Source of the DNA: a virus
Virus record (IMG/VR): IMGVR_UViG_3300044949_001160
Location: 1 to 39,042 of that record
DNA length: 39,042 nucleotides
Reading direction: 5' to 3' (one strand)
The position numbers and the translations under genes are program-made. The notes under the pieces are model-generated. The model had not been told where the DNA came from. It saw only the letters and a program-made list of their open reading frames with translations, and searched no databases. Shown here one piece after another: positions 1 to 39,042 of the stretch (position 1 is the stretch's first letter; each line of letters opens with the position of its first letter).

Positions 1-37
1 GTTCCACGGCGCCAGAACCCACACTTTCGACCACCCC

Positions 38-382
38 CTACCCTCGGCCCGTTGCCTGCCGCTGACTCTCTCTAACGTGGCAGGGCCGGCAGATCGGTGC
101 GCAGTTGCGCGGGTCCAGCCGCTTAGAATCGTGGAGGCCGTTGAACCGTTCGAGGTGATGCACTTCCGTCGCCGCCGTGACGCGGCCAGCCTCGGCGCAG
201 TTGCGGCACAACGGTTCCGCAGCCAGAACTTGCAGCCGCAGCCGACGCCATGCACCGTCGTAGCCGCGCGCTGCGGCGCTCAGTCCGTCCGTCCTGGAAA
301 AGCCAGACGCCGCGCCGGTTGTGACCGGCGCTACGCGGCTGGACGCTGCGCCGACACGAGGCGGGAGGGATCGCAGTGCCAT
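38..382 (-). CDS. HNH endonuclease (packaging-associated)
   Basis: This is a 114-residue HNH nuclease of the kind encoded next to the terminase in cos phages, where it assists TerL in cutting DNA at the packaging site. Visible motifs are a CxxC zinc knuckle (C59, C62), a second one followed by His (C98, C101, H102), the H75-H76 pair and N93 of the beta-beta-alpha metal fold. A TTG 21 bases upstream could also start it, but the ATG at 382 is preferred. Across the window junction the next gene on this strand is TerS, then TerL, which supports a packaging role. The first 40 residues have no recognisable fold. Confidence 0.88.
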   Translation of the reverse strand: MALRSLPPRVGAASSRVAPVTTGAASGFSRTDGLSAAARGYDGAWRRLRLQVLAAEPLCRNCAEAGRVTAATEVHHLERFNGLHDSKRLDPRNCAPICRPCHVRESQRQATGRG

Positions 383-405
383 CAGACGCGGCCCCAAACG
401 CAAAC

Positions 406-432
406 GCCCGCCGGCTCAGGGAGCGGCGGGCG
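406..432 (-). terminator. Rho-independent-like hairpin before HNH/TerS
   Basis: CGCCCGCCG at 406-414 and CGGCGGGCG at 424-432 form a perfect 9-bp stem with a 9-nt loop. Read on the minus strand the stem is followed by GTTTGCGTTT, a weak T-rich tail. It lies between the late-regulator candidate and the HNH gene, where an antitermination-controlled terminator would sit. It could also just be an mRNA structure. Confidence 0.5.
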
Positions 433-453
433 TAAATGCAACAGCATGACGTT

Positions 454-482
454 TCGTGTCATGTTTCGACCCCGCGTGTCAA
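454..482 (-). promoter_or_regulatory. Candidate late promoter (TTGACA)
   Basis: On the minus strand a consensus -35 TTGACA occupies 482-477. Seventeen bases on is ACACGA, a poor -10. A second possible pair, TGGAAT-17-TATACC, lies a little upstream in the same gap (383-570). The gap is the only sizeable non-coding stretch before HNH, TerS and the head genes, so a late promoter is expected here. The assignment is by eye only. Confidence 0.35.
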
Positions 483-570
483 CACCTTTTGCGCACGGCA
501 ACGCGGTATACAGAACGTTCCGCTCTAATTCCATGAAACCGGCGCGGCGTTTTATGAATTGACATCCGCA

Positions 571-1065
571 CTACGCGACACCGTAAGCCTCGGCCAGCCT
601 ATCAAGCGCCGCCAGGATGTGGTCCCGCGCAGTCCCCTTCCTCCACCGCCGCACCGCATCGTAATCCGCCAGCGTCCCGCCGCGGATCACAACCCAATTC
701 ACCACGCCCTCGCTGGCCGCCAGCCCCATCGCCTGCACGCCACGCCGATACCATTCAGCCGCCGACAGCGCCCGCTCCTGCGGCAGCAGCGACACGCCGA
801 GCCCGTCACCGCGCCGGCTTTCCTGCACCCTGTCCGCCGCCCACGGCATCGGCCCCATGCCGCGCCCGTCTGCCGTGTGCTCCACCGCCTGCCGGTAGAT
901 CAGCGCGGCCAGCTTGTGGCCTGGCGTGGCTTCGGCGATGCGGTCCAGCGGGTTGGCTCGGCGCGCGCGCTTGAACGTCGCGCGGCTGTTCGGGCCATGC
1001 GGCACTTCCTCGACAACCACCGGGAAGGCGCCGGTTCCAAGATCGCTGCTCGTCTGGTGCTGCAC
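571..1065 (-). CDS. Putative late-gene regulator (DUF6456-like)
   Basis: This 164-residue protein has no certain family. Its C-terminal segment ends WRKGTARDHILAALDRLA, which recalls the end of DUF6456 proteins of alphaproteobacteria and their phages, and an earlier NPLDRIA...LAALIYRQ segment fits the same pattern. Position is the stronger argument: it is the last gene before a terminator-like hairpin and the packaging genes, as Q-type antiterminators are. The GTG start at 1065 follows AGGAAGG by 8 bases and lies just past the previous stop. A TTG at 1086 with its own GAGGAG is the alternative. The function is inferred. Confidence 0.62.
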   Translation of the reverse strand: MQHQTSSDLGTGAFPVVVEEVPHGPNSRATFKRARRANPLDRIAEATPGHKLAALIYRQAVEHTADGRGMGPMPWAADRVQESRRGDGLGVSLLPQERALSAAEWYRRGVQAMGLAASEGVVNWVVIRGGTLADYDAVRRWRKGTARDHILAALDRLAEAYGVA

Positions 1066-1069
1066 GGTT

Positions 1070-1288
1070 CTAGCCTTCCTCGCCAAGTGTCCGGCTCCTC
1101 GTCATAGGCCCGTCGCTGCGTGGGTAGTCGCGCCACGCCTCGCACAGCAGGCGATGCACGGCCTTGGCCGCGTGCTGGATGTTCACGGGATGCTGCCGAC
1201 TTCTGTCGTCGGCGTAGCAGTCGCGCGGCGAGATGCAGGTGCCGTGCGGGCAGCAGATGGCGCGCTCGATGTCACGCAGGGTCGTCAT
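1070..1288 (-). CDS. Small hypothetical protein, Cys-rich N-terminus
   Basis: This 72-residue protein is not recognised. Residues 13-24 are rich in Cys and His (CCPHGTCISPRDC), which could bind a metal. The ATG at 1288 lies inside the end of the upstream gene, and its stop falls inside the Shine-Dalgarno region of the downstream gene, so all three are translationally coupled. Longer readings to 1381 would overlap the upstream gene heavily and are not preferred. Confidence 0.6.
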   Translation of the reverse strand: MTTLRDIERAICCPHGTCISPRDCYADDRSRQHPVNIQHAAKAVHRLLCEAWRDYPRSDGPMTRSRTLGEEG

Positions 1289-1460
1289 GCACCCAGCCCT
1301 CTGCGGTGAGCGTGAACCGGCCATAAGTGCCGACGCGGACGGTGACGGTGCCGGCCACCGTCTCAATGTGCGCCGGCTCATAGACAGCGCGCACCGTCCA
1401 GCGTGTGCCTGGCGTGGCGTCGGCGGGAGGCGTGAGTGCGCTTTCGGTGCCGGTGGTCAT
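1272..1460 (-). CDS. Small hypothetical protein
   Basis: This 62-residue protein has alternating hydrophobic and polar residues (VAGTVTVRVGTYGRFTL), suggesting a small beta-barrel or sandwich. No family is recognised. The ATG at 1460 is chosen because the upstream in-frame start runs into the origin-like region. The stop overlaps the start of the next gene by 17 bases. It is the first gene after the candidate origin on this strand. Confidence 0.55.
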   Translation of the reverse strand: MTTGTESALTPPADATPGTRWTVRAVYEPAHIETVAGTVTVRVGTYGRFTLTAEGWVHDDPA

Positions 1461-1494
1461 GCGAACCACCTGCACCACCAGACCCCCACTTCCC

Positions 1495-1650
1495 TAAACC
1501 CTATATATCTCATTCCACTATCTCTTTTAGAAAAGGGAAAAGGAGGTTACAGAGGTTACCGCCTTGATATGCCTAGACTTCGCGCAACCACCGCAACCAC
1601 CTAGGCGCAATTCCGCTGTAACCACCTATTCGGCGGGAGTGGTTACAGCG
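1495..1650. other. Candidate replication origin (iterons plus AT-rich stretch)
   Basis: About 155 non-coding bases lie between the VirE-type replication gene and a small gene. An AT-rich run (CTATATATCT and neighbours, 1495-1541) is followed by six copies of a GTGGTTAC-like octamer. Two are at 1543-1550 and 1552-1559, two inverted at 1584-1591 and 1593-1600, one inverted at 1618-1625 and one direct at 1639-1646. The first two and the next two are each spaced exactly 9 bases. Iterons beside a melting region next to a primase/helicase gene is the usual phage or plasmid origin layout. No binding protein is known. Confidence 0.5.
1614..1650. repeat. 12-bp perfect inverted repeat
   Basis: CGCTGTAACCAC at 1614-1625 and GTGGTTACAGCG at 1639-1650 are exact reverse complements with a 13-base loop. 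The repeat begins one base past the VirE-type stop codon on the minus strand. There is no T-run after it, so it is a poor terminator. It contains two of the six origin-type octamers and may be a protein site or a single-strand initiation hairpin. Confidence 0.75.
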
Positions 1651-1651
1651 T

Positions 1652-2944
1652 TCATTTAGCTACCTTTCTCCACAATCGAGCCGGCGCCTTGCCTTGAAGG
1701 CGCACAAGCTGCCGTTCCCATCCCAGGCTGCGCATGACGTCGCCGGCGCGCATCTGCTCGCGCTTGCCTTGCCTGTCCTTCGGAATGGAAAGCGCCGAGG
1801 AGAGCACGTCGGCAATCTTCACCTCGACGCGGCCGGCCAGCCATTCGGCGACTGGGTCAGCCCAGGAGTCGTCCGTCATTCGGTCGGCCTGCTGTTCGGC
1901 GGCTTCCTGGCGGACATGGTCGTCGTCCAGCCAGATAGCTTCGTTCGCGGCTTCGCGCGCTGCGGCTTCGGCCCAGAGTTGTTCGCGGTTCGCCACGATC
2001 CAATCGGCATCGGCGAAGCGGCAGCGGATTGGCCAGATGCGGCGGTTGCCGGAGCTGTCCCGCAGATAGTCGTTGGTGTTCGTGGTGCCGATGAGCACGC
2101 CTTGCCGCGGCCGATCGACATAGGACTTGCCGTAGGGAGGCCGATAGCGATCCACGGCGCGCGAGAGGAACGCCTTGATCACTTCCACCTCGTTCCTGAT
2201 CAGGTGCTGGATCTCGGAGAACTCAAGCACCCAGACGCCGAGCAGCGCCATGGCTGCGTCGCGGCTGGCCAGCTCCTCCGGGATCGCGTCCGAAAACCAT
2301 TCGTCGGTGAACAGCTTCCGGCATGCGGTGGATTTGCCGATGCCTTGGTCGCCTTCCAGAACTGGCATGTGGTCGAACTTGCAGCCGGGATGCCGGATGC
2401 GGCGGACGGCGGCGATCAGAAACTTCGAGCCGATAGCGCGGTGGTAATCGTCATCTGGCGTCCCGAACGCCTTGCACAGCCACGTGTCGACGCGCGGCTT
2501 GCCGTCCCACTTGAGTTTACCCAGCCAATCCCGGATCGGATGAAAGCGCCTGTGCGCGGCCTCGGTCAGCATGGCCTGTTCAATGGCGTCGGTGCGGGCC
2601 TTAGGTATCCAGTTGCGTTGCACATGCGCCAGCACCAGCGCCACATCCTCGACACCCCATGGCCGCGGATATGGCCCAGGCAGCGGCGCTTCGTCGTCAT
2701 CCATCGGCGGCGGCGCGCGCATGAGGAGCGGCTGGCTTGTGAACTCGTTGAAGCCAACCAGGCCGGTCAGCGCCGGATCGTGCGCCAGGATGACGAGGAG
2801 GTTGCCAAGCGTGTTGAGTGGCTCGCCTTTCTCGGTCTTGGCGAGCGAGGCGCGGACGCGCTGCGCGCCGCGGCCCTGGCCGCCGAACCGGCTTTCCCAT
2901 TCGCGGAATGACGCTTGGCTGTGAGCGTTCATGTCATCGTCCAT
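1652..2944 (-). CDS. VirE-family primase/helicase (P-loop ATPase)
   Basis: This 430-residue protein is of the virulence-associated E family (PF05272), phage replication ATPases that act as helicase or primase-helicase. The Walker A motif GDQGIGKST is at residues 198-206, a Walker B-like VWVLEFSE is near 238-245, and the sensor or arginine-finger block GTTNTNDYLRDSSGNRR is near 286-302. The N-terminal 100 residues do not show a clear primase catalytic core. The start at 2944 overlaps the upstream gene by 11 bases; an ATG at 2932 is also possible. The candidate origin lies directly downstream. It probably initiates phage DNA replication. Confidence 0.9.
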   Translation of the reverse strand: MDDDMNAHSQASFREWESRFGGQGRGAQRVRASLAKTEKGEPLNTLGNLLVILAHDPALTGLVGFNEFTSQPLLMRAPPPMDDDEAPLPGPYPRPWGVEDVALVLAHVQRNWIPKARTDAIEQAMLTEAAHRRFHPIRDWLGKLKWDGKPRVDTWLCKAFGTPDDDYHRAIGSKFLIAAVRRIRHPGCKFDHMPVLEGDQGIGKSTACRKLFTDEWFSDAIPEELASRDAAMALLGVWVLEFSEIQHLIRNEVEVIKAFLSRAVDRYRPPYGKSYVDRPRQGVLIGTTNTNDYLRDSSGNRRIWPIRCRFADADWIVANREQLWAEAAAREAANEAIWLDDDHVRQEAAEQQADRMTDDSWADPVAEWLAGRVEVKIADVLSSALSIPKDRQGKREQMRAGDVMRSLGWERQLVRLQGKAPARLWRKVAK

Positions 2945-3353
2945 TGCGGAGGCGCCACCGGGCGAGTTTCAGGGCTGCCTCGCCGATCTCGACGGGTGGC
3001 AGCGGGTTCATCGTCTGGACGTGTTCGAGCATCGCGCGGCCTGCGTCGGCCTCTGTCCCACCGGCGCGCAGGACGCTCGTGGCCACGTCTGCGAGCTGCC
3101 TTTCTTGCTCACGGCGCTGGCGGATCATGGCCAGCTCCGTGTCGTGCCGCGCGTCGCGTGCCGTGTGGATCAAGCGCATCCGCAGGCCGATCGGATCGGT
3201 GTTAGGTGCATTCTCGCGGGCAGTGCGAACGATCACGGCCATCGTCCTAGCCGCTTCACCGTCCGGCAGGTCGCCGCGAGCCACCATTTCGCCCAGGCGA
3301 CGGGCGGCTTCGTGCTGATTTGGTGGGTCGATCGTGGGTCGATTGTGGGTCAT
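2934..3353 (-). CDS. Hypothetical protein upstream of VirE-type gene
   Basis: This 139-residue, mostly helical, Arg-rich protein is not recognised. It overlaps both neighbours by a few bases, so it is translated with the replication gene. A helper in replication (loader or primase accessory) is a reasonable guess from position only. Confidence 0.68.
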   Translation of the reverse strand: MTHNRPTIDPPNQHEAARRLGEMVARGDLPDGEAARTMAVIVRTARENAPNTDPIGLRMRLIHTARDARHDTELAMIRQRREQERQLADVATSVLRAGGTEADAGRAMLEHVQTMNPLPPVEIGEAALKLARWRLRNGR

Positions 3354-3895
3354 GCTGCGACGCGAATGCCGTTGCAGTCAGCGGCACAAAAATCGATCGG
3401 GATGCGCTTTGGCCGCTTTACTTGTCCCAACACCCAGCGCGCAGGTATAACCCACACCTCGCTCGCAAAAGTGCAGGCAGCAAGGGACTGGATTTTTTCG
3501 GGCGACGGCGGGTTCTTGTGGACGATTTCTACGACGGCAGAAATTGTGCCCTTGTGCTGGATAGCTATATCGACAATCCAGCGAGGCGCTTTCCCGTAGT
3601 GCTCAATACACTCGTCGTACGTTGGGGGGCGGTGGCGCCAAGGACTGTCACTTAGATCCTCGCCGCTGCTAGGTATAGCAGTCTCATCCCATACGCAGCC
3701 GTCAGGTCCACCCCATCCAGGCCCCGGCATGATGGGATATTCTAGCCAAACACCCCAGCTAGGCCCGCCACGGTTTACGCGCCACGAAATACCTCCCAGG
3801 GAAGCGTATTCGCGCGCTTCGGATGCGACTTCACGCAGCCACCCGGCAAAGACCTCCTTGGCCGCCCGATGCGCGTAGCTTTCCAAGCCGCTCAC
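3350..3895 (-). CDS. CoiA-like/PD-(D/E)XK nuclease-like protein
   Basis: This 181-residue protein opens with ESYAHRAAKEVFAGWLR, similar to the ESxxH...K...W start of competence protein CoiA. It has a VDIAIQ...VVEIVHK block near the middle that looks like the D...ExV/K core of that nuclease-like fold. The GTG at 3895 follows GGGAGGT at good spacing. The gene is visibly less GC-rich than its neighbours, suggesting a recent acquisition. It could be a recombination nuclease, a defence protein or a remnant. The fold assignment is by motif reading only. Confidence 0.65.
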   Translation of the reverse strand: MSGLESYAHRAAKEVFAGWLREVASEAREYASLGGISWRVNRGGPSWGVWLEYPIMPGPGWGGPDGCVWDETAIPSSGEDLSDSPWRHRPPTYDECIEHYGKAPRWIVDIAIQHKGTISAVVEIVHKNPPSPEKIQSLAACTFASEVWVIPARWVLGQVKRPKRIPIDFCAADCNGIRVAA

Positions 3896-4038
3896 TTCAC
3901 AACCTCCCACTCGGGATGCAGAAACAGATAAAGCCGCCGGCTCTCCTCACTCAGCAGCCCCGCCAACCACAGCCCCGTGTTGGCACACACCACCGCGTAA
4001 AGCCGGCCGTCGCGCGTGAGGCGGACGCGGCGGGTCAT
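3892..4038 (-). CDS. 48-residue basic protein, first gene of a minus-strand run
   Basis: This short open frame starts at ATG 4038 after TAGGAAAA (good Shine-Dalgarno) and ends with TGA at 3892-3894, overlapping the GTG start of the next gene. The product begins MTRRVRLTRDGRLYAVV and ends HPEWEVVK. The spacing and overlap are those of a real phage gene. No function is recognised. Confidence 0.6.
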   Translation of the reverse strand: MTRRVRLTRDGRLYAVVCANTGLWLAGLLSEESRRLYLFLHPEWEVVK

Positions 4039-4050
4039 GCCGTTTTCCTA

Positions 4051-4080
4051 TTGCTAGACGCGACAAAATGTCCCATTGTC
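4051..4080. promoter_or_regulatory. Divergent promoter/operator region
   Basis: Genes diverge from here, minus at 4038 and plus at 4104. GACAAAATGTC at 4062-4072 is a GACA-N3-TGTC palindrome, followed by a third related half-site in CCCATTGTC. On the plus strand TTGCTA (4051-4056) and CATTGT (4074-4079) are 17 bases apart. The palindrome could be an operator for the XRE regulator encoded at 4309, which is inference. Confidence 0.4.
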
Positions 4081-4103
4081 CACCCATCGACGGGGAGGCA
4101 CCC

Positions 4104-4319
4104 ATGGCGCACATTCGGATCGAGATGGACCGCGGCAACGGCTGGGAGGTGCGCCAGGACGGCCACGCCAACGTGACGGCCGACGACTTGGCCGCCAGCG
4201 CCATCGGCTACTCGATCAGCTATCCGCACCGCTTCTTTCTGGATGGCGTGCTGGTTGCCTCCACCGCCCGCCCGCATGGCCTGCGCGGCAAGGCCCGGCT
4301 CACGCGCCATGACGCCTGA
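4104..4319 (+). CDS. Small hypothetical protein upstream of XRE gene
   Basis: This 71-residue protein starts at ATG 4104 after a strong GGGGAGG. It overlaps the following XRE gene by 11 bases, so the two form a two-gene plus-strand cassette inside an otherwise minus-strand region. It has a short beta-rich body (IRIEMDRGNGWEVRQDG) and a basic tail. No known toxin family is recognised, although the layout resembles a toxin/antitoxin or regulator pair. Confidence 0.65.
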   Translation: MAHIRIEMDRGNGWEVRQDGHANVTADDLAASAIGYSISYPHRFFLDGVLVASTARPHGLRGKARLTRHDA

Positions 4320-4503
4320 CGAGTTCAAAGCCGCGCGCCAGGCCGCCGGGTTTGCGACCCAGGAAGCCATTGCGGAGGCGTTTGACTTGAACCGGCGCAC
4401 GGTGAGCCGATGGGAGCGCGGGCAGGTGCCGGTGCCGAAGGTGGTGGAGATCGCGCTAGGCTGCATGGCGCGCCTCCGCTTGCAGGATGGCGCGGCCGAT
4501 TAG
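4309..4503 (+). CDS. XRE-family helix-turn-helix regulator
   Basis: This 64-residue single-domain protein has a Cro/CI-type helix-turn-helix at about residues 3-45: FKAARQAAGFATQEAIAEAF, then LNRRTVSRWERGQVPVP. The ATG at 4309 lies within the end of the upstream gene, indicating coupling. Its last 48 bases overlap tail-to-tail with the 3' end of the methyltransferase gene on the other strand. It probably binds the palindromes in the divergent promoter upstream and controls the minus-strand run that starts at 4038. Confidence 0.82.
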   Translation: MTPDEFKAARQAAGFATQEAIAEAFDLNRRTVSRWERGQVPVPKVVEIALGCMARLRLQDGAAD

Positions 4504-5283
4504 CTCCGGGATCTGCGGGACGACGGCGTTGCCGAAGGCTCGCAGACGGTCCACCCGAGCGGGAACCCCATGAGCCACTCGACCCACGTGGGGTTCAAGG
4601 CTCCACCCACTGCGTTCGGTAATTGCTCGCCCTTCTTGCCGCCCCCCCTCTGCGAGTAAGGGGTGGCATTCGGGTGCCGATAATCCCTCGCCGCTGGCGT
4701 TGGCCAGAGGCGGGCTGCTCCCGTTAAGGACAGGTTCTTGCCCTTGTAGCGCAGTGGCGCGCCTCTCCCATCGCCCGCGTCTGCCGCTACCGGCGTAGGC
4801 CACAATCCACAGTCGATCCCGCCTGTGAGGGGCGCCAAGGGCGGAAGCCGGAATGCAGTGCCACTCCGCATCATACCCGAGCGCGGCCAAGTCTCCGAGA
4901 ACGTCTCCAAACCCTCGCCAAAGAAGTGCTGCGACGTTTTCCACGATGACGAAACGGGGTCGTATCTCGCCAATAAGTCGGGCGTAATCGCGCCATAAAC
5001 CCGACCGCTCGCCGGCGAGTCCTGCTCCCTTGCCGGCAACGCTGATGTCCTGGCAGGGGAACCCTCCGCAAATGACATCCACGGAAATTCCGTCTGCTGC
5101 CAGTTGCTCGGCGGTGAGGGTTCGTACGTCATCGTAGATCGGCACTCCCGGCCAGTGTTTCGCCAGAACGGCGCGGCAGAACGGTTCGATTTCACAGAAC
5201 GCTGCCGTGGTCATGCCGGCCCGCTCCAGGCCAAGCGAGAACCTACCGATGCCGCTGAAGAGGTCGAGAACTTGGAGCGTCAT
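4456..5283 (-). CDS. dcm: DNA (cytosine-5) methyltransferase
   Basis: This 275-residue enzyme transfers a methyl group from SAM to cytosine C5. Motif I DLFSGIG is at 7-13, motif IV PCQ at 76-78 with catalytic C77, motif VI ENV at 115-117, motif VIII HRRDR at 153-157, and motif X GNAVVPQ lies near the C-terminus. The ATG at 5283 overlaps the previous stop in an ATGA. The target-recognition part is short. In a phage it most likely protects DNA from host restriction. A second long open frame lies inside it (separate entry). Confidence 0.95.
   Translation of the reverse strand: MTLQVLDLFSGIGRFSLGLERAGMTTAAFCEIEPFCRAVLAKHWPGVPIYDDVRTLTAEQLAADGISVDVICGGFPCQDISVAGKGAGLAGERSGLWRDYARLIGEIRPRFVIVENVAALLWRGFGDVLGDLAALGYDAEWHCIPASALGAPHRRDRLWIVAYAGSGRRGRWERRATALQGQEPVLNGSSPPLANASGEGLSAPECHPLLAEGGRQEGRAITERSGWSLEPHVGRVAHGVPARVDRLRAFGNAVVPQIPELIGRAILQAEARHAA
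4500..5078 (-). CDS. Overlapping frame inside the methyltransferase gene
   Basis: In another frame of the same strand, an ATG at 5078 opens 192 codons that cover motif IV to the end of the methyltransferase. The product has recurrent motifs I recognise from separately annotated phage proteins: ARTSALP, SSSWKTSQ, FSETWPRSGMMRSG, LWPTP and LNPTWVEWLMGFPLGW. Either a real protein is encoded in overlap, or these database proteins are themselves frame shadows of conserved methyltransferase DNA. No clear Shine-Dalgarno precedes the ATG. Confidence 0.3.
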   Translation of the reverse strand: MSFAEGSPARTSALPAREQDSPASGRVYGAITPDLLARYDPVSSSWKTSQHFFGEGLETFSETWPRSGMMRSGTAFRLPPLAPLTGGIDCGLWPTPVAADAGDGRGAPLRYKGKNLSLTGAARLWPTPAARDYRHPNATPYSQRGGGKKGEQLPNAVGGALNPTWVEWLMGFPLGWTVCEPSATPSSRRSRS

Positions 5284-5609
5284 CCGCGCCCCGCCTTCCA
5301 AGCGTCCCACCACGGATCGTGCAGCACCTCAGCCGTGCCGCTGATCGTCAGCCCGTCCACCACCAGCGAATGCACGACGTATCGCGTCTCATCCACGCAA
5401 AGCCCGCCGGAGCGCGTGCCGTCTGCCTCGCGCTCGATCGCCATGGTGACGGTGAGCCCGCCCACGGTGCGCGCGATGACGTGGCCGGCGTCGCCGCCCT
5501 GGCGCCAGGAGGCGAGGTCATATTCCAGATCGCCGAGGCGCATGTGGCCGCGCAATGCGCCGGGTTCGCCGTGGAGCTGGATGTGGAGGGGGCGCGCGTC
5601 GTCGGTCAT
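5280..5609 (-). CDS. Hypothetical protein
   Basis: This 109-residue protein is predicted to be beta-rich and is not recognised. It starts at ATG 5609 in an ATGA overlap with the VRR-NUC gene and ends in an ATGA overlap with the methyltransferase, so all three are co-translated. Its C-terminus WWDAWKAGRG is aromatic and basic. Confidence 0.65.
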   Translation of the reverse strand: MTDDARPLHIQLHGEPGALRGHMRLGDLEYDLASWRQGGDAGHVIARTVGGLTVTMAIEREADGTRSGGLCVDETRYVVHSLVVDGLTISGTAEVLHDPWWDAWKAGRG

Positions 5610-6121
5610 ACAAACACCCCGCGCGCCCGCACCCGCGCCAGCGTCGCAAGCTGCTTCCGGGTGGGTTTCTCAGCGCGCGGCTTGGCCACGCGCGCCGGCT
5701 TCTTGGCGACTGGCACAGCCAGCATCCCGTCATGCCGCAGCGCCGCGACGCGCGCGCCGGCGAGGAGCGGAATGCCGTGCTGCTCCAGCACGTCCACGAG
5801 CTGCTCGACGCTTCGGACGACGGCGTATCCGTGGCCTAGCGCGGCCATGGCGGACTGCATGGAAAGCTGAACGTCGGACTGTTTGTTTGCGCCGGCCTTC
5901 AGCTCCAGCCAAACCGCGTAGCCCGGCGCCAGGATCAGCATGTCACCGATGCCGGCCTTCACGCCTTGGGCCTGGAGGCGCGTCCATTCGGCGGCGCGTT
6001 GCTGCGGCGTGCCTGCGTGTTTCCGGCCATGCTCAATTGACGTGAACCAGCACGGCGACGCCAGGTGGGACTTGAGGAGCATGGCGCAGCGGGCGCGCAG
6101 GCGTGCTTCGGGCTGGGCCAT
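5606..6121 (-). CDS. VRR-NUC domain nuclease
   Basis: This 171-residue protein has the small stand-alone phage form of the VRR-NUC fold (PF08774), a PD-(D/E)XK-type nuclease that in some families resolves branched DNA. The diagnostic stretch KAGIGDMLILAPGYAVWLEL is followed by KAG and a helix ending in GHGYAVVRSVEQL, giving the D...ExK core. A basic tail (KKPARVAKPRAEKPTRKQL) follows. The ATG at 6121 is in a TAATG overlap with the upstream stop and has AGAGGGTG before it. It probably processes replication or recombination intermediates. Confidence 0.88.
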   Translation of the reverse strand: MAQPEARLRARCAMLLKSHLASPCWFTSIEHGRKHAGTPQQRAAEWTRLQAQGVKAGIGDMLILAPGYAVWLELKAGANKQSDVQLSMQSAMAALGHGYAVVRSVEQLVDVLEQHGIPLLAGARVAALRHDGMLAVPVAKKPARVAKPRAEKPTRKQLATLARVRARGVFV

Positions 6122-6480
6122 TACCAGAAACACCCTCTGGCACCTTCAACTTCCCAGCTCACCGCCAACGGCCACGGCAACTCCTTCACCGCCTCGGCCA
6201 CCGTCGCCACGTCGCGCACCACCACGTCGCCGCTCGCGAGCCGCACCCGCACCCGGATCGGTGCATGGCCAGCCGGATCTGCGCCGGTGCGCTCGGCCTC
6301 AAGGCGGATCAGCCGCTCCAGGTAGGTGGCGAGGTCCAGCGCCTCCTCCTGCGCGTGCTTAAGCCATTGGCGCATCGTGAGTGGGTTGTCCGTCACGGAC
6401 ACGCCATACTTGGCAAGGCCAACCGCGGCGCGTCGGTGCAGCTCGGCGCAGAGAGTGGTGGTGATGGGATCGTCGGTCAT
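6121..6480 (-). CDS. MazG-like/phage nucleotide pyrophosphohydrolase-like protein
   Basis: This 119-residue protein has a KYGVSVTDNPLTMRQWLKHA then EEALDLATYLERLI block, typical of small phage proteins assigned to the all-alpha NTP pyrophosphohydrolase (MazG/dATP-dGTP diphosphohydrolase) group. The EExxD pair fits a metal site. It may tune nucleotide pools or alarmones during infection. The C-terminal half (VRVRLASGDVVVRD) is beta-rich and unexplained. The ATG at 6480 overlaps the upstream stop (ATGA). Confidence 0.7.
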   Translation of the reverse strand: MTDDPITTTLCAELHRRAAVGLAKYGVSVTDNPLTMRQWLKHAQEEALDLATYLERLIRLEAERTGADPAGHAPIRVRVRLASGDVVVRDVATVAEAVKELPWPLAVSWEVEGARGCFW

Positions 6481-7340
6481 GCAATGCCCTGAGATCGGCC
6501 GCGGCACGGATCGCAAAGACGGATGAACCTCCCTTGCGCCTCGAAACCGCGCTGGCAGGACAGGCACTTGCGGGCCACCATCTCCACGCGCACGATGTGC
6601 CGCGGTTCGGCGCGCACCTCTTTCTGCTCCAGCGTCGGCCGAGTTCCCGCCAAGCCGATCGGACGCCGCAGCCCTAGATCAGCCGCCCATTCGGACACGT
6701 AGCGAGTGCCCATGCCCGGCCCAGGCAGCTCGTTGATGTCGTTCGTGATGGCGATGACAGCGCGGCCTGCAGGCCAGTCGCGCACAAGGATTTCCTTGCG
6801 CGCGGCCGTGCGCCGGTCGCCCACCACAGCGCGCGTAGACAGGCCAAGGCGATGCGCCATCATGTAGACAGCCGCCGTCGTCCGCCCGATCTGCTGCGCG
6901 ATCACGTCGCACGTCACGCGGCCCGCCTGCGTGCGGAGCAATTCCAACTCGGCGTAGGACCATGGATCTATGGGCGGCGGAGGCCGACGCGGCACGTTGC
7001 GGTGTTTCAGCCCCAGGCGCGCCGCTTTGTTCTGCACGGCATTGACGCTGCGATGAAGCGCCTGCGCCATATCCTCATGCGTAAACTCGGGGCGCCGCCA
7101 GTATTCGCGCAGGCTGGCAACCTCCGCATCGGTCCAGTCGCGCGTGTCGCGGCGGTGTTGTCCCAGCGGAAAAGAGCCGGCGGAACACACAGTCCCGCCG
7201 GCCAAGTTTTCACGGGAGGTCACGCCAGCCACGCTGGCATCCCCACCGACACGCGCGGACAAACCGCGGCCCGCGTCGGTGGCACCGTGCAAAGGGTGGG
7301 AGCCTATTTCCGATCCGCGTTGCACAGTGATCTCGCTCAT
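6477..7340 (-). CDS. Multi-repeat DNA-binding protein with zinc knuckle
   Basis: This 287-residue protein has two SANT/Myb-like helix-turn-helix repeats, at about 68-112 (WTDAEVASLREYW ... VNAVQNKAARLGL) and 125-168 (WSYAELELLR ... TAAVYMMAHRLGL). A possible third unit lies at 187-228. The C-terminus has a CxxC...CxxC knuckle (C259, C262, C276, C279) like that seen in alphaproteobacterial phage and GcrA-related proteins. The first 65 residues are low complexity. It is likely a transcription regulator or specific DNA-binding protein of the early operon. ATGA overlaps link it to both neighbours. Confidence 0.75.
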   Translation of the reverse strand: MSEITVQRGSEIGSHPLHGATDAGRGLSARVGGDASVAGVTSRENLAGGTVCSAGSFPLGQHRRDTRDWTDAEVASLREYWRRPEFTHEDMAQALHRSVNAVQNKAARLGLKHRNVPRRPPPPIDPWSYAELELLRTQAGRVTCDVIAQQIGRTTAAVYMMAHRLGLSTRAVVGDRRTAARKEILVRDWPAGRAVIAITNDINELPGPGMGTRYVSEWAADLGLRRPIGLAGTRPTLEQKEVRAEPRHIVRVEMVARKCLSCQRGFEAQGRFIRLCDPCRGRSQGIA

Positions 7341-7594
7341 CGCGCGCTCCGCTCCTGGAGGCGGCGCCAGGCCGGGCCGGCAAGTTGCGCCACCAGCTGC
7401 CAGCCCTCCGCGCTCCGGCGGTGCATAACGATGATCTCATTCGTCGCACTGGCCGCGATGAGGTGCTTACTTTCGAACCCGTCGCGGTATCGCCAAATCC
7501 CGCCGAAGCGCGTTGCAACAACGGTCCAGTAACCGGGGCCTATCACGCTATCGTGCATGGGGGTGGAGGGGGTGCGGTGGTACACTTTGGTCAT
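7337..7594 (-). CDS. Small hypothetical protein
   Basis: This 85-residue protein has an aromatic beta-rich N-terminal half (YWTVVATRFGGIWRYRDGF) and a basic helical tail. No family is recognised. It is coupled by ATGA overlaps to the Cro-like gene upstream and the multi-repeat DNA-binding gene downstream. Confidence 0.65.
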   Translation of the reverse strand: MTKVYHRTPSTPMHDSVIGPGYWTVVATRFGGIWRYRDGFESKHLIAASATNEIIVMHRRSAEGWQLVAQLAGPAWRRLQERSAR

Positions 7595-7788
7595 GCAGCC
7601 ATCTCCGGCGCCAAATCAGGCCGGACTTGTGCAGGCTCTATGCCCAACGCTTCTGCGACGGCGGCCACGCGCCGCCTCGGAACACGCTTCCACTGCGATA
7701 CGGCCGCTGTGCTGATGTCGCACGCTTCCGCAATGCGCTTAACAGCGCCACGTCGAGACAGGAGTTCTTCCAGAGCCGGATCACGCAT
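7591..7788 (-). CDS. Cro-like helix-turn-helix regulator (YdaS-like)
   Basis: This 65-residue single-domain protein has a helix-turn-helix at about residues 13-40: GAVKRIAEACDISTAAVSQW followed by KRVP. It resembles YdaS/Cro-type antirepressors. It is the first gene of the leftward operon and is divergent from the repressor gene. The ATG at 7788 is preceded by TAAGG, which is itself part of the 17-bp operator, so repressor binding would cover both promoter and ribosome site. It probably shuts off repressor synthesis during lytic growth. Confidence 0.85.
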   Translation of the reverse strand: MRDPALEELLSRRGAVKRIAEACDISTAAVSQWKRVPRRRVAAVAEALGIEPAQVRPDLAPEMAA

Positions 7789-7795
7789 GTGCGAG

Positions 7796-7849
7796 CCTTA
7801 GCATGTCTAAGGATCGCCTCGCAACCACTCTAAGTGAGCCGGGCTAAGG
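7796..7849. promoter_or_regulatory. Left operators and leftward promoter
   Basis: CCTTAG-CATGT-CTAAGG at 7796-7812 is a perfect 6-bp dyad. A weaker copy (AGTGAG-N5-CTAAGG) is at 7833-7849, 37 bases centre to centre. On the minus strand TTGCGA (7824-7819) and TAAGGC (7800-7795) are 18 bases apart and bracket the first dyad, giving a promoter for the Cro-like operon that repressor would block. Confidence 0.72.
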
Positions 7850-7870
7850 GAATCATGATCCTATGCACCC

Positions 7871-8251
7871 ATGCCAAAGCGCCGCGAAATGACACCGGAA
7901 CAGAAAACCAAGGCCCTTGAGGTCGGCCGCCGAATTGCGGCCGCACGAGAACAAAACAGCTACACACAGGACGCACTCGCGCTTAGGATCGGCGTCACGT
8001 CCAGCGCTATCGCTCAATATGAGACGGGCCGGACCATGCCTAAGCCTAAGAATGCGCAGAAAATAGCGATGGAGTGCGGTGTGTCGCTCGATTGGCTTTG
8101 GGAAGGCGATAAAGCAGGCGACAGGGTGGAGGCTCGCACTACAGCAGAGCGTGACGCGCTGAATGCCTTGAGGGCAATGCCGGCAGACATGCACGAAGCC
8201 GCTGTGGCGCAGTTGGAAGCCCTGGCCAGAGCTTTCAAGAAAAAACCTTAG
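7871..8251 (+). CDS. CI-like XRE repressor without peptidase domain
   Basis: This 126-residue protein has an XRE helix-turn-helix at about 15-72 (VGRRIAAAREQNSYTQDALA ... SSAIAQYETGRTMPKPKN ... CGVSLDWLWEG) and a helical C-terminus. It has no S24/LexA-type peptidase region, so induction cannot be by RecA-stimulated self-cleavage. No good Shine-Dalgarno precedes ATG 7871, so a leaderless or weak start is possible, as for some phage repressors. Operators of one type flank the gene on both sides, and its stop codon lies inside the first right operator. It most likely maintains lysogeny. Confidence 0.87.
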   Translation: MPKRREMTPEQKTKALEVGRRIAAAREQNSYTQDALALRIGVTSSAIAQYETGRTMPKPKNAQKIAMECGVSLDWLWEGDKAGDRVEARTTAERDALNALRAMPADMHEAAVAQLEALARAFKKKP

Positions 8252-8298
8252 CTCGCCTTAGTTTTTCTCTGGACGCCCTAACTTAGAATGGCTAAGTT
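8238..8298. promoter_or_regulatory. Right operators, rightward promoter and weak terminator
   Basis: ACTTAG-AATGG-CTAAGT at 8281-8297 is a perfect dyad (one more A/T pair outside). A weaker copy, CCTTAG-CTCGC-CTTAGT, is at 8246-8262, 35 bases centre to centre, and includes the repressor stop codon. On the plus strand TGGACG (8270-8275) and TAAGTT (8293-8298) are exactly 17 bases apart with the dyad between them. The A-run at 8238-8246 and T-run at 8261-8268 are nearly complementary and could end repressor mRNA. Confidence 0.7.
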
Positions 8299-8322
8299 GC
8301 CTCCACCACCACGGAGGCACTC

Positions 8323-8610
8323 ATGCCCTACCCGGACAATTTCTCCGCGCGCCGCTACGACGAAACCGTCGGCGGCACGTGGTTCCCCGAACCCCCGCTC
8401 TACGCCGCAACGCCGGCCGACATCGCAGCCCTGACGGCGATCCGTGCCGCCAGCGCCGTGTTCCTGGCCAAACTGCGCCGCCACCCCTGGACGTTCGACA
8501 GCACGGAAACGGTGAGCTGGGCGGATCACGTCGCGGAACATGCGGCGATCGACGCGGCGATCGGCGCTGCGCTGGACGAAGCGCGGCGCAGCTTGGAGGC
8601 CGCGCTGTGA
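8323..8610 (+). CDS. Hypothetical protein, first gene of rightward operon
   Basis: This 95-residue, mostly helical, Ala-rich protein is not recognised. Its ATG follows CGGAGGCAC, a strong ribosome site, directly after the rightward promoter/operator. Its stop overlaps the next gene's GTG start. First genes after such promoters are often antirepressors, antiterminators or anti-host factors, but nothing here proves a role. Confidence 0.68.
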   Translation: MPYPDNFSARRYDETVGGTWFPEPPLYAATPADIAALTAIRAASAVFLAKLRRHPWTFDSTETVSWADHVAEHAAIDAAIGAALDEARRSLEAAL

Positions 8611-8870
8611 CGCTCCTCATCCTCCAGTCCGAACCGGACATCGAACTTCTGCACACGCTCGACATCGAGGTTGGCGACGGCGGCGACATCATCGTCACGG
8701 AGCAGGTCGAGGACAGCGCCGGCTATCAGATCCAGGCCATGGCGTGGCCCGCCGACAAGGCTGAGGCGATCGCCATTGCAATCTTGCGCGCGGCTCGCGA
8801 GGCCCGCCAGCAGCACCTGCCGCTGATGCTGCCGATCGGCCTGGAAGCGCCGCGGAGGGCTGTGCAGTGA
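8607..8870 (+). CDS. Hypothetical protein
   Basis: This 87-residue protein starts with GTG at 8607 in a GTGA overlap and is served by GGAGG 8-10 bases upstream. Acidic beta-rich N-terminal half (IEVGDGGDIIVTEQVED), helical C-terminal half. No family is recognised. The in-frame extension upstream is a shadow of the preceding gene. Confidence 0.65.
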   Translation: MTLLILQSEPDIELLHTLDIEVGDGGDIIVTEQVEDSAGYQIQAMAWPADKAEAIAIAILRAAREARQQHLPLMLPIGLEAPRRAVQ

Positions 8871-9043
8871 CGGATCTGCTCTTGATCTTGCCCGCGCTCC
8901 TCTGCGCGCTGGCTACCTACATCGTCGGCCACGAGACGGTGGCCACGACGTTGCGCGAAGGCTGGCCGCCGTGGATCGGCGTGTTGCTGACCATTGCGTG
9001 CCTCCTCACAACCTTCATTGCGGTCGCGGCGGTGCTTGCATGA
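8867..9043 (+). CDS. Small protein with two membrane segments
   Basis: A GTG at 8867 (GTGA overlap) opens 58 codons ending in TGA at 9041-9043, which overlaps the next ATG. The product has two hydrophobic helices, LLLILPALLCALATYIVG and WIGVLLTIACLLTTFIAVAA, joined by a short polar hairpin. It is in the early operon, far from lysis genes, so an inner-membrane exclusion or host-takeover protein is more likely than a holin. That role is inferred. Confidence 0.62.
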   Translation: MTDLLLILPALLCALATYIVGHETVATTLREGWPPWIGVLLTIACLLTTFIAVAAVLA

Positions 9044-9294
9044 ACCACGTGTCGGATATCAGGCCAATTCTGCACAGCATCATGTCGCCAGACGGTGCGC
9101 CGCAGGATCGCGCGCGGCGTGTGGCTGAGACGCTGAACGAAATGCTCGAGGCCGGCGAGTTCGCGCGGTTGACGTCGCGGCAGCTCGTGGCGCTGCGCGG
9201 CGTGGTGTGGGCCGTTTCGGAAATTGCGGACGATGTTGAGACGGCGCAGCAGAAGCGCCAGCCGCAGCGGCCGGTGCGGTGGTGGCGCAGGTAG
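9040..9294 (+). CDS. Hypothetical helical protein
   Basis: This 84-residue, mostly helical protein is not recognised. The ATG at 9040 overlaps the previous stop (ATGA). The C-terminus is strongly basic (KRQPQRPVRWWRR), suggesting nucleic-acid contact. It immediately precedes the recombination cassette. Confidence 0.62.
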   Translation: MNHVSDIRPILHSIMSPDGAPQDRARRVAETLNEMLEAGEFARLTSRQLVALRGVVWAVSEIADDVETAQQKRQPQRPVRWWRR

Positions 9295-9332
9295 CCACCC
9301 AAACCCAAAGATACAACCAACAAGGAAAGACA

Positions 9333-9974
9333 ATGAACGCAATTTCCAAGGCGACAACCATCGCCATCAGCCCGCCAAACATGGCCGAACTTCACACCAC
9401 CATTATCGGCACGGCGCCGTTGATGATTGCGCGGTTCAGCCAGAAGTCGATGCAGGCCATGCTTGAGAAGCACGTTGCCGGTTCGCAGGCCAACAAGAAG
9501 AAAGCCAAAGTTGCGCGCGATCTGGACGCGGATTTCAACGGCGCGCGGCACATCAGCACGGACGGGTGGGACGGCATCCATGCCGGCGCTTTCCGGGCCG
9601 CCATGATCTCGGCATGCCGACTGGTGGGCTTCAAGATGACGCTCGCCAAGCTGTCGCTGTTTGTCCACGCGGACGGATACGATCGAGTCGACGCCACGCC
9701 GCTGGTTCGGATTGATGGCGGCGAGCCGGAGCGCAGCGAGATGCCGGTGCGCAATGCGACTGGAGTGATGGACATTCGCATTCGGCCAGTGTGGCGCGAA
9801 TGGAAGTGCCACCTCCGGCTGCGTTACGACGCGGATCAGTTTCAGGCTGCCGACGTGCTGAACCTGCTGGCGCGCGTCGGGATGCAAGTCGGCATCGGTG
9901 AAGGCCGGCCTGACTCGCGCGAAAGCGCCGGGATCGGGTTCGGGCTGTTCCGCATCGAAAGCGACGCGGGCTGA
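9333..9974 (+). CDS. Conserved phage protein with RAMP/Cas7-like features
   Basis: This 213-residue protein starts at ATG 9333 after AAGGAAAG. Three blocks recall RAMP/Cas7-type RNA-binding folds: an opening strand IIGTAPLMIARFS (24-36), GIHAGAFRAAMISACRL (81-97) resembling the RAMP 'IPGSSLKGALR' region, and a C-terminal VLNLLARVGMQVGIGEGRP (175-193) followed by a Gly-rich loop GIGFGLF (200-206). The same kind of protein occurs in other phages as a hypothetical. It heads a cassette with a YqaJ-type exonuclease and lies directly 5' of the pentanucleotide array. A strand-annealing or RNA-binding role is possible. The fold assignment is by eye. Confidence 0.72.
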   Translation: MNAISKATTIAISPPNMAELHTTIIGTAPLMIARFSQKSMQAMLEKHVAGSQANKKKAKVARDLDADFNGARHISTDGWDGIHAGAFRAAMISACRLVGFKMTLAKLSLFVHADGYDRVDATPLVRIDGGEPERSEMPVRNATGVMDIRIRPVWREWKCHLRLRYDADQFQAADVLNLLARVGMQVGIGEGRPDSRESAGIGFGLFRIESDAG

Positions 9975-9981
9975 GAATGTG

Positions 9982-10338
9982 GGCAACGCACGGCTGGCGC
10001 GGCTTGGCATGGCGAGGCTAGGCAAGGCACGACACTGCAGGCGAGGCGAGGCGCGTGGCTGGGTTTGGCAGCGCAGGCAAGTCGAGGCACGGCGGGGCCG
10101 CATGTGGCCGGATTTAGCACCGCGAGGCAGGCGAGACGCGGCCGGGCATGGCGAGGCCAGGCTTGGCACGGCGAGGCACCGCAGGCCACGCATGGCGAGG
10201 CGGGCCTCGGCAAGGCACGGCGGCATCTGGCGAGGTTTGGCAGGCGTGGCGCGGCAAGGCGCGGCGAGGCACGGCTGGGCCCGGCGACGCGTCGCAGGCG
10301 AGGCACGGCGCCGATTGGCAAGGCCGGGCATGGCCGGC
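9982..10338 (+). repeat. Degenerate pentanucleotide (NNGGC) array
   Basis: This 357-base non-coding stretch is built of units of five bases whose last three are GGC and whose first two vary (GA, AC, AA, AT, GC, TT, CG, CA and others). I count 56 GGC trinucleotides. Unbroken runs at exact 5-base spacing occur at 9996-10028, 10140-10177 and 10243-10285; elsewhere one-base slips or single substitutions (CGC, TGC, GAC, GGT) break phase. It occupies the only large gap in an otherwise overlapping operon and is co-oriented with it, so it should be transcribed. All six frames stay largely open because the units rarely make stops. None has coding evidence. Confidence 0.88.
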
Positions 10339-10361
10339 AACAACACAAATCAGGAGGCTGA

Positions 10362-10826
10362 ATGAACGGACTATCCGCAGCAGCACGCGCTGAGCTTGAA
10401 GCACTCCGCGCCGAGAAAGGCGGCAACTTGATCCCTGCCGACGTGGTGGAGCAGGCTCGCAGCCAAAACAGCGCACTCCACCGCTACTTCGAATGGGACG
10501 ACACGGAAGCCGCCGCGAAGTATCGCGAACAGCAAGCGCGCGGTGTCATCCGTGCAGTGGTGCGCTTCTTGCCCAACGCCAGCGGCTACCCGGTTTCGGT
10601 GCGCGCCTATGTGTCGCTGCCAGCCGATCGGGAAGCACGCGCCGGCTATCGCGCGGTGGCTGACGTAATGGACGATGACGCGCTGGCGGCGCAGGCGTTG
10701 CAGGCTTTCGAGGCCGACGTGATCCGCTTGCAGGCCAAGTATGGCGTGTATGCCACCATCCGGCCGACGATTGCTGAGGCTGTGAGCGAGATGCGTCGCG
10801 TGCTGGCGCCGGCGGTGGCAGCGTGA
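10362..10826 (+). CDS. Conserved phage protein of recombination cassette
   Basis: This 154-residue protein starts at ATG 10362 after CAGGAGGCTGA, an excellent ribosome site, as expected for a restart after the non-coding array. It contains VVEQARSQNSALHRYFEWDD and AAAKYREQQARGVIRAVV, features I associate with a conserved hypothetical family next to phage exonucleases. It ends in a GTGA overlap with the exonuclease. The function is unknown. Confidence 0.75.
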   Translation: MNGLSAAARAELEALRAEKGGNLIPADVVEQARSQNSALHRYFEWDDTEAAAKYREQQARGVIRAVVRFLPNASGYPVSVRAYVSLPADREARAGYRAVADVMDDDALAAQALQAFEADVIRLQAKYGVYATIRPTIAEAVSEMRRVLAPAVAA

Positions 10827-11494
10827 TTACCCACCACCCCGACATCATCCAAGGCACCGACGCCTGGCACGAGCTCAGGCTAGGCCGCCTGACCGCAAGC
10901 AGCATGAACGTAATCTTGTCGCCGCGGACGTTGAAACCGACGAAGGCCGAAGGCCACCTGTTCGACTTGCTAGCCCAACGCATCACCGGCCACGTCGAGC
11001 CTCAGTTCATCAGCGACGACATGCTGCGCGGCCAAACCGACGAGATCGAGGCCCGCGCGCTCTACAGCCGGCACTACGCGCCGGTGACGGAACTCGGCTT
11101 CATCACTCGCGACTGCTGGGGGTTCACTCTCGGCTATTCGCCGGACGGACTCGTGGGCAATGACGGGCTGATCGAGGTCAAGAGCCGCCGCCAGAAGTAT
11201 CAAACTGAGACGATCATCGCCGGCGCCGTCCCAATCGAGCACGTCTTGCAGTGCCAAGCCGGCCTGCTCATCAGCGGCCGTCAGTGGCTTGATTACGTGA
11301 GCTACTGCGCCGGCATGCCTATGGCCGTGATCCGCGTGTGGCCAGACGAGACGGTGCAAGCCGCCATCGTGGAAGCAGCCAGCGTGTTCGAGGAGGCCCT
11401 GGCCGATCGGCTGCAGGCGTATCGCGACGCCCTGGCGGCGGAGGGCGTGCGGCTGGTGGAGACGGAGCGGCGCATTGAGATGGAGATCTACTAG
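10823..11494 (+). CDS. YqaJ/lambda exonuclease-type recombination nuclease
   Basis: This 223-residue member of the YqaJ viral recombinase family (PF09588) is a 5'-3' exonuclease that produces single strands for annealing. The N-terminal QGTDAWHELRLGRLTASS is diagnostic. The PD-(D/E)XK core is SPDGLVGNDGLIEVKS, with D108, E118 and K120, and E77 lies in the preceding helix. The start is GTG at 10823, overlapping the previous stop. It normally pairs with an annealing protein. No RecT or Erf is recognisable here, so the proteins at 9333 or 11494 are candidates for that job. Confidence 0.92.
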   Translation: MITHHPDIIQGTDAWHELRLGRLTASSMNVILSPRTLKPTKAEGHLFDLLAQRITGHVEPQFISDDMLRGQTDEIEARALYSRHYAPVTELGFITRDCWGFTLGYSPDGLVGNDGLIEVKSRRQKYQTETIIAGAVPIEHVLQCQAGLLISGRQWLDYVSYCAGMPMAVIRVWPDETVQAAIVEAASVFEEALADRLQAYRDALAAEGVRLVETERRIEMEIY

Positions 11495-12105
11495 TGTCCG
11501 ACCTTTCCGAGACGATCCTGGCTCGTTCTGACCAGATCAACGCCGACGATCTGCTGAGCGGCCCGCGCACAGTGCGGATCGTGGAGGTTTACGCCGAACC
11601 CGGCGCGGAACAGCCTGTGACGATCCACGTCGAAGGCGATCCTAAAGTGTGGCGGCCTTCCAAGAGTATGCGTCGCGTTCTCGTCCATTGCTGGGGGCCG
11701 GATGGCGCGCAGTATGCTGGCCGATCGGTGACGCTTTACCGCGATCCCACCGTGACGTTTGGCGGCGCGCAGGTGGGAGGCATCCGCATCTCGGCCATGT
11801 CCCACTTGGACCGGCCGGTGACGCTGGCGTTGGCTGAGTCGCGCAAGTCTCGCAAGCCGTTCACTGTCCAGCCGTTGCGCGTCGATGCGCAGGAGGACAA
11901 AGCCGCCCGCGCGGCGGCGGATCTCGTCGCGCGTGTCGATGCGGTGCGCGACGCGGCGGAACTGGACGCGCTGCTGGACGACGCGGCGGTGAAGCGCACG
12001 CGGGCGCGACTGGCTGATGTGCGGGCCGAACTGGCGCGGGACGTGGACGCGGCGGTTATGGCCGCGCGGGAACGGACGGCCAACAACGCGGGGGATGTGG
12101 GATGA
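11494..12105 (+). CDS. Conserved phage protein following exonuclease
   Basis: This 203-residue protein has a conserved N-terminal domain (NADDLLSGPRTVRIVEVY, DPKVWRPSKSMRRVLVHCWG, YAGRSVTLYRDPTVTFGG, VGGIRISAMSH) that I recognise from other phage recombination or replication clusters, and an Ala/Asp/Arg-rich helical tail. The N-domain looks like a small beta-barrel, possibly an ssDNA-binding OB-like fold (inference). The GTG start at 11494 shares a base with the upstream TAG. Confidence 0.78.
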   Translation: MSDLSETILARSDQINADDLLSGPRTVRIVEVYAEPGAEQPVTIHVEGDPKVWRPSKSMRRVLVHCWGPDGAQYAGRSVTLYRDPTVTFGGAQVGGIRISAMSHLDRPVTLALAESRKSRKPFTVQPLRVDAQEDKAARAAADLVARVDAVRDAAELDALLDDAAVKRTRARLADVRAELARDVDAAVMAARERTANNAGDVG

Positions 12106-12422
12106 GCGATACGCCGTGGACGCCGGGGCCTTGGGTTGCCGTGTGCGCCGACGACGAAGGCGAGCACGAACGGAACTGGCGGATCGAAGCGCCGGATGGC
12201 GGTGCTGATCCGTGGCTTGTTGCCGAGACGCAGTTCTTTCCGCAGCCCGGCATGGAAGAAGCCAACGCCCGCCTGATCCAGCACGCTCCGGAGATGGCGG
12301 AGGCGTTGGAGCCTTTCGCAAATGTCACCATTCTGCCGAGCGGGGCGGTTGTTGGTTTGGATCGCGCATGGTTCGACAACGCCCGCACCCTCCTCTCCCG
12401 CATCCGTGGAGACGCAGCATGA
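12102..12422 (+). CDS. Small phage protein of the 'TPGPW' type
   Basis: This 106-residue protein begins with TPWTPGPW and later has EEANARLIQHAPEMAEALE. This pairing marks a widespread small phage accessory protein of unknown function. The ATG overlaps the previous stop (ATGA). Confidence 0.72.
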   Translation: MSDTPWTPGPWVAVCADDEGEHERNWRIEAPDGGADPWLVAETQFFPQPGMEEANARLIQHAPEMAEALEPFANVTILPSGAVVGLDRAWFDNARTLLSRIRGDAA

Positions 12423-12784
12423 CCAGGATGGAAGCGATGGAGCGCGTGGTGGAGGCGGCGCGGCAGGCAATTGCAGAATGGGACAGCGACGGCGAAATGG
12501 ATGTGTCGCCCGTGCGTGCTGCGCTTGCCGCACTCGACGCCATCCCCGCCCCGGAGCCGCAGCCGGCGGGGGATGTGGTGGAGGTGCGGGCGGTGGTGCT
12601 GGCGTCGGGCGACGGCAATTGGACGGTATTCGGGTCTGACACCTGCGACGACATGGACCATGCCGAACGACGCATCCGCCACGCCTTCGTGACTACTGGC
12701 GAAGATCGCGTTGCCATCATCACCGCCCGCGTCCCGCTCCCGACCGTCCCCACCATCCCCGCCACCGTGGAGGACGCCCGATGA
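12419..12784 (+). CDS. Hypothetical protein
   Basis: This 121-residue protein starts at ATG 12419 in an ATGA overlap, with GGAGACG upstream. Helical N-terminus (AMERVVEAARQAIAEW), then a proline-rich linker and a beta-rich domain (VVEVRAVVLASGDGNWTVFG). No family is recognised. Confidence 0.65.
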   Translation: MTRMEAMERVVEAARQAIAEWDSDGEMDVSPVRAALAALDAIPAPEPQPAGDVVEVRAVVLASGDGNWTVFGSDTCDDMDHAERRIRHAFVTTGEDRVAIITARVPLPTVPTIPATVEDAR

Positions 12785-13152
12785 CGCGCGAGGAACTGAT
12801 TGCCGCGCTGGAGAGCGCGACGGGGCCGGATCGGGGGCTGGATGCGGACATTGCAATGGCTGTGCAGGCATGGCCTGACGGTGCGTTCATTATGCGCGGC
12901 GCTCCCGGCATGATTGGGCTGGACGGAGGCCGCTGCGTATCCGCGCCCGCCTACACCTCCAGCATCGACGCCGCGCTGACGCTGGTGCCGGAGGGGTATC
13001 GATGGTCCGCTGACTGCACCGGACCAAAGCCGTATTTCCGGGTCTGGAGAATGGGGCGGAACGTCTCGCGAATGGACGCGGATGCCGAAGGCGCCACCCC
13101 CGCCCTCGCCCTAGCCGCCGCCGCGCTCCGGGCGCAGGGAGGCGGGGCATGA
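12781..13152 (+). CDS. Small phage protein with 'SIDAALTLVP' motif
   Basis: This 123-residue protein has GPDRGLDADIAMAVQ, then SSIDAALTLVPEGYRW, then TPALALAAAALRAQ. This combination is frequent in small accessory proteins of alphaproteobacterial phages. Its function is unknown. ATGA overlaps couple it to both neighbours. Confidence 0.72.
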   Translation: MTREELIAALESATGPDRGLDADIAMAVQAWPDGAFIMRGAPGMIGLDGGRCVSAPAYTSSIDAALTLVPEGYRWSADCTGPKPYFRVWRMGRNVSRMDADAEGATPALALAAAALRAQGGGA

Positions 13153-13538
13153 GCGCGCGGGATGTGCTGGCCGAAGCCGTATGGCGCGTGGATTGGGAGA
13201 TTGCCGGCGGCCCGCAGCCAATGCCGTCGTGGGAAACGTTCACGAAAAACGATCCGGAAACTGCCGCCATCTACCAGTCGCAGGCCGCATCCTGCATCTC
13301 CGCCCTCACCACCGCCGGCTACGTGGTGGAGCGCGACTGGTGCCGGGACATGAGTGCGGCGCCTAGGGATGGGACACCGGTCGTTTTGATTGCCCAATAC
13401 CCCGATGGCGTCACATGGTCCGATCAATACCAATGTTGGTGGTCTCAGCACATTTGGATGCGCTGGTCGCATCGGTTTCCGCCCACCGCCTGGCGCCCGC
13501 TCCCCGCTCCTCCCGCCGCGAAGGAGCCGAAGGAATGA
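13149..13538 (+). CDS. Small phage protein, DUF551-like C-terminus
   Basis: This 129-residue protein has a C-terminal half DMSAAPRDGTPVVLIAQYPD ... WMRWSHRFPPTAWRPLP resembling DUF551-type phage proteins (Trp-rich, ending AxxWRPLP). The N-terminal half is an unrelated helical segment, so this may be a fusion. Overlaps are ATGA on both sides. Confidence 0.68.
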   Translation: MSARDVLAEAVWRVDWEIAGGPQPMPSWETFTKNDPETAAIYQSQAASCISALTTAGYVVERDWCRDMSAAPRDGTPVVLIAQYPDGVTWSDQYQCWWSQHIWMRWSHRFPPTAWRPLPAPPAAKEPKE

Positions 13539-13975
13539 CCGACACGACACGATGCGAGCCGCCGCCCGAATTGCGGGGCGTGGATGGGTGGCATTGGGTG
13601 CAACCACCTGTAGGCGAGCCGCACCTTGCGCGCTGGCACGCTGCGGATCGCCCTGACGTTGAGCCGTTGTGGACCAGCACACAGCACGTCTATTCCGGCA
13701 CGCCACGATATGCCGCCCGCGAATGGGGCTGGCGCTACCGCTTGCCCGTCGCCACCCCCGTCGAGGTCGATGCGCTGCGGGCGGAGGTGGGGAGGCTGCG
13801 GGAGGCGTTGGCAGCCCTGTATCGCGGATACGTCAACACCTTGGAGGTTGGCCGCGACAGGATCATCGACTTGGGCGGCGCCTGCGATCCGGTTGATGTG
13901 ATGGAGCGTGGCGATCCTTGGTTGAGAGCCGCCCGCGCCGCCCTCGCGCACAAGGAGACGGGCGATGAAGGTTGA
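13535..13975 (+). CDS. Hypothetical protein with short coiled coil
   Basis: This 146-residue protein starts at ATG 13535 after GGAG and GAAGGA, overlapping the previous stop. The N-terminal half is Trp-rich; residues near 80-95 (VDALRAEVGRLREALAAL) form a short coiled coil; the rest is helical. No family is recognised. It belongs to the chain of small overlapping accessory genes. Confidence 0.62.
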   Translation: MTDTTRCEPPPELRGVDGWHWVQPPVGEPHLARWHAADRPDVEPLWTSTQHVYSGTPRYAAREWGWRYRLPVATPVEVDALRAEVGRLREALAALYRGYVNTLEVGRDRIIDLGGACDPVDVMERGDPWLRAARAALAHKETGDEG

Positions 13976-14321
13976 GGAATTGGCAAGCGTCACTGGTCAA
14001 GCAATCCTTGACAACTTGCTGGACCGGCGCGGGATCAAGCAAGCGTTGTATGAAATCGACGCCGACGTGATGGACGAATTGCGCCAGACCATCGGAGAAA
14101 TTGCCCTTGCCGCCGTGATCCCCGAGATCCAGGCCGAGGCGCTGGAGCGGGCGGCGGTGGTGGCGGAGGGCACCGTATATCACGAGCTATATCGAACATG
14201 GCCGTGGTGGACAAATCCAGACGGATCGCAGGGCAATCGTGGAGAGGAAAGCGATGTGGTGCGGCACGCAGACGAAATCGCCGCAGCCATCCGCGCGATG
14301 AAGGAGCCCGACCATGGATGA
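13965..14321 (+). CDS. Hypothetical helical protein
   Basis: This 118-residue protein has ALERAAVVAEGTVYHELYRT followed by HADEIAAAIRAMK, a pattern common in small phage accessory proteins. Its function is unknown. The ATG lies inside the end of the previous gene. Confidence 0.62.
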   Translation: MKVEELASVTGQAILDNLLDRRGIKQALYEIDADVMDELRQTIGEIALAAVIPEIQAEALERAAVVAEGTVYHELYRTWPWWTNPDGSQGNRGEESDVVRHADEIAAAIRAMKEPDHG

Positions 14322-14643
14322 CCCCCGCGTGACCGTGATCGTGGAGGCGATGGCGAGGGCGCGATACGAGCGCACACAGGCCGCGCTGTCGCCCGACAAG
14401 CAGTTGCCAGATTGGGATGCGCTGCCCGACTACATGAAGGCCAAGACGCGCCAGGATGCAGAAGCGGACCTCCGTGCCGCCCTGACCGCCCTGCCGGGGG
14501 TGGTGGTGACGGAGGTACCGGGTGCGGTGCCTGCACAAATATACACGCCCGGCGGAAATTCCGCAGCAAGCTACAACGCTGGACATGCAGACGGCCACAA
14601 CGCCTGCCGCGCCGAGATGCTGGCCAAGGCGGTGCGGCTGTGA
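14314..14643 (+). CDS. Hypothetical protein
   Basis: This 109-residue protein has a helical N-terminus with VEAMARARYERTQAAL, an acidic middle and a C-terminal YNAGHADGHNACRAEMLAK with several His and Cys. No family is recognised. It overlaps both neighbours. Confidence 0.6.
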   Translation: MDDPRVTVIVEAMARARYERTQAALSPDKQLPDWDALPDYMKAKTRQDAEADLRAALTALPGVVVTEVPGAVPAQIYTPGGNSAASYNAGHADGHNACRAEMLAKAVRL

Positions 14644-14822
14644 GTGCCGCGCTTCGCATGGCCGACAAATGGACGGCATTAGCCTCGGAACTGCAAGCCG
14701 CTGGCCGTGATGGCGACGCGATACAAGCCGCCATCGTCGCCGCCCGCTACGTGCAACTCGCCCGGATCATGGACGAGAACGAGCGCATGCTCTGCATGAA
14801 GGACACCCCCGATGCCCGATGA
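14640..14822 (+). CDS. Small hypothetical helical protein
   Basis: This 60-residue protein starts with GTG at 14640 in a GTGA overlap and is almost entirely helical (WTALASELQAAGRDGDAIQA). No family is recognised. Coordinates are fixed by the overlaps at both ends. Confidence 0.52.
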   Translation: MSAALRMADKWTALASELQAAGRDGDAIQAAIVAARYVQLARIMDENERMLCMKDTPDAR

Positions 14823-15048
14823 ATGCCGCCCGCCGCCGGGGACGCCGGATGGCACTGTGTGCTGGTTGCTTATGCCGGCACACGGCGGATGCCCCAACAC
14901 ATACCATGCGCATTTATGGCGATACAGGGAGCCTCACGGCCTAGACTGGTGGGAAAAATTCGGCAGCGATGCGCCATGGACGCCTCGTCAAATGGCGCGG
15001 TGGGGCTACCGCTTCCACTCCATCGCGGAGCCGCCCGGCGATGAGTGA
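14812..15048 (+). CDS. Small hypothetical Trp/Pro-rich protein
   Basis: This 78-residue protein is rich in Trp, Pro and Gly (TPDGTVCWLLMPAHGGCP, LDWWEKFGSDAPWTPRQMA). No family is recognised. It overlaps both neighbours, which supports coding. Confidence 0.58.
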   Translation: MPDECRPPPGTPDGTVCWLLMPAHGGCPNTYHAHLWRYREPHGLDWWEKFGSDAPWTPRQMARWGYRFHSIAEPPGDE

Positions 15049-15316
15049 CGCCCTCCTCGAAGCCCTTCGCCTCCTATCCCACTACGCCCGCCGCGCCGGC
15101 TACGCGGAAGCCGCAGCGAAGGCGCTGTGCGAGCAGATCGAGCGGCTACACGAGCCGCCAATTGGCGTGAAAAACCGGCACGTCCGCCAGGAGTGGGAGC
15201 AACTGCGCGCGTCGGCCCTGCGCATCCAGGCGGCGCTCGAGATGGAGGCGCGGCTGATGGAGGCGATGCGGGTGGAACACGAAAGCGTGAAAGAGCGCCA
15301 GCATGCCGCGCCGTGA
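15041..15316 (+). CDS. Hypothetical helical protein
   Basis: This 91-residue, fully helical, charged protein is probably a coiled coil from about residue 45 on (RQEWEQLRASALRIQAALEM). It starts at ATG 15041, overlaps the previous stop by 8 bases and runs into the excisionase-like gene. The function is unknown. Confidence 0.6.
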   Translation: MSDALLEALRLLSHYARRAGYAEAAAKALCEQIERLHEPPIGVKNRHVRQEWEQLRASALRIQAALEMEARLMEAMRVEHESVKERQHAAP

Positions 15317-15644
15317 CATCTTGCCCGCCGGCCTAGTGCCGCGCTTCCTCAGCAGAGACGAAGCCGCCGCCTATGTCGGCGTGTCGGCAAACGTGTGGGA
15401 CTCGGAGGTTCGCGCCGGCTGGTGGCCACCTCCGCTGCGTCGCGGCGCCATGGAGGGCCGCTTGACGTGGGATCGGCACCTGATCGACACCTACGCCGAC
15501 CGCCGATCCGGCCTGACGGCCGAGAAGGCAATCACCGATCCGGCCGCCGATCCGCTTGCGGTTGCGGAGGCCATTGCACTGGAGCGTTGCTATGGCCCGG
15601 CCCCGAAGCAGCGGCGTCAAGCAGGTCGTCCGCAAGCGGCGTGA
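15303..15644 (+). CDS. Excisionase-like helix-turn-helix protein
   Basis: This 113-residue protein has a MerR/AlpA-like winged helix near 15-60 (RFLSRDEAAAYVGVSANVWD then EVRAGWWPPPLRR). A small gene of this type directly before, and overlapping, an integrase gene is the usual position of the recombination directionality factor (Xis), which bends attP DNA to favour excision. A transcription regulator is the alternative. Confidence 0.68.
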   Translation: MPRRDILPAGLVPRFLSRDEAAAYVGVSANVWDSEVRAGWWPPPLRRGAMEGRLTWDRHLIDTYADRRSGLTAEKAITDPAADPLAVAEAIALERCYGPAPKQRRQAGRPQAA

Positions 15645-16740
15645 CGGCACCGTTCTGCGGATCGACTACTATGATCCGCGGACAATGGAGTTCCTGGGCA
15701 ATGACCGCGATGCCGCCATGGCAGCGGTTGCCGGCGGCGGGAAGCCCGGCCGCATCGACACCTTCGGCCAGCTCGCGACGGCATATCTTGCCTCGCCTGA
15801 TTTTCAGAGACTGGCACCAGCTACTCAGAAGCTAAATCGGCTCTACGTGGACGAGCTGCGCGAGCGGTTCCGCGACCTGGAGCCAGCCGCCATCACCCGG
15901 CCCGTCGTGCGCCGCCTGCGTGATGCTTTCGCCGTCCAGCCGGTGAAGGGCAACCGCCTCGTGGCAACGCTTCGGCGCCTGCTATCGTATGGTGTGGCTG
16001 TCGGCGTGGTGCGCGATAATGCCGCCAGCCGGCCCGGGCGGTTGCCAGAGGCGCCACGCAGCGCCGTCTACAGCGACGCGCAGATCGAGCGGTTCCTGGC
16101 GGCTGCTGATCCGGTCCTGCGCCGGGCCATGGCGCTCATGCTCTACACTGTTCAGCGGCCGGCGGACGTGCTGGCCATGGGTCCGCAGCACGTCACCTAC
16201 CGCGACGGGCGCGCCTGGATCTCGCTGCGCCAGGCAAAGACAGGTGAGTTGATCGACGTGCCGCTTCACAGCCGAGCCGCCGCGATCCTGGCCGAACCGC
16301 TGCCGCCGCGCTCCGGCCGACGCGCCGCCGCCATTCTGGCGCCTGCCTTGCTGGTGCCATCGCCCACCGGCCGGGCGTGGATGTATCGGAATTTCTGCCG
16401 CGCCTGGGACAAGGCCCGCGCGCGTGCCGACTACCGCTTGGCGCGCCAGATGCTGGCCAGCGGGGCCAGCAAGGACGAGGTGCGCGTCGAGATGCTGGCC
16501 GGCCTCCAGCGCCGCGACCTGCGCCGCACCGGCATGGTGCGGATGGCTGAGGCAGGCGCCAGCACGGCACAGATCGCCGCCGTCTCAGGCCACCGGATCG
16601 AGCAGGTGCAGCGCATTCTCGACACCTACATTCCGCGCCGAAGCGAGGTGGCGGCAGGCGCCATTGCGGCGTGGGAAAGCGGCCAGCGCAGCAATGTCGT
16701 GGTGTTCCAGAACATACGAACGCGTGCCAACGCCGGCTGA
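15592..16740 (+). CDS. int: Tyrosine-family phage integrase
   Basis: This 382-residue integrase has a SAM-like core-binding domain at about 55-150 and a catalytic domain from about 160. Visible catalytic residues are R189 (TVQRPADVL), K216 (QAKTGE), R311 (in RRDLRRTG), H334 (SGHR) and nucleophile Y346 (LDTYIPR). The usual first His of HxxR is Arg (R308). The ATG at 15592 follows GGAG; an upstream in-frame start would extend into the previous gene. It overlaps the excisionase-like gene, and attP follows its stop at once. It integrates the phage into a tRNA-Arg(UCU) gene. Confidence 0.93.
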   Translation: MARPRSSGVKQVVRKRRDGTVLRIDYYDPRTMEFLGNDRDAAMAAVAGGGKPGRIDTFGQLATAYLASPDFQRLAPATQKLNRLYVDELRERFRDLEPAAITRPVVRRLRDAFAVQPVKGNRLVATLRRLLSYGVAVGVVRDNAASRPGRLPEAPRSAVYSDAQIERFLAAADPVLRRAMALMLYTVQRPADVLAMGPQHVTYRDGRAWISLRQAKTGELIDVPLHSRAAAILAEPLPPRSGRRAAAILAPALLVPSPTGRAWMYRNFCRAWDKARARADYRLARQMLASGASKDEVRVEMLAGLQRRDLRRTGMVRMAEAGASTAQIAAVSGHRIEQVQRILDTYIPRRSEVAAGAIAAWESGQRSNVVVFQNIRTRANAG

Positions 16741-16741
16741 A

Positions 16742-16905
16742 TTATGGAACAGCAACGTCTGTAAACCCTTGCCAAACAAAGGAAGTCCACACTCTTCTAA
16801 GCTGTGGGTCACTGGTTCGAGTCCAGTAGGGCGCGCCATCTTTTCAAGGACTTAGGGGGTTATGAGGCGGCGGCGGGAGGGGTTTTGGAACACGCTGTTC
16901 CATAA
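16742..16905. other. attP: attP region with inverted arm-type repeats
   Basis: TTATGGAACAG at 16742-16752 and its exact reverse complement CTGTTCCATAA at 16895-16905 flank the tRNA-like core. A third TGGAACA is at 16886-16892, giving a TGGAACA-CGC-TGTTCCA hairpin. Symmetric repeats on both sides of a core are what integrase arm sites look like. A 9-bp inverted pair GGGGTTATG (16856-16864)/CATAACCCC (16901-16909) is also present and may help end the converging transcripts. Confidence 0.7.
16794..16838 (+). tRNA. 3' fragment of tRNA-Arg(UCU), attP core
   Basis: The sequence matches a tRNA from the anticodon loop (CTTCTAA, anticodon TCT) through the 3' anticodon stem, variable loop GGGTC, T arm ACTGG-TTCGAGT-CCAGT, acceptor strand AGGGCGC, discriminator G and CCA. 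The 5' half is absent, so it is not a working tRNA. It would restore the 3' end of the host gene after integration. Confidence 0.85.
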
Positions 16906-16920
16906 CCCCGCGACTCGGCC

Positions 16921-17289
16921 CTACGGATACCGCCGCCGATCCAGCTCGTAGTGCGGCCCATCGCGGAACCGAGGCCAATCCCCACCCCACACAATGGCCA
17001 CCTCCTCCTCCACCGCCGCGCGCTTCACATGCAAAGCGAGCCGGTCATAAAGCGGCCAGTCCCACCGCACGACGCCATCCACCAGCGCGGCGAGGTCGAC
17101 GGCATGACCTGTCAAGTGGCGCGAGTGCATGGTCTGAGACGCCCCGGCCGCGAGAAGCTGCCGTTGCCGCGCCTCCGTCCGCAGGCCCTCCGTCACGATG
17201 AAATCCGCCGACGCCCGCGCGCGCGAGATCACGCGCACGAGATCGGGATGCACGCCGGCCAAGCGCTGCATGTCACGGCTTGAGAGCAT
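16921..17289 (-). CDS. Endolysin, M15-type peptidase
   Basis: This 122-residue Zn peptidase is of the M15 family (VanY/T5-endolysin type) and cuts peptidoglycan cross-links. Metal ligands are seen in SRHLTGHAVDL (H58, D65) and DGPHYEL (H113); WGGDWPRF precedes the last. The ATG at 17289 overlaps the end of the holin-like gene. Longer in-frame starts would read through that gene and give a low-complexity Arg-rich leader. There is no signal peptide, so release needs the holin. It is the last gene of the late operon. Confidence 0.92.
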   Translation of the reverse strand: MLSSRDMQRLAGVHPDLVRVISRARASADFIVTEGLRTEARQRQLLAAGASQTMHSRHLTGHAVDLAALVDGVVRWDWPLYDRLALHVKRAAVEEEVAIVWGGDWPRFRDGPHYELDRRRYP

Positions 17290-17446
17290 CGCGCCGCCCC
17301 CACAAATACCACCCCGCCGACGCCGCCGACGTGGCCGCACCCGCCACAAGATCCCAGCCCGGCCCGTCCACCACGCCGCGGGCGATCAGCGCGCCGCCGA
17401 GCAGCTGCAGCACGTGGCGCAGCAGGCCGATTGCAACATCTGGCAT
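17273..17446 (-). CDS. Putative holin (Pam3-gp28-like)
   Basis: This 57-residue protein starts at ATG 17446 after AGGAGAG. It begins MPDVAIGLLRHVLQLLGGAL and has a second weakly hydrophobic segment LVAGAATSAASAGWYLWGRR, the layout of short phage holins of the Pam3-gp28 kind. It overlaps the endolysin start, supporting a lysis role. Its membrane segments are modest in hydrophobicity, so pinholin or accessory roles remain open. Confidence 0.72.
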   Translation of the reverse strand: MPDVAIGLLRHVLQLLGGALIARGVVDGPGWDLVAGAATSAASAGWYLWGRRDALKP

Positions 17447-17455
17447 GTGTCTCTC

Positions 17456-17740
17456 CTATGGGGTGCGGCGCGCGATCTGCGCTTCGATGCGTTGCAGGAT
17501 GGCTGTCTGGCCGGCCATTCGCTCATCTAGACGAACCAGCGCCTCGGCCATCTTCCGCGACTCGTCCGCCTGCGACTTGCCTGCGGCTTCCACGCGCTCG
17601 ATGCGCCGGTCGTGGTCGTCTACGCGGGCGCTGAGCGTCGCCGCCCACCACACCATCACGCCCGTCTGCACCGTGAGGCTCAGGATCAGCGCCAGCGGCA
17701 CCCGCTTATCGAGGTGCCACGGCTCGGTAACGCCGCTCAT
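17456..17740 (-). CDS. Single-pass membrane protein with coiled coil (lysis module)
   Basis: This 94-residue protein has a short polar N-terminus, one membrane segment at about 14-36 (VPLALILSLTVQTGVMVWWA) and a long charged coiled coil to the end. It is upstream of the holin and endolysin. This topology fits an inner-membrane spanin-like or XhlA-like lysis accessory protein. The ATG at 17740 overlaps the previous stop. Confidence 0.72.
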   Translation of the reverse strand: MSGVTEPWHLDKRVPLALILSLTVQTGVMVWWAATLSARVDDHDRRIERVEAAGKSQADESRKMAEALVRLDERMAGQTAILQRIEAQIARRTP

Positions 17741-18033
17741 GCCAGCACCGCAGACGGCAAGACCGAAAAGCCGATCTCGACGGCCGAGGCGCTCGGCGTC
17801 GCGCAGGTGGCGCGCACGGCCCAATCGCCGGAGGTCGGCAACGGGAGGTCGGTGTAGTAGACGCCCGTCCCATCCGCGACGATTGAGCCGGCGGCGATGC
17901 TGGTCGGCGTCGTGGCGCCTGGCGCGCGGAATGACATGGCCACGCCGGTCACGGCCGTGGGTTCTCCGTCCTCGCCGGCGAACGTCACGCGGACGCGCAC
18001 CGTCTCGCCGGGCCAGAAGTAGGTCGTGCTCAT
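17737..18033 (-). CDS. Small Ig/beta-sandwich-like virion protein
   Basis: This 98-residue protein is beta-rich throughout (ETVRVRVTFAGEDGEP, VYYTDLPLPTSGDWAVRATC) and looks like a small Ig-like or BppU-type domain, usual near phage fibres or baseplates. It lies between a repeat fibre and the lysis genes. ATGA overlaps link it to both. Confidence 0.6.
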   Translation of the reverse strand: MSTTYFWPGETVRVRVTFAGEDGEPTAVTGVAMSFRAPGATTPTSIAAGSIVADGTGVYYTDLPLPTSGDWAVRATCATPSASAVEIGFSVLPSAVLA

Positions 18034-19160
18034 AGCGTTCTACCCTCCACCGTCACGCCGGCCGCGATCGGCCGAGAGAGTGCCGCCGCTGCCGACAGAG
18101 GCCGCGACAGCCTTAAACCAGCCGCCATAGCGCGCGTGACCGTCGCGGAGGCGGTCACAAGCCGGCCGGAGCTGACGGCAATGCACTGGAGCGTGCCATC
18201 GCCGAAAAGTGCAGCGGATACGCTCGCGCGGCGCTGCCCAGCAGCCGACAAAGAGCCTTGGCCGGCCAGCGCGGCGCTGATGCCGGCAGCGCGCGCCACG
18301 GCAGCCGAGAGCAAGCCAGCGGCGGACAGCGCGGCGCCAGCAGCACGGCGCCGCGTCGCGGTGGCCGATAGCGTGCCGGCGGCTGTTTGCACGCTTGCCG
18401 TTGCGCGAGAATGCAGAGCCGCGGCGCTGGCCGTGCCGCTTGCCGCCAGAGATGCACCACCACCTGCGGAACGGGTGGCAGTGGATGTAAGCGCGCCGGC
18501 GCTGGCCATGTCTGCCGCCGCAGCAATTTGCGCCGATCCGGCGGCAACCAGCAAACCAGCGCCGGCCAGTACCGCGACGCCATGCCGATCGCGTCCGGGC
18601 ACCGCTTCGATCGCACCAGCGCCGGCCAGATCAGCGGCGACGGGCCGATCGCGTCCGGCGGCAGCAGTCAGATCACCGGCCGCCGTCAAAATGGCGCCAA
18701 CGTCGCTGGTGATTGCGGTCGCGGTAAGGGTGCCAGAGCCGGCCAGTGCCGCCTGAGCGCCGGCGAGGTGGGCGGCGGCAGCCGTTGCTGTGCCGGTGCC
18801 GCTTAGTGCAACGGTAGCTGCTCGTGTGCGCTCAGCGGCTGCGGCAAGCAATCCGGCGCCAGCAACCGAGGCCGCAGCGCCGCGCGAGAGGTACGCCGCC
18901 GCAGCCAAAGCGCCTGCACCGGCCACGCTGGCAGTTCCGGCGGCTGTCAGGCTGGCGGCGGCGGAGATGTTGCCCGTCGCGGTCAGCGCCGCGTCGGCTG
19001 GCCGGCTGCGTCCTGCGGCGGCAGTGAGCGCACCAGCACCGGACAGCGCCGCCGATGCAGCTACTGCACCGTCAAAGGCCTCAGTGATGCGGAGATCGTC
19101 GGCCGTCTCGGTGACGCGGTAGTCGCCGGCCTCTGTGATCCGAACGCCGTCGAACGCCAC
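18030..19160 (-). CDS. Ala/Gly-rich 20-residue-repeat fibre protein
   Basis: This 376-residue protein has about 15 tandem units of 20 residues (one of 19), each starting L-x-G-x-G-x-L-x-A, in its middle 300 residues. The N-terminus (DGVRITEAGDYRVTETADDL) and C-terminus lack the repeat. Such regular units usually fold as a beta-solenoid or a trimeric shaft. Gene position among fibres suggests a tail fibre or decoration protein. The GTG start at 19160 has AGGAGGC upstream. Confidence 0.7.
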   Translation of the reverse strand: MAFDGVRITEAGDYRVTETADDLRITEAFDGAVAASAALSGAGALTAAAGRSRPADAALTATGNISAAASLTAAGTASVAGAGALAAAAYLSRGAAASVAGAGLLAAAAERTRAATVALSGTGTATAAAAHLAGAQAALAGSGTLTATAITSDVGAILTAAGDLTAAAGRDRPVAADLAGAGAIEAVPGRDRHGVAVLAGAGLLVAAGSAQIAAAADMASAGALTSTATRSAGGGASLAASGTASAAALHSRATASVQTAAGTLSATATRRRAAGAALSAAGLLSAAVARAAGISAALAGQGSLSAAGQRRASVSAALFGDGTLQCIAVSSGRLVTASATVTRAMAAGLRLSRPLSAAAALSRPIAAGVTVEGRTL

Positions 19161-19175
19161 CGCCGTGCCTCCTGG

Positions 19176-19730
19176 CTAGAGGGTTGCCGCGAGGCGGAAC
19201 AGATCGTCTACATCGGCCGGCGTCGCGCCGATTGCCTCGGCTGCGGCGCCGATCAGCGCGTTGTCGCGGTCAATCTGGACGGCGTATTCCCAGGCCATGC
19301 GAGTTTCGAGGTCGGATGCGTCCACGAATGCCGTCACCTCGTCCAGCAGCCCCTGACGCAGCAGAGCGCGCCGGATTTGGAGCGGCGTGACGGACATGCC
19401 ACGGCGCATTTCTGCGTCCTTGCTGGCGCGATAGGCGGCCTCCTGCTCAGCCGCCGTGTGCAGCACGCCCTCGGCGTCGGTGTAGTCGGCGAAGATCGGC
19501 CCCAACACGTAGCGAGTGAACCACTGGCCCTTGATCTGCTCCACGCCGTCGCGCATCGAGTATTCGTAGCGGTTCGTCGGCACCGCCTGCGGGCCTTCCA
19601 GCACCGGATCGGCGCCGAAGCTGTCCAGCAACTCGGCCGTCAGCACGAGCGGAAGGCTGACGTTGGGGTTGGCAGATCGGAACTCGTGATCGGTGATGAC
19701 GGCGCCGGTTTCGCGAAGACGGATCAGCAT
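19176..19730 (-). CDS. Phage tail fibre-associated protein
   Basis: This 184-residue protein follows the low-GC fibre gene. It contains a WFTRYVLGPIF segment, an acidic region and a helical C-terminal half (LQIRRALLRQGLLDEVTAFV). This layout is common in tail-fibre assembly or XkdW/DUF4376-like proteins. The ATG at 19730 follows GGAGCC. The assembly-chaperone role is inferred from position. Confidence 0.65.
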   Translation of the reverse strand: MLIRLRETGAVITDHEFRSANPNVSLPLVLTAELLDSFGADPVLEGPQAVPTNRYEYSMRDGVEQIKGQWFTRYVLGPIFADYTDAEGVLHTAAEQEAAYRASKDAEMRRGMSVTPLQIRRALLRQGLLDEVTAFVDASDLETRMAWEYAVQIDRDNALIGAAAEAIGATPADVDDLFRLAATL

Positions 19731-19739
19731 GCTAGGCTC

Positions 19740-20720
19740 CTAAGCGATGGCTAAGTAAAGATATAAGCCACCAGAGACATTGATGTTTGTCGTTGTATTT
19801 TGCACAACTCCAAACCCTTCGTTCTGAGGAGTGATGCTATCATTAGTTGCCTCAAGCGCGTTGGTATTTGGGATGAGATATGGATCATTGCCGCTAGTGA
19901 TGCCGCGAGCGGTGTCCCAGATATACCAATTTGTGGCTGCATCTCGTTTTATGAGCAAAAATCTAGCGCCAGCGGCAAACCCACAATTGATAGATTGATT
20001 GGAGCCGTTGCCAGTGTAAGACCCGACCTGACTGATGCCTGCCAATGATCCAAACAAATATGCAACATATGAGCCACCGCTGACGTTTACTCGGTTTTCA
20101 AAAGCTGGCACAGTAAAACTAGTCGATGTGGGAACAGCATTGAGCACTGCAAGATTGGAGCGAGCTGCTGCCAAATTTAACGGAATATGAGCCGCAATCC
20201 CCAAATTGACATGATAGACTGACCATACATAACTCGACCCGTTTCGTTGCTTGAAAATGATCATTTGCGGAACGGCCGCAAGCCCATGCGAAACAGTTAA
20301 AGCGGAACCGTAATTTGCCGAATATGTAACAACATCAAAAAGACCCACTTTTCTGCGAAACGCCCACGCGACATACGTTTCGCCGGTCTGATTCAGTCGC
20401 GATGATCCATTGCCCACAGTGAAACCATCAGTGTTCCATGAAATAAACGTATTATTGCCAGGATTTTCCTCGGCGTTGAATAAATCTGTATAAAGAGAGC
20501 GGTTAAGCGTGCGTGCAGTGTCAAATATCAAATGATTGTTTGAATATCCTGCTTGTTCAGTCCGTTTTTTTTGCCATACCATGCCACCATAGCCGGCAAA
20601 ATTAATGCCATTCACAATGGAGTTGGTTGCGCTAGTGCCGCTGTATGTTGTAGCCGCAAAAAAGACGTCCGCTGGTGGAGCAGATGCGCTGGAATGAACA
20701 CCCAGATCAGCCGAGAACAT
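19740..20720 (-). CDS. Receptor-binding-like fibre protein (DUF7483-like)
   Basis: This 326-residue protein carries repeats of the DUF7483 type seen in phage fibres: YSGTSATNSIVNGINFAGYG, MVWQKKR, HLIFDTARTL and, again later, YTGNGSNQSINCGFAAGARF, LLIKRD, YIWDTARGI. The two halves look like tandem copies of one domain. The gene is clearly AT-richer than everything around it, with different codon use, so it was probably swapped in by recombination. It is the best candidate for host recognition. The ATG follows GAGG. Confidence 0.82.
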   Translation of the reverse strand: MFSADLGVHSSASAPPADVFFAATTYSGTSATNSIVNGINFAGYGGMVWQKKRTEQAGYSNNHLIFDTARTLNRSLYTDLFNAEENPGNNTFISWNTDGFTVGNGSSRLNQTGETYVAWAFRRKVGLFDVVTYSANYGSALTVSHGLAAVPQMIIFKQRNGSSYVWSVYHVNLGIAAHIPLNLAAARSNLAVLNAVPTSTSFTVPAFENRVNVSGGSYVAYLFGSLAGISQVGSYTGNGSNQSINCGFAAGARFLLIKRDAATNWYIWDTARGITSGNDPYLIPNTNALEATNDSITPQNEGFGVVQNTTTNINVSGGLYLYLAIA

Positions 20721-20729
20721 TGTTTAGCC

Positions 20730-22172
20730 TCACAGGTAATTCTGGCCGAGAACGCGGCCATACCAGTTCGTGCCATCCGCGGTGAAGGCGAGCAGATCGG
20801 CCTTGCTGGCGGTGCTGGTGATCGTTGGCGCCGTGCCGCCGGGCCACTTCACCGCCGCCGGCCACGTTGCAGCGCGCGAGCCCGTCGCGTCCTGCTTCAA
20901 GACCATGAGGAAGCTCTTACCCGCTGTCGCGGTCGGGAAGGTGAAAGTGCAGTTGCCGGTGAGCGTCAGGTTCTGGACCGTGCCGTTGGCCAGATTGATC
21001 GTGTAGGCCGTGGTGGTGTTGGCCGTGACCACGCTCTCGCTGTAGTCGGTCACCGTGGGCGCGGTGAGCGTTTTGCCCGAGAGCGTCTGGGTATCGGTGG
21101 TGCCAACGATGGCGCCGCTTGGCCCCGCCATGGTCGCGGCGGTGCCCAGGCCCAGCGTCGTGCGCGCGGTGGCCGCATCCGCATCGTCGACGAGGCTGCG
21201 CCCGAATGTCGTGAAGGTTGCCAGCGCCGCCGTGCCCGAGCCGGTGAAGTAGGGCACGCGATCCGCCGCAGACGTGAGGCCCGCGATGGCGGCAAGCTCC
21301 GCGTCGTATGCTTGGACGTTGGTGCCGATAGTCAAGCCTAGGTTGGTTCGCGCCGTTGCCGCGTCGGTTGCGCCCGTGCCACCCAGGGACACCGGCACGC
21401 TTGCTAGTTCTTCGACGGCGCCAGTGGCCGCCGTGGTTCGGCCCAGGACGCGCGCCGTCGTCATCGTGAGGCCGGAGCCCGTGACAGCACCGGAGCCGGC
21501 CGCAGCAAGGTTTGTCCGCGCATTGGCCGCCGTGGTAGCCCCCGTGCCGCCCTGGGCCACAGATAGCGCCGTGGTGAGGCCGGCGAGGGAAGTGATGTCG
21601 CTGTTGGCGCCGGATGCTGCCGCGCTCAGGTTACTGCGAGCCGTCGCCGCAGTCGTGCCACCCGTGCCGCCGTTGGCCACCGCCAAGGTGCCGGCGAGCG
21701 TGACCGCTCCGGTGGTGCCCGTAGAAGGTGTGAGGCCGGTAGTCCCAGCCGAAAAGGACGTTACGGCGGTGCTGAGGTAGGTTGAGGTATCCAGCGACCA
21801 CGTATTCGCGGCAGTCTTTTTCAGGAAGCCAGAAGTGCCGGCGAGCGCCGCAATGGCGTCCAGATCGCCATCCCACGCCTGCACGTTGGTTCCGATGGCA
21901 AGGCCGAGATTGGTGCGCGCGGTGCCGGCGTCGGTGGCGCCTGTGCCGCCATAGGCCACGGCAACGGCGGTTGCCTGCCACGTCCCGGTGCCCACCGTGC
22001 CAACGGTGACGATCGACGAGCCGCCCGCGTAGCTGTCCAGCACGAAGGACTGCACTTGCGTGCCGGTGGCCTTGCGGCTGGTAAGCGTGCCGCTGCCCTG
22101 CGACACCTCGAACAGATCGCCAGCCGCGACGGAGGACGCGGCTGGAAGATCCGATATCTTGATGTTCGCCAT
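20730..22172 (-). CDS. Tail fibre protein with GGTGATxAxTARTNLGL repeats
   Basis: This 480-residue fibre begins MANIKISDLPAASSVAAGDL, a common phage fibre N-terminus. It carries at least four copies of a YGGTGATDAGTARTNLGL-type repeat and ends in a beta-rich domain (NGTVQNLTLTGNCTFTFPTA ... NWYGRVLGQNYL). The repeat is typical of side-tail fibre shafts. It directly precedes the DUF7483-like gene on the same transcript. Confidence 0.85.
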   Translation of the reverse strand: MANIKISDLPAASSVAAGDLFEVSQGSGTLTSRKATGTQVQSFVLDSYAGGSSIVTVGTVGTGTWQATAVAVAYGGTGATDAGTARTNLGLAIGTNVQAWDGDLDAIAALAGTSGFLKKTAANTWSLDTSTYLSTAVTSFSAGTTGLTPSTGTTGAVTLAGTLAVANGGTGGTTAATARSNLSAAASGANSDITSLAGLTTALSVAQGGTGATTAANARTNLAAAGSGAVTGSGLTMTTARVLGRTTAATGAVEELASVPVSLGGTGATDAATARTNLGLTIGTNVQAYDAELAAIAGLTSAADRVPYFTGSGTAALATFTTFGRSLVDDADAATARTTLGLGTAATMAGPSGAIVGTTDTQTLSGKTLTAPTVTDYSESVVTANTTTAYTINLANGTVQNLTLTGNCTFTFPTATAGKSFLMVLKQDATGSRAATWPAAVKWPGGTAPTITSTASKADLLAFTADGTNWYGRVLGQNYL

Positions 22173-22190
22173 GGCAGCGGCCCCCTAGGC

Positions 22191-22577
22191 TCAGGCCAGC
22201 GAGACGGTGAGCGCGCTGGCGGCGATCGTCAGCGAGTCACCCACGGCGATTGCCTTGGCGTCCGTGAGCGCGCCGGCCCAGAGGCAGTTGCCGCCGGTGG
22301 CCGCGTCAAAAATCGCCACGCTCGCCATCGTGCCCCAGTTGCTCGTGGTGTTCGGGCCGAAGGTGATGGCGCCGGAGTTCGTGGCCGTGTCGTTCGTCAC
22401 GGTGAAGGCCACAGACTGGCGAGAGTAGCCGTTGCCGGACGGCTCGCCGCTAAGCGTGATGTCGGTATTGCCGGTGCCGACGCCGAGATACCAGGCCGTG
22501 GGCCGCGTGATCGCGGTCGTGGTGAGCTGCCACGTGAGAAGCTGGTTCTCGCCGTAGTCGGTGAGGTTGTTGGCCAT
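22191..22577 (-). CDS. Tail fibre/baseplate beta-domain protein
   Basis: This 128-residue protein opens MANNLTDYGENQLLTW and continues TAWYLGVGTGNTD, the signature of a small phage tip or fibre protein seen in many siphophages. It is beta-rich throughout. The ATG at 22577 has GGAGG upstream and is preceded by a leader hairpin also found before the tail tube gene. Confidence 0.78.
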   Translation of the reverse strand: MANNLTDYGENQLLTWQLTTTAITRPTAWYLGVGTGNTDITLSGEPSGNGYSRQSVAFTVTNDTATNSGAITFGPNTTSNWGTMASVAIFDAATGGNCLWAGALTDAKAIAVGDSLTIAASALTVSLA

Positions 22578-22601
22578 GCGGGCCTCCGTCCAAGGGATGC
22601 G

Positions 22602-22638
22602 GCGTCGTCACGACGCTGCGAAACCGGCCACCCGCCGG
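22602..22638 (-). promoter_or_regulatory. 5' leader with two hairpins (copy 2)
   Basis: On the minus strand GCGTCGTGACGACGC (22616-22602) forms a 5-bp stem with loop GTGAC. Upstream of it CCGGC (22624-22628) and GCCGG (22634-22638) form a second stem. The sequence from here to the ATG closely resembles the leader before the tail tube gene at 30083. It may be an mRNA-stabilising element, an internal promoter or a translation control. Confidence 0.5.
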
Positions 22639-22646
22639 CAGGGTTA

Positions 22647-23477
22647 CTAATAGCCGATTGCGAGCCAGAAAAACGACAATGTTGATGCAGCATTGCCATA
22701 CGCTGGAAAGCCTGCGGCGGTGACGGCGGCGCCGACGATCAGCGCGTCCTGCGTGGCCGCGGCTGAGCCGGACGAGATGGTGAGCTGCACGTTGAGCGTC
22801 GCGTTCGGGAAGGCGGTGGCGTAGGTGACTGAGCCGACGCCGGAGAAGATCGCGCCGGTGCCCCATTTCATGATTAGGCCGTTCGGCATCGTGGTGGTGC
22901 CGGTTGTGGCCAACGTCGCCGGGAACTGGCCGAAGTTCACCACCTGCGTGCCGCTGGTGCCGTTAGCGGCCGTGACGGTGGAGGAGACGGCCAGCGTGCC
23001 GGTGACGCTGCTGTTGCCAGTCACCGCGGCACCGCCAGAGGAGACGGTGAGCGCGCCGCCAAGCGTTGTGGTGCCTGTCACCGTCGCGCCGCCGGCCGTG
23101 ACGTTCAGGCCGCCGGTAAGAGTGAGCCGGCCGTCCGTTTCCAGCACCGGAAGGCGCGCGGCGGATGGCGCGAGGAAGAGGTATTTGGTGCCGCTGCCCC
23201 AGGAAACGGCCGTGGTGCCGCCGCTACTGTTGCGGTGGATGGTGGCGCGGGTGATCGTGGTCGTGCTGAACGTGTAGTCGCCTTCGCCCACCTCAAAAGT
23301 TGTCGGCGCGGTCAGGCTGTCCACTGCCACATAGGCCACCCGCGCGCCAGTTTGCGCAATGCCGGCGGCGTTCGGCGTCAGATAGCCGGCCACGGCCGCG
23401 CCGAAGGTGTAGGTGCCGGTGCCGGTGGTGGTGAACGTCACCAGCACCCGATCGGCCACGACGTTAGGCGTGCCCAT
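22647..23477 (-). CDS. Tail fibre protein with gp53-like C-terminal domain
   Basis: This 276-residue protein has an N-terminal beta domain, then Gly/Thr-rich shaft repeats (LTLTGGLNVTAGGATVTGTT), then PNGLIMKWGTG ... VTYATAFPNA ... SFFWLAIGY. The last block matches the C-terminal gp53-like fibre domain that often mediates trimer formation or receptor contact. It starts at ATG 23477. Confidence 0.85.
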   Translation of the reverse strand: MGTPNVVADRVLVTFTTTGTGTYTFGAAVAGYLTPNAAGIAQTGARVAYVAVDSLTAPTTFEVGEGDYTFSTTTITRATIHRNSSGGTTAVSWGSGTKYLFLAPSAARLPVLETDGRLTLTGGLNVTAGGATVTGTTTLGGALTVSSGGAAVTGNSSVTGTLAVSSTVTAANGTSGTQVVNFGQFPATLATTGTTTMPNGLIMKWGTGAIFSGVGSVTYATAFPNATLNVQLTISSGSAAATQDALIVGAAVTAAGFPAYGNAASTLSFFWLAIGY

Positions 23478-23479
23478 GC

Positions 23480-24250
23480 TCAGGCGTCCTCCTCGATCTG
23501 CAAGTCAGCCGTCCACACCTGCGGATAGGCGCGCACCACGGCCGGCGGTTCGGTGAACGCGCCAAAGATGCCTTCACCCAGCGACGCATCAGACCGCGCG
23601 GCGAACACCTGGCCCGTGGTGCCCACCGTTGCCGCCATGGCCTCCACCTGCGTCGCCTCCGCGCTCGTCAGCGCCGGCAGCGTCATGCGCTCCACGCGGT
23701 AGGTGCGGCCGAGGCGCGCGTAGCGTGTGCCAGTCAGCGCGCTGCGGGAGACGGTGCCGGGATCGCGCCCGCCACGCGCGGCACCGAAGGCGTAGCCGCG
23801 CGACGTGATGAGCGCCGGGCCGATCCAGAGGCGGCCGAGATCGAGGAACGGGTTGCCCGACACGCCAGTCACCTCGATCGTCCAATACTGCGCCGTCACG
23901 CCGGCCACGCTGCGCCAGCCCCACACGCCCCACGGTGACAGCGTGAAAGACAGGCTGCCGGTATCCAGCGCCGTGGAACTGCCCGCCGAGGAACCGGCCT
24001 TGATGCGGATGGTGCAGGCGCCAGTCGGCAGCGCGCCATCCCGCGGCGCGGCGACTGCCACGACGTTCACAGGGAACGAACCGGCCAGCGTCGCGCTGAT
24101 CGTGACGGTGCTGGCGTTCCACGTCTGCGAGCGCCACACGTCGTTGATCTGCGGCGAGAGTAGCGCCGAGGCCTCCAGGCCCGTGACAAAGCTGGACGCA
24201 CTGACGGTGCCGCGATCAAGCCGGTTCACCCAGGACAGAAGCGCACCCAT
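23480..24250 (-). CDS. Tail tip/distal tail protein
   Basis: This 256-residue protein is predicted to be two beta domains with short helices, including WNASTVTISATLAG, WTIEVTGVSGNPFLDLGRLW and YRVERMTLPALT. Position between the tail hub and fibres fits a distal tail or tip protein. The ATG at 24250 is in a TGATG overlap with the hub gene. No specific family is claimed. Confidence 0.72.
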   Translation of the reverse strand: MGALLSWVNRLDRGTVSASSFVTGLEASALLSPQINDVWRSQTWNASTVTISATLAGSFPVNVVAVAAPRDGALPTGACTIRIKAGSSAGSSTALDTGSLSFTLSPWGVWGWRSVAGVTAQYWTIEVTGVSGNPFLDLGRLWIGPALITSRGYAFGAARGGRDPGTVSRSALTGTRYARLGRTYRVERMTLPALTSAEATQVEAMAATVGTTGQVFAARSDASLGEGIFGAFTEPPAVVRAYPQVWTADLQIEEDA

Positions 24251-25857
24251 CAGCCCCACAGCTCCAGTTCTGCCGCGTCACCGCGCGCGCTGATCGAACG
24301 CACCAGCAGCGTCTTTCCGTTCGCCAGCGCCGTCACGTATGGCCACGTCAGGCGCACCGGCGAGCCGAGCGACAAATCCCACCAGCGGACGCGGCCGGTG
24401 TTCGCGCCGAGACGCACCACCCAGGCGCGTCGCGGCACCTTGAACAGCGCCAGCATGTCCGCTGCCACCGCCGCCGCCTCGCCGGCACCGTCCAGCACGC
24501 CCGGCACTTCTTCGCCGTCCACCGCCAGCGGATAGGTAATCCGCACCGTGCGATCCGTGGCCGTGGCGGTGCGCTGCTGCCGGCCGTAGTAGTCGCGATC
24601 TGCCGCAGATACCGTGCTCACCAGATCGGCGCCGGTCTGCACCACGTCCAGCCGCTGATAGCCGACGCTCGCGCGCCACCACGGCGGCACGGTTGACGGC
24701 ACCTCCTCCGGCGGCTGTGCCAGAGCCGCGGCGCCGATGGCCACGCCGGTTCCTTGCAATTCCGGCGCCACCAGCGAGCCGCCCACCCAGCCGCCGTTCA
24801 CGTCCGAGCCCCACCACGCCACGCCGAGGCCGGCCGCGAGGCGATCCAGCGCGTCCGCCACCGTGCCGCCGCGCAGGAACATGCCAGCCTCAGCCGCGCG
24901 CCACGCGCCGAACGCGCCGGCCGTGGTGGCCGTGGCCGTGTAGGTGTTGATGATCTGCGCCGCCACCGCGCCAGCCGTGGCCGGGTAGCCGCCGGATCCG
25001 GTCGAGCCGCGCGCGTCCACCGTGAGGCGGATCGGGACGCCGCCCAGTCGGATGTGGCCGGTGGCAAGGCATGTCTTGTAGGTGCCGAGCGCCACCGTCG
25101 CGGATTGAAGCGCGGCATAATTGGCCACGTCGCCGTCAGCGATCAGCGGCACGCCGGCATCGCGCACCGCCAGAACCTGCGACATGACGCCGTCGTGGAT
25201 CTGGTAGATCAGCCGCCCGGCCTCGATCTGCACCGGCGCCAGGTTGCGCACCAGACCAAACAGGACGGGCTTGCTCTGACCGGCAAGCTGCGGATCGCCA
25301 TTCACGCCGCCCGCGCCGCTGTAGGTGCTGCACACCGCCTCGGCCAGATCAGGCGCGCCGGACTTCATCGGCATCCGCAGCCGCTGCGTGCCGCCGAAAG
25401 CCGCCGCCGTCCGCAGCGTAGCCACTTTCTCCCAGGTGCTGCGCGCCGCGTGTGTCGGTCGGCGGTGCGGCGCGCGGTAGATGGTGGCGGTGCGGCCGGC
25501 AATGGCCCAGTTGCCGCCCAGCGCGTCCACCCCGCCGTCGCCGTTGGCCAGCAGGAGCTCGCCGGCCTGCACCGCCACGCGGCGATCTGCAGACGGGTAG
25601 ATCGGCACCTGCAACTCCACGGCCGGAGGTTCCAGCAAGCGCGGCGGGTATTTGACGATGGCGCCGGTGTCGCCCGGTTCCTGTATCCACCCGCGATCGG
25701 AGACGGCTACGGTGGTGGTGTTGGTGACGATCTCCACCAGCCAGACCGAAGGCTCAATGCGCGCCGTTTCGGCCGTGAAGCTGGAGATTGGGCCGGTGTT
25801 CGTGATGGCGAAGGCGAGCGCCGCAATGGGCGCGCCGGCGACGGGCCCGAACGTCAT
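24250..25857 (-). CDS. Tail hub/central tip protein
   Basis: This 535-residue beta-rich protein lies directly downstream of the tape measure gene. In siphophages this is the place of the distal tail or central hub protein that plugs the tube and carries fibres. It contains VFFGLV-like LFGLVRNLAPVQI and a C-terminal KVPRRAWVVRLGANTGRVRW segment seen in phage hub proteins. ATGC-type overlaps link it to both neighbours. Confidence 0.75.
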   Translation of the reverse strand: MTFGPVAGAPIAALAFAITNTGPISSFTAETARIEPSVWLVEIVTNTTTVAVSDRGWIQEPGDTGAIVKYPPRLLEPPAVELQVPIYPSADRRVAVQAGELLLANGDGGVDALGGNWAIAGRTATIYRAPHRRPTHAARSTWEKVATLRTAAAFGGTQRLRMPMKSGAPDLAEAVCSTYSGAGGVNGDPQLAGQSKPVLFGLVRNLAPVQIEAGRLIYQIHDGVMSQVLAVRDAGVPLIADGDVANYAALQSATVALGTYKTCLATGHIRLGGVPIRLTVDARGSTGSGGYPATAGAVAAQIINTYTATATTAGAFGAWRAAEAGMFLRGGTVADALDRLAAGLGVAWWGSDVNGGWVGGSLVAPELQGTGVAIGAAALAQPPEEVPSTVPPWWRASVGYQRLDVVQTGADLVSTVSAADRDYYGRQQRTATATDRTVRITYPLAVDGEEVPGVLDGAGEAAAVAADMLALFKVPRRAWVVRLGANTGRVRWWDLSLGSPVRLTWPYVTALANGKTLLVRSISARGDAAELELWG

Positions 25858-28800
25858 GCTGCACGCAGCCGCGCCGTGCGCAGTTCGTCCTTGAGGCTGG
25901 CCACCTCGCCCTTGAGCTGCGCCAGTTCGTCAATCAGCGGCACCATGTCGATCGGCTGCTGGCTCGCCGGCAAGCCGCGCACCGCCGGCAGGCTTTCCAG
26001 GCTGGACACCACCATGGAGCGCAGCGCGGCGAACTGCGGGCCGGAGGCGTAGGCAGCGCGGCCGGCGCCAAGCAGCGTGTCTGCGCTGCTGGTGATCCGC
26101 GCCAGTGCCGTGGCGTCGCCCGCCTGCGCCGCCGCCAGATCAGCGCCGAAAAGGCCCTGCGCCGCGGCGAAGCGATCCACCGGCGACGCGCTGGGATCGT
26201 TTGTGCTCAAACGATCGAGATAAGCGCGGATGGCCTGGCCTTCGTTGTTCTGCTGCGCCTTCACGGCATCGAGGGCCTTCTGGCGCGCGTCGGCAAGCCC
26301 TTCCTCGCTCAAGCCGTATTCCTTGGCCTTGGCGCTGAGGTCGTCAAACTGCTTGCCGATCTCTTCCAACTGCCGCGCCAGCTTCTGCGCCGGCGTCTCG
26401 GTGAGGTTGCGAATGGTGTCGCGGACGGCGCTGAAACCTTCCACGAACTGTTGCAGGCCGGAGAGATCGGAGAACGTCTTGCCGGTGAGAGCGCCGGCAA
26501 GCTGGTTGTCGTTCGCGGCGCCGAAGCGCAGGCGGGTGAATGCTTCGTTCAGGTTGCCGGCGTCCGCCCAGGAGTAATCCGCGCCGTTCTTGTTGCCGCC
26601 CACCACAGAGACGCCGCCCACCGTCAGGCCGCGCGCGGCGAGGTAGGCATTGGTGGCCGCGACAAGCTGATCCGCCGCGGCAAACATCTGCGCGCCGCTT
26701 TCGTTGTAATACTGGCGGCTGATCGGGAGGAGGCTGCTGGCCATCTCGTTCGTAGGCGTGGCGTCTGGCCCCCAGCCGGCGGACTGGAGGCGGAAGCCGT
26801 AGCCGCGGACGGACTCGCCGGGGCCGATGAGGCCGCCGCCGAGCCCGCCCAGCGTGCCGCCGATAAGACCACCGAGCGGGCCGCCGATCAGGAAGCCAGC
26901 AAGGCCGCCAAGGCCGGAGCCGATCATGCCGTTGGTGGACTGTGCCGAACTGCGGCCGAGGGCGGAGTTGAGCAGGCTGGAGATGGCTAGGCCGCCGCCG
27001 ATGCTGCCGAAAGCGCCGCCGAGCGTCAGTTGCGAGCCGCCCATCAGCGACGTGCCGTAAGTGCCAAGCAGCCCGGGCGTGCCAGCGGTGCCTGCGATGG
27101 TGATACCGCCCAAATCCGCAAACGAACCGCCGACAGTGCCGGCGGTGCCAAAAATTGAGCTTCCAATCCCGGAGCCGCTGATGCCAAGCGAGCCGAGCAA
27201 CCCGTCCTTCGGCAGCAGCGACGACAGGCCGAGCAAGTCGCCCATGCCGATCCCGGTGCTGCTGCCACCGAACGCCGCGCTCAGCGTCGGCCGCGGCCCG
27301 CCAGAGCCCACGAACAGGCTGTTGAGGATCGGGTTCACGATCGCCAGCTTGGCGAAGTCCGTCACCACAGACGCCGCGATGCCGCGCGCCACGTTGCCGA
27401 AGTTCACCGCCGCGCCCTGGCCGGACACGAAGGCGTCCACCATCGCATCGCCCAACCGCTCGAAAGCGCGCTCGCCGATGGACACCACGGCATCGAAGCT
27501 GCGCTCGTGGTATTTCCTGATCGCTTCGGCTGCCTGCTCCTGCGCCTTCGCCGCTTCCTTGGCGATGCGCTCCTGATCCTTTAGGTATTCCTTGACGTGC
27601 GCATCGGCGTCGGCGGCTTCCTTGCCCACCTGCTTGTGGGCGTCGGCAAGCTTCTTCAGACCATCGGCCAAGTCATCGTTGGTCAGCTTGCGCTGTGCCG
27701 CTGCCTGCGCGCTGGTGATGGCGCCGGTGGCTTCCGCGCGCTCGATGATCTTGATGCGCTCTTCGTGCTTCTTGCGAAGCGCGTAGTCTTTATCGAGATC
27801 AAGGCGCAACTGCTCAGCCGCCGCCTGCGCCTGCTGGCGCGAAGCTTCCAACGCCTGGCGCGCCGCTTCGTCGCGCTCCACGCGCTCCAGCTCGCGCGCC
27901 TCGCGCCGGATCGCCTGCAGCCGCGCCTCTGCATCCCGCGCCGCCTGCTCCGCAGCCTCAACGTCGCGGGCCATGCGTGGATCTTCATTTGCACGCGCCG
28001 CCGCGAACAGCCGATCGCCGGCGGGCCCATCAGGGAACTGCGAACGATCCCGCGAGTCTGACAACCGCTGCCGCAGCTCATCCGCACGCTGCCGCGTCGA
28101 CAGCGCCGCCGCTTCGGCTGCCTGGCGCTCAGTGGGCAAGATCACGCGCTGGATGCCGTTGATGGCGTCCGCCGCGGCCTTCAGCGCCGCGGCAATCCGC
28201 TGCGACAGGCCAAGCGCCTTGTCCAGTTCCGCGCCGAAATTCTGGACCGCCGCCGTAAGTGCGCCGCCGGCCCTGCCGATCGTCATCGGCATTTTGTCGA
28301 ATTCTTCGCTGATCTTTTCAGTCGCGCGAAGCAACGCAGGGAACACCACGTCGGCCGTCAGCTTACCTTCGGTGCCCATCTCGCGCAGGCGGCCAATACC
28401 GACGCCCAGCTCCTTAGCGAGCGCTTGCGCCAACTGCGGCATGTTCTCCAGCAGGCTGCGCAGTTCGTCGCCCTGGAGCTTGCCGGACGCCAGCGCCTGC
28501 GCAAGCTGCTGGACTGCGGCGCCAGCTTCCTGCGCAGACGCGCCGGCCACGATGCCGGCCTTCTGGATGCCGGACACCAGTTGCAGCACCTGGGCGTTGG
28601 TGCCGCCGATCTCTTTGGCCGCCACGGCGAAGCGGGAAAAGGCACCGGCACTCTCGGCCACCGCGATGCCAGTCTGTTGCGAGAGGCGGAACAGACCCTC
28701 GTAGACCTGTGTTGCCTGCGCAATCCCGCCTGTGGAACTGGACAGCTTGGCAAGCGTGGCTGTGGCCTCGTCGCCGGCCTTGGCCACCTGCACCAGCCCG

Positions 28801-29090
28801 GCGCCCAGCACGGCCAAGCCAGCCGCCGCAGCCGCGCCGCCGGTGCCCACAGCCGACAGGATGCCGCCCATCGGCCCTAGCTTGCCGGCAAGCCCCGCCA
28901 CGGCTTGCTGCGTGGCCTTGCTGGCCTCCTCCAGCCGATAGAAAGCCTTGTCCGCCTGCTTGAGTTGGTTGTCGATCTTCGCCGCGGTGCCGGCCACCTG
29001 CTGCTCGGCCGCCTGGAGTTGCTGGCGGAGTTGCGCCGTCGTCGCCTCAATGCGGACGAGCAGCCGGCCTGCATCAGTCGTGCCGCTCAT
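25854..29090 (-). CDS. Tape measure protein
   Basis: This 1078-residue protein sets tail length and is injected with the DNA. The N-terminus is coiled coil (ATTAQLRQQLQAAEQQVAGT). Residues about 130-330 match the tape-measure N-terminal domain (VYEGLFRLSQQTGIAVAESA, LQGDELRSLLENMPQLAQAL). A long charged coiled coil at 350-560 is followed by a Gly-rich hydrophobic region (about 590-760) that may span the membrane. At roughly 1.5 A per residue a tail of about 160 nm is expected, so the virion is a long-tailed siphovirus. Confidence 0.94.
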   Translation of the reverse strand: MSGTTDAGRLLVRIEATTAQLRQQLQAAEQQVAGTAAKIDNQLKQADKAFYRLEEASKATQQAVAGLAGKLGPMGGILSAVGTGGAAAAAGLAVLGAGLVQVAKAGDEATATLAKLSSSTGGIAQATQVYEGLFRLSQQTGIAVAESAGAFSRFAVAAKEIGGTNAQVLQLVSGIQKAGIVAGASAQEAGAAVQQLAQALASGKLQGDELRSLLENMPQLAQALAKELGVGIGRLREMGTEGKLTADVVFPALLRATEKISEEFDKMPMTIGRAGGALTAAVQNFGAELDKALGLSQRIAAALKAAADAINGIQRVILPTERQAAEAAALSTRQRADELRQRLSDSRDRSQFPDGPAGDRLFAAARANEDPRMARDVEAAEQAARDAEARLQAIRREARELERVERDEAARQALEASRQQAQAAAEQLRLDLDKDYALRKKHEERIKIIERAEATGAITSAQAAAQRKLTNDDLADGLKKLADAHKQVGKEAADADAHVKEYLKDQERIAKEAAKAQEQAAEAIRKYHERSFDAVVSIGERAFERLGDAMVDAFVSGQGAAVNFGNVARGIAASVVTDFAKLAIVNPILNSLFVGSGGPRPTLSAAFGGSSTGIGMGDLLGLSSLLPKDGLLGSLGISGSGIGSSIFGTAGTVGGSFADLGGITIAGTAGTPGLLGTYGTSLMGGSQLTLGGAFGSIGGGLAISSLLNSALGRSSAQSTNGMIGSGLGGLAGFLIGGPLGGLIGGTLGGLGGGLIGPGESVRGYGFRLQSAGWGPDATPTNEMASSLLPISRQYYNESGAQMFAAADQLVAATNAYLAARGLTVGGVSVVGGNKNGADYSWADAGNLNEAFTRLRFGAANDNQLAGALTGKTFSDLSGLQQFVEGFSAVRDTIRNLTETPAQKLARQLEEIGKQFDDLSAKAKEYGLSEEGLADARQKALDAVKAQQNNEGQAIRAYLDRLSTNDPSASPVDRFAAAQGLFGADLAAAQAGDATALARITSSADTLLGAGRAAYASGPQFAALRSMVVSSLESLPAVRGLPASQQPIDMVPLIDELAQLKGEVASLKDELRTARLRAA

Positions 29091-29290
29091 GCCGCCTCCT
29101 TCGCCCTACGCTCGGCGCGGATCGCGTCGCGCGCCACCTCAAGCAACTCGTCGTAGATGTCCGCCTTAGCGTCGCGCGGAGCCACGCCGCGCGTCTCCAG
29201 GTAGCCAATGGTCGCGCTATGGATCTCGGCCAAAGTGGCGCCCCAGAACGCATCTGGTGTCCACCGCAGCCACCCGAACGCCTGCTGCAT
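29087..29290 (-). CDS. Tail assembly chaperone, GT extension (rcc01693-like)
   Basis: This 67-residue frame with MQQAFGWLRWTPDAFWGATL then AEIHSA matches the small tail chaperone rcc01693/TIGR02216 of GTA-like phages. There is no Shine-Dalgarno at the ATG. The same frame is open upstream to the slippery GGGAAAC, so it is most likely made as a 191-residue fusion by -1 frameshifting from the upstream gene. It is upstream of the tape measure, as for lambda GT. Confidence 0.85.
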   Translation of the reverse strand: MQQAFGWLRWTPDAFWGATLAEIHSATIGYLETRGVAPRDAKADIYDELLEVARDAIRAERRAKEAA

Positions 29291-29322
29291 CAGCCGGCGA
29301 TACGGCAGCGGCTGCGGCTCCG

Positions 29323-29661
29323 TCAGTTTCCCGGCGGAGGTTCCTCAGTGGGCTCATCCACCTGATAGGACGCGACCAGCCAAAGCGTGGCCGGCGCTAC
29401 AAACCCCACCGCGCCAAGCTCGAAAGCCTGCTGCATGATCGCGGCGTCGCCCTTGGGCGCGTCCTCGCAGCCGCGGAGCATGATGGCCAGGAGCGGCAGA
29501 AGCTCCTTGCTGATCGAAAGCTCCATGTTGATCAGACGCCGCGCCAGTGCCGGCGCGGGCCCGAACTTTGTCTCGATCTCAGCCACACGGGCCATCGTCG
29601 GGCGAGAACGGATGACCGCCTCGCCCCACGGGAATTCGATCTCCTTGCGAGGGTTTTGCAT
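29323..29661 (-). CDS. Tail assembly chaperone, G product (GTA_gp10-like)
   Basis: This 112-residue protein is similar to GTA_gp10 (Phage_TAC family). EIEFPWGEAVIRSRPTMARV is the family start, with AEIETKFGPAPALARRL following. It binds tape measure and tail tube during tail assembly. The coding region ends in the slippery site PPPGN-stop. The ATG overlaps the tube gene stop (TAATG). Confidence 0.88.
   Translation of the reverse strand: MQNPRKEIEFPWGEAVIRSRPTMARVAEIETKFGPAPALARRLINMELSISKELLPLLAIMLRGCEDAPKGDAAIMQQAFELGAVGFVAPATLWLVASYQVDEPTEEPPPGN
29326..29332 (-). promoter_or_regulatory. -1 programmed frameshift site (GGGAAAC)
   Basis: The minus-strand heptamer G GGA AAC in the zero frame of the upstream gene is immediately followed by its TGA stop. 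Slipping back one base gives CTG ACG GAG and 79 codons with no stop, running through the ATG of the next gene to 29087. The heptamer has the X XXY YYZ form and equals the lambda G/GT type site. Confidence 0.85.
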
Positions 29662-30083
29662 TAGGTGCTCGGCGTGAAGGTGATCGCGCCAGAGCTGCTC
29701 AGCGTCGCGGAGAACGTCTGCGCCCCGTCATACGGTGCGCCAATCTGGAAGCTCGCGATGGCGAACCTCGCGCTGATCACGCCGTTGGTGGCGAAGCTCA
29801 GGCGATACCAGATAAGCGTCCGATCGTCGGCCTGCGTCTGCATCGTCTCAAACGGGGTGTTGTCCACCACGATGCCGTCCAGCGAGATCGAGAGCGACTG
29901 CACGCCGCCGTCCGCCAGCAGTTCCTGGAACCCGTTGCTGTCGCCGTTGGTGATGTCGACCGGGTTGTTGTTCAGCGTGATGCCGTTGGTGCGGACGCCG
30001 CCGATCGTGGTGAACGTGCTGCCGCCGTTCGAGCTGATCTGAAGCGCCGCGGAGCGGCCCTTGAAGGCGAGGGTGCCAGACAT
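29661..30083 (-). CDS. Major tail tube protein
   Basis: This 140-residue protein has the length and beta pattern of the TP901-1-type major tail protein (PF06199). Key blocks are FKGRSAALQISSNGGSTFTT, NNNPVDITNGDSNGF, LSISLDGIVVDNTPFETMQ and IASFQIGAPYDGAQTFSATL. It is followed by G/GT chaperones and the tape measure in the canonical order. The ATG has GGAG upstream. Confidence 0.92.
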   Translation of the reverse strand: MSGTLAFKGRSAALQISSNGGSTFTTIGGVRTNGITLNNNPVDITNGDSNGFQELLADGGVQSLSISLDGIVVDNTPFETMQTQADDRTLIWYRLSFATNGVISARFAIASFQIGAPYDGAQTFSATLSSSGAITFTPST

Positions 30084-30110
30084 GCGAGAGGCTCCATCTG
30101 AGGGAATGCG

Positions 30111-30171
30111 GCGCCATCACGACGCTGCGGCGGGCTTGCCTAAGACCCGGTGAGGCGCCGGCCGAAGCCGG
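30111..30171 (-). promoter_or_regulatory. 5' leader with two hairpins (copy 1)
   Basis: In the 94-base gap before the tail tube gene, minus-strand GCGTCGTGATGGCGC (30125-30111) folds with a 5-bp stem that includes a G-U pair where copy 2 has A-U. Upstream CCGGC-TTCG-GCCGG (30171-30158) is a stable UUCG-type hairpin. A shared sequence runs on to the ATG. It may shape strong expression of the tube gene or mark a moron insertion point. Confidence 0.5.
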
Positions 30172-30177
30172 TAGCGG

Positions 30178-31035
30178 TCAGGCCCAGTGTTGGGCCATCC
30201 ATTCGGTGTCGATCTCGTGCGGCTTAGGCGCTCCATACCACATGGAAACGGCCACACCCGGCGCTGGCGGACGGCCGCGCAACGGCATCGGCTGCCAGGC
30301 CACGGCATGCGGCACTACCTGCTGCACCCAGGCCCACGGGATGCGGCGCTCTTCCAGCGTCACCTGGAGGTGGCCTTGATCGCCCCACCACGGGCCCGAA
30401 CCGTCATAGACCTGCATGATGCCGGCCGGATGCGCCGCGACTTCCTCGTAGACGCACGACAGATCCCAGTTCCAAGCCAGAAAGCTGGAGTTGATCCAGC
30501 CATGCTTCATGTCCCAGGAACACAGCAGCGGATGCGCTTCCATGGCGTCCGCGATTGGGTCCAGCGAGCCGCACACGACGGTATCGAGATCCAGATAGAG
30601 CACCGGGCCGCGGAACAGGCCGGGCCGGAAAAGCTCAATCTTGCTCCAGAAACCCGGCCAGTTGTGCGCCAGTGCGATCCGCTCCACACCGTTCGGCACA
30701 TCAGCCGCGTCGGTCAGGCATACGAAGCGATGCGGCCGGGACAGGTGGCGCTTCACGGCGCGTGCCATGCGGCCCACGTAGTCGTGCTTGTCGTAGATGC
30801 CGCCGCGCTTCCAAACGCAGGCGACGGTGAGCGGCTCATCGCCCAGGCGCGGCGGGATGAACGGATTGGCCTGCACGTTCGGCTCGGGCGGATCGGCCTC
30901 GACCGCCACCTGTTCGGCCAGGAACCGCGCGGCAAGGTGCGGCTCAATGTCCAGCATTTCGCCCGGCACAAAGTAGCGGGCAGTGCGATCCGCCTCAATC
31001 TGCTTGCCGCGGGCGATGAAGCGTATCCAGGTCAT
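30178..31035 (-). CDS. Glycosyltransferase (GT-A fold, DXD) moron
   Basis: This 285-residue protein has residues 1-50 as a small separate domain (RFIARGKQIEADRTARYFVP) of the kind seen fused to phage head-tail proteins. From about 68 it is a glycosyltransferase with VACVWKRGGIYDKHDYVGRM, RFVCLTD and the DXD motif VLYLDLDTVV (D149, D151). It lies between tail completion and tail tube genes, an unusual place. It may glycosylate virion proteins, or change host surface sugars to block superinfection. The acceptor cannot be told from sequence. Confidence 0.85.
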   Translation of the reverse strand: MTWIRFIARGKQIEADRTARYFVPGEMLDIEPHLAARFLAEQVAVEADPPEPNVQANPFIPPRLGDEPLTVACVWKRGGIYDKHDYVGRMARAVKRHLSRPHRFVCLTDAADVPNGVERIALAHNWPGFWSKIELFRPGLFRGPVLYLDLDTVVCGSLDPIADAMEAHPLLCSWDMKHGWINSSFLAWNWDLSCVYEEVAAHPAGIMQVYDGSGPWWGDQGHLQVTLEERRIPWAWVQQVVPHAVAWQPMPLRGRPPAPGVAVSMWYGAPKPHEIDTEWMAQHWA

Positions 31036-31424
31036 GCGGCCACCGTCGTCGTTGCGCGAAACCGGATGATGCCGTGTCGCGTCATGCCATCCGCATCCGT
31101 AAACAGCTCCAGATCCTCGAACCGCATGTCGATGAACGTAGCGCCGGTAAGGCTCAGCGGTTGTTCGTGCAGCCGATCCTTGATCTTGCCCAGCAACTCG
31201 CGGGCTTCTTTGTGGCCGCGGTATCGGCTCCAGACGTGGATCTCTACCAGCGTCTCTTCGCCGCGCAGAAGCTGCGCCGACCAGTCGTAAGCCCGGCCGC
31301 CATCGATCTCGATGTGCGGGTAGTCGGCACCCTGCGGCGCAGCCTCATAGACACCGGCGCCGATCGGCGGCGCGGCGACGAGTGCGGCGTAGATGGCCGC
31401 GTAGAGGGGGAGCTGGGCGGTCAC
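31032..31424 (-). CDS. DUF3168 tail terminator
   Basis: This 130-residue protein matches DUF3168 (PF11367), the tail terminator/completion protein of many siphophages, with PLYAAIYAALVAAPPIGAGV, YPHIEIDGG and VEIHVWSRYRGHKEARELLG. It caps the growing tail tube and joins it to the head. The start is GTG in a GTGA overlap with the preceding gene. Confidence 0.87.
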   Translation of the reverse strand: MTAQLPLYAAIYAALVAAPPIGAGVYEAAPQGADYPHIEIDGGRAYDWSAQLLRGEETLVEIHVWSRYRGHKEARELLGKIKDRLHEQPLSLTGATFIDMRFEDLELFTDADGMTRHGIIRFRATTTVAA

Positions 31425-31840
31425 AGGCTGGCCGCCTGACCCAGAAGCCGCACCACCGCGGCGCGGTGCCGGTCGAGGATCTGCTGGCGGTTAGCCTCAA
31501 ACGCCGGCCGTAGGAACGGCCGCGCCGCCATTGGCGGGATGTTCCGGCCCGGTGCGCCCTTGGTGCCTTTCTCGACAAACACGGCGCGCCACCCCGCTTT
31601 CTTCCACTTGCGCCGAAACCGCTTCGGGTCGAACCCAACCTCCGCGCTCGTCTTGGTGATCCTCACACCGATGCTGTCGCGGAGCGCGCCGGTGTCGATC
31701 GGCACGCGCGCGGAGGCGTCGGCGGCCACCAAGAGCGCGCTGCGGGCAATCTCGGCGCTCATCTCGTCCGTCATCCGATCCGGCAGGCGCTGCATCAGCC
31801 GCCGGAAACGCGGGTCCAGTTCCGTCCGTGATCGTGCCAT
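31421..31840 (-). CDS. HK97-gp10 family head-tail protein
   Basis: This 139-residue protein with ARVPIDTGALRDSIGVRITK, FVEKGTKGAP and AARPFLRPAFEANRQQIL is typical of the HK97 gp10 family, which acts in head-tail joining. The ATG at 31840 is chosen because TGATG ends the upstream methyltransferase; an earlier in-frame start would overlap that gene. Confidence 0.88.
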   Translation of the reverse strand: MARSRTELDPRFRRLMQRLPDRMTDEMSAEIARSALLVAADASARVPIDTGALRDSIGVRITKTSAEVGFDPKRFRRKWKKAGWRAVFVEKGTKGAPGRNIPPMAARPFLRPAFEANRQQILDRHRAAVVRLLGQAASL

Positions 31841-32439
31841 CAGGCCACCGCCGCCCACCAGCCCGGCACCGGATGCACCGGCCGGAACCACACGCTATCG
31901 GGCCCGATCAGGTAGCCCGGCGCCATCTCGTCCACCGCCGCCTTGACGGTTGGCCAGTTGATGTCGTGGCCCAGCAGCCACCCGCCGGGCTTCAGCGCCG
32001 GCAGCCATGCCGCCACGTCGGCCAGAACCGCCTCGGTGGTATGATCGCCGTCGATCCACACGAAATCGAGCGCGGCATCCGGTGGCACCACGGCCACACT
32101 GGGCCCGCGCAGCAGCACGCAACGGCCCGGATAGTCGGCCTCCACCGCCAGCGCCGACGCATAGGCGCGCTCGTGGTGCGCTGCCGTCCAGTCGGCTGGC
32201 TCCAGCGGCGTGTCGTTCGGCGTCCAGGTGTCGACGCCCAGCATATGCAGGCCGCGGCACCGCTTCAGCAGCAGGCGCAGCGTCACGCCGAAGCTCACGC
32301 CGATCTCTGCGCCGTGACGCCATTCCATGCGATTAGCCAGCCATGCCAGGAACTCGCCGCGGGTCCAGTCGGCCGACACGCCCGAGATCGTCATCTTGGC
32401 CGGCGGGAGGTAGCCGGGCATTTGCTCCGCGGGCGCCAT
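31840..32439 (-). CDS. Class I SAM-dependent methyltransferase moron
   Basis: This 199-residue protein has the Methyltransf_24-like fold. The SAM-binding AEIGVSFGVTLRLLLKR is at 44-60, acidic GVDTW at 68-72, LDFVWIDGDH at 124-133 and LKPGGWLLGHD at 149-159. Proteins of this type methylate sugars or small molecules rather than DNA. It lies inside the head-tail genes and may work with the glycosyltransferase 800 bases downstream to decorate virion or host glycans. TGATG overlaps on both sides show it is co-translated. Confidence 0.87.
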   Translation of the reverse strand: MAPAEQMPGYLPPAKMTISGVSADWTRGEFLAWLANRMEWRHGAEIGVSFGVTLRLLLKRCRGLHMLGVDTWTPNDTPLEPADWTAAHHERAYASALAVEADYPGRCVLLRGPSVAVVPPDAALDFVWIDGDHTTEAVLADVAAWLPALKPGGWLLGHDINWPTVKAAVDEMAPGYLIGPDSVWFRPVHPVPGWWAAVA

Positions 32440-32765
32440 CAGATCGCCACTCCGCGCTCGGCCTCGAGCGCCATGTAGAGCGAGCGCGCGCCGGGGTCCG
32501 ACACAAACCGGATGTTGTAGGCCGCGCCGTTCCAGGTGATTCGCATGGCGGCGGTCACGTCACCGCGGCGGCGGATCGTGAAGCGGTAATTTGCCGGCGC
32601 CTCAACCTCGCCGAAGTCGGCACGCTCCCGGCCGGACAACGGGCGCACGCTAGCCCAGACGGTGGCGACGTTGACCCACGCCAGCGCGGCGCCGCCGTAG
32701 TCGTCGGCCGTGCGCGCTTCGCGCTGGATGGTGATGCGCTGGTCGAGAGTGCCGATCACAGCCAC
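32439..32765 (-). CDS. Head closure protein (Phage_H_T_join)
   Basis: This 108-residue protein is of the SPP1 gp16/head-tail joining family (PF05521): IGTLDQRITIQREARTADDY, GGAALAWVNVATVWASVRPL, SGRERADFGE. It closes the head portal and presents the surface for the tail. It overlaps the gp6-like adaptor gene by 10 bases. Confidence 0.9.
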   Translation of the reverse strand: MAVIGTLDQRITIQREARTADDYGGAALAWVNVATVWASVRPLSGRERADFGEVEAPANYRFTIRRRGDVTAAMRITWNGAAYNIRFVSDPGARSLYMALEAERGVAI

Positions 32766-33346
32766 CAGACCCGATACGCCGCCATCAGCCGCGCCACGGC
32801 CGGGATCTCCGCAGGCGCGCGCGCCGCAGATGCCTCGCGCTGCTCATACAGCTCACCCAGCACCAGCAGCACCGCAGACTTGATCGCCGCCGGCACCGCC
32901 GCCGCGTTGGCATAGCCGGCCTGGAAGGAGACACGGACGGCGCCCAGCGTGTCCGCCAGCGTTGCCGGCCAGGTCGTGCCAGCCGCCGGCAGAATGCGCC
33001 CGGGCGCCGCCTGCGGACCGGATGGCGCTTCAACCTGATAGGCCGACGCCGACAGCACCACCTCGGCGCCCGCCGTGTTCACAATCCGCAGCTCAGTCAC
33101 GGAAATCAGCGGCGCGATCGGGACGCGGATCGCGCCCTGATCGGCCGGGAACCCAGGCAGGCGCATCTGCCACGTCTGCGGCATCAGCGCCCGCCCGGTG
33201 TAGTTCTCCACCGCCTCGCGCGCTGCCGTCAGCATGCCGGCGATGAGCGCGTCGTCCGGGTTGCCGTCGTCAATGCGCAGGTGCGCCTTGGCTTGCGCCA
33301 AAAGCACAGGCTCAGACGTTGGCCCGGTGAGGAGGCGGAGATCCAT
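32756..33346 (-). CDS. Head-tail adaptor (gp6/phiE125 gp8-like)
   Basis: This 196-residue protein starts MDLRLLTGPTSEPVLLAQAK and has AKAHLRIDDGNPDDALIAGM, characteristic of the phiE125 gp8/HK97 gp6-like adaptor that stacks on the portal ring. ENYTGRALMPQTWQMRL and LLVLGELYEQREA are further family landmarks. Confidence 0.9.
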   Translation of the reverse strand: MDLRLLTGPTSEPVLLAQAKAHLRIDDGNPDDALIAGMLTAAREAVENYTGRALMPQTWQMRLPGFPADQGAIRVPIAPLISVTELRIVNTAGAEVVLSASAYQVEAPSGPQAAPGRILPAAGTTWPATLADTLGAVRVSFQAGYANAAAVPAAIKSAVLLVLGELYEQREASAARAPAEIPAVARLMAAYRVWWL

Positions 33347-33349
33347 GGC

Positions 33350-33784
33350 TTAGGCCGGCGCCACGCGGTCCAGCAGGCCACGCACCGCCACTGCCGACAT
33401 CGGCGTGGCCGTGCCGTGGGTGCCGGAGAAGTCGGCCAGCAGCTTGATAAACTGCTTGCGGCCGACGTAGCCCAGCGCCGTGACGCTCGGCGTGGCGTGT
33501 GCCGCCGTCAGCGAGCGGACGATGCCGCCGGTGCCGACAGTCACGCCCACCACGTCCGCCTGTGCGACGGCAGTGTAATCGCCGCCGGAGGTGTCGCAGT
33601 GGGTGAGCTTGAACTCCACCTTGTTGGTGGACGAGAAGGTGATGCCGCCGACACCGACCTCGATCAGCACCGTGCAGGCATCCGCCTTCCCGATGTCGAA
33701 CGCGGCCGGCGTGTTGTCGGCGTCATAGGCGGCGGCCGGCAGGAGAACCCCCGCCGTCACCGCCTGGGATTGGTCGAACCTCAT
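33350..33784 (-). CDS. Putative head auxiliary/decoration protein
   Basis: This 144-residue protein is beta-rich with a Gly/Thr-rich body, located between the capsid and adaptor genes. It resembles small phage capsid-associated proteins (VEFKLTHCDTSGGDYTAVAQ, GYVGRKQFIKLLADFSGTHG). A decoration or minor head role is inferred from place and composition. It is preceded by GGAGACAAGCGG. Confidence 0.68.
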   Translation of the reverse strand: MRFDQSQAVTAGVLLPAAAYDADNTPAAFDIGKADACTVLIEVGVGGITFSSTNKVEFKLTHCDTSGGDYTAVAQADVVGVTVGTGGIVRSLTAAHATPSVTALGYVGRKQFIKLLADFSGTHGTATPMSAVAVRGLLDRVAPA

Positions 33785-33807
33785 CCGCTTGTCTCCTTCA
33801 GGTCAGG

Positions 33808-35028
33808 CTACGAGGCCGCATTGACGAACACCTTCACGGCGCCGCCCACGTCCACGAGGTTGCCGCCCGAGCGCAGCCAGGCCAGGAACCCGACCTGCCC
33901 CTTCTTGGTGAAGGCGCTGTCGGTGAACCGGAACATCTCCATGCTCATCACGTCGCGCACGTAGTAGAAGGAGAAGTCGCCGAACAGGATCGACCGGGCG
34001 GACGCGGCCATGCTCGCCACATCCTGGTTGATCGTGATCGGCGCACCCAGCAGGGTATCCGGCGAACCCTGCGGGCTGCCCTGGTCGTAGCCCGGCACGA
34101 AGATCGGGCGGCTCGACCCGTCCTTGATCTTACGGATCGCCTTCATCGTCGCGTCGTTGAACATCCAGCGGGCGCGGCCGAGAGCGCGATACGCGGGATC
34201 GACCGAGTGCTGCAGATCCACGAGGCTGTCGTAGGTGACGGCCGTCACCTGCGAGGTGCTGTTCGCCGCGGTCACGCCCACCGTCGCAGCCGTCACCACG
34301 CCATTCGGCTGCGCAGAGCCGGTGCCGGTGGTGAAGTGCGCGTTGGTGATGCGGCCCAGGCGCTCCGTCAGGCGGTTGCGCACGAAAGCCTCGATGTCGA
34401 CGCTGCTGTCCTGCAGCAGCTCGAACGGCACCGTGACCACCTTCGAGCTATACTTGTAGACCGGCAGGCCAATGGTGCCGAAGGACACATCGGCGTCGGT
34501 GGCCGTCTGGTTCTCGGCCACGATCTCGCCAACCTCGGCGGTGCCGTTCGACGTCGGGAAGCTCATCGCGCCGATGCCGCTTGTGGCGATCACGGTGGAG
34601 ACGCCGCGCATGCCGCCAAACGCCTTTAGCGCGTCAAGCACGGTGTTCGCCACGGCGCTGTCGACGGTGAACCCACCTTCGCTGCCCGTGGTGGTGCTCA
34701 TGGTGGCGCGCACCTGCTGCCACTCCTCGGCGTTCAGCGCCTTGTCGCCGCCGCGCAGCCACTTGGCATAGAGCGACAGGCCGCCGTCGCGGTTGTCGCG
34801 GCCCAGGCGCTCGGCGGCGCCGGCCACCGCATGCGTCTGCGTCTCGGCGGCCAGCTTCTCGTTCGCGTCGGCGATCCGCTTGATGCGCGCGTCGATGGCG
34901 TCGATCTCGGCCATCATCGCGTCATACTTCGGCGTGTCGTCCGCCTCATTCCAGTTCGGGGACTCGATCAGGGCCTTCACGCTGGCGCCAATCGCCGCGC
35001 GCTGCTCCCGAAGCGACTGAACGCTCAT
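33808..35028 (-). CDS. Major capsid protein, HK97 fold
   Basis: This 406-residue HK97-type capsid (PF05065) has an N-terminal charged helical segment (about 1-100, with DARIKRIADANEKLAAETQT) that acts as scaffold and is removed by the protease gene next door, then the coat from about 105. Landmarks are STTTGSEGGFTVDSAVANTV, PVYKYSSKVVTVPFELLQDS and FYYVRDVMSMEMFRFTD. The start follows AAAGGAT. Confidence 0.95.
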   Translation of the reverse strand: MSVQSLREQRAAIGASVKALIESPNWNEADDTPKYDAMMAEIDAIDARIKRIADANEKLAAETQTHAVAGAAERLGRDNRDGGLSLYAKWLRGGDKALNAEEWQQVRATMSTTTGSEGGFTVDSAVANTVLDALKAFGGMRGVSTVIATSGIGAMSFPTSNGTAEVGEIVAENQTATDADVSFGTIGLPVYKYSSKVVTVPFELLQDSSVDIEAFVRNRLTERLGRITNAHFTTGTGSAQPNGVVTAATVGVTAANSTSQVTAVTYDSLVDLQHSVDPAYRALGRARWMFNDATMKAIRKIKDGSSRPIFVPGYDQGSPQGSPDTLLGAPITINQDVASMAASARSILFGDFSFYYVRDVMSMEMFRFTDSAFTKKGQVGFLAWLRSGGNLVDVGGAVKVFVNAAS

Positions 35029-35072
35029 GGGGTATCCTTTCCAACTACAGGGATGTCTGCCGCGGCTCGCGC

Positions 35073-35786
35073 TCAGACGGGGGAGAGCGCCATCTTCACG
35101 GCCAGCTTCCTGGCCAGGACGGCGCGCATGTCAGCAACCGGCGCGGCCGGCGCAGTCTCAGCAGCCGGCGCGCGGGCGAAGGCGCTCAGATCCCACGCTG
35201 CGGCCTGTCGCTGCGTGTTCTCGGTGACGACGCGATCGGCCAAGCCAACCGCCACGGCCTCGTCGGCCGTGAACCACGTCTCCGCGCGCATCATTTCCAG
35301 GAAGGCATCCGCGCTGCCATTGGCGCGGCGCGCGTAGGTGGCCGCCAAGTCGCCGTCGATCTTCTCCAGCAGCGCCGCCGTGCTCATCATCTCGTCGGCG
35401 TTGCCGATCGCCAAAGACCACGACTTGTGGATCATCAGCTTCGCGCCCGGCACCATCTCCAGCACAGCCGCCTCCGCCGCGATCACCGACGCCGCCGATG
35501 CCGCAAGGCTGTCCACGCGGGCGGTGATCGGCATTGGATGCTCGCGCATTGCCGCCACCATGGCCTGCGCACCGAACACGGAACCGCCCGGCGAGTTGAT
35601 CCGCAGCGTCACGGGGCCCTTCGTGGCGCGCAGCGCCGACATGAACGCCACCGGCGAGATGCCACCGAGCCAGTCGGCTTCATCCTGATCGCCGGCGATC
35701 GCGTCATACAGCCAGAGCACGTCGCCATCGGCCTCGAACTTGCCACGCGTCTTGTTGGCCAGGCGCATCCGCACGTAGGGGGTCAT
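35073..35786 (-). CDS. Prohead protease, ClpP-like
   Basis: This 237-residue protease of ClpP fold (PF00574) cuts the capsid scaffold. RINSPGGSVFGAQAM is the oxyanion-region block, nucleophile S97 lies in SLAASAAS, H120 in KLMIHKSW, and the acid is near D144-D146. It stands between portal and capsid genes in the standard order and starts in an ATGA overlap with the portal stop. Confidence 0.95.
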   Translation of the reverse strand: MTPYVRMRLANKTRGKFEADGDVLWLYDAIAGDQDEADWLGGISPVAFMSALRATKGPVTLRINSPGGSVFGAQAMVAAMREHPMPITARVDSLAASAASVIAAEAAVLEMVPGAKLMIHKSWSLAIGNADEMMSTAALLEKIDGDLAATYARRANGSADAFLEMMRAETWFTADEAVAVGLADRVVTENTQRQAAAWDLSAFARAPAAETAPAAPVADMRAVLARKLAVKMALSPV

Positions 35787-37030
35787 GGCGTCGTCTCCTG
35801 CGGCGCGGCCGGCTGGATCTGCGGCAGCGGCCCGGCCGGCTCGCGGCTCATGTTCAGCTTGGCGCGCGCTTCCTCGACGGTGATGAACGCCGGCTCACCG
35901 GCACGGCCCAGGCCGATGCGCAGCGCCTCCATCATCGCTTTCGTGTCGCCGCGCTCCAGCTCGGTGGTGTCGAACTCGGCCACGCGGCCGACATTGCGGA
36001 AGAACTTGCGGTTGATCTCATTCTGAAAGGCATTCAGGTGGTCACGCAGCGCGAAGCGCACGAACCCCTTGCCCATCGCCTCGATGCCGGTGCCCCAGGA
36101 GGTGTTGCCTTCCGTGTGGCCGATCATCCAAGCCGGCACGCCATAGACGCGCGCGATCTCCTCGACCTGGAACTTGCGCGTCTCCAGCAGCTGCATCTCT
36201 TCCAGCGGCATCGTCAGGGCCTCGATCGACAGGCCACCTTCCAGGATCATCGGCTTGCCGCCGTTGAGCGGGCCCTGATACCGCTCCAGCATCTCGCGCA
36301 GCCGATCTACCTGCGCTTGCGTCAGGTTGCCCGCCGCCTTCAGCGCGTAGTCAGGCCGCGCCATGTTCTCCAGGAACCGCGACGAAAAATCCTGCGCGCT
36401 GATCGCCAGCCGGCCGGACACCCGCAGCGCGTGCTTAAGCGGCGACAGGCCGCGCAGCCCGTTGAACCCGAAACCCGGCACGTGCAGCACGTCGTCCTGA
36501 TCGAGCACGCGCATCCGCGTGGCTTCCGGCGCCGGGCTTTCGATCGTGCGATCCGGCTGGATCTCGTAGACAAGCCGCGCGCCGTCCGGCGTGGCGATCA
36601 CGCGCACGCGATTGGGGTGGATCGGCACCAGCCCCGCCACGCGCCCACCGGACCCGCGCAGGATCTCGGCGAACCCGTCGCCGTGCAGCAGCTTCGAGCC
36701 CACCAGAAACGACCAGCCCGCCGACGCGGCCCAGCGCGGACAGAATTGCTCGTTGAGCGTCCACCACAGATCGGCGTTCATGTCGCGCGACAGATCGCCA
36801 TCCGGCGCGCGGCGGTAGATGTGCATCGGCAGCGCCGCGATGGCGCCGGCGATCAACTGGACGCAGGCATACACGGCCGACACCGACAGCGCCGCCTGCT
36901 CGCTCGGCGCGCCCGTCTGCCCGCCGAACGCCGTCAGGCTTTCCCACACGCCATTCCCGCGGCGGATGTCGGAGCTGTCCACCGCGTTACGCGGCGCGAT
37001 CTTAGCCGCAAGCCATGTGCGCCAACTCAT
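35783..37030 (-). CDS. Portal protein, HK97 family
   Basis: This 415-residue portal (PF04860) forms the 12-fold ring for DNA entry. Landmarks are LSVSAVYACVQLIAGAIAAL, LPMHIYRRAPDG, QDFSSRFLENMARPDYALKA and QVEEIARVYGVPAWMIGH. It overlaps the TerL stop (ATGA) and the protease start. Confidence 0.95.
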   Translation of the reverse strand: MSWRTWLAAKIAPRNAVDSSDIRRGNGVWESLTAFGGQTGAPSEQAALSVSAVYACVQLIAGAIAALPMHIYRRAPDGDLSRDMNADLWWTLNEQFCPRWAASAGWSFLVGSKLLHGDGFAEILRGSGGRVAGLVPIHPNRVRVIATPDGARLVYEIQPDRTIESPAPEATRMRVLDQDDVLHVPGFGFNGLRGLSPLKHALRVSGRLAISAQDFSSRFLENMARPDYALKAAGNLTQAQVDRLREMLERYQGPLNGGKPMILEGGLSIEALTMPLEEMQLLETRKFQVEEIARVYGVPAWMIGHTEGNTSWGTGIEAMGKGFVRFALRDHLNAFQNEINRKFFRNVGRVAEFDTTELERGDTKAMMEALRIGLGRAGEPAFITVEEARAKLNMSREPAGPLPQIQPAAPQETTP

Positions 37031-38670
37031 AGGAACAGCACCCGCGGCTCAATCGACACCGGCGCGCGCGCCATCAGCTCGACAGCGTTGAACGTGGCCA
37101 TCAGCGGGTCGATCTTGGCCGAGCCGCTCGCCTGCTTCGTGATCAGCATGGCGTTTCCTTTCGGCTCAACCTTCGCGTTGCCCGCGCACCAAGCCATCAG
37201 CGACTGCCCGGCATGCACCAGCGAATCCTCTGCCAGCTTGCGCTCCGTCAGCTTGATTGCGCCGCCCAGACGCCACCCCTGCGACACCGCAGCCATTTGA
37301 TCGGCGGTGAAGCCGGCCGCTGTGAGCGCATCCACGACGGCGTGACTGTTGCCGGGGTCGATACCGATCCCGTGCTTCTCCGGCAGCAGGCCGGCCGCGT
37401 TCACCTCGGCGCAGATGCTCACCAAATCGTCCAGATCCTGGCCGACACGCTCAACGATGCGCAGATCGCCGGCCGCAGCGAAGTCGCGCAGCCGCGGCGC
37501 CTCACTCTGCCGACGCTTCAGCACCACCGGATGCGCCCAGGCGTAATTCCACGTGAGCCAGCGGCCCGTCTTGCGCTCGCGGCCAACCACTGCGAAGCCG
37601 AGCAAGTCGTCCAGGCCGCCGCCGTCTATGCCGATCGTCACCACGTCCGAAGCCGCCAGAACCGCCGACAGCGTGAGAGCCGGCTCGGCCTGGCGCTCCC
37701 AGTATTCAGCGCCGGCCCAGCCGTCCGATTTCAGCGCCAGACCCACCTCGACGTTGAGGTGCTGGGAGGCCCAGCGGCGGACCTCCTCCGGCCCTGCCGC
37801 CTGAGCGGCTTCCCAATCCGGCACTAGCCGATCGGTGGTGATGCTGAACCCGTTGTTTGGCGTGACAATGTGCCAGTTGGCCGGCTCGCGCCAATCCATG
37901 CCGTCCGGGAACTCATACAGCAGCGGCAGTAACGGCGCCGCAAGCCGCCCGTCCCGCACCGCGCGAGCCTTTTGCAGCTCGGCCTTGAACACGCCGGACG
38001 GTGGCCGCTCCGATTGCGTCGTGATCGTCAGCAGGAATGCCTCGGGCTGGCTGATCATGCCGCCGCGAAGCTGGCCAATGACGCGATCCGCATCCGGCGC
38101 CTCAGCGATCACGTGCAGCTCGTCCAGCAGCACGCCCGCCGGCTTGGAGCCGGTGACGATCTTCGGATCGAAGCTCTTCACCTTCAGAAACGCGCCAGTC
38201 GGCCGGTAGACGATGGTGCGGATGTGGTCCCGCACATGGAACTTGGCCGCCAGCACCGGATCGGCCTCGATCATCCCGACAGCCTGCCGAAACGCCAGCG
38301 CGGACACTTCTTGCGTCGGCGCCACCAGCAGGAACTCGGCGCGCGGGCGCCGGTTCATCAGCAGCGCCGTCACCATGATCGCCGCGCCGCCCGTCGTCTT
38401 GGCGTTTTTCTTCGGAACCAAGGTGAAGAACTCGCGGATGTGCCGCTCTTCACCGTCCCAGGAGCCAAACACCGCGCGCACCAGATCGCGCTGCCACTCG
38501 CCGGCACCCTCGGCCATCGTCGGCTGGCCCGGCACATCCGGCAGGCGCAGCGCATTGAAGATCGCCACCGCACGCGCCGCCGCCGCTTTGTCCAGCGGCA
38601 CGGACGGCACCAGCGAGCGACCGGCACGCAGCCGCGCCACCCAGTCCGGGCAGGCGGTGCTCCACGTCAC
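37027..38670 (-). CDS. terL: Terminase large subunit
   Basis: This 547-residue packaging motor and nuclease is of the HK97-like terminase family (PF03354/PF20441). Walker A-like VPKKNAKTT is at 85-93 and Walker B VLLDEL at 180-185 (D183, E184). A nuclease-type acidic TIGIDGGGLDD segment lies near the middle. It starts with GTG in a GTGA overlap with TerS. Together with HNH it cuts concatemers at cos. Confidence 0.95.
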   Translation of the reverse strand: MTWSTACPDWVARLRAGRSLVPSVPLDKAAAARAVAIFNALRLPDVPGQPTMAEGAGEWQRDLVRAVFGSWDGEERHIREFFTLVPKKNAKTTGGAAIMVTALLMNRRPRAEFLLVAPTQEVSALAFRQAVGMIEADPVLAAKFHVRDHIRTIVYRPTGAFLKVKSFDPKIVTGSKPAGVLLDELHVIAEAPDADRVIGQLRGGMISQPEAFLLTITTQSERPPSGVFKAELQKARAVRDGRLAAPLLPLLYEFPDGMDWREPANWHIVTPNNGFSITTDRLVPDWEAAQAAGPEEVRRWASQHLNVEVGLALKSDGWAGAEYWERQAEPALTLSAVLAASDVVTIGIDGGGLDDLLGFAVVGRERKTGRWLTWNYAWAHPVVLKRRQSEAPRLRDFAAAGDLRIVERVGQDLDDLVSICAEVNAAGLLPEKHGIGIDPGNSHAVVDALTAAGFTADQMAAVSQGWRLGGAIKLTERKLAEDSLVHAGQSLMAWCAGNAKVEPKGNAMLITKQASGSAKIDPLMATFNAVELMARAPVSIEPRVLFL

Positions 38671-38984
38671 TGGAGAAGCGCCTCCCAGTCCGTGCCGCGC
38701 TCCGCCGTCAGCGCCTGCCGGTGCTGCTGCGCCTTCTTGCCGCCCTCCGCAGCGTCGGCAGCCTTCGGATGCACATACGGCGCCGCAGCCTGCGCCATTC
38801 TGTCGCGCCGCGCTTCGTCGGCCGTCACGTCGTTCATCACGCCGAGCATGTATTCCAGCGGCGACAGGCCACCGGAGCGCGCAGCAGCGCGGATGTCCGC
38901 CGCCACCTTCTCACTGATTTTCGCCGGCTCACGCAGCGCCGCCTTCAGCGGCCCGGAGCCAGGCCGGGCGCCACCACGAGGCAT
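38667..38984 (-). CDS. terS: Terminase small subunit (putative)
   Basis: This 105-residue protein starts MPRGGARPGSGPLKAAL. Its LSPLEYMLGVMNDVTADEAR and RMAQAAAPYVHPKAADAA blocks match small phage proteins annotated as terminase small subunits upstream of TerL. The N-terminus is basic. The ATG at 38984 follows AGGAC. DNA recognition at cos is expected. HNH follows across the junction. Confidence 0.8.
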   Translation of the reverse strand: MPRGGARPGSGPLKAALREPAKISEKVAADIRAAARSGGLSPLEYMLGVMNDVTADEARRDRMAQAAAPYVHPKAADAAEGGKKAQQHRQALTAERGTDWEALLQ

Positions 38985-39020
38985 TGTTCCGTCCTGTGTT
39001 AGTTGGGTTATTCAAAGGCA

Positions 39021-39042
39021 GCGGAAAAAACCTCCGCGTGCC
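39021..39042. other. Possible cos-region dyads at the window ends
   Basis: GCGGA (39021-39025) and TCCGC (39033-39037) form an inverted repeat. If the ends are joined, CGTG (39037-39040), six bases, then CACG (positions 5-8) make a second dyad spanning the junction. The 95 non-coding bases between TerS and HNH are the place a cos site is expected. This is suggestive only. Confidence 0.3.

Follow-up and report, generated by a model that had tools for sequence, protein, structure and literature searches.

The viral stretch analyzed here, 39,042 nucleotides of IMG/VR record IMGVR_UViG_3300044949_001160 (hereafter, the window), raises the question of what a Cas7-like protein does in a phage outside any CRISPR locus. 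The first-pass annotation had read a RAMP/Cas7-like protein by eye at positions 9333–9974 and had offered two roles for it: the strand-annealing partner of a nearby exonuclease, or an RNA-guided derivative. Its observation that CRISPR components are missing holds, in that no cas gene was recognized among the genes tested and no CRISPR-like repeat array occurs within the window. Its guess of an RNA-guided derivative is very probably right, given the match of the protein to the Vipr family and the GGY/NN pentamer array that lies directly 3′ of the gene, a feature absent from that annotation. The locus is composed of three elements:

9333–9974, + strand: vipr, encoding a 213-aa single-domain RAMP (Vipr family, phrog_4652), identified by AlphaFold2 with Foldseek and VIA, a SUSP1 Vipr profile match, and relatives
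9982–10336, + strand: vrRNA array of 72 units, with GGY-NN pentamers interrupted by NGCA steps of 4 nt, identified by period-5 excess, HMM segmentation, and the arrays of relatives
10362–10826, + strand: candidate vap (VIPR accessory gene), 154 aa, phrog_15946, with a weak winged-helix-like N-terminus

The open reading frame at 9333–9974 is a real gene, because it is kept in 72 IMG/VR loci, mostly at 45–66% identity, and in annotated phages. The sequence blocks and the Gly-rich C-terminal loop noticed earlier are real as well: in the alignment of relatives, R151, W157, D174, R181, G183, the QVGIGEGR run, and S198/G200/G202/G204 are invariant or nearly so, and the loop (GIGEGR...GxGxG) is kept. 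Structure prediction followed by Foldseek, which had been suggested as a check, bears out the RAMP/Cas7-like fold. The AlphaFold2 model, computed from a 61-sequence alignment, is confident (pLDDT 85, pTM 0.81) and yields 62 Foldseek matches at E ≤ 1e-3 (best E 1.7e-6); the best 50 of the 62 all belong to CRISPR effectors, as subunits of either type III or type VII, with Csm complexes first. The VIA alignment with Csm3 reaches a Z of 11.8 over approximately 150 residues. Thus, as judged from the structure model and the sequence, the product is a single-domain RAMP.

Sequence comparisons specify which RAMP this is. No model in Pfam, NCBIfam, or PADLOC matches the protein, and PHROGs places it in phrog_4652, an unnamed family of unknown function. 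The sole meaningful match in a PDB sequence search is entry 36pp, "SUSP1 Vipr protein" (phmmer E 0.0038). The same entry is found by the family profile at E 5.2e-5, and hhalign aligns the family with SUSP1 Vipr at Prob 93.9 and E 1.5e-7, over the C-terminal third only. VIPR (Viral Interference Programmable Repeat), which was first reported in 2026 and has been put forward as a CRISPR ancestor, is described in the preprint PMC13142463 as a system of phage RAMPs with guide RNAs in which GGY and NN alternate. According to this preprint, only the NN pairs read DNA, with one target base skipped per pair; the hallmarks are a single-domain RAMP of approximately 20 kDa with an RRM core and a G-loop, and a minimal locus of vipr plus vap; and the vrRNA consists of 9–16 repeats followed by a structured 3′ tail. 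In our opinion, the gene at 9333–9974 very probably encodes the Vipr protein of such a system, with its GGY/NN guide array alongside.

The array fills most of the gap that follows vipr (9975–10361), which consists of GGY-NN pentamers and in which it spans 355 bases. GG dinucleotides in this gap are spaced 5 nt apart 37 times, versus about 5 times at most off-period distances; secondary spacings of 4, 9, 14, and 19 nt arise from the 4-nt steps. Perfect GGY runs reach 7, 8, and 9 units; the longest run that shuffling produced was 5 units for the region (2000 shuffles) and 4 units for the window (20 shuffles). HMM segmentation finds seven guide-like stretches in the array, separated by 4-nt units that are mostly NGCA. 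With bounds read from sequence rather than from RNA ends, the well-formed guides contain 8–11 dinucleotides, and no SUSP1-like structured 3′ tail is recognized in the array, which runs continuously. Across the family, GG is almost fixed, and the entropy at two of the five unit positions, 1.90 and 1.97 bits, is close to that of random sequence. Adjacent arrays on the same strand as the vipr homologue are present in 48 of 65 non-redundant viral relatives; in total, approximately 0.6 Mb contains 60 arrays over 49 loci (window included), each within 0.91 kb of the vipr gene. As a positive control, a simple GGY scan of SUSP1 returned a single upstream array and three downstream ones around the two-gene unit, in agreement with PMC13142463. 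A hammerhead-interspersed array was also considered and discarded, since an Rfam scan of the window and 14 other loci gave no such match.

Since VIPR is already known, the window locus is a new member, from a distant branch of Vipr. It resembles the type II system of Escherichia phage SUSP1 (PMC13142463; PDB 36pp) in its Vipr RAMP of approximately 200 aa, its adjacent same-strand GGY/NN arrays, its small second gene, its 1-nt-skip code, and its targets in other phages or mobile elements. It differs in that Vipr aligns by sequence in the C-terminal third only, and in that its second gene shows no detectable kinship to vap1 (hhalign of the candidate vap profile with SUSP1 vap1, Prob 0.2). Moreover, SUSP1 carries separate vrRNAs of approximately 100 nt, each with a tail, whereas the window carries one continuous array cut by NGCA steps. 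The locus is not assigned to type II because no vap1 homologue adjoins vipr. Seven VIPR types and staggered arrays are mentioned in PMC13142463; the punctuated, apparently tail-less array, together with the unrelated accessory gene, may represent a VIPR variant.

The variable dinucleotides of five guides (all on the + strand), and what they are predicted to target, are as follows:

9996–10035, +: guide U1, GC TT AT GA TA AA AC AC; tentative lead, an ALIDYKTT nuclease-like motif in 2 contigs
10076–10125, +: guide U3, AA GA AC GG CG GT CG TT AC GA; predicted target, the phrog_2480 gene of Sak4 phages, 18/20
10130–10179, +: guide U4, GA GC CG AT GA CA TT AC GA AC; no target found
10184–10238, +: guide U5, CA AT GA GG TC AA AC GG CT GA TT; predicted target, a Sak4-like annealing gene, 22/22
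10243–10292, +: guide U6, GT GC AA GC GA AC TG CC GA GT; no target found

Decoded by the 1-nt-skip rule, U5 reads CANATNGANGGNTCNAANACNGGNCTNGA. This pattern matches exactly in at least 120 viral contigs, versus approximately 0.05 expected by chance, a figure calibrated on the 16-base pattern of U1, whose 13 viral matches, taken as the chance rate, scale to approximately 0.05 for a 20-base pattern. Exact-match searches of viral contigs with three sister 20-base patterns (U3, U4, and U6) returned 0 each. All 11 dinucleotides of U5 are matched in 55 viral loci, and 22/22 is also reached in 23 proteobacterial genomes; with a 0- or 2-nt skip, U5 has no match comparable to that at 1 nt. The site lies in frame, as QIDGSKTGLE(L), in a PF13479/Sak4-like single-strand annealing protein of other phages. 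Thus, read as NNx, the variable dinucleotides of U5 spell a conserved in-frame Sak4 peptide of many other phages and prophages. It should be noted that the RAMP had been suspected of being an annealing protein; as decoded, one guide of the array instead spells the annealing protein of a rival phage. The window itself lacks the U5 site (best 14/22), and therefore the system would spare its own genome. Past the NGCA steps, the letters of the array diverge from the continuation of the U5 target, which suggests that the guide ends there.

The best site of U3, 18/20, lies in the phrog_2480 gene, approximately 1.2 kb upstream of Sak4 in the same operon and on the same strand, and all nine places that reach 17 or 18/20 in the Sak4-phage loci are one in-frame peptide of that gene; an exact U3 site was found in neither the viral nor the genome collections. 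Target searches with U4 and U6 gave nothing convincing, and no target was found for U2 and U7. The only in-frame ALIDYKTT matches of U1 are at 5078–5100 of locus L296 and 3204–3226 of locus L306, in a nuclease-like protein in both cases; this protein is a possible third target class. The locus provides an independent, computationally decoded example of VIPR with biologically sensible natural targets.

We consider it highly probable that the locus is a VIPR system made up of vipr, a guide array, and candidate vap, with guides directed against the recombination operon of rivals. By sequence analysis, it combines a Vipr-family RAMP gene, a same-strand GGY/NN array, a co-inherited small gene, and decoded targets. 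In the proposed mechanism, the array would be co-transcribed with vipr and vap to yield about seven guide RNAs bounded by the 4-nt NGCA steps. Vipr would coat each guide and hold its GGY triplets, while the NN pairs would read DNA, skipping one base that would correspond to the codon wobble base; in a cell occupied by both phages, the complex would then keep the rival's recombination operon from being transcribed. For the window locus, we infer RNP formation, DNA binding, and transcriptional repression from the SUSP1 experiments, for which all three are reported in PMC13142463. By this analogy, the most likely role is that of an RNA-guided repressor of rivals' recombination genes, and the likeliest effect in a shared host would be to sabotage the competitor's operon for recombination and replication.

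The guides might, however, act other than by repression, for example in the control of integration, of superinfection, or of recombination with related phages. Recombination genes as targets fit such a role, as does the difference between candidate vap and SUSP1 vap1; on the other side, PMC13142463 reports repression, with competing elements as predicted targets, for the tested type. In our view, a role of this kind is unlikely, though far from implausible.

The gene neighborhood bears on the role as an annealing protein. That proposal, in which the RAMP would partner the neighboring YqaJ exonuclease, draws on the position of the exonuclease two genes away and on the four nearby genes tested, among which no other annealing protein was recognized. 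However, YqaJ exonuclease occurs near vipr in just 3 of 67 loci, compared with 54 of 67 in which the phrog_15946 gene adjoins it, so that the conserved partners of vipr are the array and the latter gene. In addition, the annotated phage Cy-LDV1 encodes both a vipr homologue and a Bet protein of its own, the fold matches listed are all RAMPs, and the proposal leaves the array and its targets unexplained. On gene neighborhood and fold, an annealing role is judged highly improbable. The gene at 10362–10826 is therefore taken as candidate vap and the YqaJ exonuclease as a bystander. The structure model of the candidate vap product (pLDDT 92.5) has no clear structural relative; residues 1–100 show a weak alignment with winged-helix proteins at Z 5–6, a level that may reflect a common arrangement only, and sequence searches of Pfam and PDB found nothing credible. 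Naming the gene by fold was dropped, the matches being too weak. The window is a tailed phage, with the VIPR locus in its early region and, in the remainder, genes for a terminase, portal, capsid, tape measure, and VapE-like protein. Separately, a 313-base segment of the window (4825–5137) shares 84% identity with the terminal part of Microcystis phage Mwe-JY08 (PP395640 45124–45436), where no feature is annotated.

Equally remote is the idea of a stray Cas7/Csm3 subunit that the phage took over from the type III system of a host and that works with the crRNAs of that host. The Csm3-like fold (Z 11.8) and the Gly-rich C-terminal loop are indeed shared with type III Csm3/Cas7, but the window locus is phage-borne and its guides are non-contiguous, no other cas gene was recognized among the genes tested, and no CRISPR repeat was found; furthermore, a conserved non-CRISPR array stands alongside the gene across dozens of loci, and the nearest sequence is Vipr, not Cas7. 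The possibility that the array is a GC-rich minisatellite or protein-coding repeat devoid of guide function, which mechanical open reading frames spanning it (9898–10365, +; 9015–10346, −) and the annotation of like arrays as genes in two database phages would favor, is negligible, since two of five positions are near-random next to a nearly fixed GG, the 4-nt units shift the phase and disrupt reading frames, real targets emerge when the variable letters are decoded, and the array co-occurs with vipr over diverse loci.

The guides of three phages (the window and loci L008 and L001) converge on one rival recombination operon: an L008 guide matches YETIFVDSI of Sak4 in frame (19/20), and an L001 guide matches IAPTGAGK, the Walker A of a helicase within the operon of Sak4 phages, in frame (16/16). 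Walker A is a very common motif, and the L001 match is for that reason weak on its own. A scan of 383 guides gave 3 matches at E < 1e-3 with the 1-nt skip and 0 with other skips or in 12 shuffled runs, in a database to which the U5 search had contributed an excess of Sak4 phages; U5 is therefore not independent there, while the other guides are. In a broader scan over all loci, the 1-nt skip stands barely above other skips (4 versus 0–2 guides), and the guides of all relatives show little or no excess over controls, either in the loci of those relatives or in the loci of the first targets. A Brocalys guide, read by eye, has one viral match, out of frame and taken as chance. With no targets used, NN usage across the family resembles coding-strand codon positions 1–2 (r 0.6; next best frame, 0.17), which raises the question of how in-frame guides originate. 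Tentatively, and with somewhat less than even confidence, we suggest a variant in which each continuous array holds many guides, with 4-nt NGCA slips as their only separators, and in which different phages have repeatedly gained guides against conserved in-frame motifs of one rival operon (QIDGSKTGLEL, YETIFVDSI, and Walker A). If true, such repeated gain would mean either that in-frame guides are selected or that some mechanism acquires them.

Homologues at 34–64% identity, annotated only as hypothetical proteins, are encoded by Cyanophage Cy-LDV1 (g34), Mycobacterium phages Donkeykong (gp49) and Brocalys (gp45), and Gordonia phages UmaThurman (gp39) and ODay (gp19), and GGY/NN arrays adjoin them in all five. 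Because homologous arrays occur in cultured phages of Mycobacterium smegmatis and Gordonia, the system is testable in existing laboratory systems. Two annotated genes coincide with the array beside the vipr homologue, namely Donkeykong gp48 (NC_051648 36870–37256, equal to L307 2450–2836) and UmaThurman gp40 (NC_031249 33362–33685, equal to L308 3595–3918); both are probably phantom coding genes. One contig that encodes a vipr homologue (L065) also carries an abiF RNA (Rfam RF03085) at 132–168 on the − strand. The largest array seen, at 3921–5549 of the 119-kb contig L069, has 332 units over approximately 1.6 kb and holds two dozen or more punctuated guides.

Follow-up and report, generated by a model that had tools for sequence, protein, structure and literature searches.

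Among the systems described to date, the closest comparison for the locus considered here is VIPR (Viral Interference Programmable Repeat), a CRISPR-like, RNA-guided system presented in a preprint in April 2026 (PMC13142463). According to the main text of that preprint, Vipr is an ancestral RAMP, and its guide RNAs alternate GGY and NN; only the NN dinucleotides pair with the target DNA, and one base is skipped between them (PMC13142463). VIPR is found there mostly in phages and prophages, with satellites and other prophages among the targets; seven types are distinguished, and the published vrRNA modules comprise 9–16 units (PMC13142463). The locus analyzed here lies in a 39,042-nt stretch of viral DNA (IMG/VR record IMGVR_UViG_3300044949_001160), called the window below, and is of this already described kind. 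A first-pass annotation, made from the letters alone, stated that no described system had this layout, which has been outdated since April 2026 (PMC13142463); a system published months ago was recovered independently from raw sequence. As far as the preprint describes type II (Escherichia phage SUSP1, Pseudomonas fulva prophage), both that type and the window locus contain a phage-borne Vipr RAMP homologue, intergenic GGY/NN guide repeats flanking the gene, and a one-base-skip target code with the skips at wobble positions (PMC13142463). The differences are that the window guides are placed head to tail in one array with AGGC marks between them, that type II vrRNA has a structured 3′ tail whereas none was seen after each window guide, and that type II is directed at a satellite or a lysogeny regulator, whereas the putative target in the window is a motif of a recombination gene (PMC13142463). 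Multi-guide arrays like that of the window are described for other VIPR types, “staggered” or hammerhead-interspersed (PMC13142463); in contrast to the latter, no Rfam family, including hammerhead, was found in the window, and the same was true for nine related loci. Class 1 CRISPR-Cas systems (Csm3/Cas7 effectors) have the RAMP fold in common with the window system and likewise use guides parted by short repeated marks and a periodically interrupted pairing, but their period is 6 nt, whereas that of the window is 5 nt, with a discontinuous, phage-encoded guide. The long identical repeats of a CRISPR array were absent from the window, no other Cas protein was found among the neighbouring proteins scanned, and a PADLOC scan of the Vipr family gave no significant Cas model, weak single matches only. 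TIGR-Tas, as outlined in its published description, is likewise a phage-encoded guide array with one protein, but this protein is Tas, not a RAMP, and the array differs.

The array occupies positions 9975–10361, between the 213-aa ORF (9333–9974) and the 154-aa ORF (10362–10826). As was noticed at first, this is the only sizeable gap in a compact plus-strand operon, in which the flanking ORFs touch or overlap, and the array is co-oriented with it. Direct counting gives 57 GGC within these 387 nt instead of the 56 initially reported, while the three long in-phase runs hold, with 7 (9996), 8 (10140), and 9 (10243) units; the runs in shuffled sequences never exceeded 5. There are 33 GGC pairs at exactly 5 nt, compared with a mean of 2.3 and a maximum of 8 in 2000 dinucleotide shuffles. 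The NN-GGC array is present only on the plus strand, and it is the sole array of such kind in the window. The strong ribosome-binding site recognized after it, AGGAGG (10352–10357, plus strand), indeed precedes the ATG of the next gene at 10362. All sense frames of the array are nearly open because its unit rarely makes a stop; a translated repeat peptide was considered and rejected, as no start or ribosome site of the array’s own was seen. Literature searches on the repeat itself and on the sequence GGCAAGGC yielded no relevant entry. Judging from its position, and by analogy with published relatives, the array is presumably transcribed in the window phage. The vrRNA guide array proper (9990–10338, plus strand) consists of NN-GGC units in 5-nt phase, adjoining vipr in tandem and arranged in seven modules of 6–11 units, six of them readable, parted by nine-base marks on the same strand: ACGGCTGGC, a variant (9990–9998), ACTGCAGGC (10034–10042), AGCGCAGGC (10070–10078), GAGGCAGGC (10124–10132), ACCGCAGGC (10178–10186), TTGGCAGGC (10237–10245), GTCGCAGGC (10291–10299), and the terminal variant ATGGCCGGC (10330–10338), followed by AACAAC. 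The modules between these marks measure 35, 27 (broken), 45, 45, 50, 45, and 30 nt. Nothing resembling the structured SUSP1 tail was seen between the window guides; solely the end of the array resembles other sequences, namely the array ends of two related loci (L030 and L034).

The gene preceding the array (vipr, 9333–9974, plus strand; phrog_4652) had been described as RAMP/Cas7-like, which structural modelling confirmed. Homologues of its 213-aa product were gathered from IMG/VR (72 loci) and from named phages (31 records). A profile of 104 relatives gave one strong match in the PDB, 36pp, the “SUSP1 Vipr protein” (E 1.4e-33), and the single sequence compared with SUSP1 Vipr by phmmer gave E 0.004 over the G-loop region. 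The AlphaFold2 model built on 104 relatives reached a pLDDT of 94.3, and its best structural matches are Csm3/Cas7 subunits (9g9g_I, Csm complex, Z 11.8, 151 residues aligned, 3.6 Å). Based on the profile, the model, and the conserved motif GxQVGIGExRP, the protein is assigned to the Vipr family as a compact RAMP homologue with a G-loop and a predicted Csm3/Cas7 fold. Since the gene belongs to the Vipr family, the locus is a VIPR system.

The targets of the array were searched for in IMG/VR by the published one-base-skip rule, with eight-dinucleotide cores of five guides (1, 3, 4, 5, and 6). Judged by sequence matching, the strongest new result is the target match of guide 5 (10187–10236, plus strand), which reads CA AT GA GG TC AA AC GG CT GA, with TT of the mark in addition. 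Its core matched at least 120 contigs in IMG/VR, and the matches retrieved all read a single motif, QI[DE]GSKTG[LR]E, in which the bases passed over coincide with wobble positions; three members of the target family tested correspond to phrog_124, Sak4-like ssDNA annealing protein (E 2e-43 to 4e-38). Among the matches listed, the GA dinucleotide lying outside the search core fits in 120/120, and all eleven dinucleotides (11/11 NN, 22 bases) are matched in 13 contigs, whereas the control with the dinucleotides in reversed order gave 4 stretches. A self target of guide 5 was also sought in the window, and no comparable site was found, the best reaching 14/22. A one-base-skip NN match to a DNA target is secure for guide 5 only among the window guides, and it represents a clear positive for the one-base-skip code, the central VIPR claim, as tested in a separate clade. 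Three of the loci (L347, L366, and L371) combine their own Vipr gene with the Sak4 site that guide 5 matches, and mutual targeting is possible there.

It is very probable that the locus works as a VIPR system, with Vipr acting on vrRNA guides from the array by gapped, one-base-skip pairing with DNA, and with guide 5 directed against the Sak4-like gene of competitors. In this mechanism, the array downstream of vipr would be transcribed into guide RNAs (vrRNAs), on which the 213-aa Vipr would polymerize, one subunit holding one GGC scaffold. The two variable bases of each five-base unit would constitute the guide, pairing discontinuously with double-stranded DNA so that two bases are read and one is skipped, the skipped base of the target falling on the codon wobble position. 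The guide 5 complex would then bind and repress the Sak4-like recombination gene of competing phages or prophages; since the motif spelled by guide 5 is conserved in the Sak4-like gene of other phages, competitors would be repressed. The family and fold of the protein, the array with its guide and mark grammar, the family-wide association, and the guide 5 match were observed in this analysis, whereas transcription, RNP assembly, DNA binding, and repression are proposed by analogy with published relatives. The idea of the first-pass annotation that array RNA serves as a platform for a RAMP protein with a short fixed footprint stands in kind, given that the family co-purifies with GGY/NN RNAs in SUSP1 and P. 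fulva, as stated in the preprint (PMC13142463), and that array and gene co-occur widely, but it overlooked the message, a gapped guide, in the two variable bases. The possibility that the VIPR locus has decayed and no longer makes useful guides is unlikely, but it has some basis. The array is partly degenerate and may be partly decayed, because guide 2 (10043–10069, plus strand), a broken module of 27 nt, is out of phase, and CAT, GCC, GTC, and GAT stand in several places instead of the GGC scaffold triplet. However, the vipr product is intact and has a confident model, and guide 5 can still be decoded where it runs through units with degenerate scaffolds (GGGCC, GGCAT). An autoregulatory or structural platform, in which Vipr would cover the GGC repeats in the vipr mRNA to control or protect this transcript while NN carries no information, would agree with the RNA-binding fold of the protein and with arrays that are sense-strand and adjoin vipr; it is nevertheless very improbable, as 11 consecutive dinucleotides of guide 5 spell a conserved coding motif in 13 contigs, with the reversed order at background, and the modules are punctuated at regular spacing.

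The relation of the array to the Vipr protein was also analyzed across phages. A blind pattern search of IMG/VR for nine phased GGCs, with no gene reference, returned at least 120 loci. Among the 120 pattern loci listed, Vipr was found by an iterated profile in 83, or 86 counting open-ended frames, while the same profile matches 3/216 control loci fetched with unrelated patterns; BLAST with the window 213-aa protein alone detected Vipr in 33 of the 120 listed. The array lies on the strand of vipr in 154/157 cases, often within 5–20 bases of the gene. It had been argued that homologous phages lacking the array would sink the idea of a system; most Vipr homologues from the IMG/VR collection (72 loci) carry arrays, which favours it. 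The pairing of array and vipr is general and specific, and it extends across many otherwise unrelated phages. Arrays missed by the strict GGC filter emerge when plain five-base periodicity is scored, including those of Mycobacterium phage Donkeykong, Gordonia phage UmaThurman, and Cyanophage Cy-LDV1. In these three, a Vipr homologue annotated as hypothetical protein is accompanied by an unannotated, intergenic, punctuated array (L196, about 3560–3810; L195, about 4590–4880; L194, about 7430–7570, respectively); the Donkeykong array adjoins gp49. Since Donkeykong and its relatives, as well as UmaThurman, are well-studied phages with easy hosts and have arrays of the same form, a direct experiment is feasible. 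The YqaJ-type exonuclease that had been placed next to the array was correctly identified (Pfam PF09588, E 2e-11), but one other gene lies between it and the array; YqaJ was rejected as the partner of the array, being present in 10 of the 120 pattern loci listed versus 83 for the RAMP. Very long arrays, of 0.8–1.7 kb and containing some 150 to over 200 GGC units, were found in L126 (1927–3583), L070 (downstream of vipr), and L005 (upstream of vipr), and they could hold 15–30 guides. The scaffold triplet differs in two arrays beside Vipr homologues, NN-GTC in L256 (about 5745–6270) and NN-CGC in L050 (about 6630–7005), the latter with AGGC marks kept. The loci L179, L180, L139, L134, and L085 contain uniform pentanucleotide repeats without Vipr, which fit the search pattern and are ordinary simple repeats.

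The composition and punctuation of these arrays bear on the nature of the repeat. The third scaffold base is C in 93% and T in 7%, and NN is broadly spread (508 distinct runs), which gives a conserved GGY and a hypervariable NN, as in VIPR. Guide tracts are parted where the repeat slips to a unit of four bases, and because this unit is AGGC in 341/370 slips (92%), it is regarded as a mark and not as random slippage. In 84 near-clade arrays, 549 marks were found, with the commonest spacings of 49, 54, 44, 59, 39, and 64 nt, equal to 5n+4; many of these arrays begin and end with a mark, and the modules across the family have mostly 7–16 units. Decoding the family gives about 750 guide modules. 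An expanded simple repeat or a recombination hot spot with no RNA function, the latter suggested at first and having gained no support, is highly improbable: 5 of the 34 listed pattern loci without Vipr are uniform one-unit repeats, but otherwise successive units differ in NN, the arrays keep a fixed orientation with respect to vipr, and slippage would not yield AGGC in most four-base slips. The earlier proposal of a G-quadruplex regulatory element likewise gained no support and has a negligible probability, since GG at each five bases allows a two-tier form on paper, but a quadruplex does not need the prevailing C at the third base, and the NN-GTC and NN-CGC arrays beside Vipr are without GG pairs.

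The other guides of the VIPR array in the window gave less distinct results, and a secure target is lacking for six of the seven. Guide 3 (10079–10123, plus strand; AA GA AC GG CG GT CG TT AC) has 26 core-matching stretches in IMG/VR, and 9/9 of its dinucleotides fit the motif KDTGRVRLT of a Sak-like annealing protein (phrog_659, E 1e-61) in four related contigs. Guide 1 (9999–10033, plus strand; GC TT AT GA TA AA AC, with AC of the mark) has 13 such stretches, and its weak candidate target, matched in two contigs, is the IDYKT motif (ALIDYKTT) of exonuclease VIII (phrog_412, E 6e-61). Both matches could be due to chance, because each search gave several unrelated clusters; they are counted as suggestive because the function is shared, and these sequence matches weakly suggest that guides 1 and 3 are aimed at other recombination genes. 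For guide 4 (10133–10177, plus strand; GA GC CG AT GA CA TT AC GA) and guide 6 (10246–10290, plus strand; GT GC AA GC GA AC TG CC GA), with 12 and 41 stretches, respectively, no convincing target was found in IMG/VR, the matches being chance-like and stopping short of the adjoining dinucleotides. One group of about 30 related contigs matched by guide 6 (L197, 6325–6624, and similar) was judged to be chance, as it extends in 0/6 bases; it represents a small phage protein family with a GQVSAFAT motif, eight dinucleotides being matched on the opposite strand. Guide 7 (10300–10329, plus strand; GA AC GC TT AA CG), with six units, is too short to search. The guides of all other loci, the window excluded, were also compared over eight NN with 220 newly fetched loci, which were fetched largely for guide 5 matches so that the targets are not a random sample, and skip 1 gave 22 hits from 8 guides, whereas permuted guides gave 1–4 hits and other skips 1–4. 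Twelve of the 22 hits come from one L002 guide reading IAPTGAGKT, which is a Walker A motif in a gene close to Sak4. Cross-targeting among the first approximately 200 loci at skip 1 was not above the permuted control, and two guides of L252 had no target matches in 266 genomes of Bradyrhizobium, the host genus of this related locus. Natural targets can probably be detected only if sequences of the right competitors are available.

Beyond the published system, the analysis contributes a family-wide quantification of the AGGC-punctuated layout, scaffold triplets that are degenerate but preserve phase and code, and the proposal that conserved motifs in the recombination genes of competitors are what the guides aim at; neither a family-wide mark nor this class of targets appears in the main text of PMC13142463. 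The full proposal is that in a punctuated VIPR architecture the nine-base mark NNNGC-AGGC is the counterpart of the CRISPR repeat, setting interchangeable guides of 5n nt apart from each other, and that these guides are directed at recombination and replication motifs of other phages that evolve slowly (Sak4-like, possibly Sak-like annealing protein, exonuclease VIII, helicase-like Walker A), so that a single guide, through wobble skipping, would serve against an entire gene family. Taken together, these elements form a tentative model, with chances slightly below even. It suggests that guides act on protein motifs and that, by ignoring wobble bases, every phage with the conserved recombination gene is reachable. 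Because guide 5 spells a motif of a recombination gene in many other phages, the window phage probably silences competitors; that silencing of their recombination genes is the purpose of the system is an evenly balanced proposition.

The gene following the array (10362–10826, plus strand; phrog_15946) codes for a 154-aa protein and is a constant neighbour of vipr, lying on its strand in 96/96 loci, mostly abutting it or with only the array between; it is present in 67/72 near loci. This candidate vap (vipr-accessory) gene probably encodes the VIPR accessory protein of the clade. The model of the protein has a pLDDT of 93.8; no fold was assigned because the best match in a PDB fold search had E 0.9, which is not confident, and just three confident matches of the protein were obtained, to unnamed or uncharacterised viral proteins. 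With regard to the replicons carrying such loci, a Rhodoplanes serenus “plasmid” (L257, NZ_LR026982.1) has a Vipr homologue and, as it encodes capsid, head, and tape-measure proteins, is probably a phage-plasmid. The large terminase of the window, encoded at 37027–38670 on the minus strand, shares about 50% identity with its counterparts in Microcystis, Pseudanabaena, and Enterobacteria phages.
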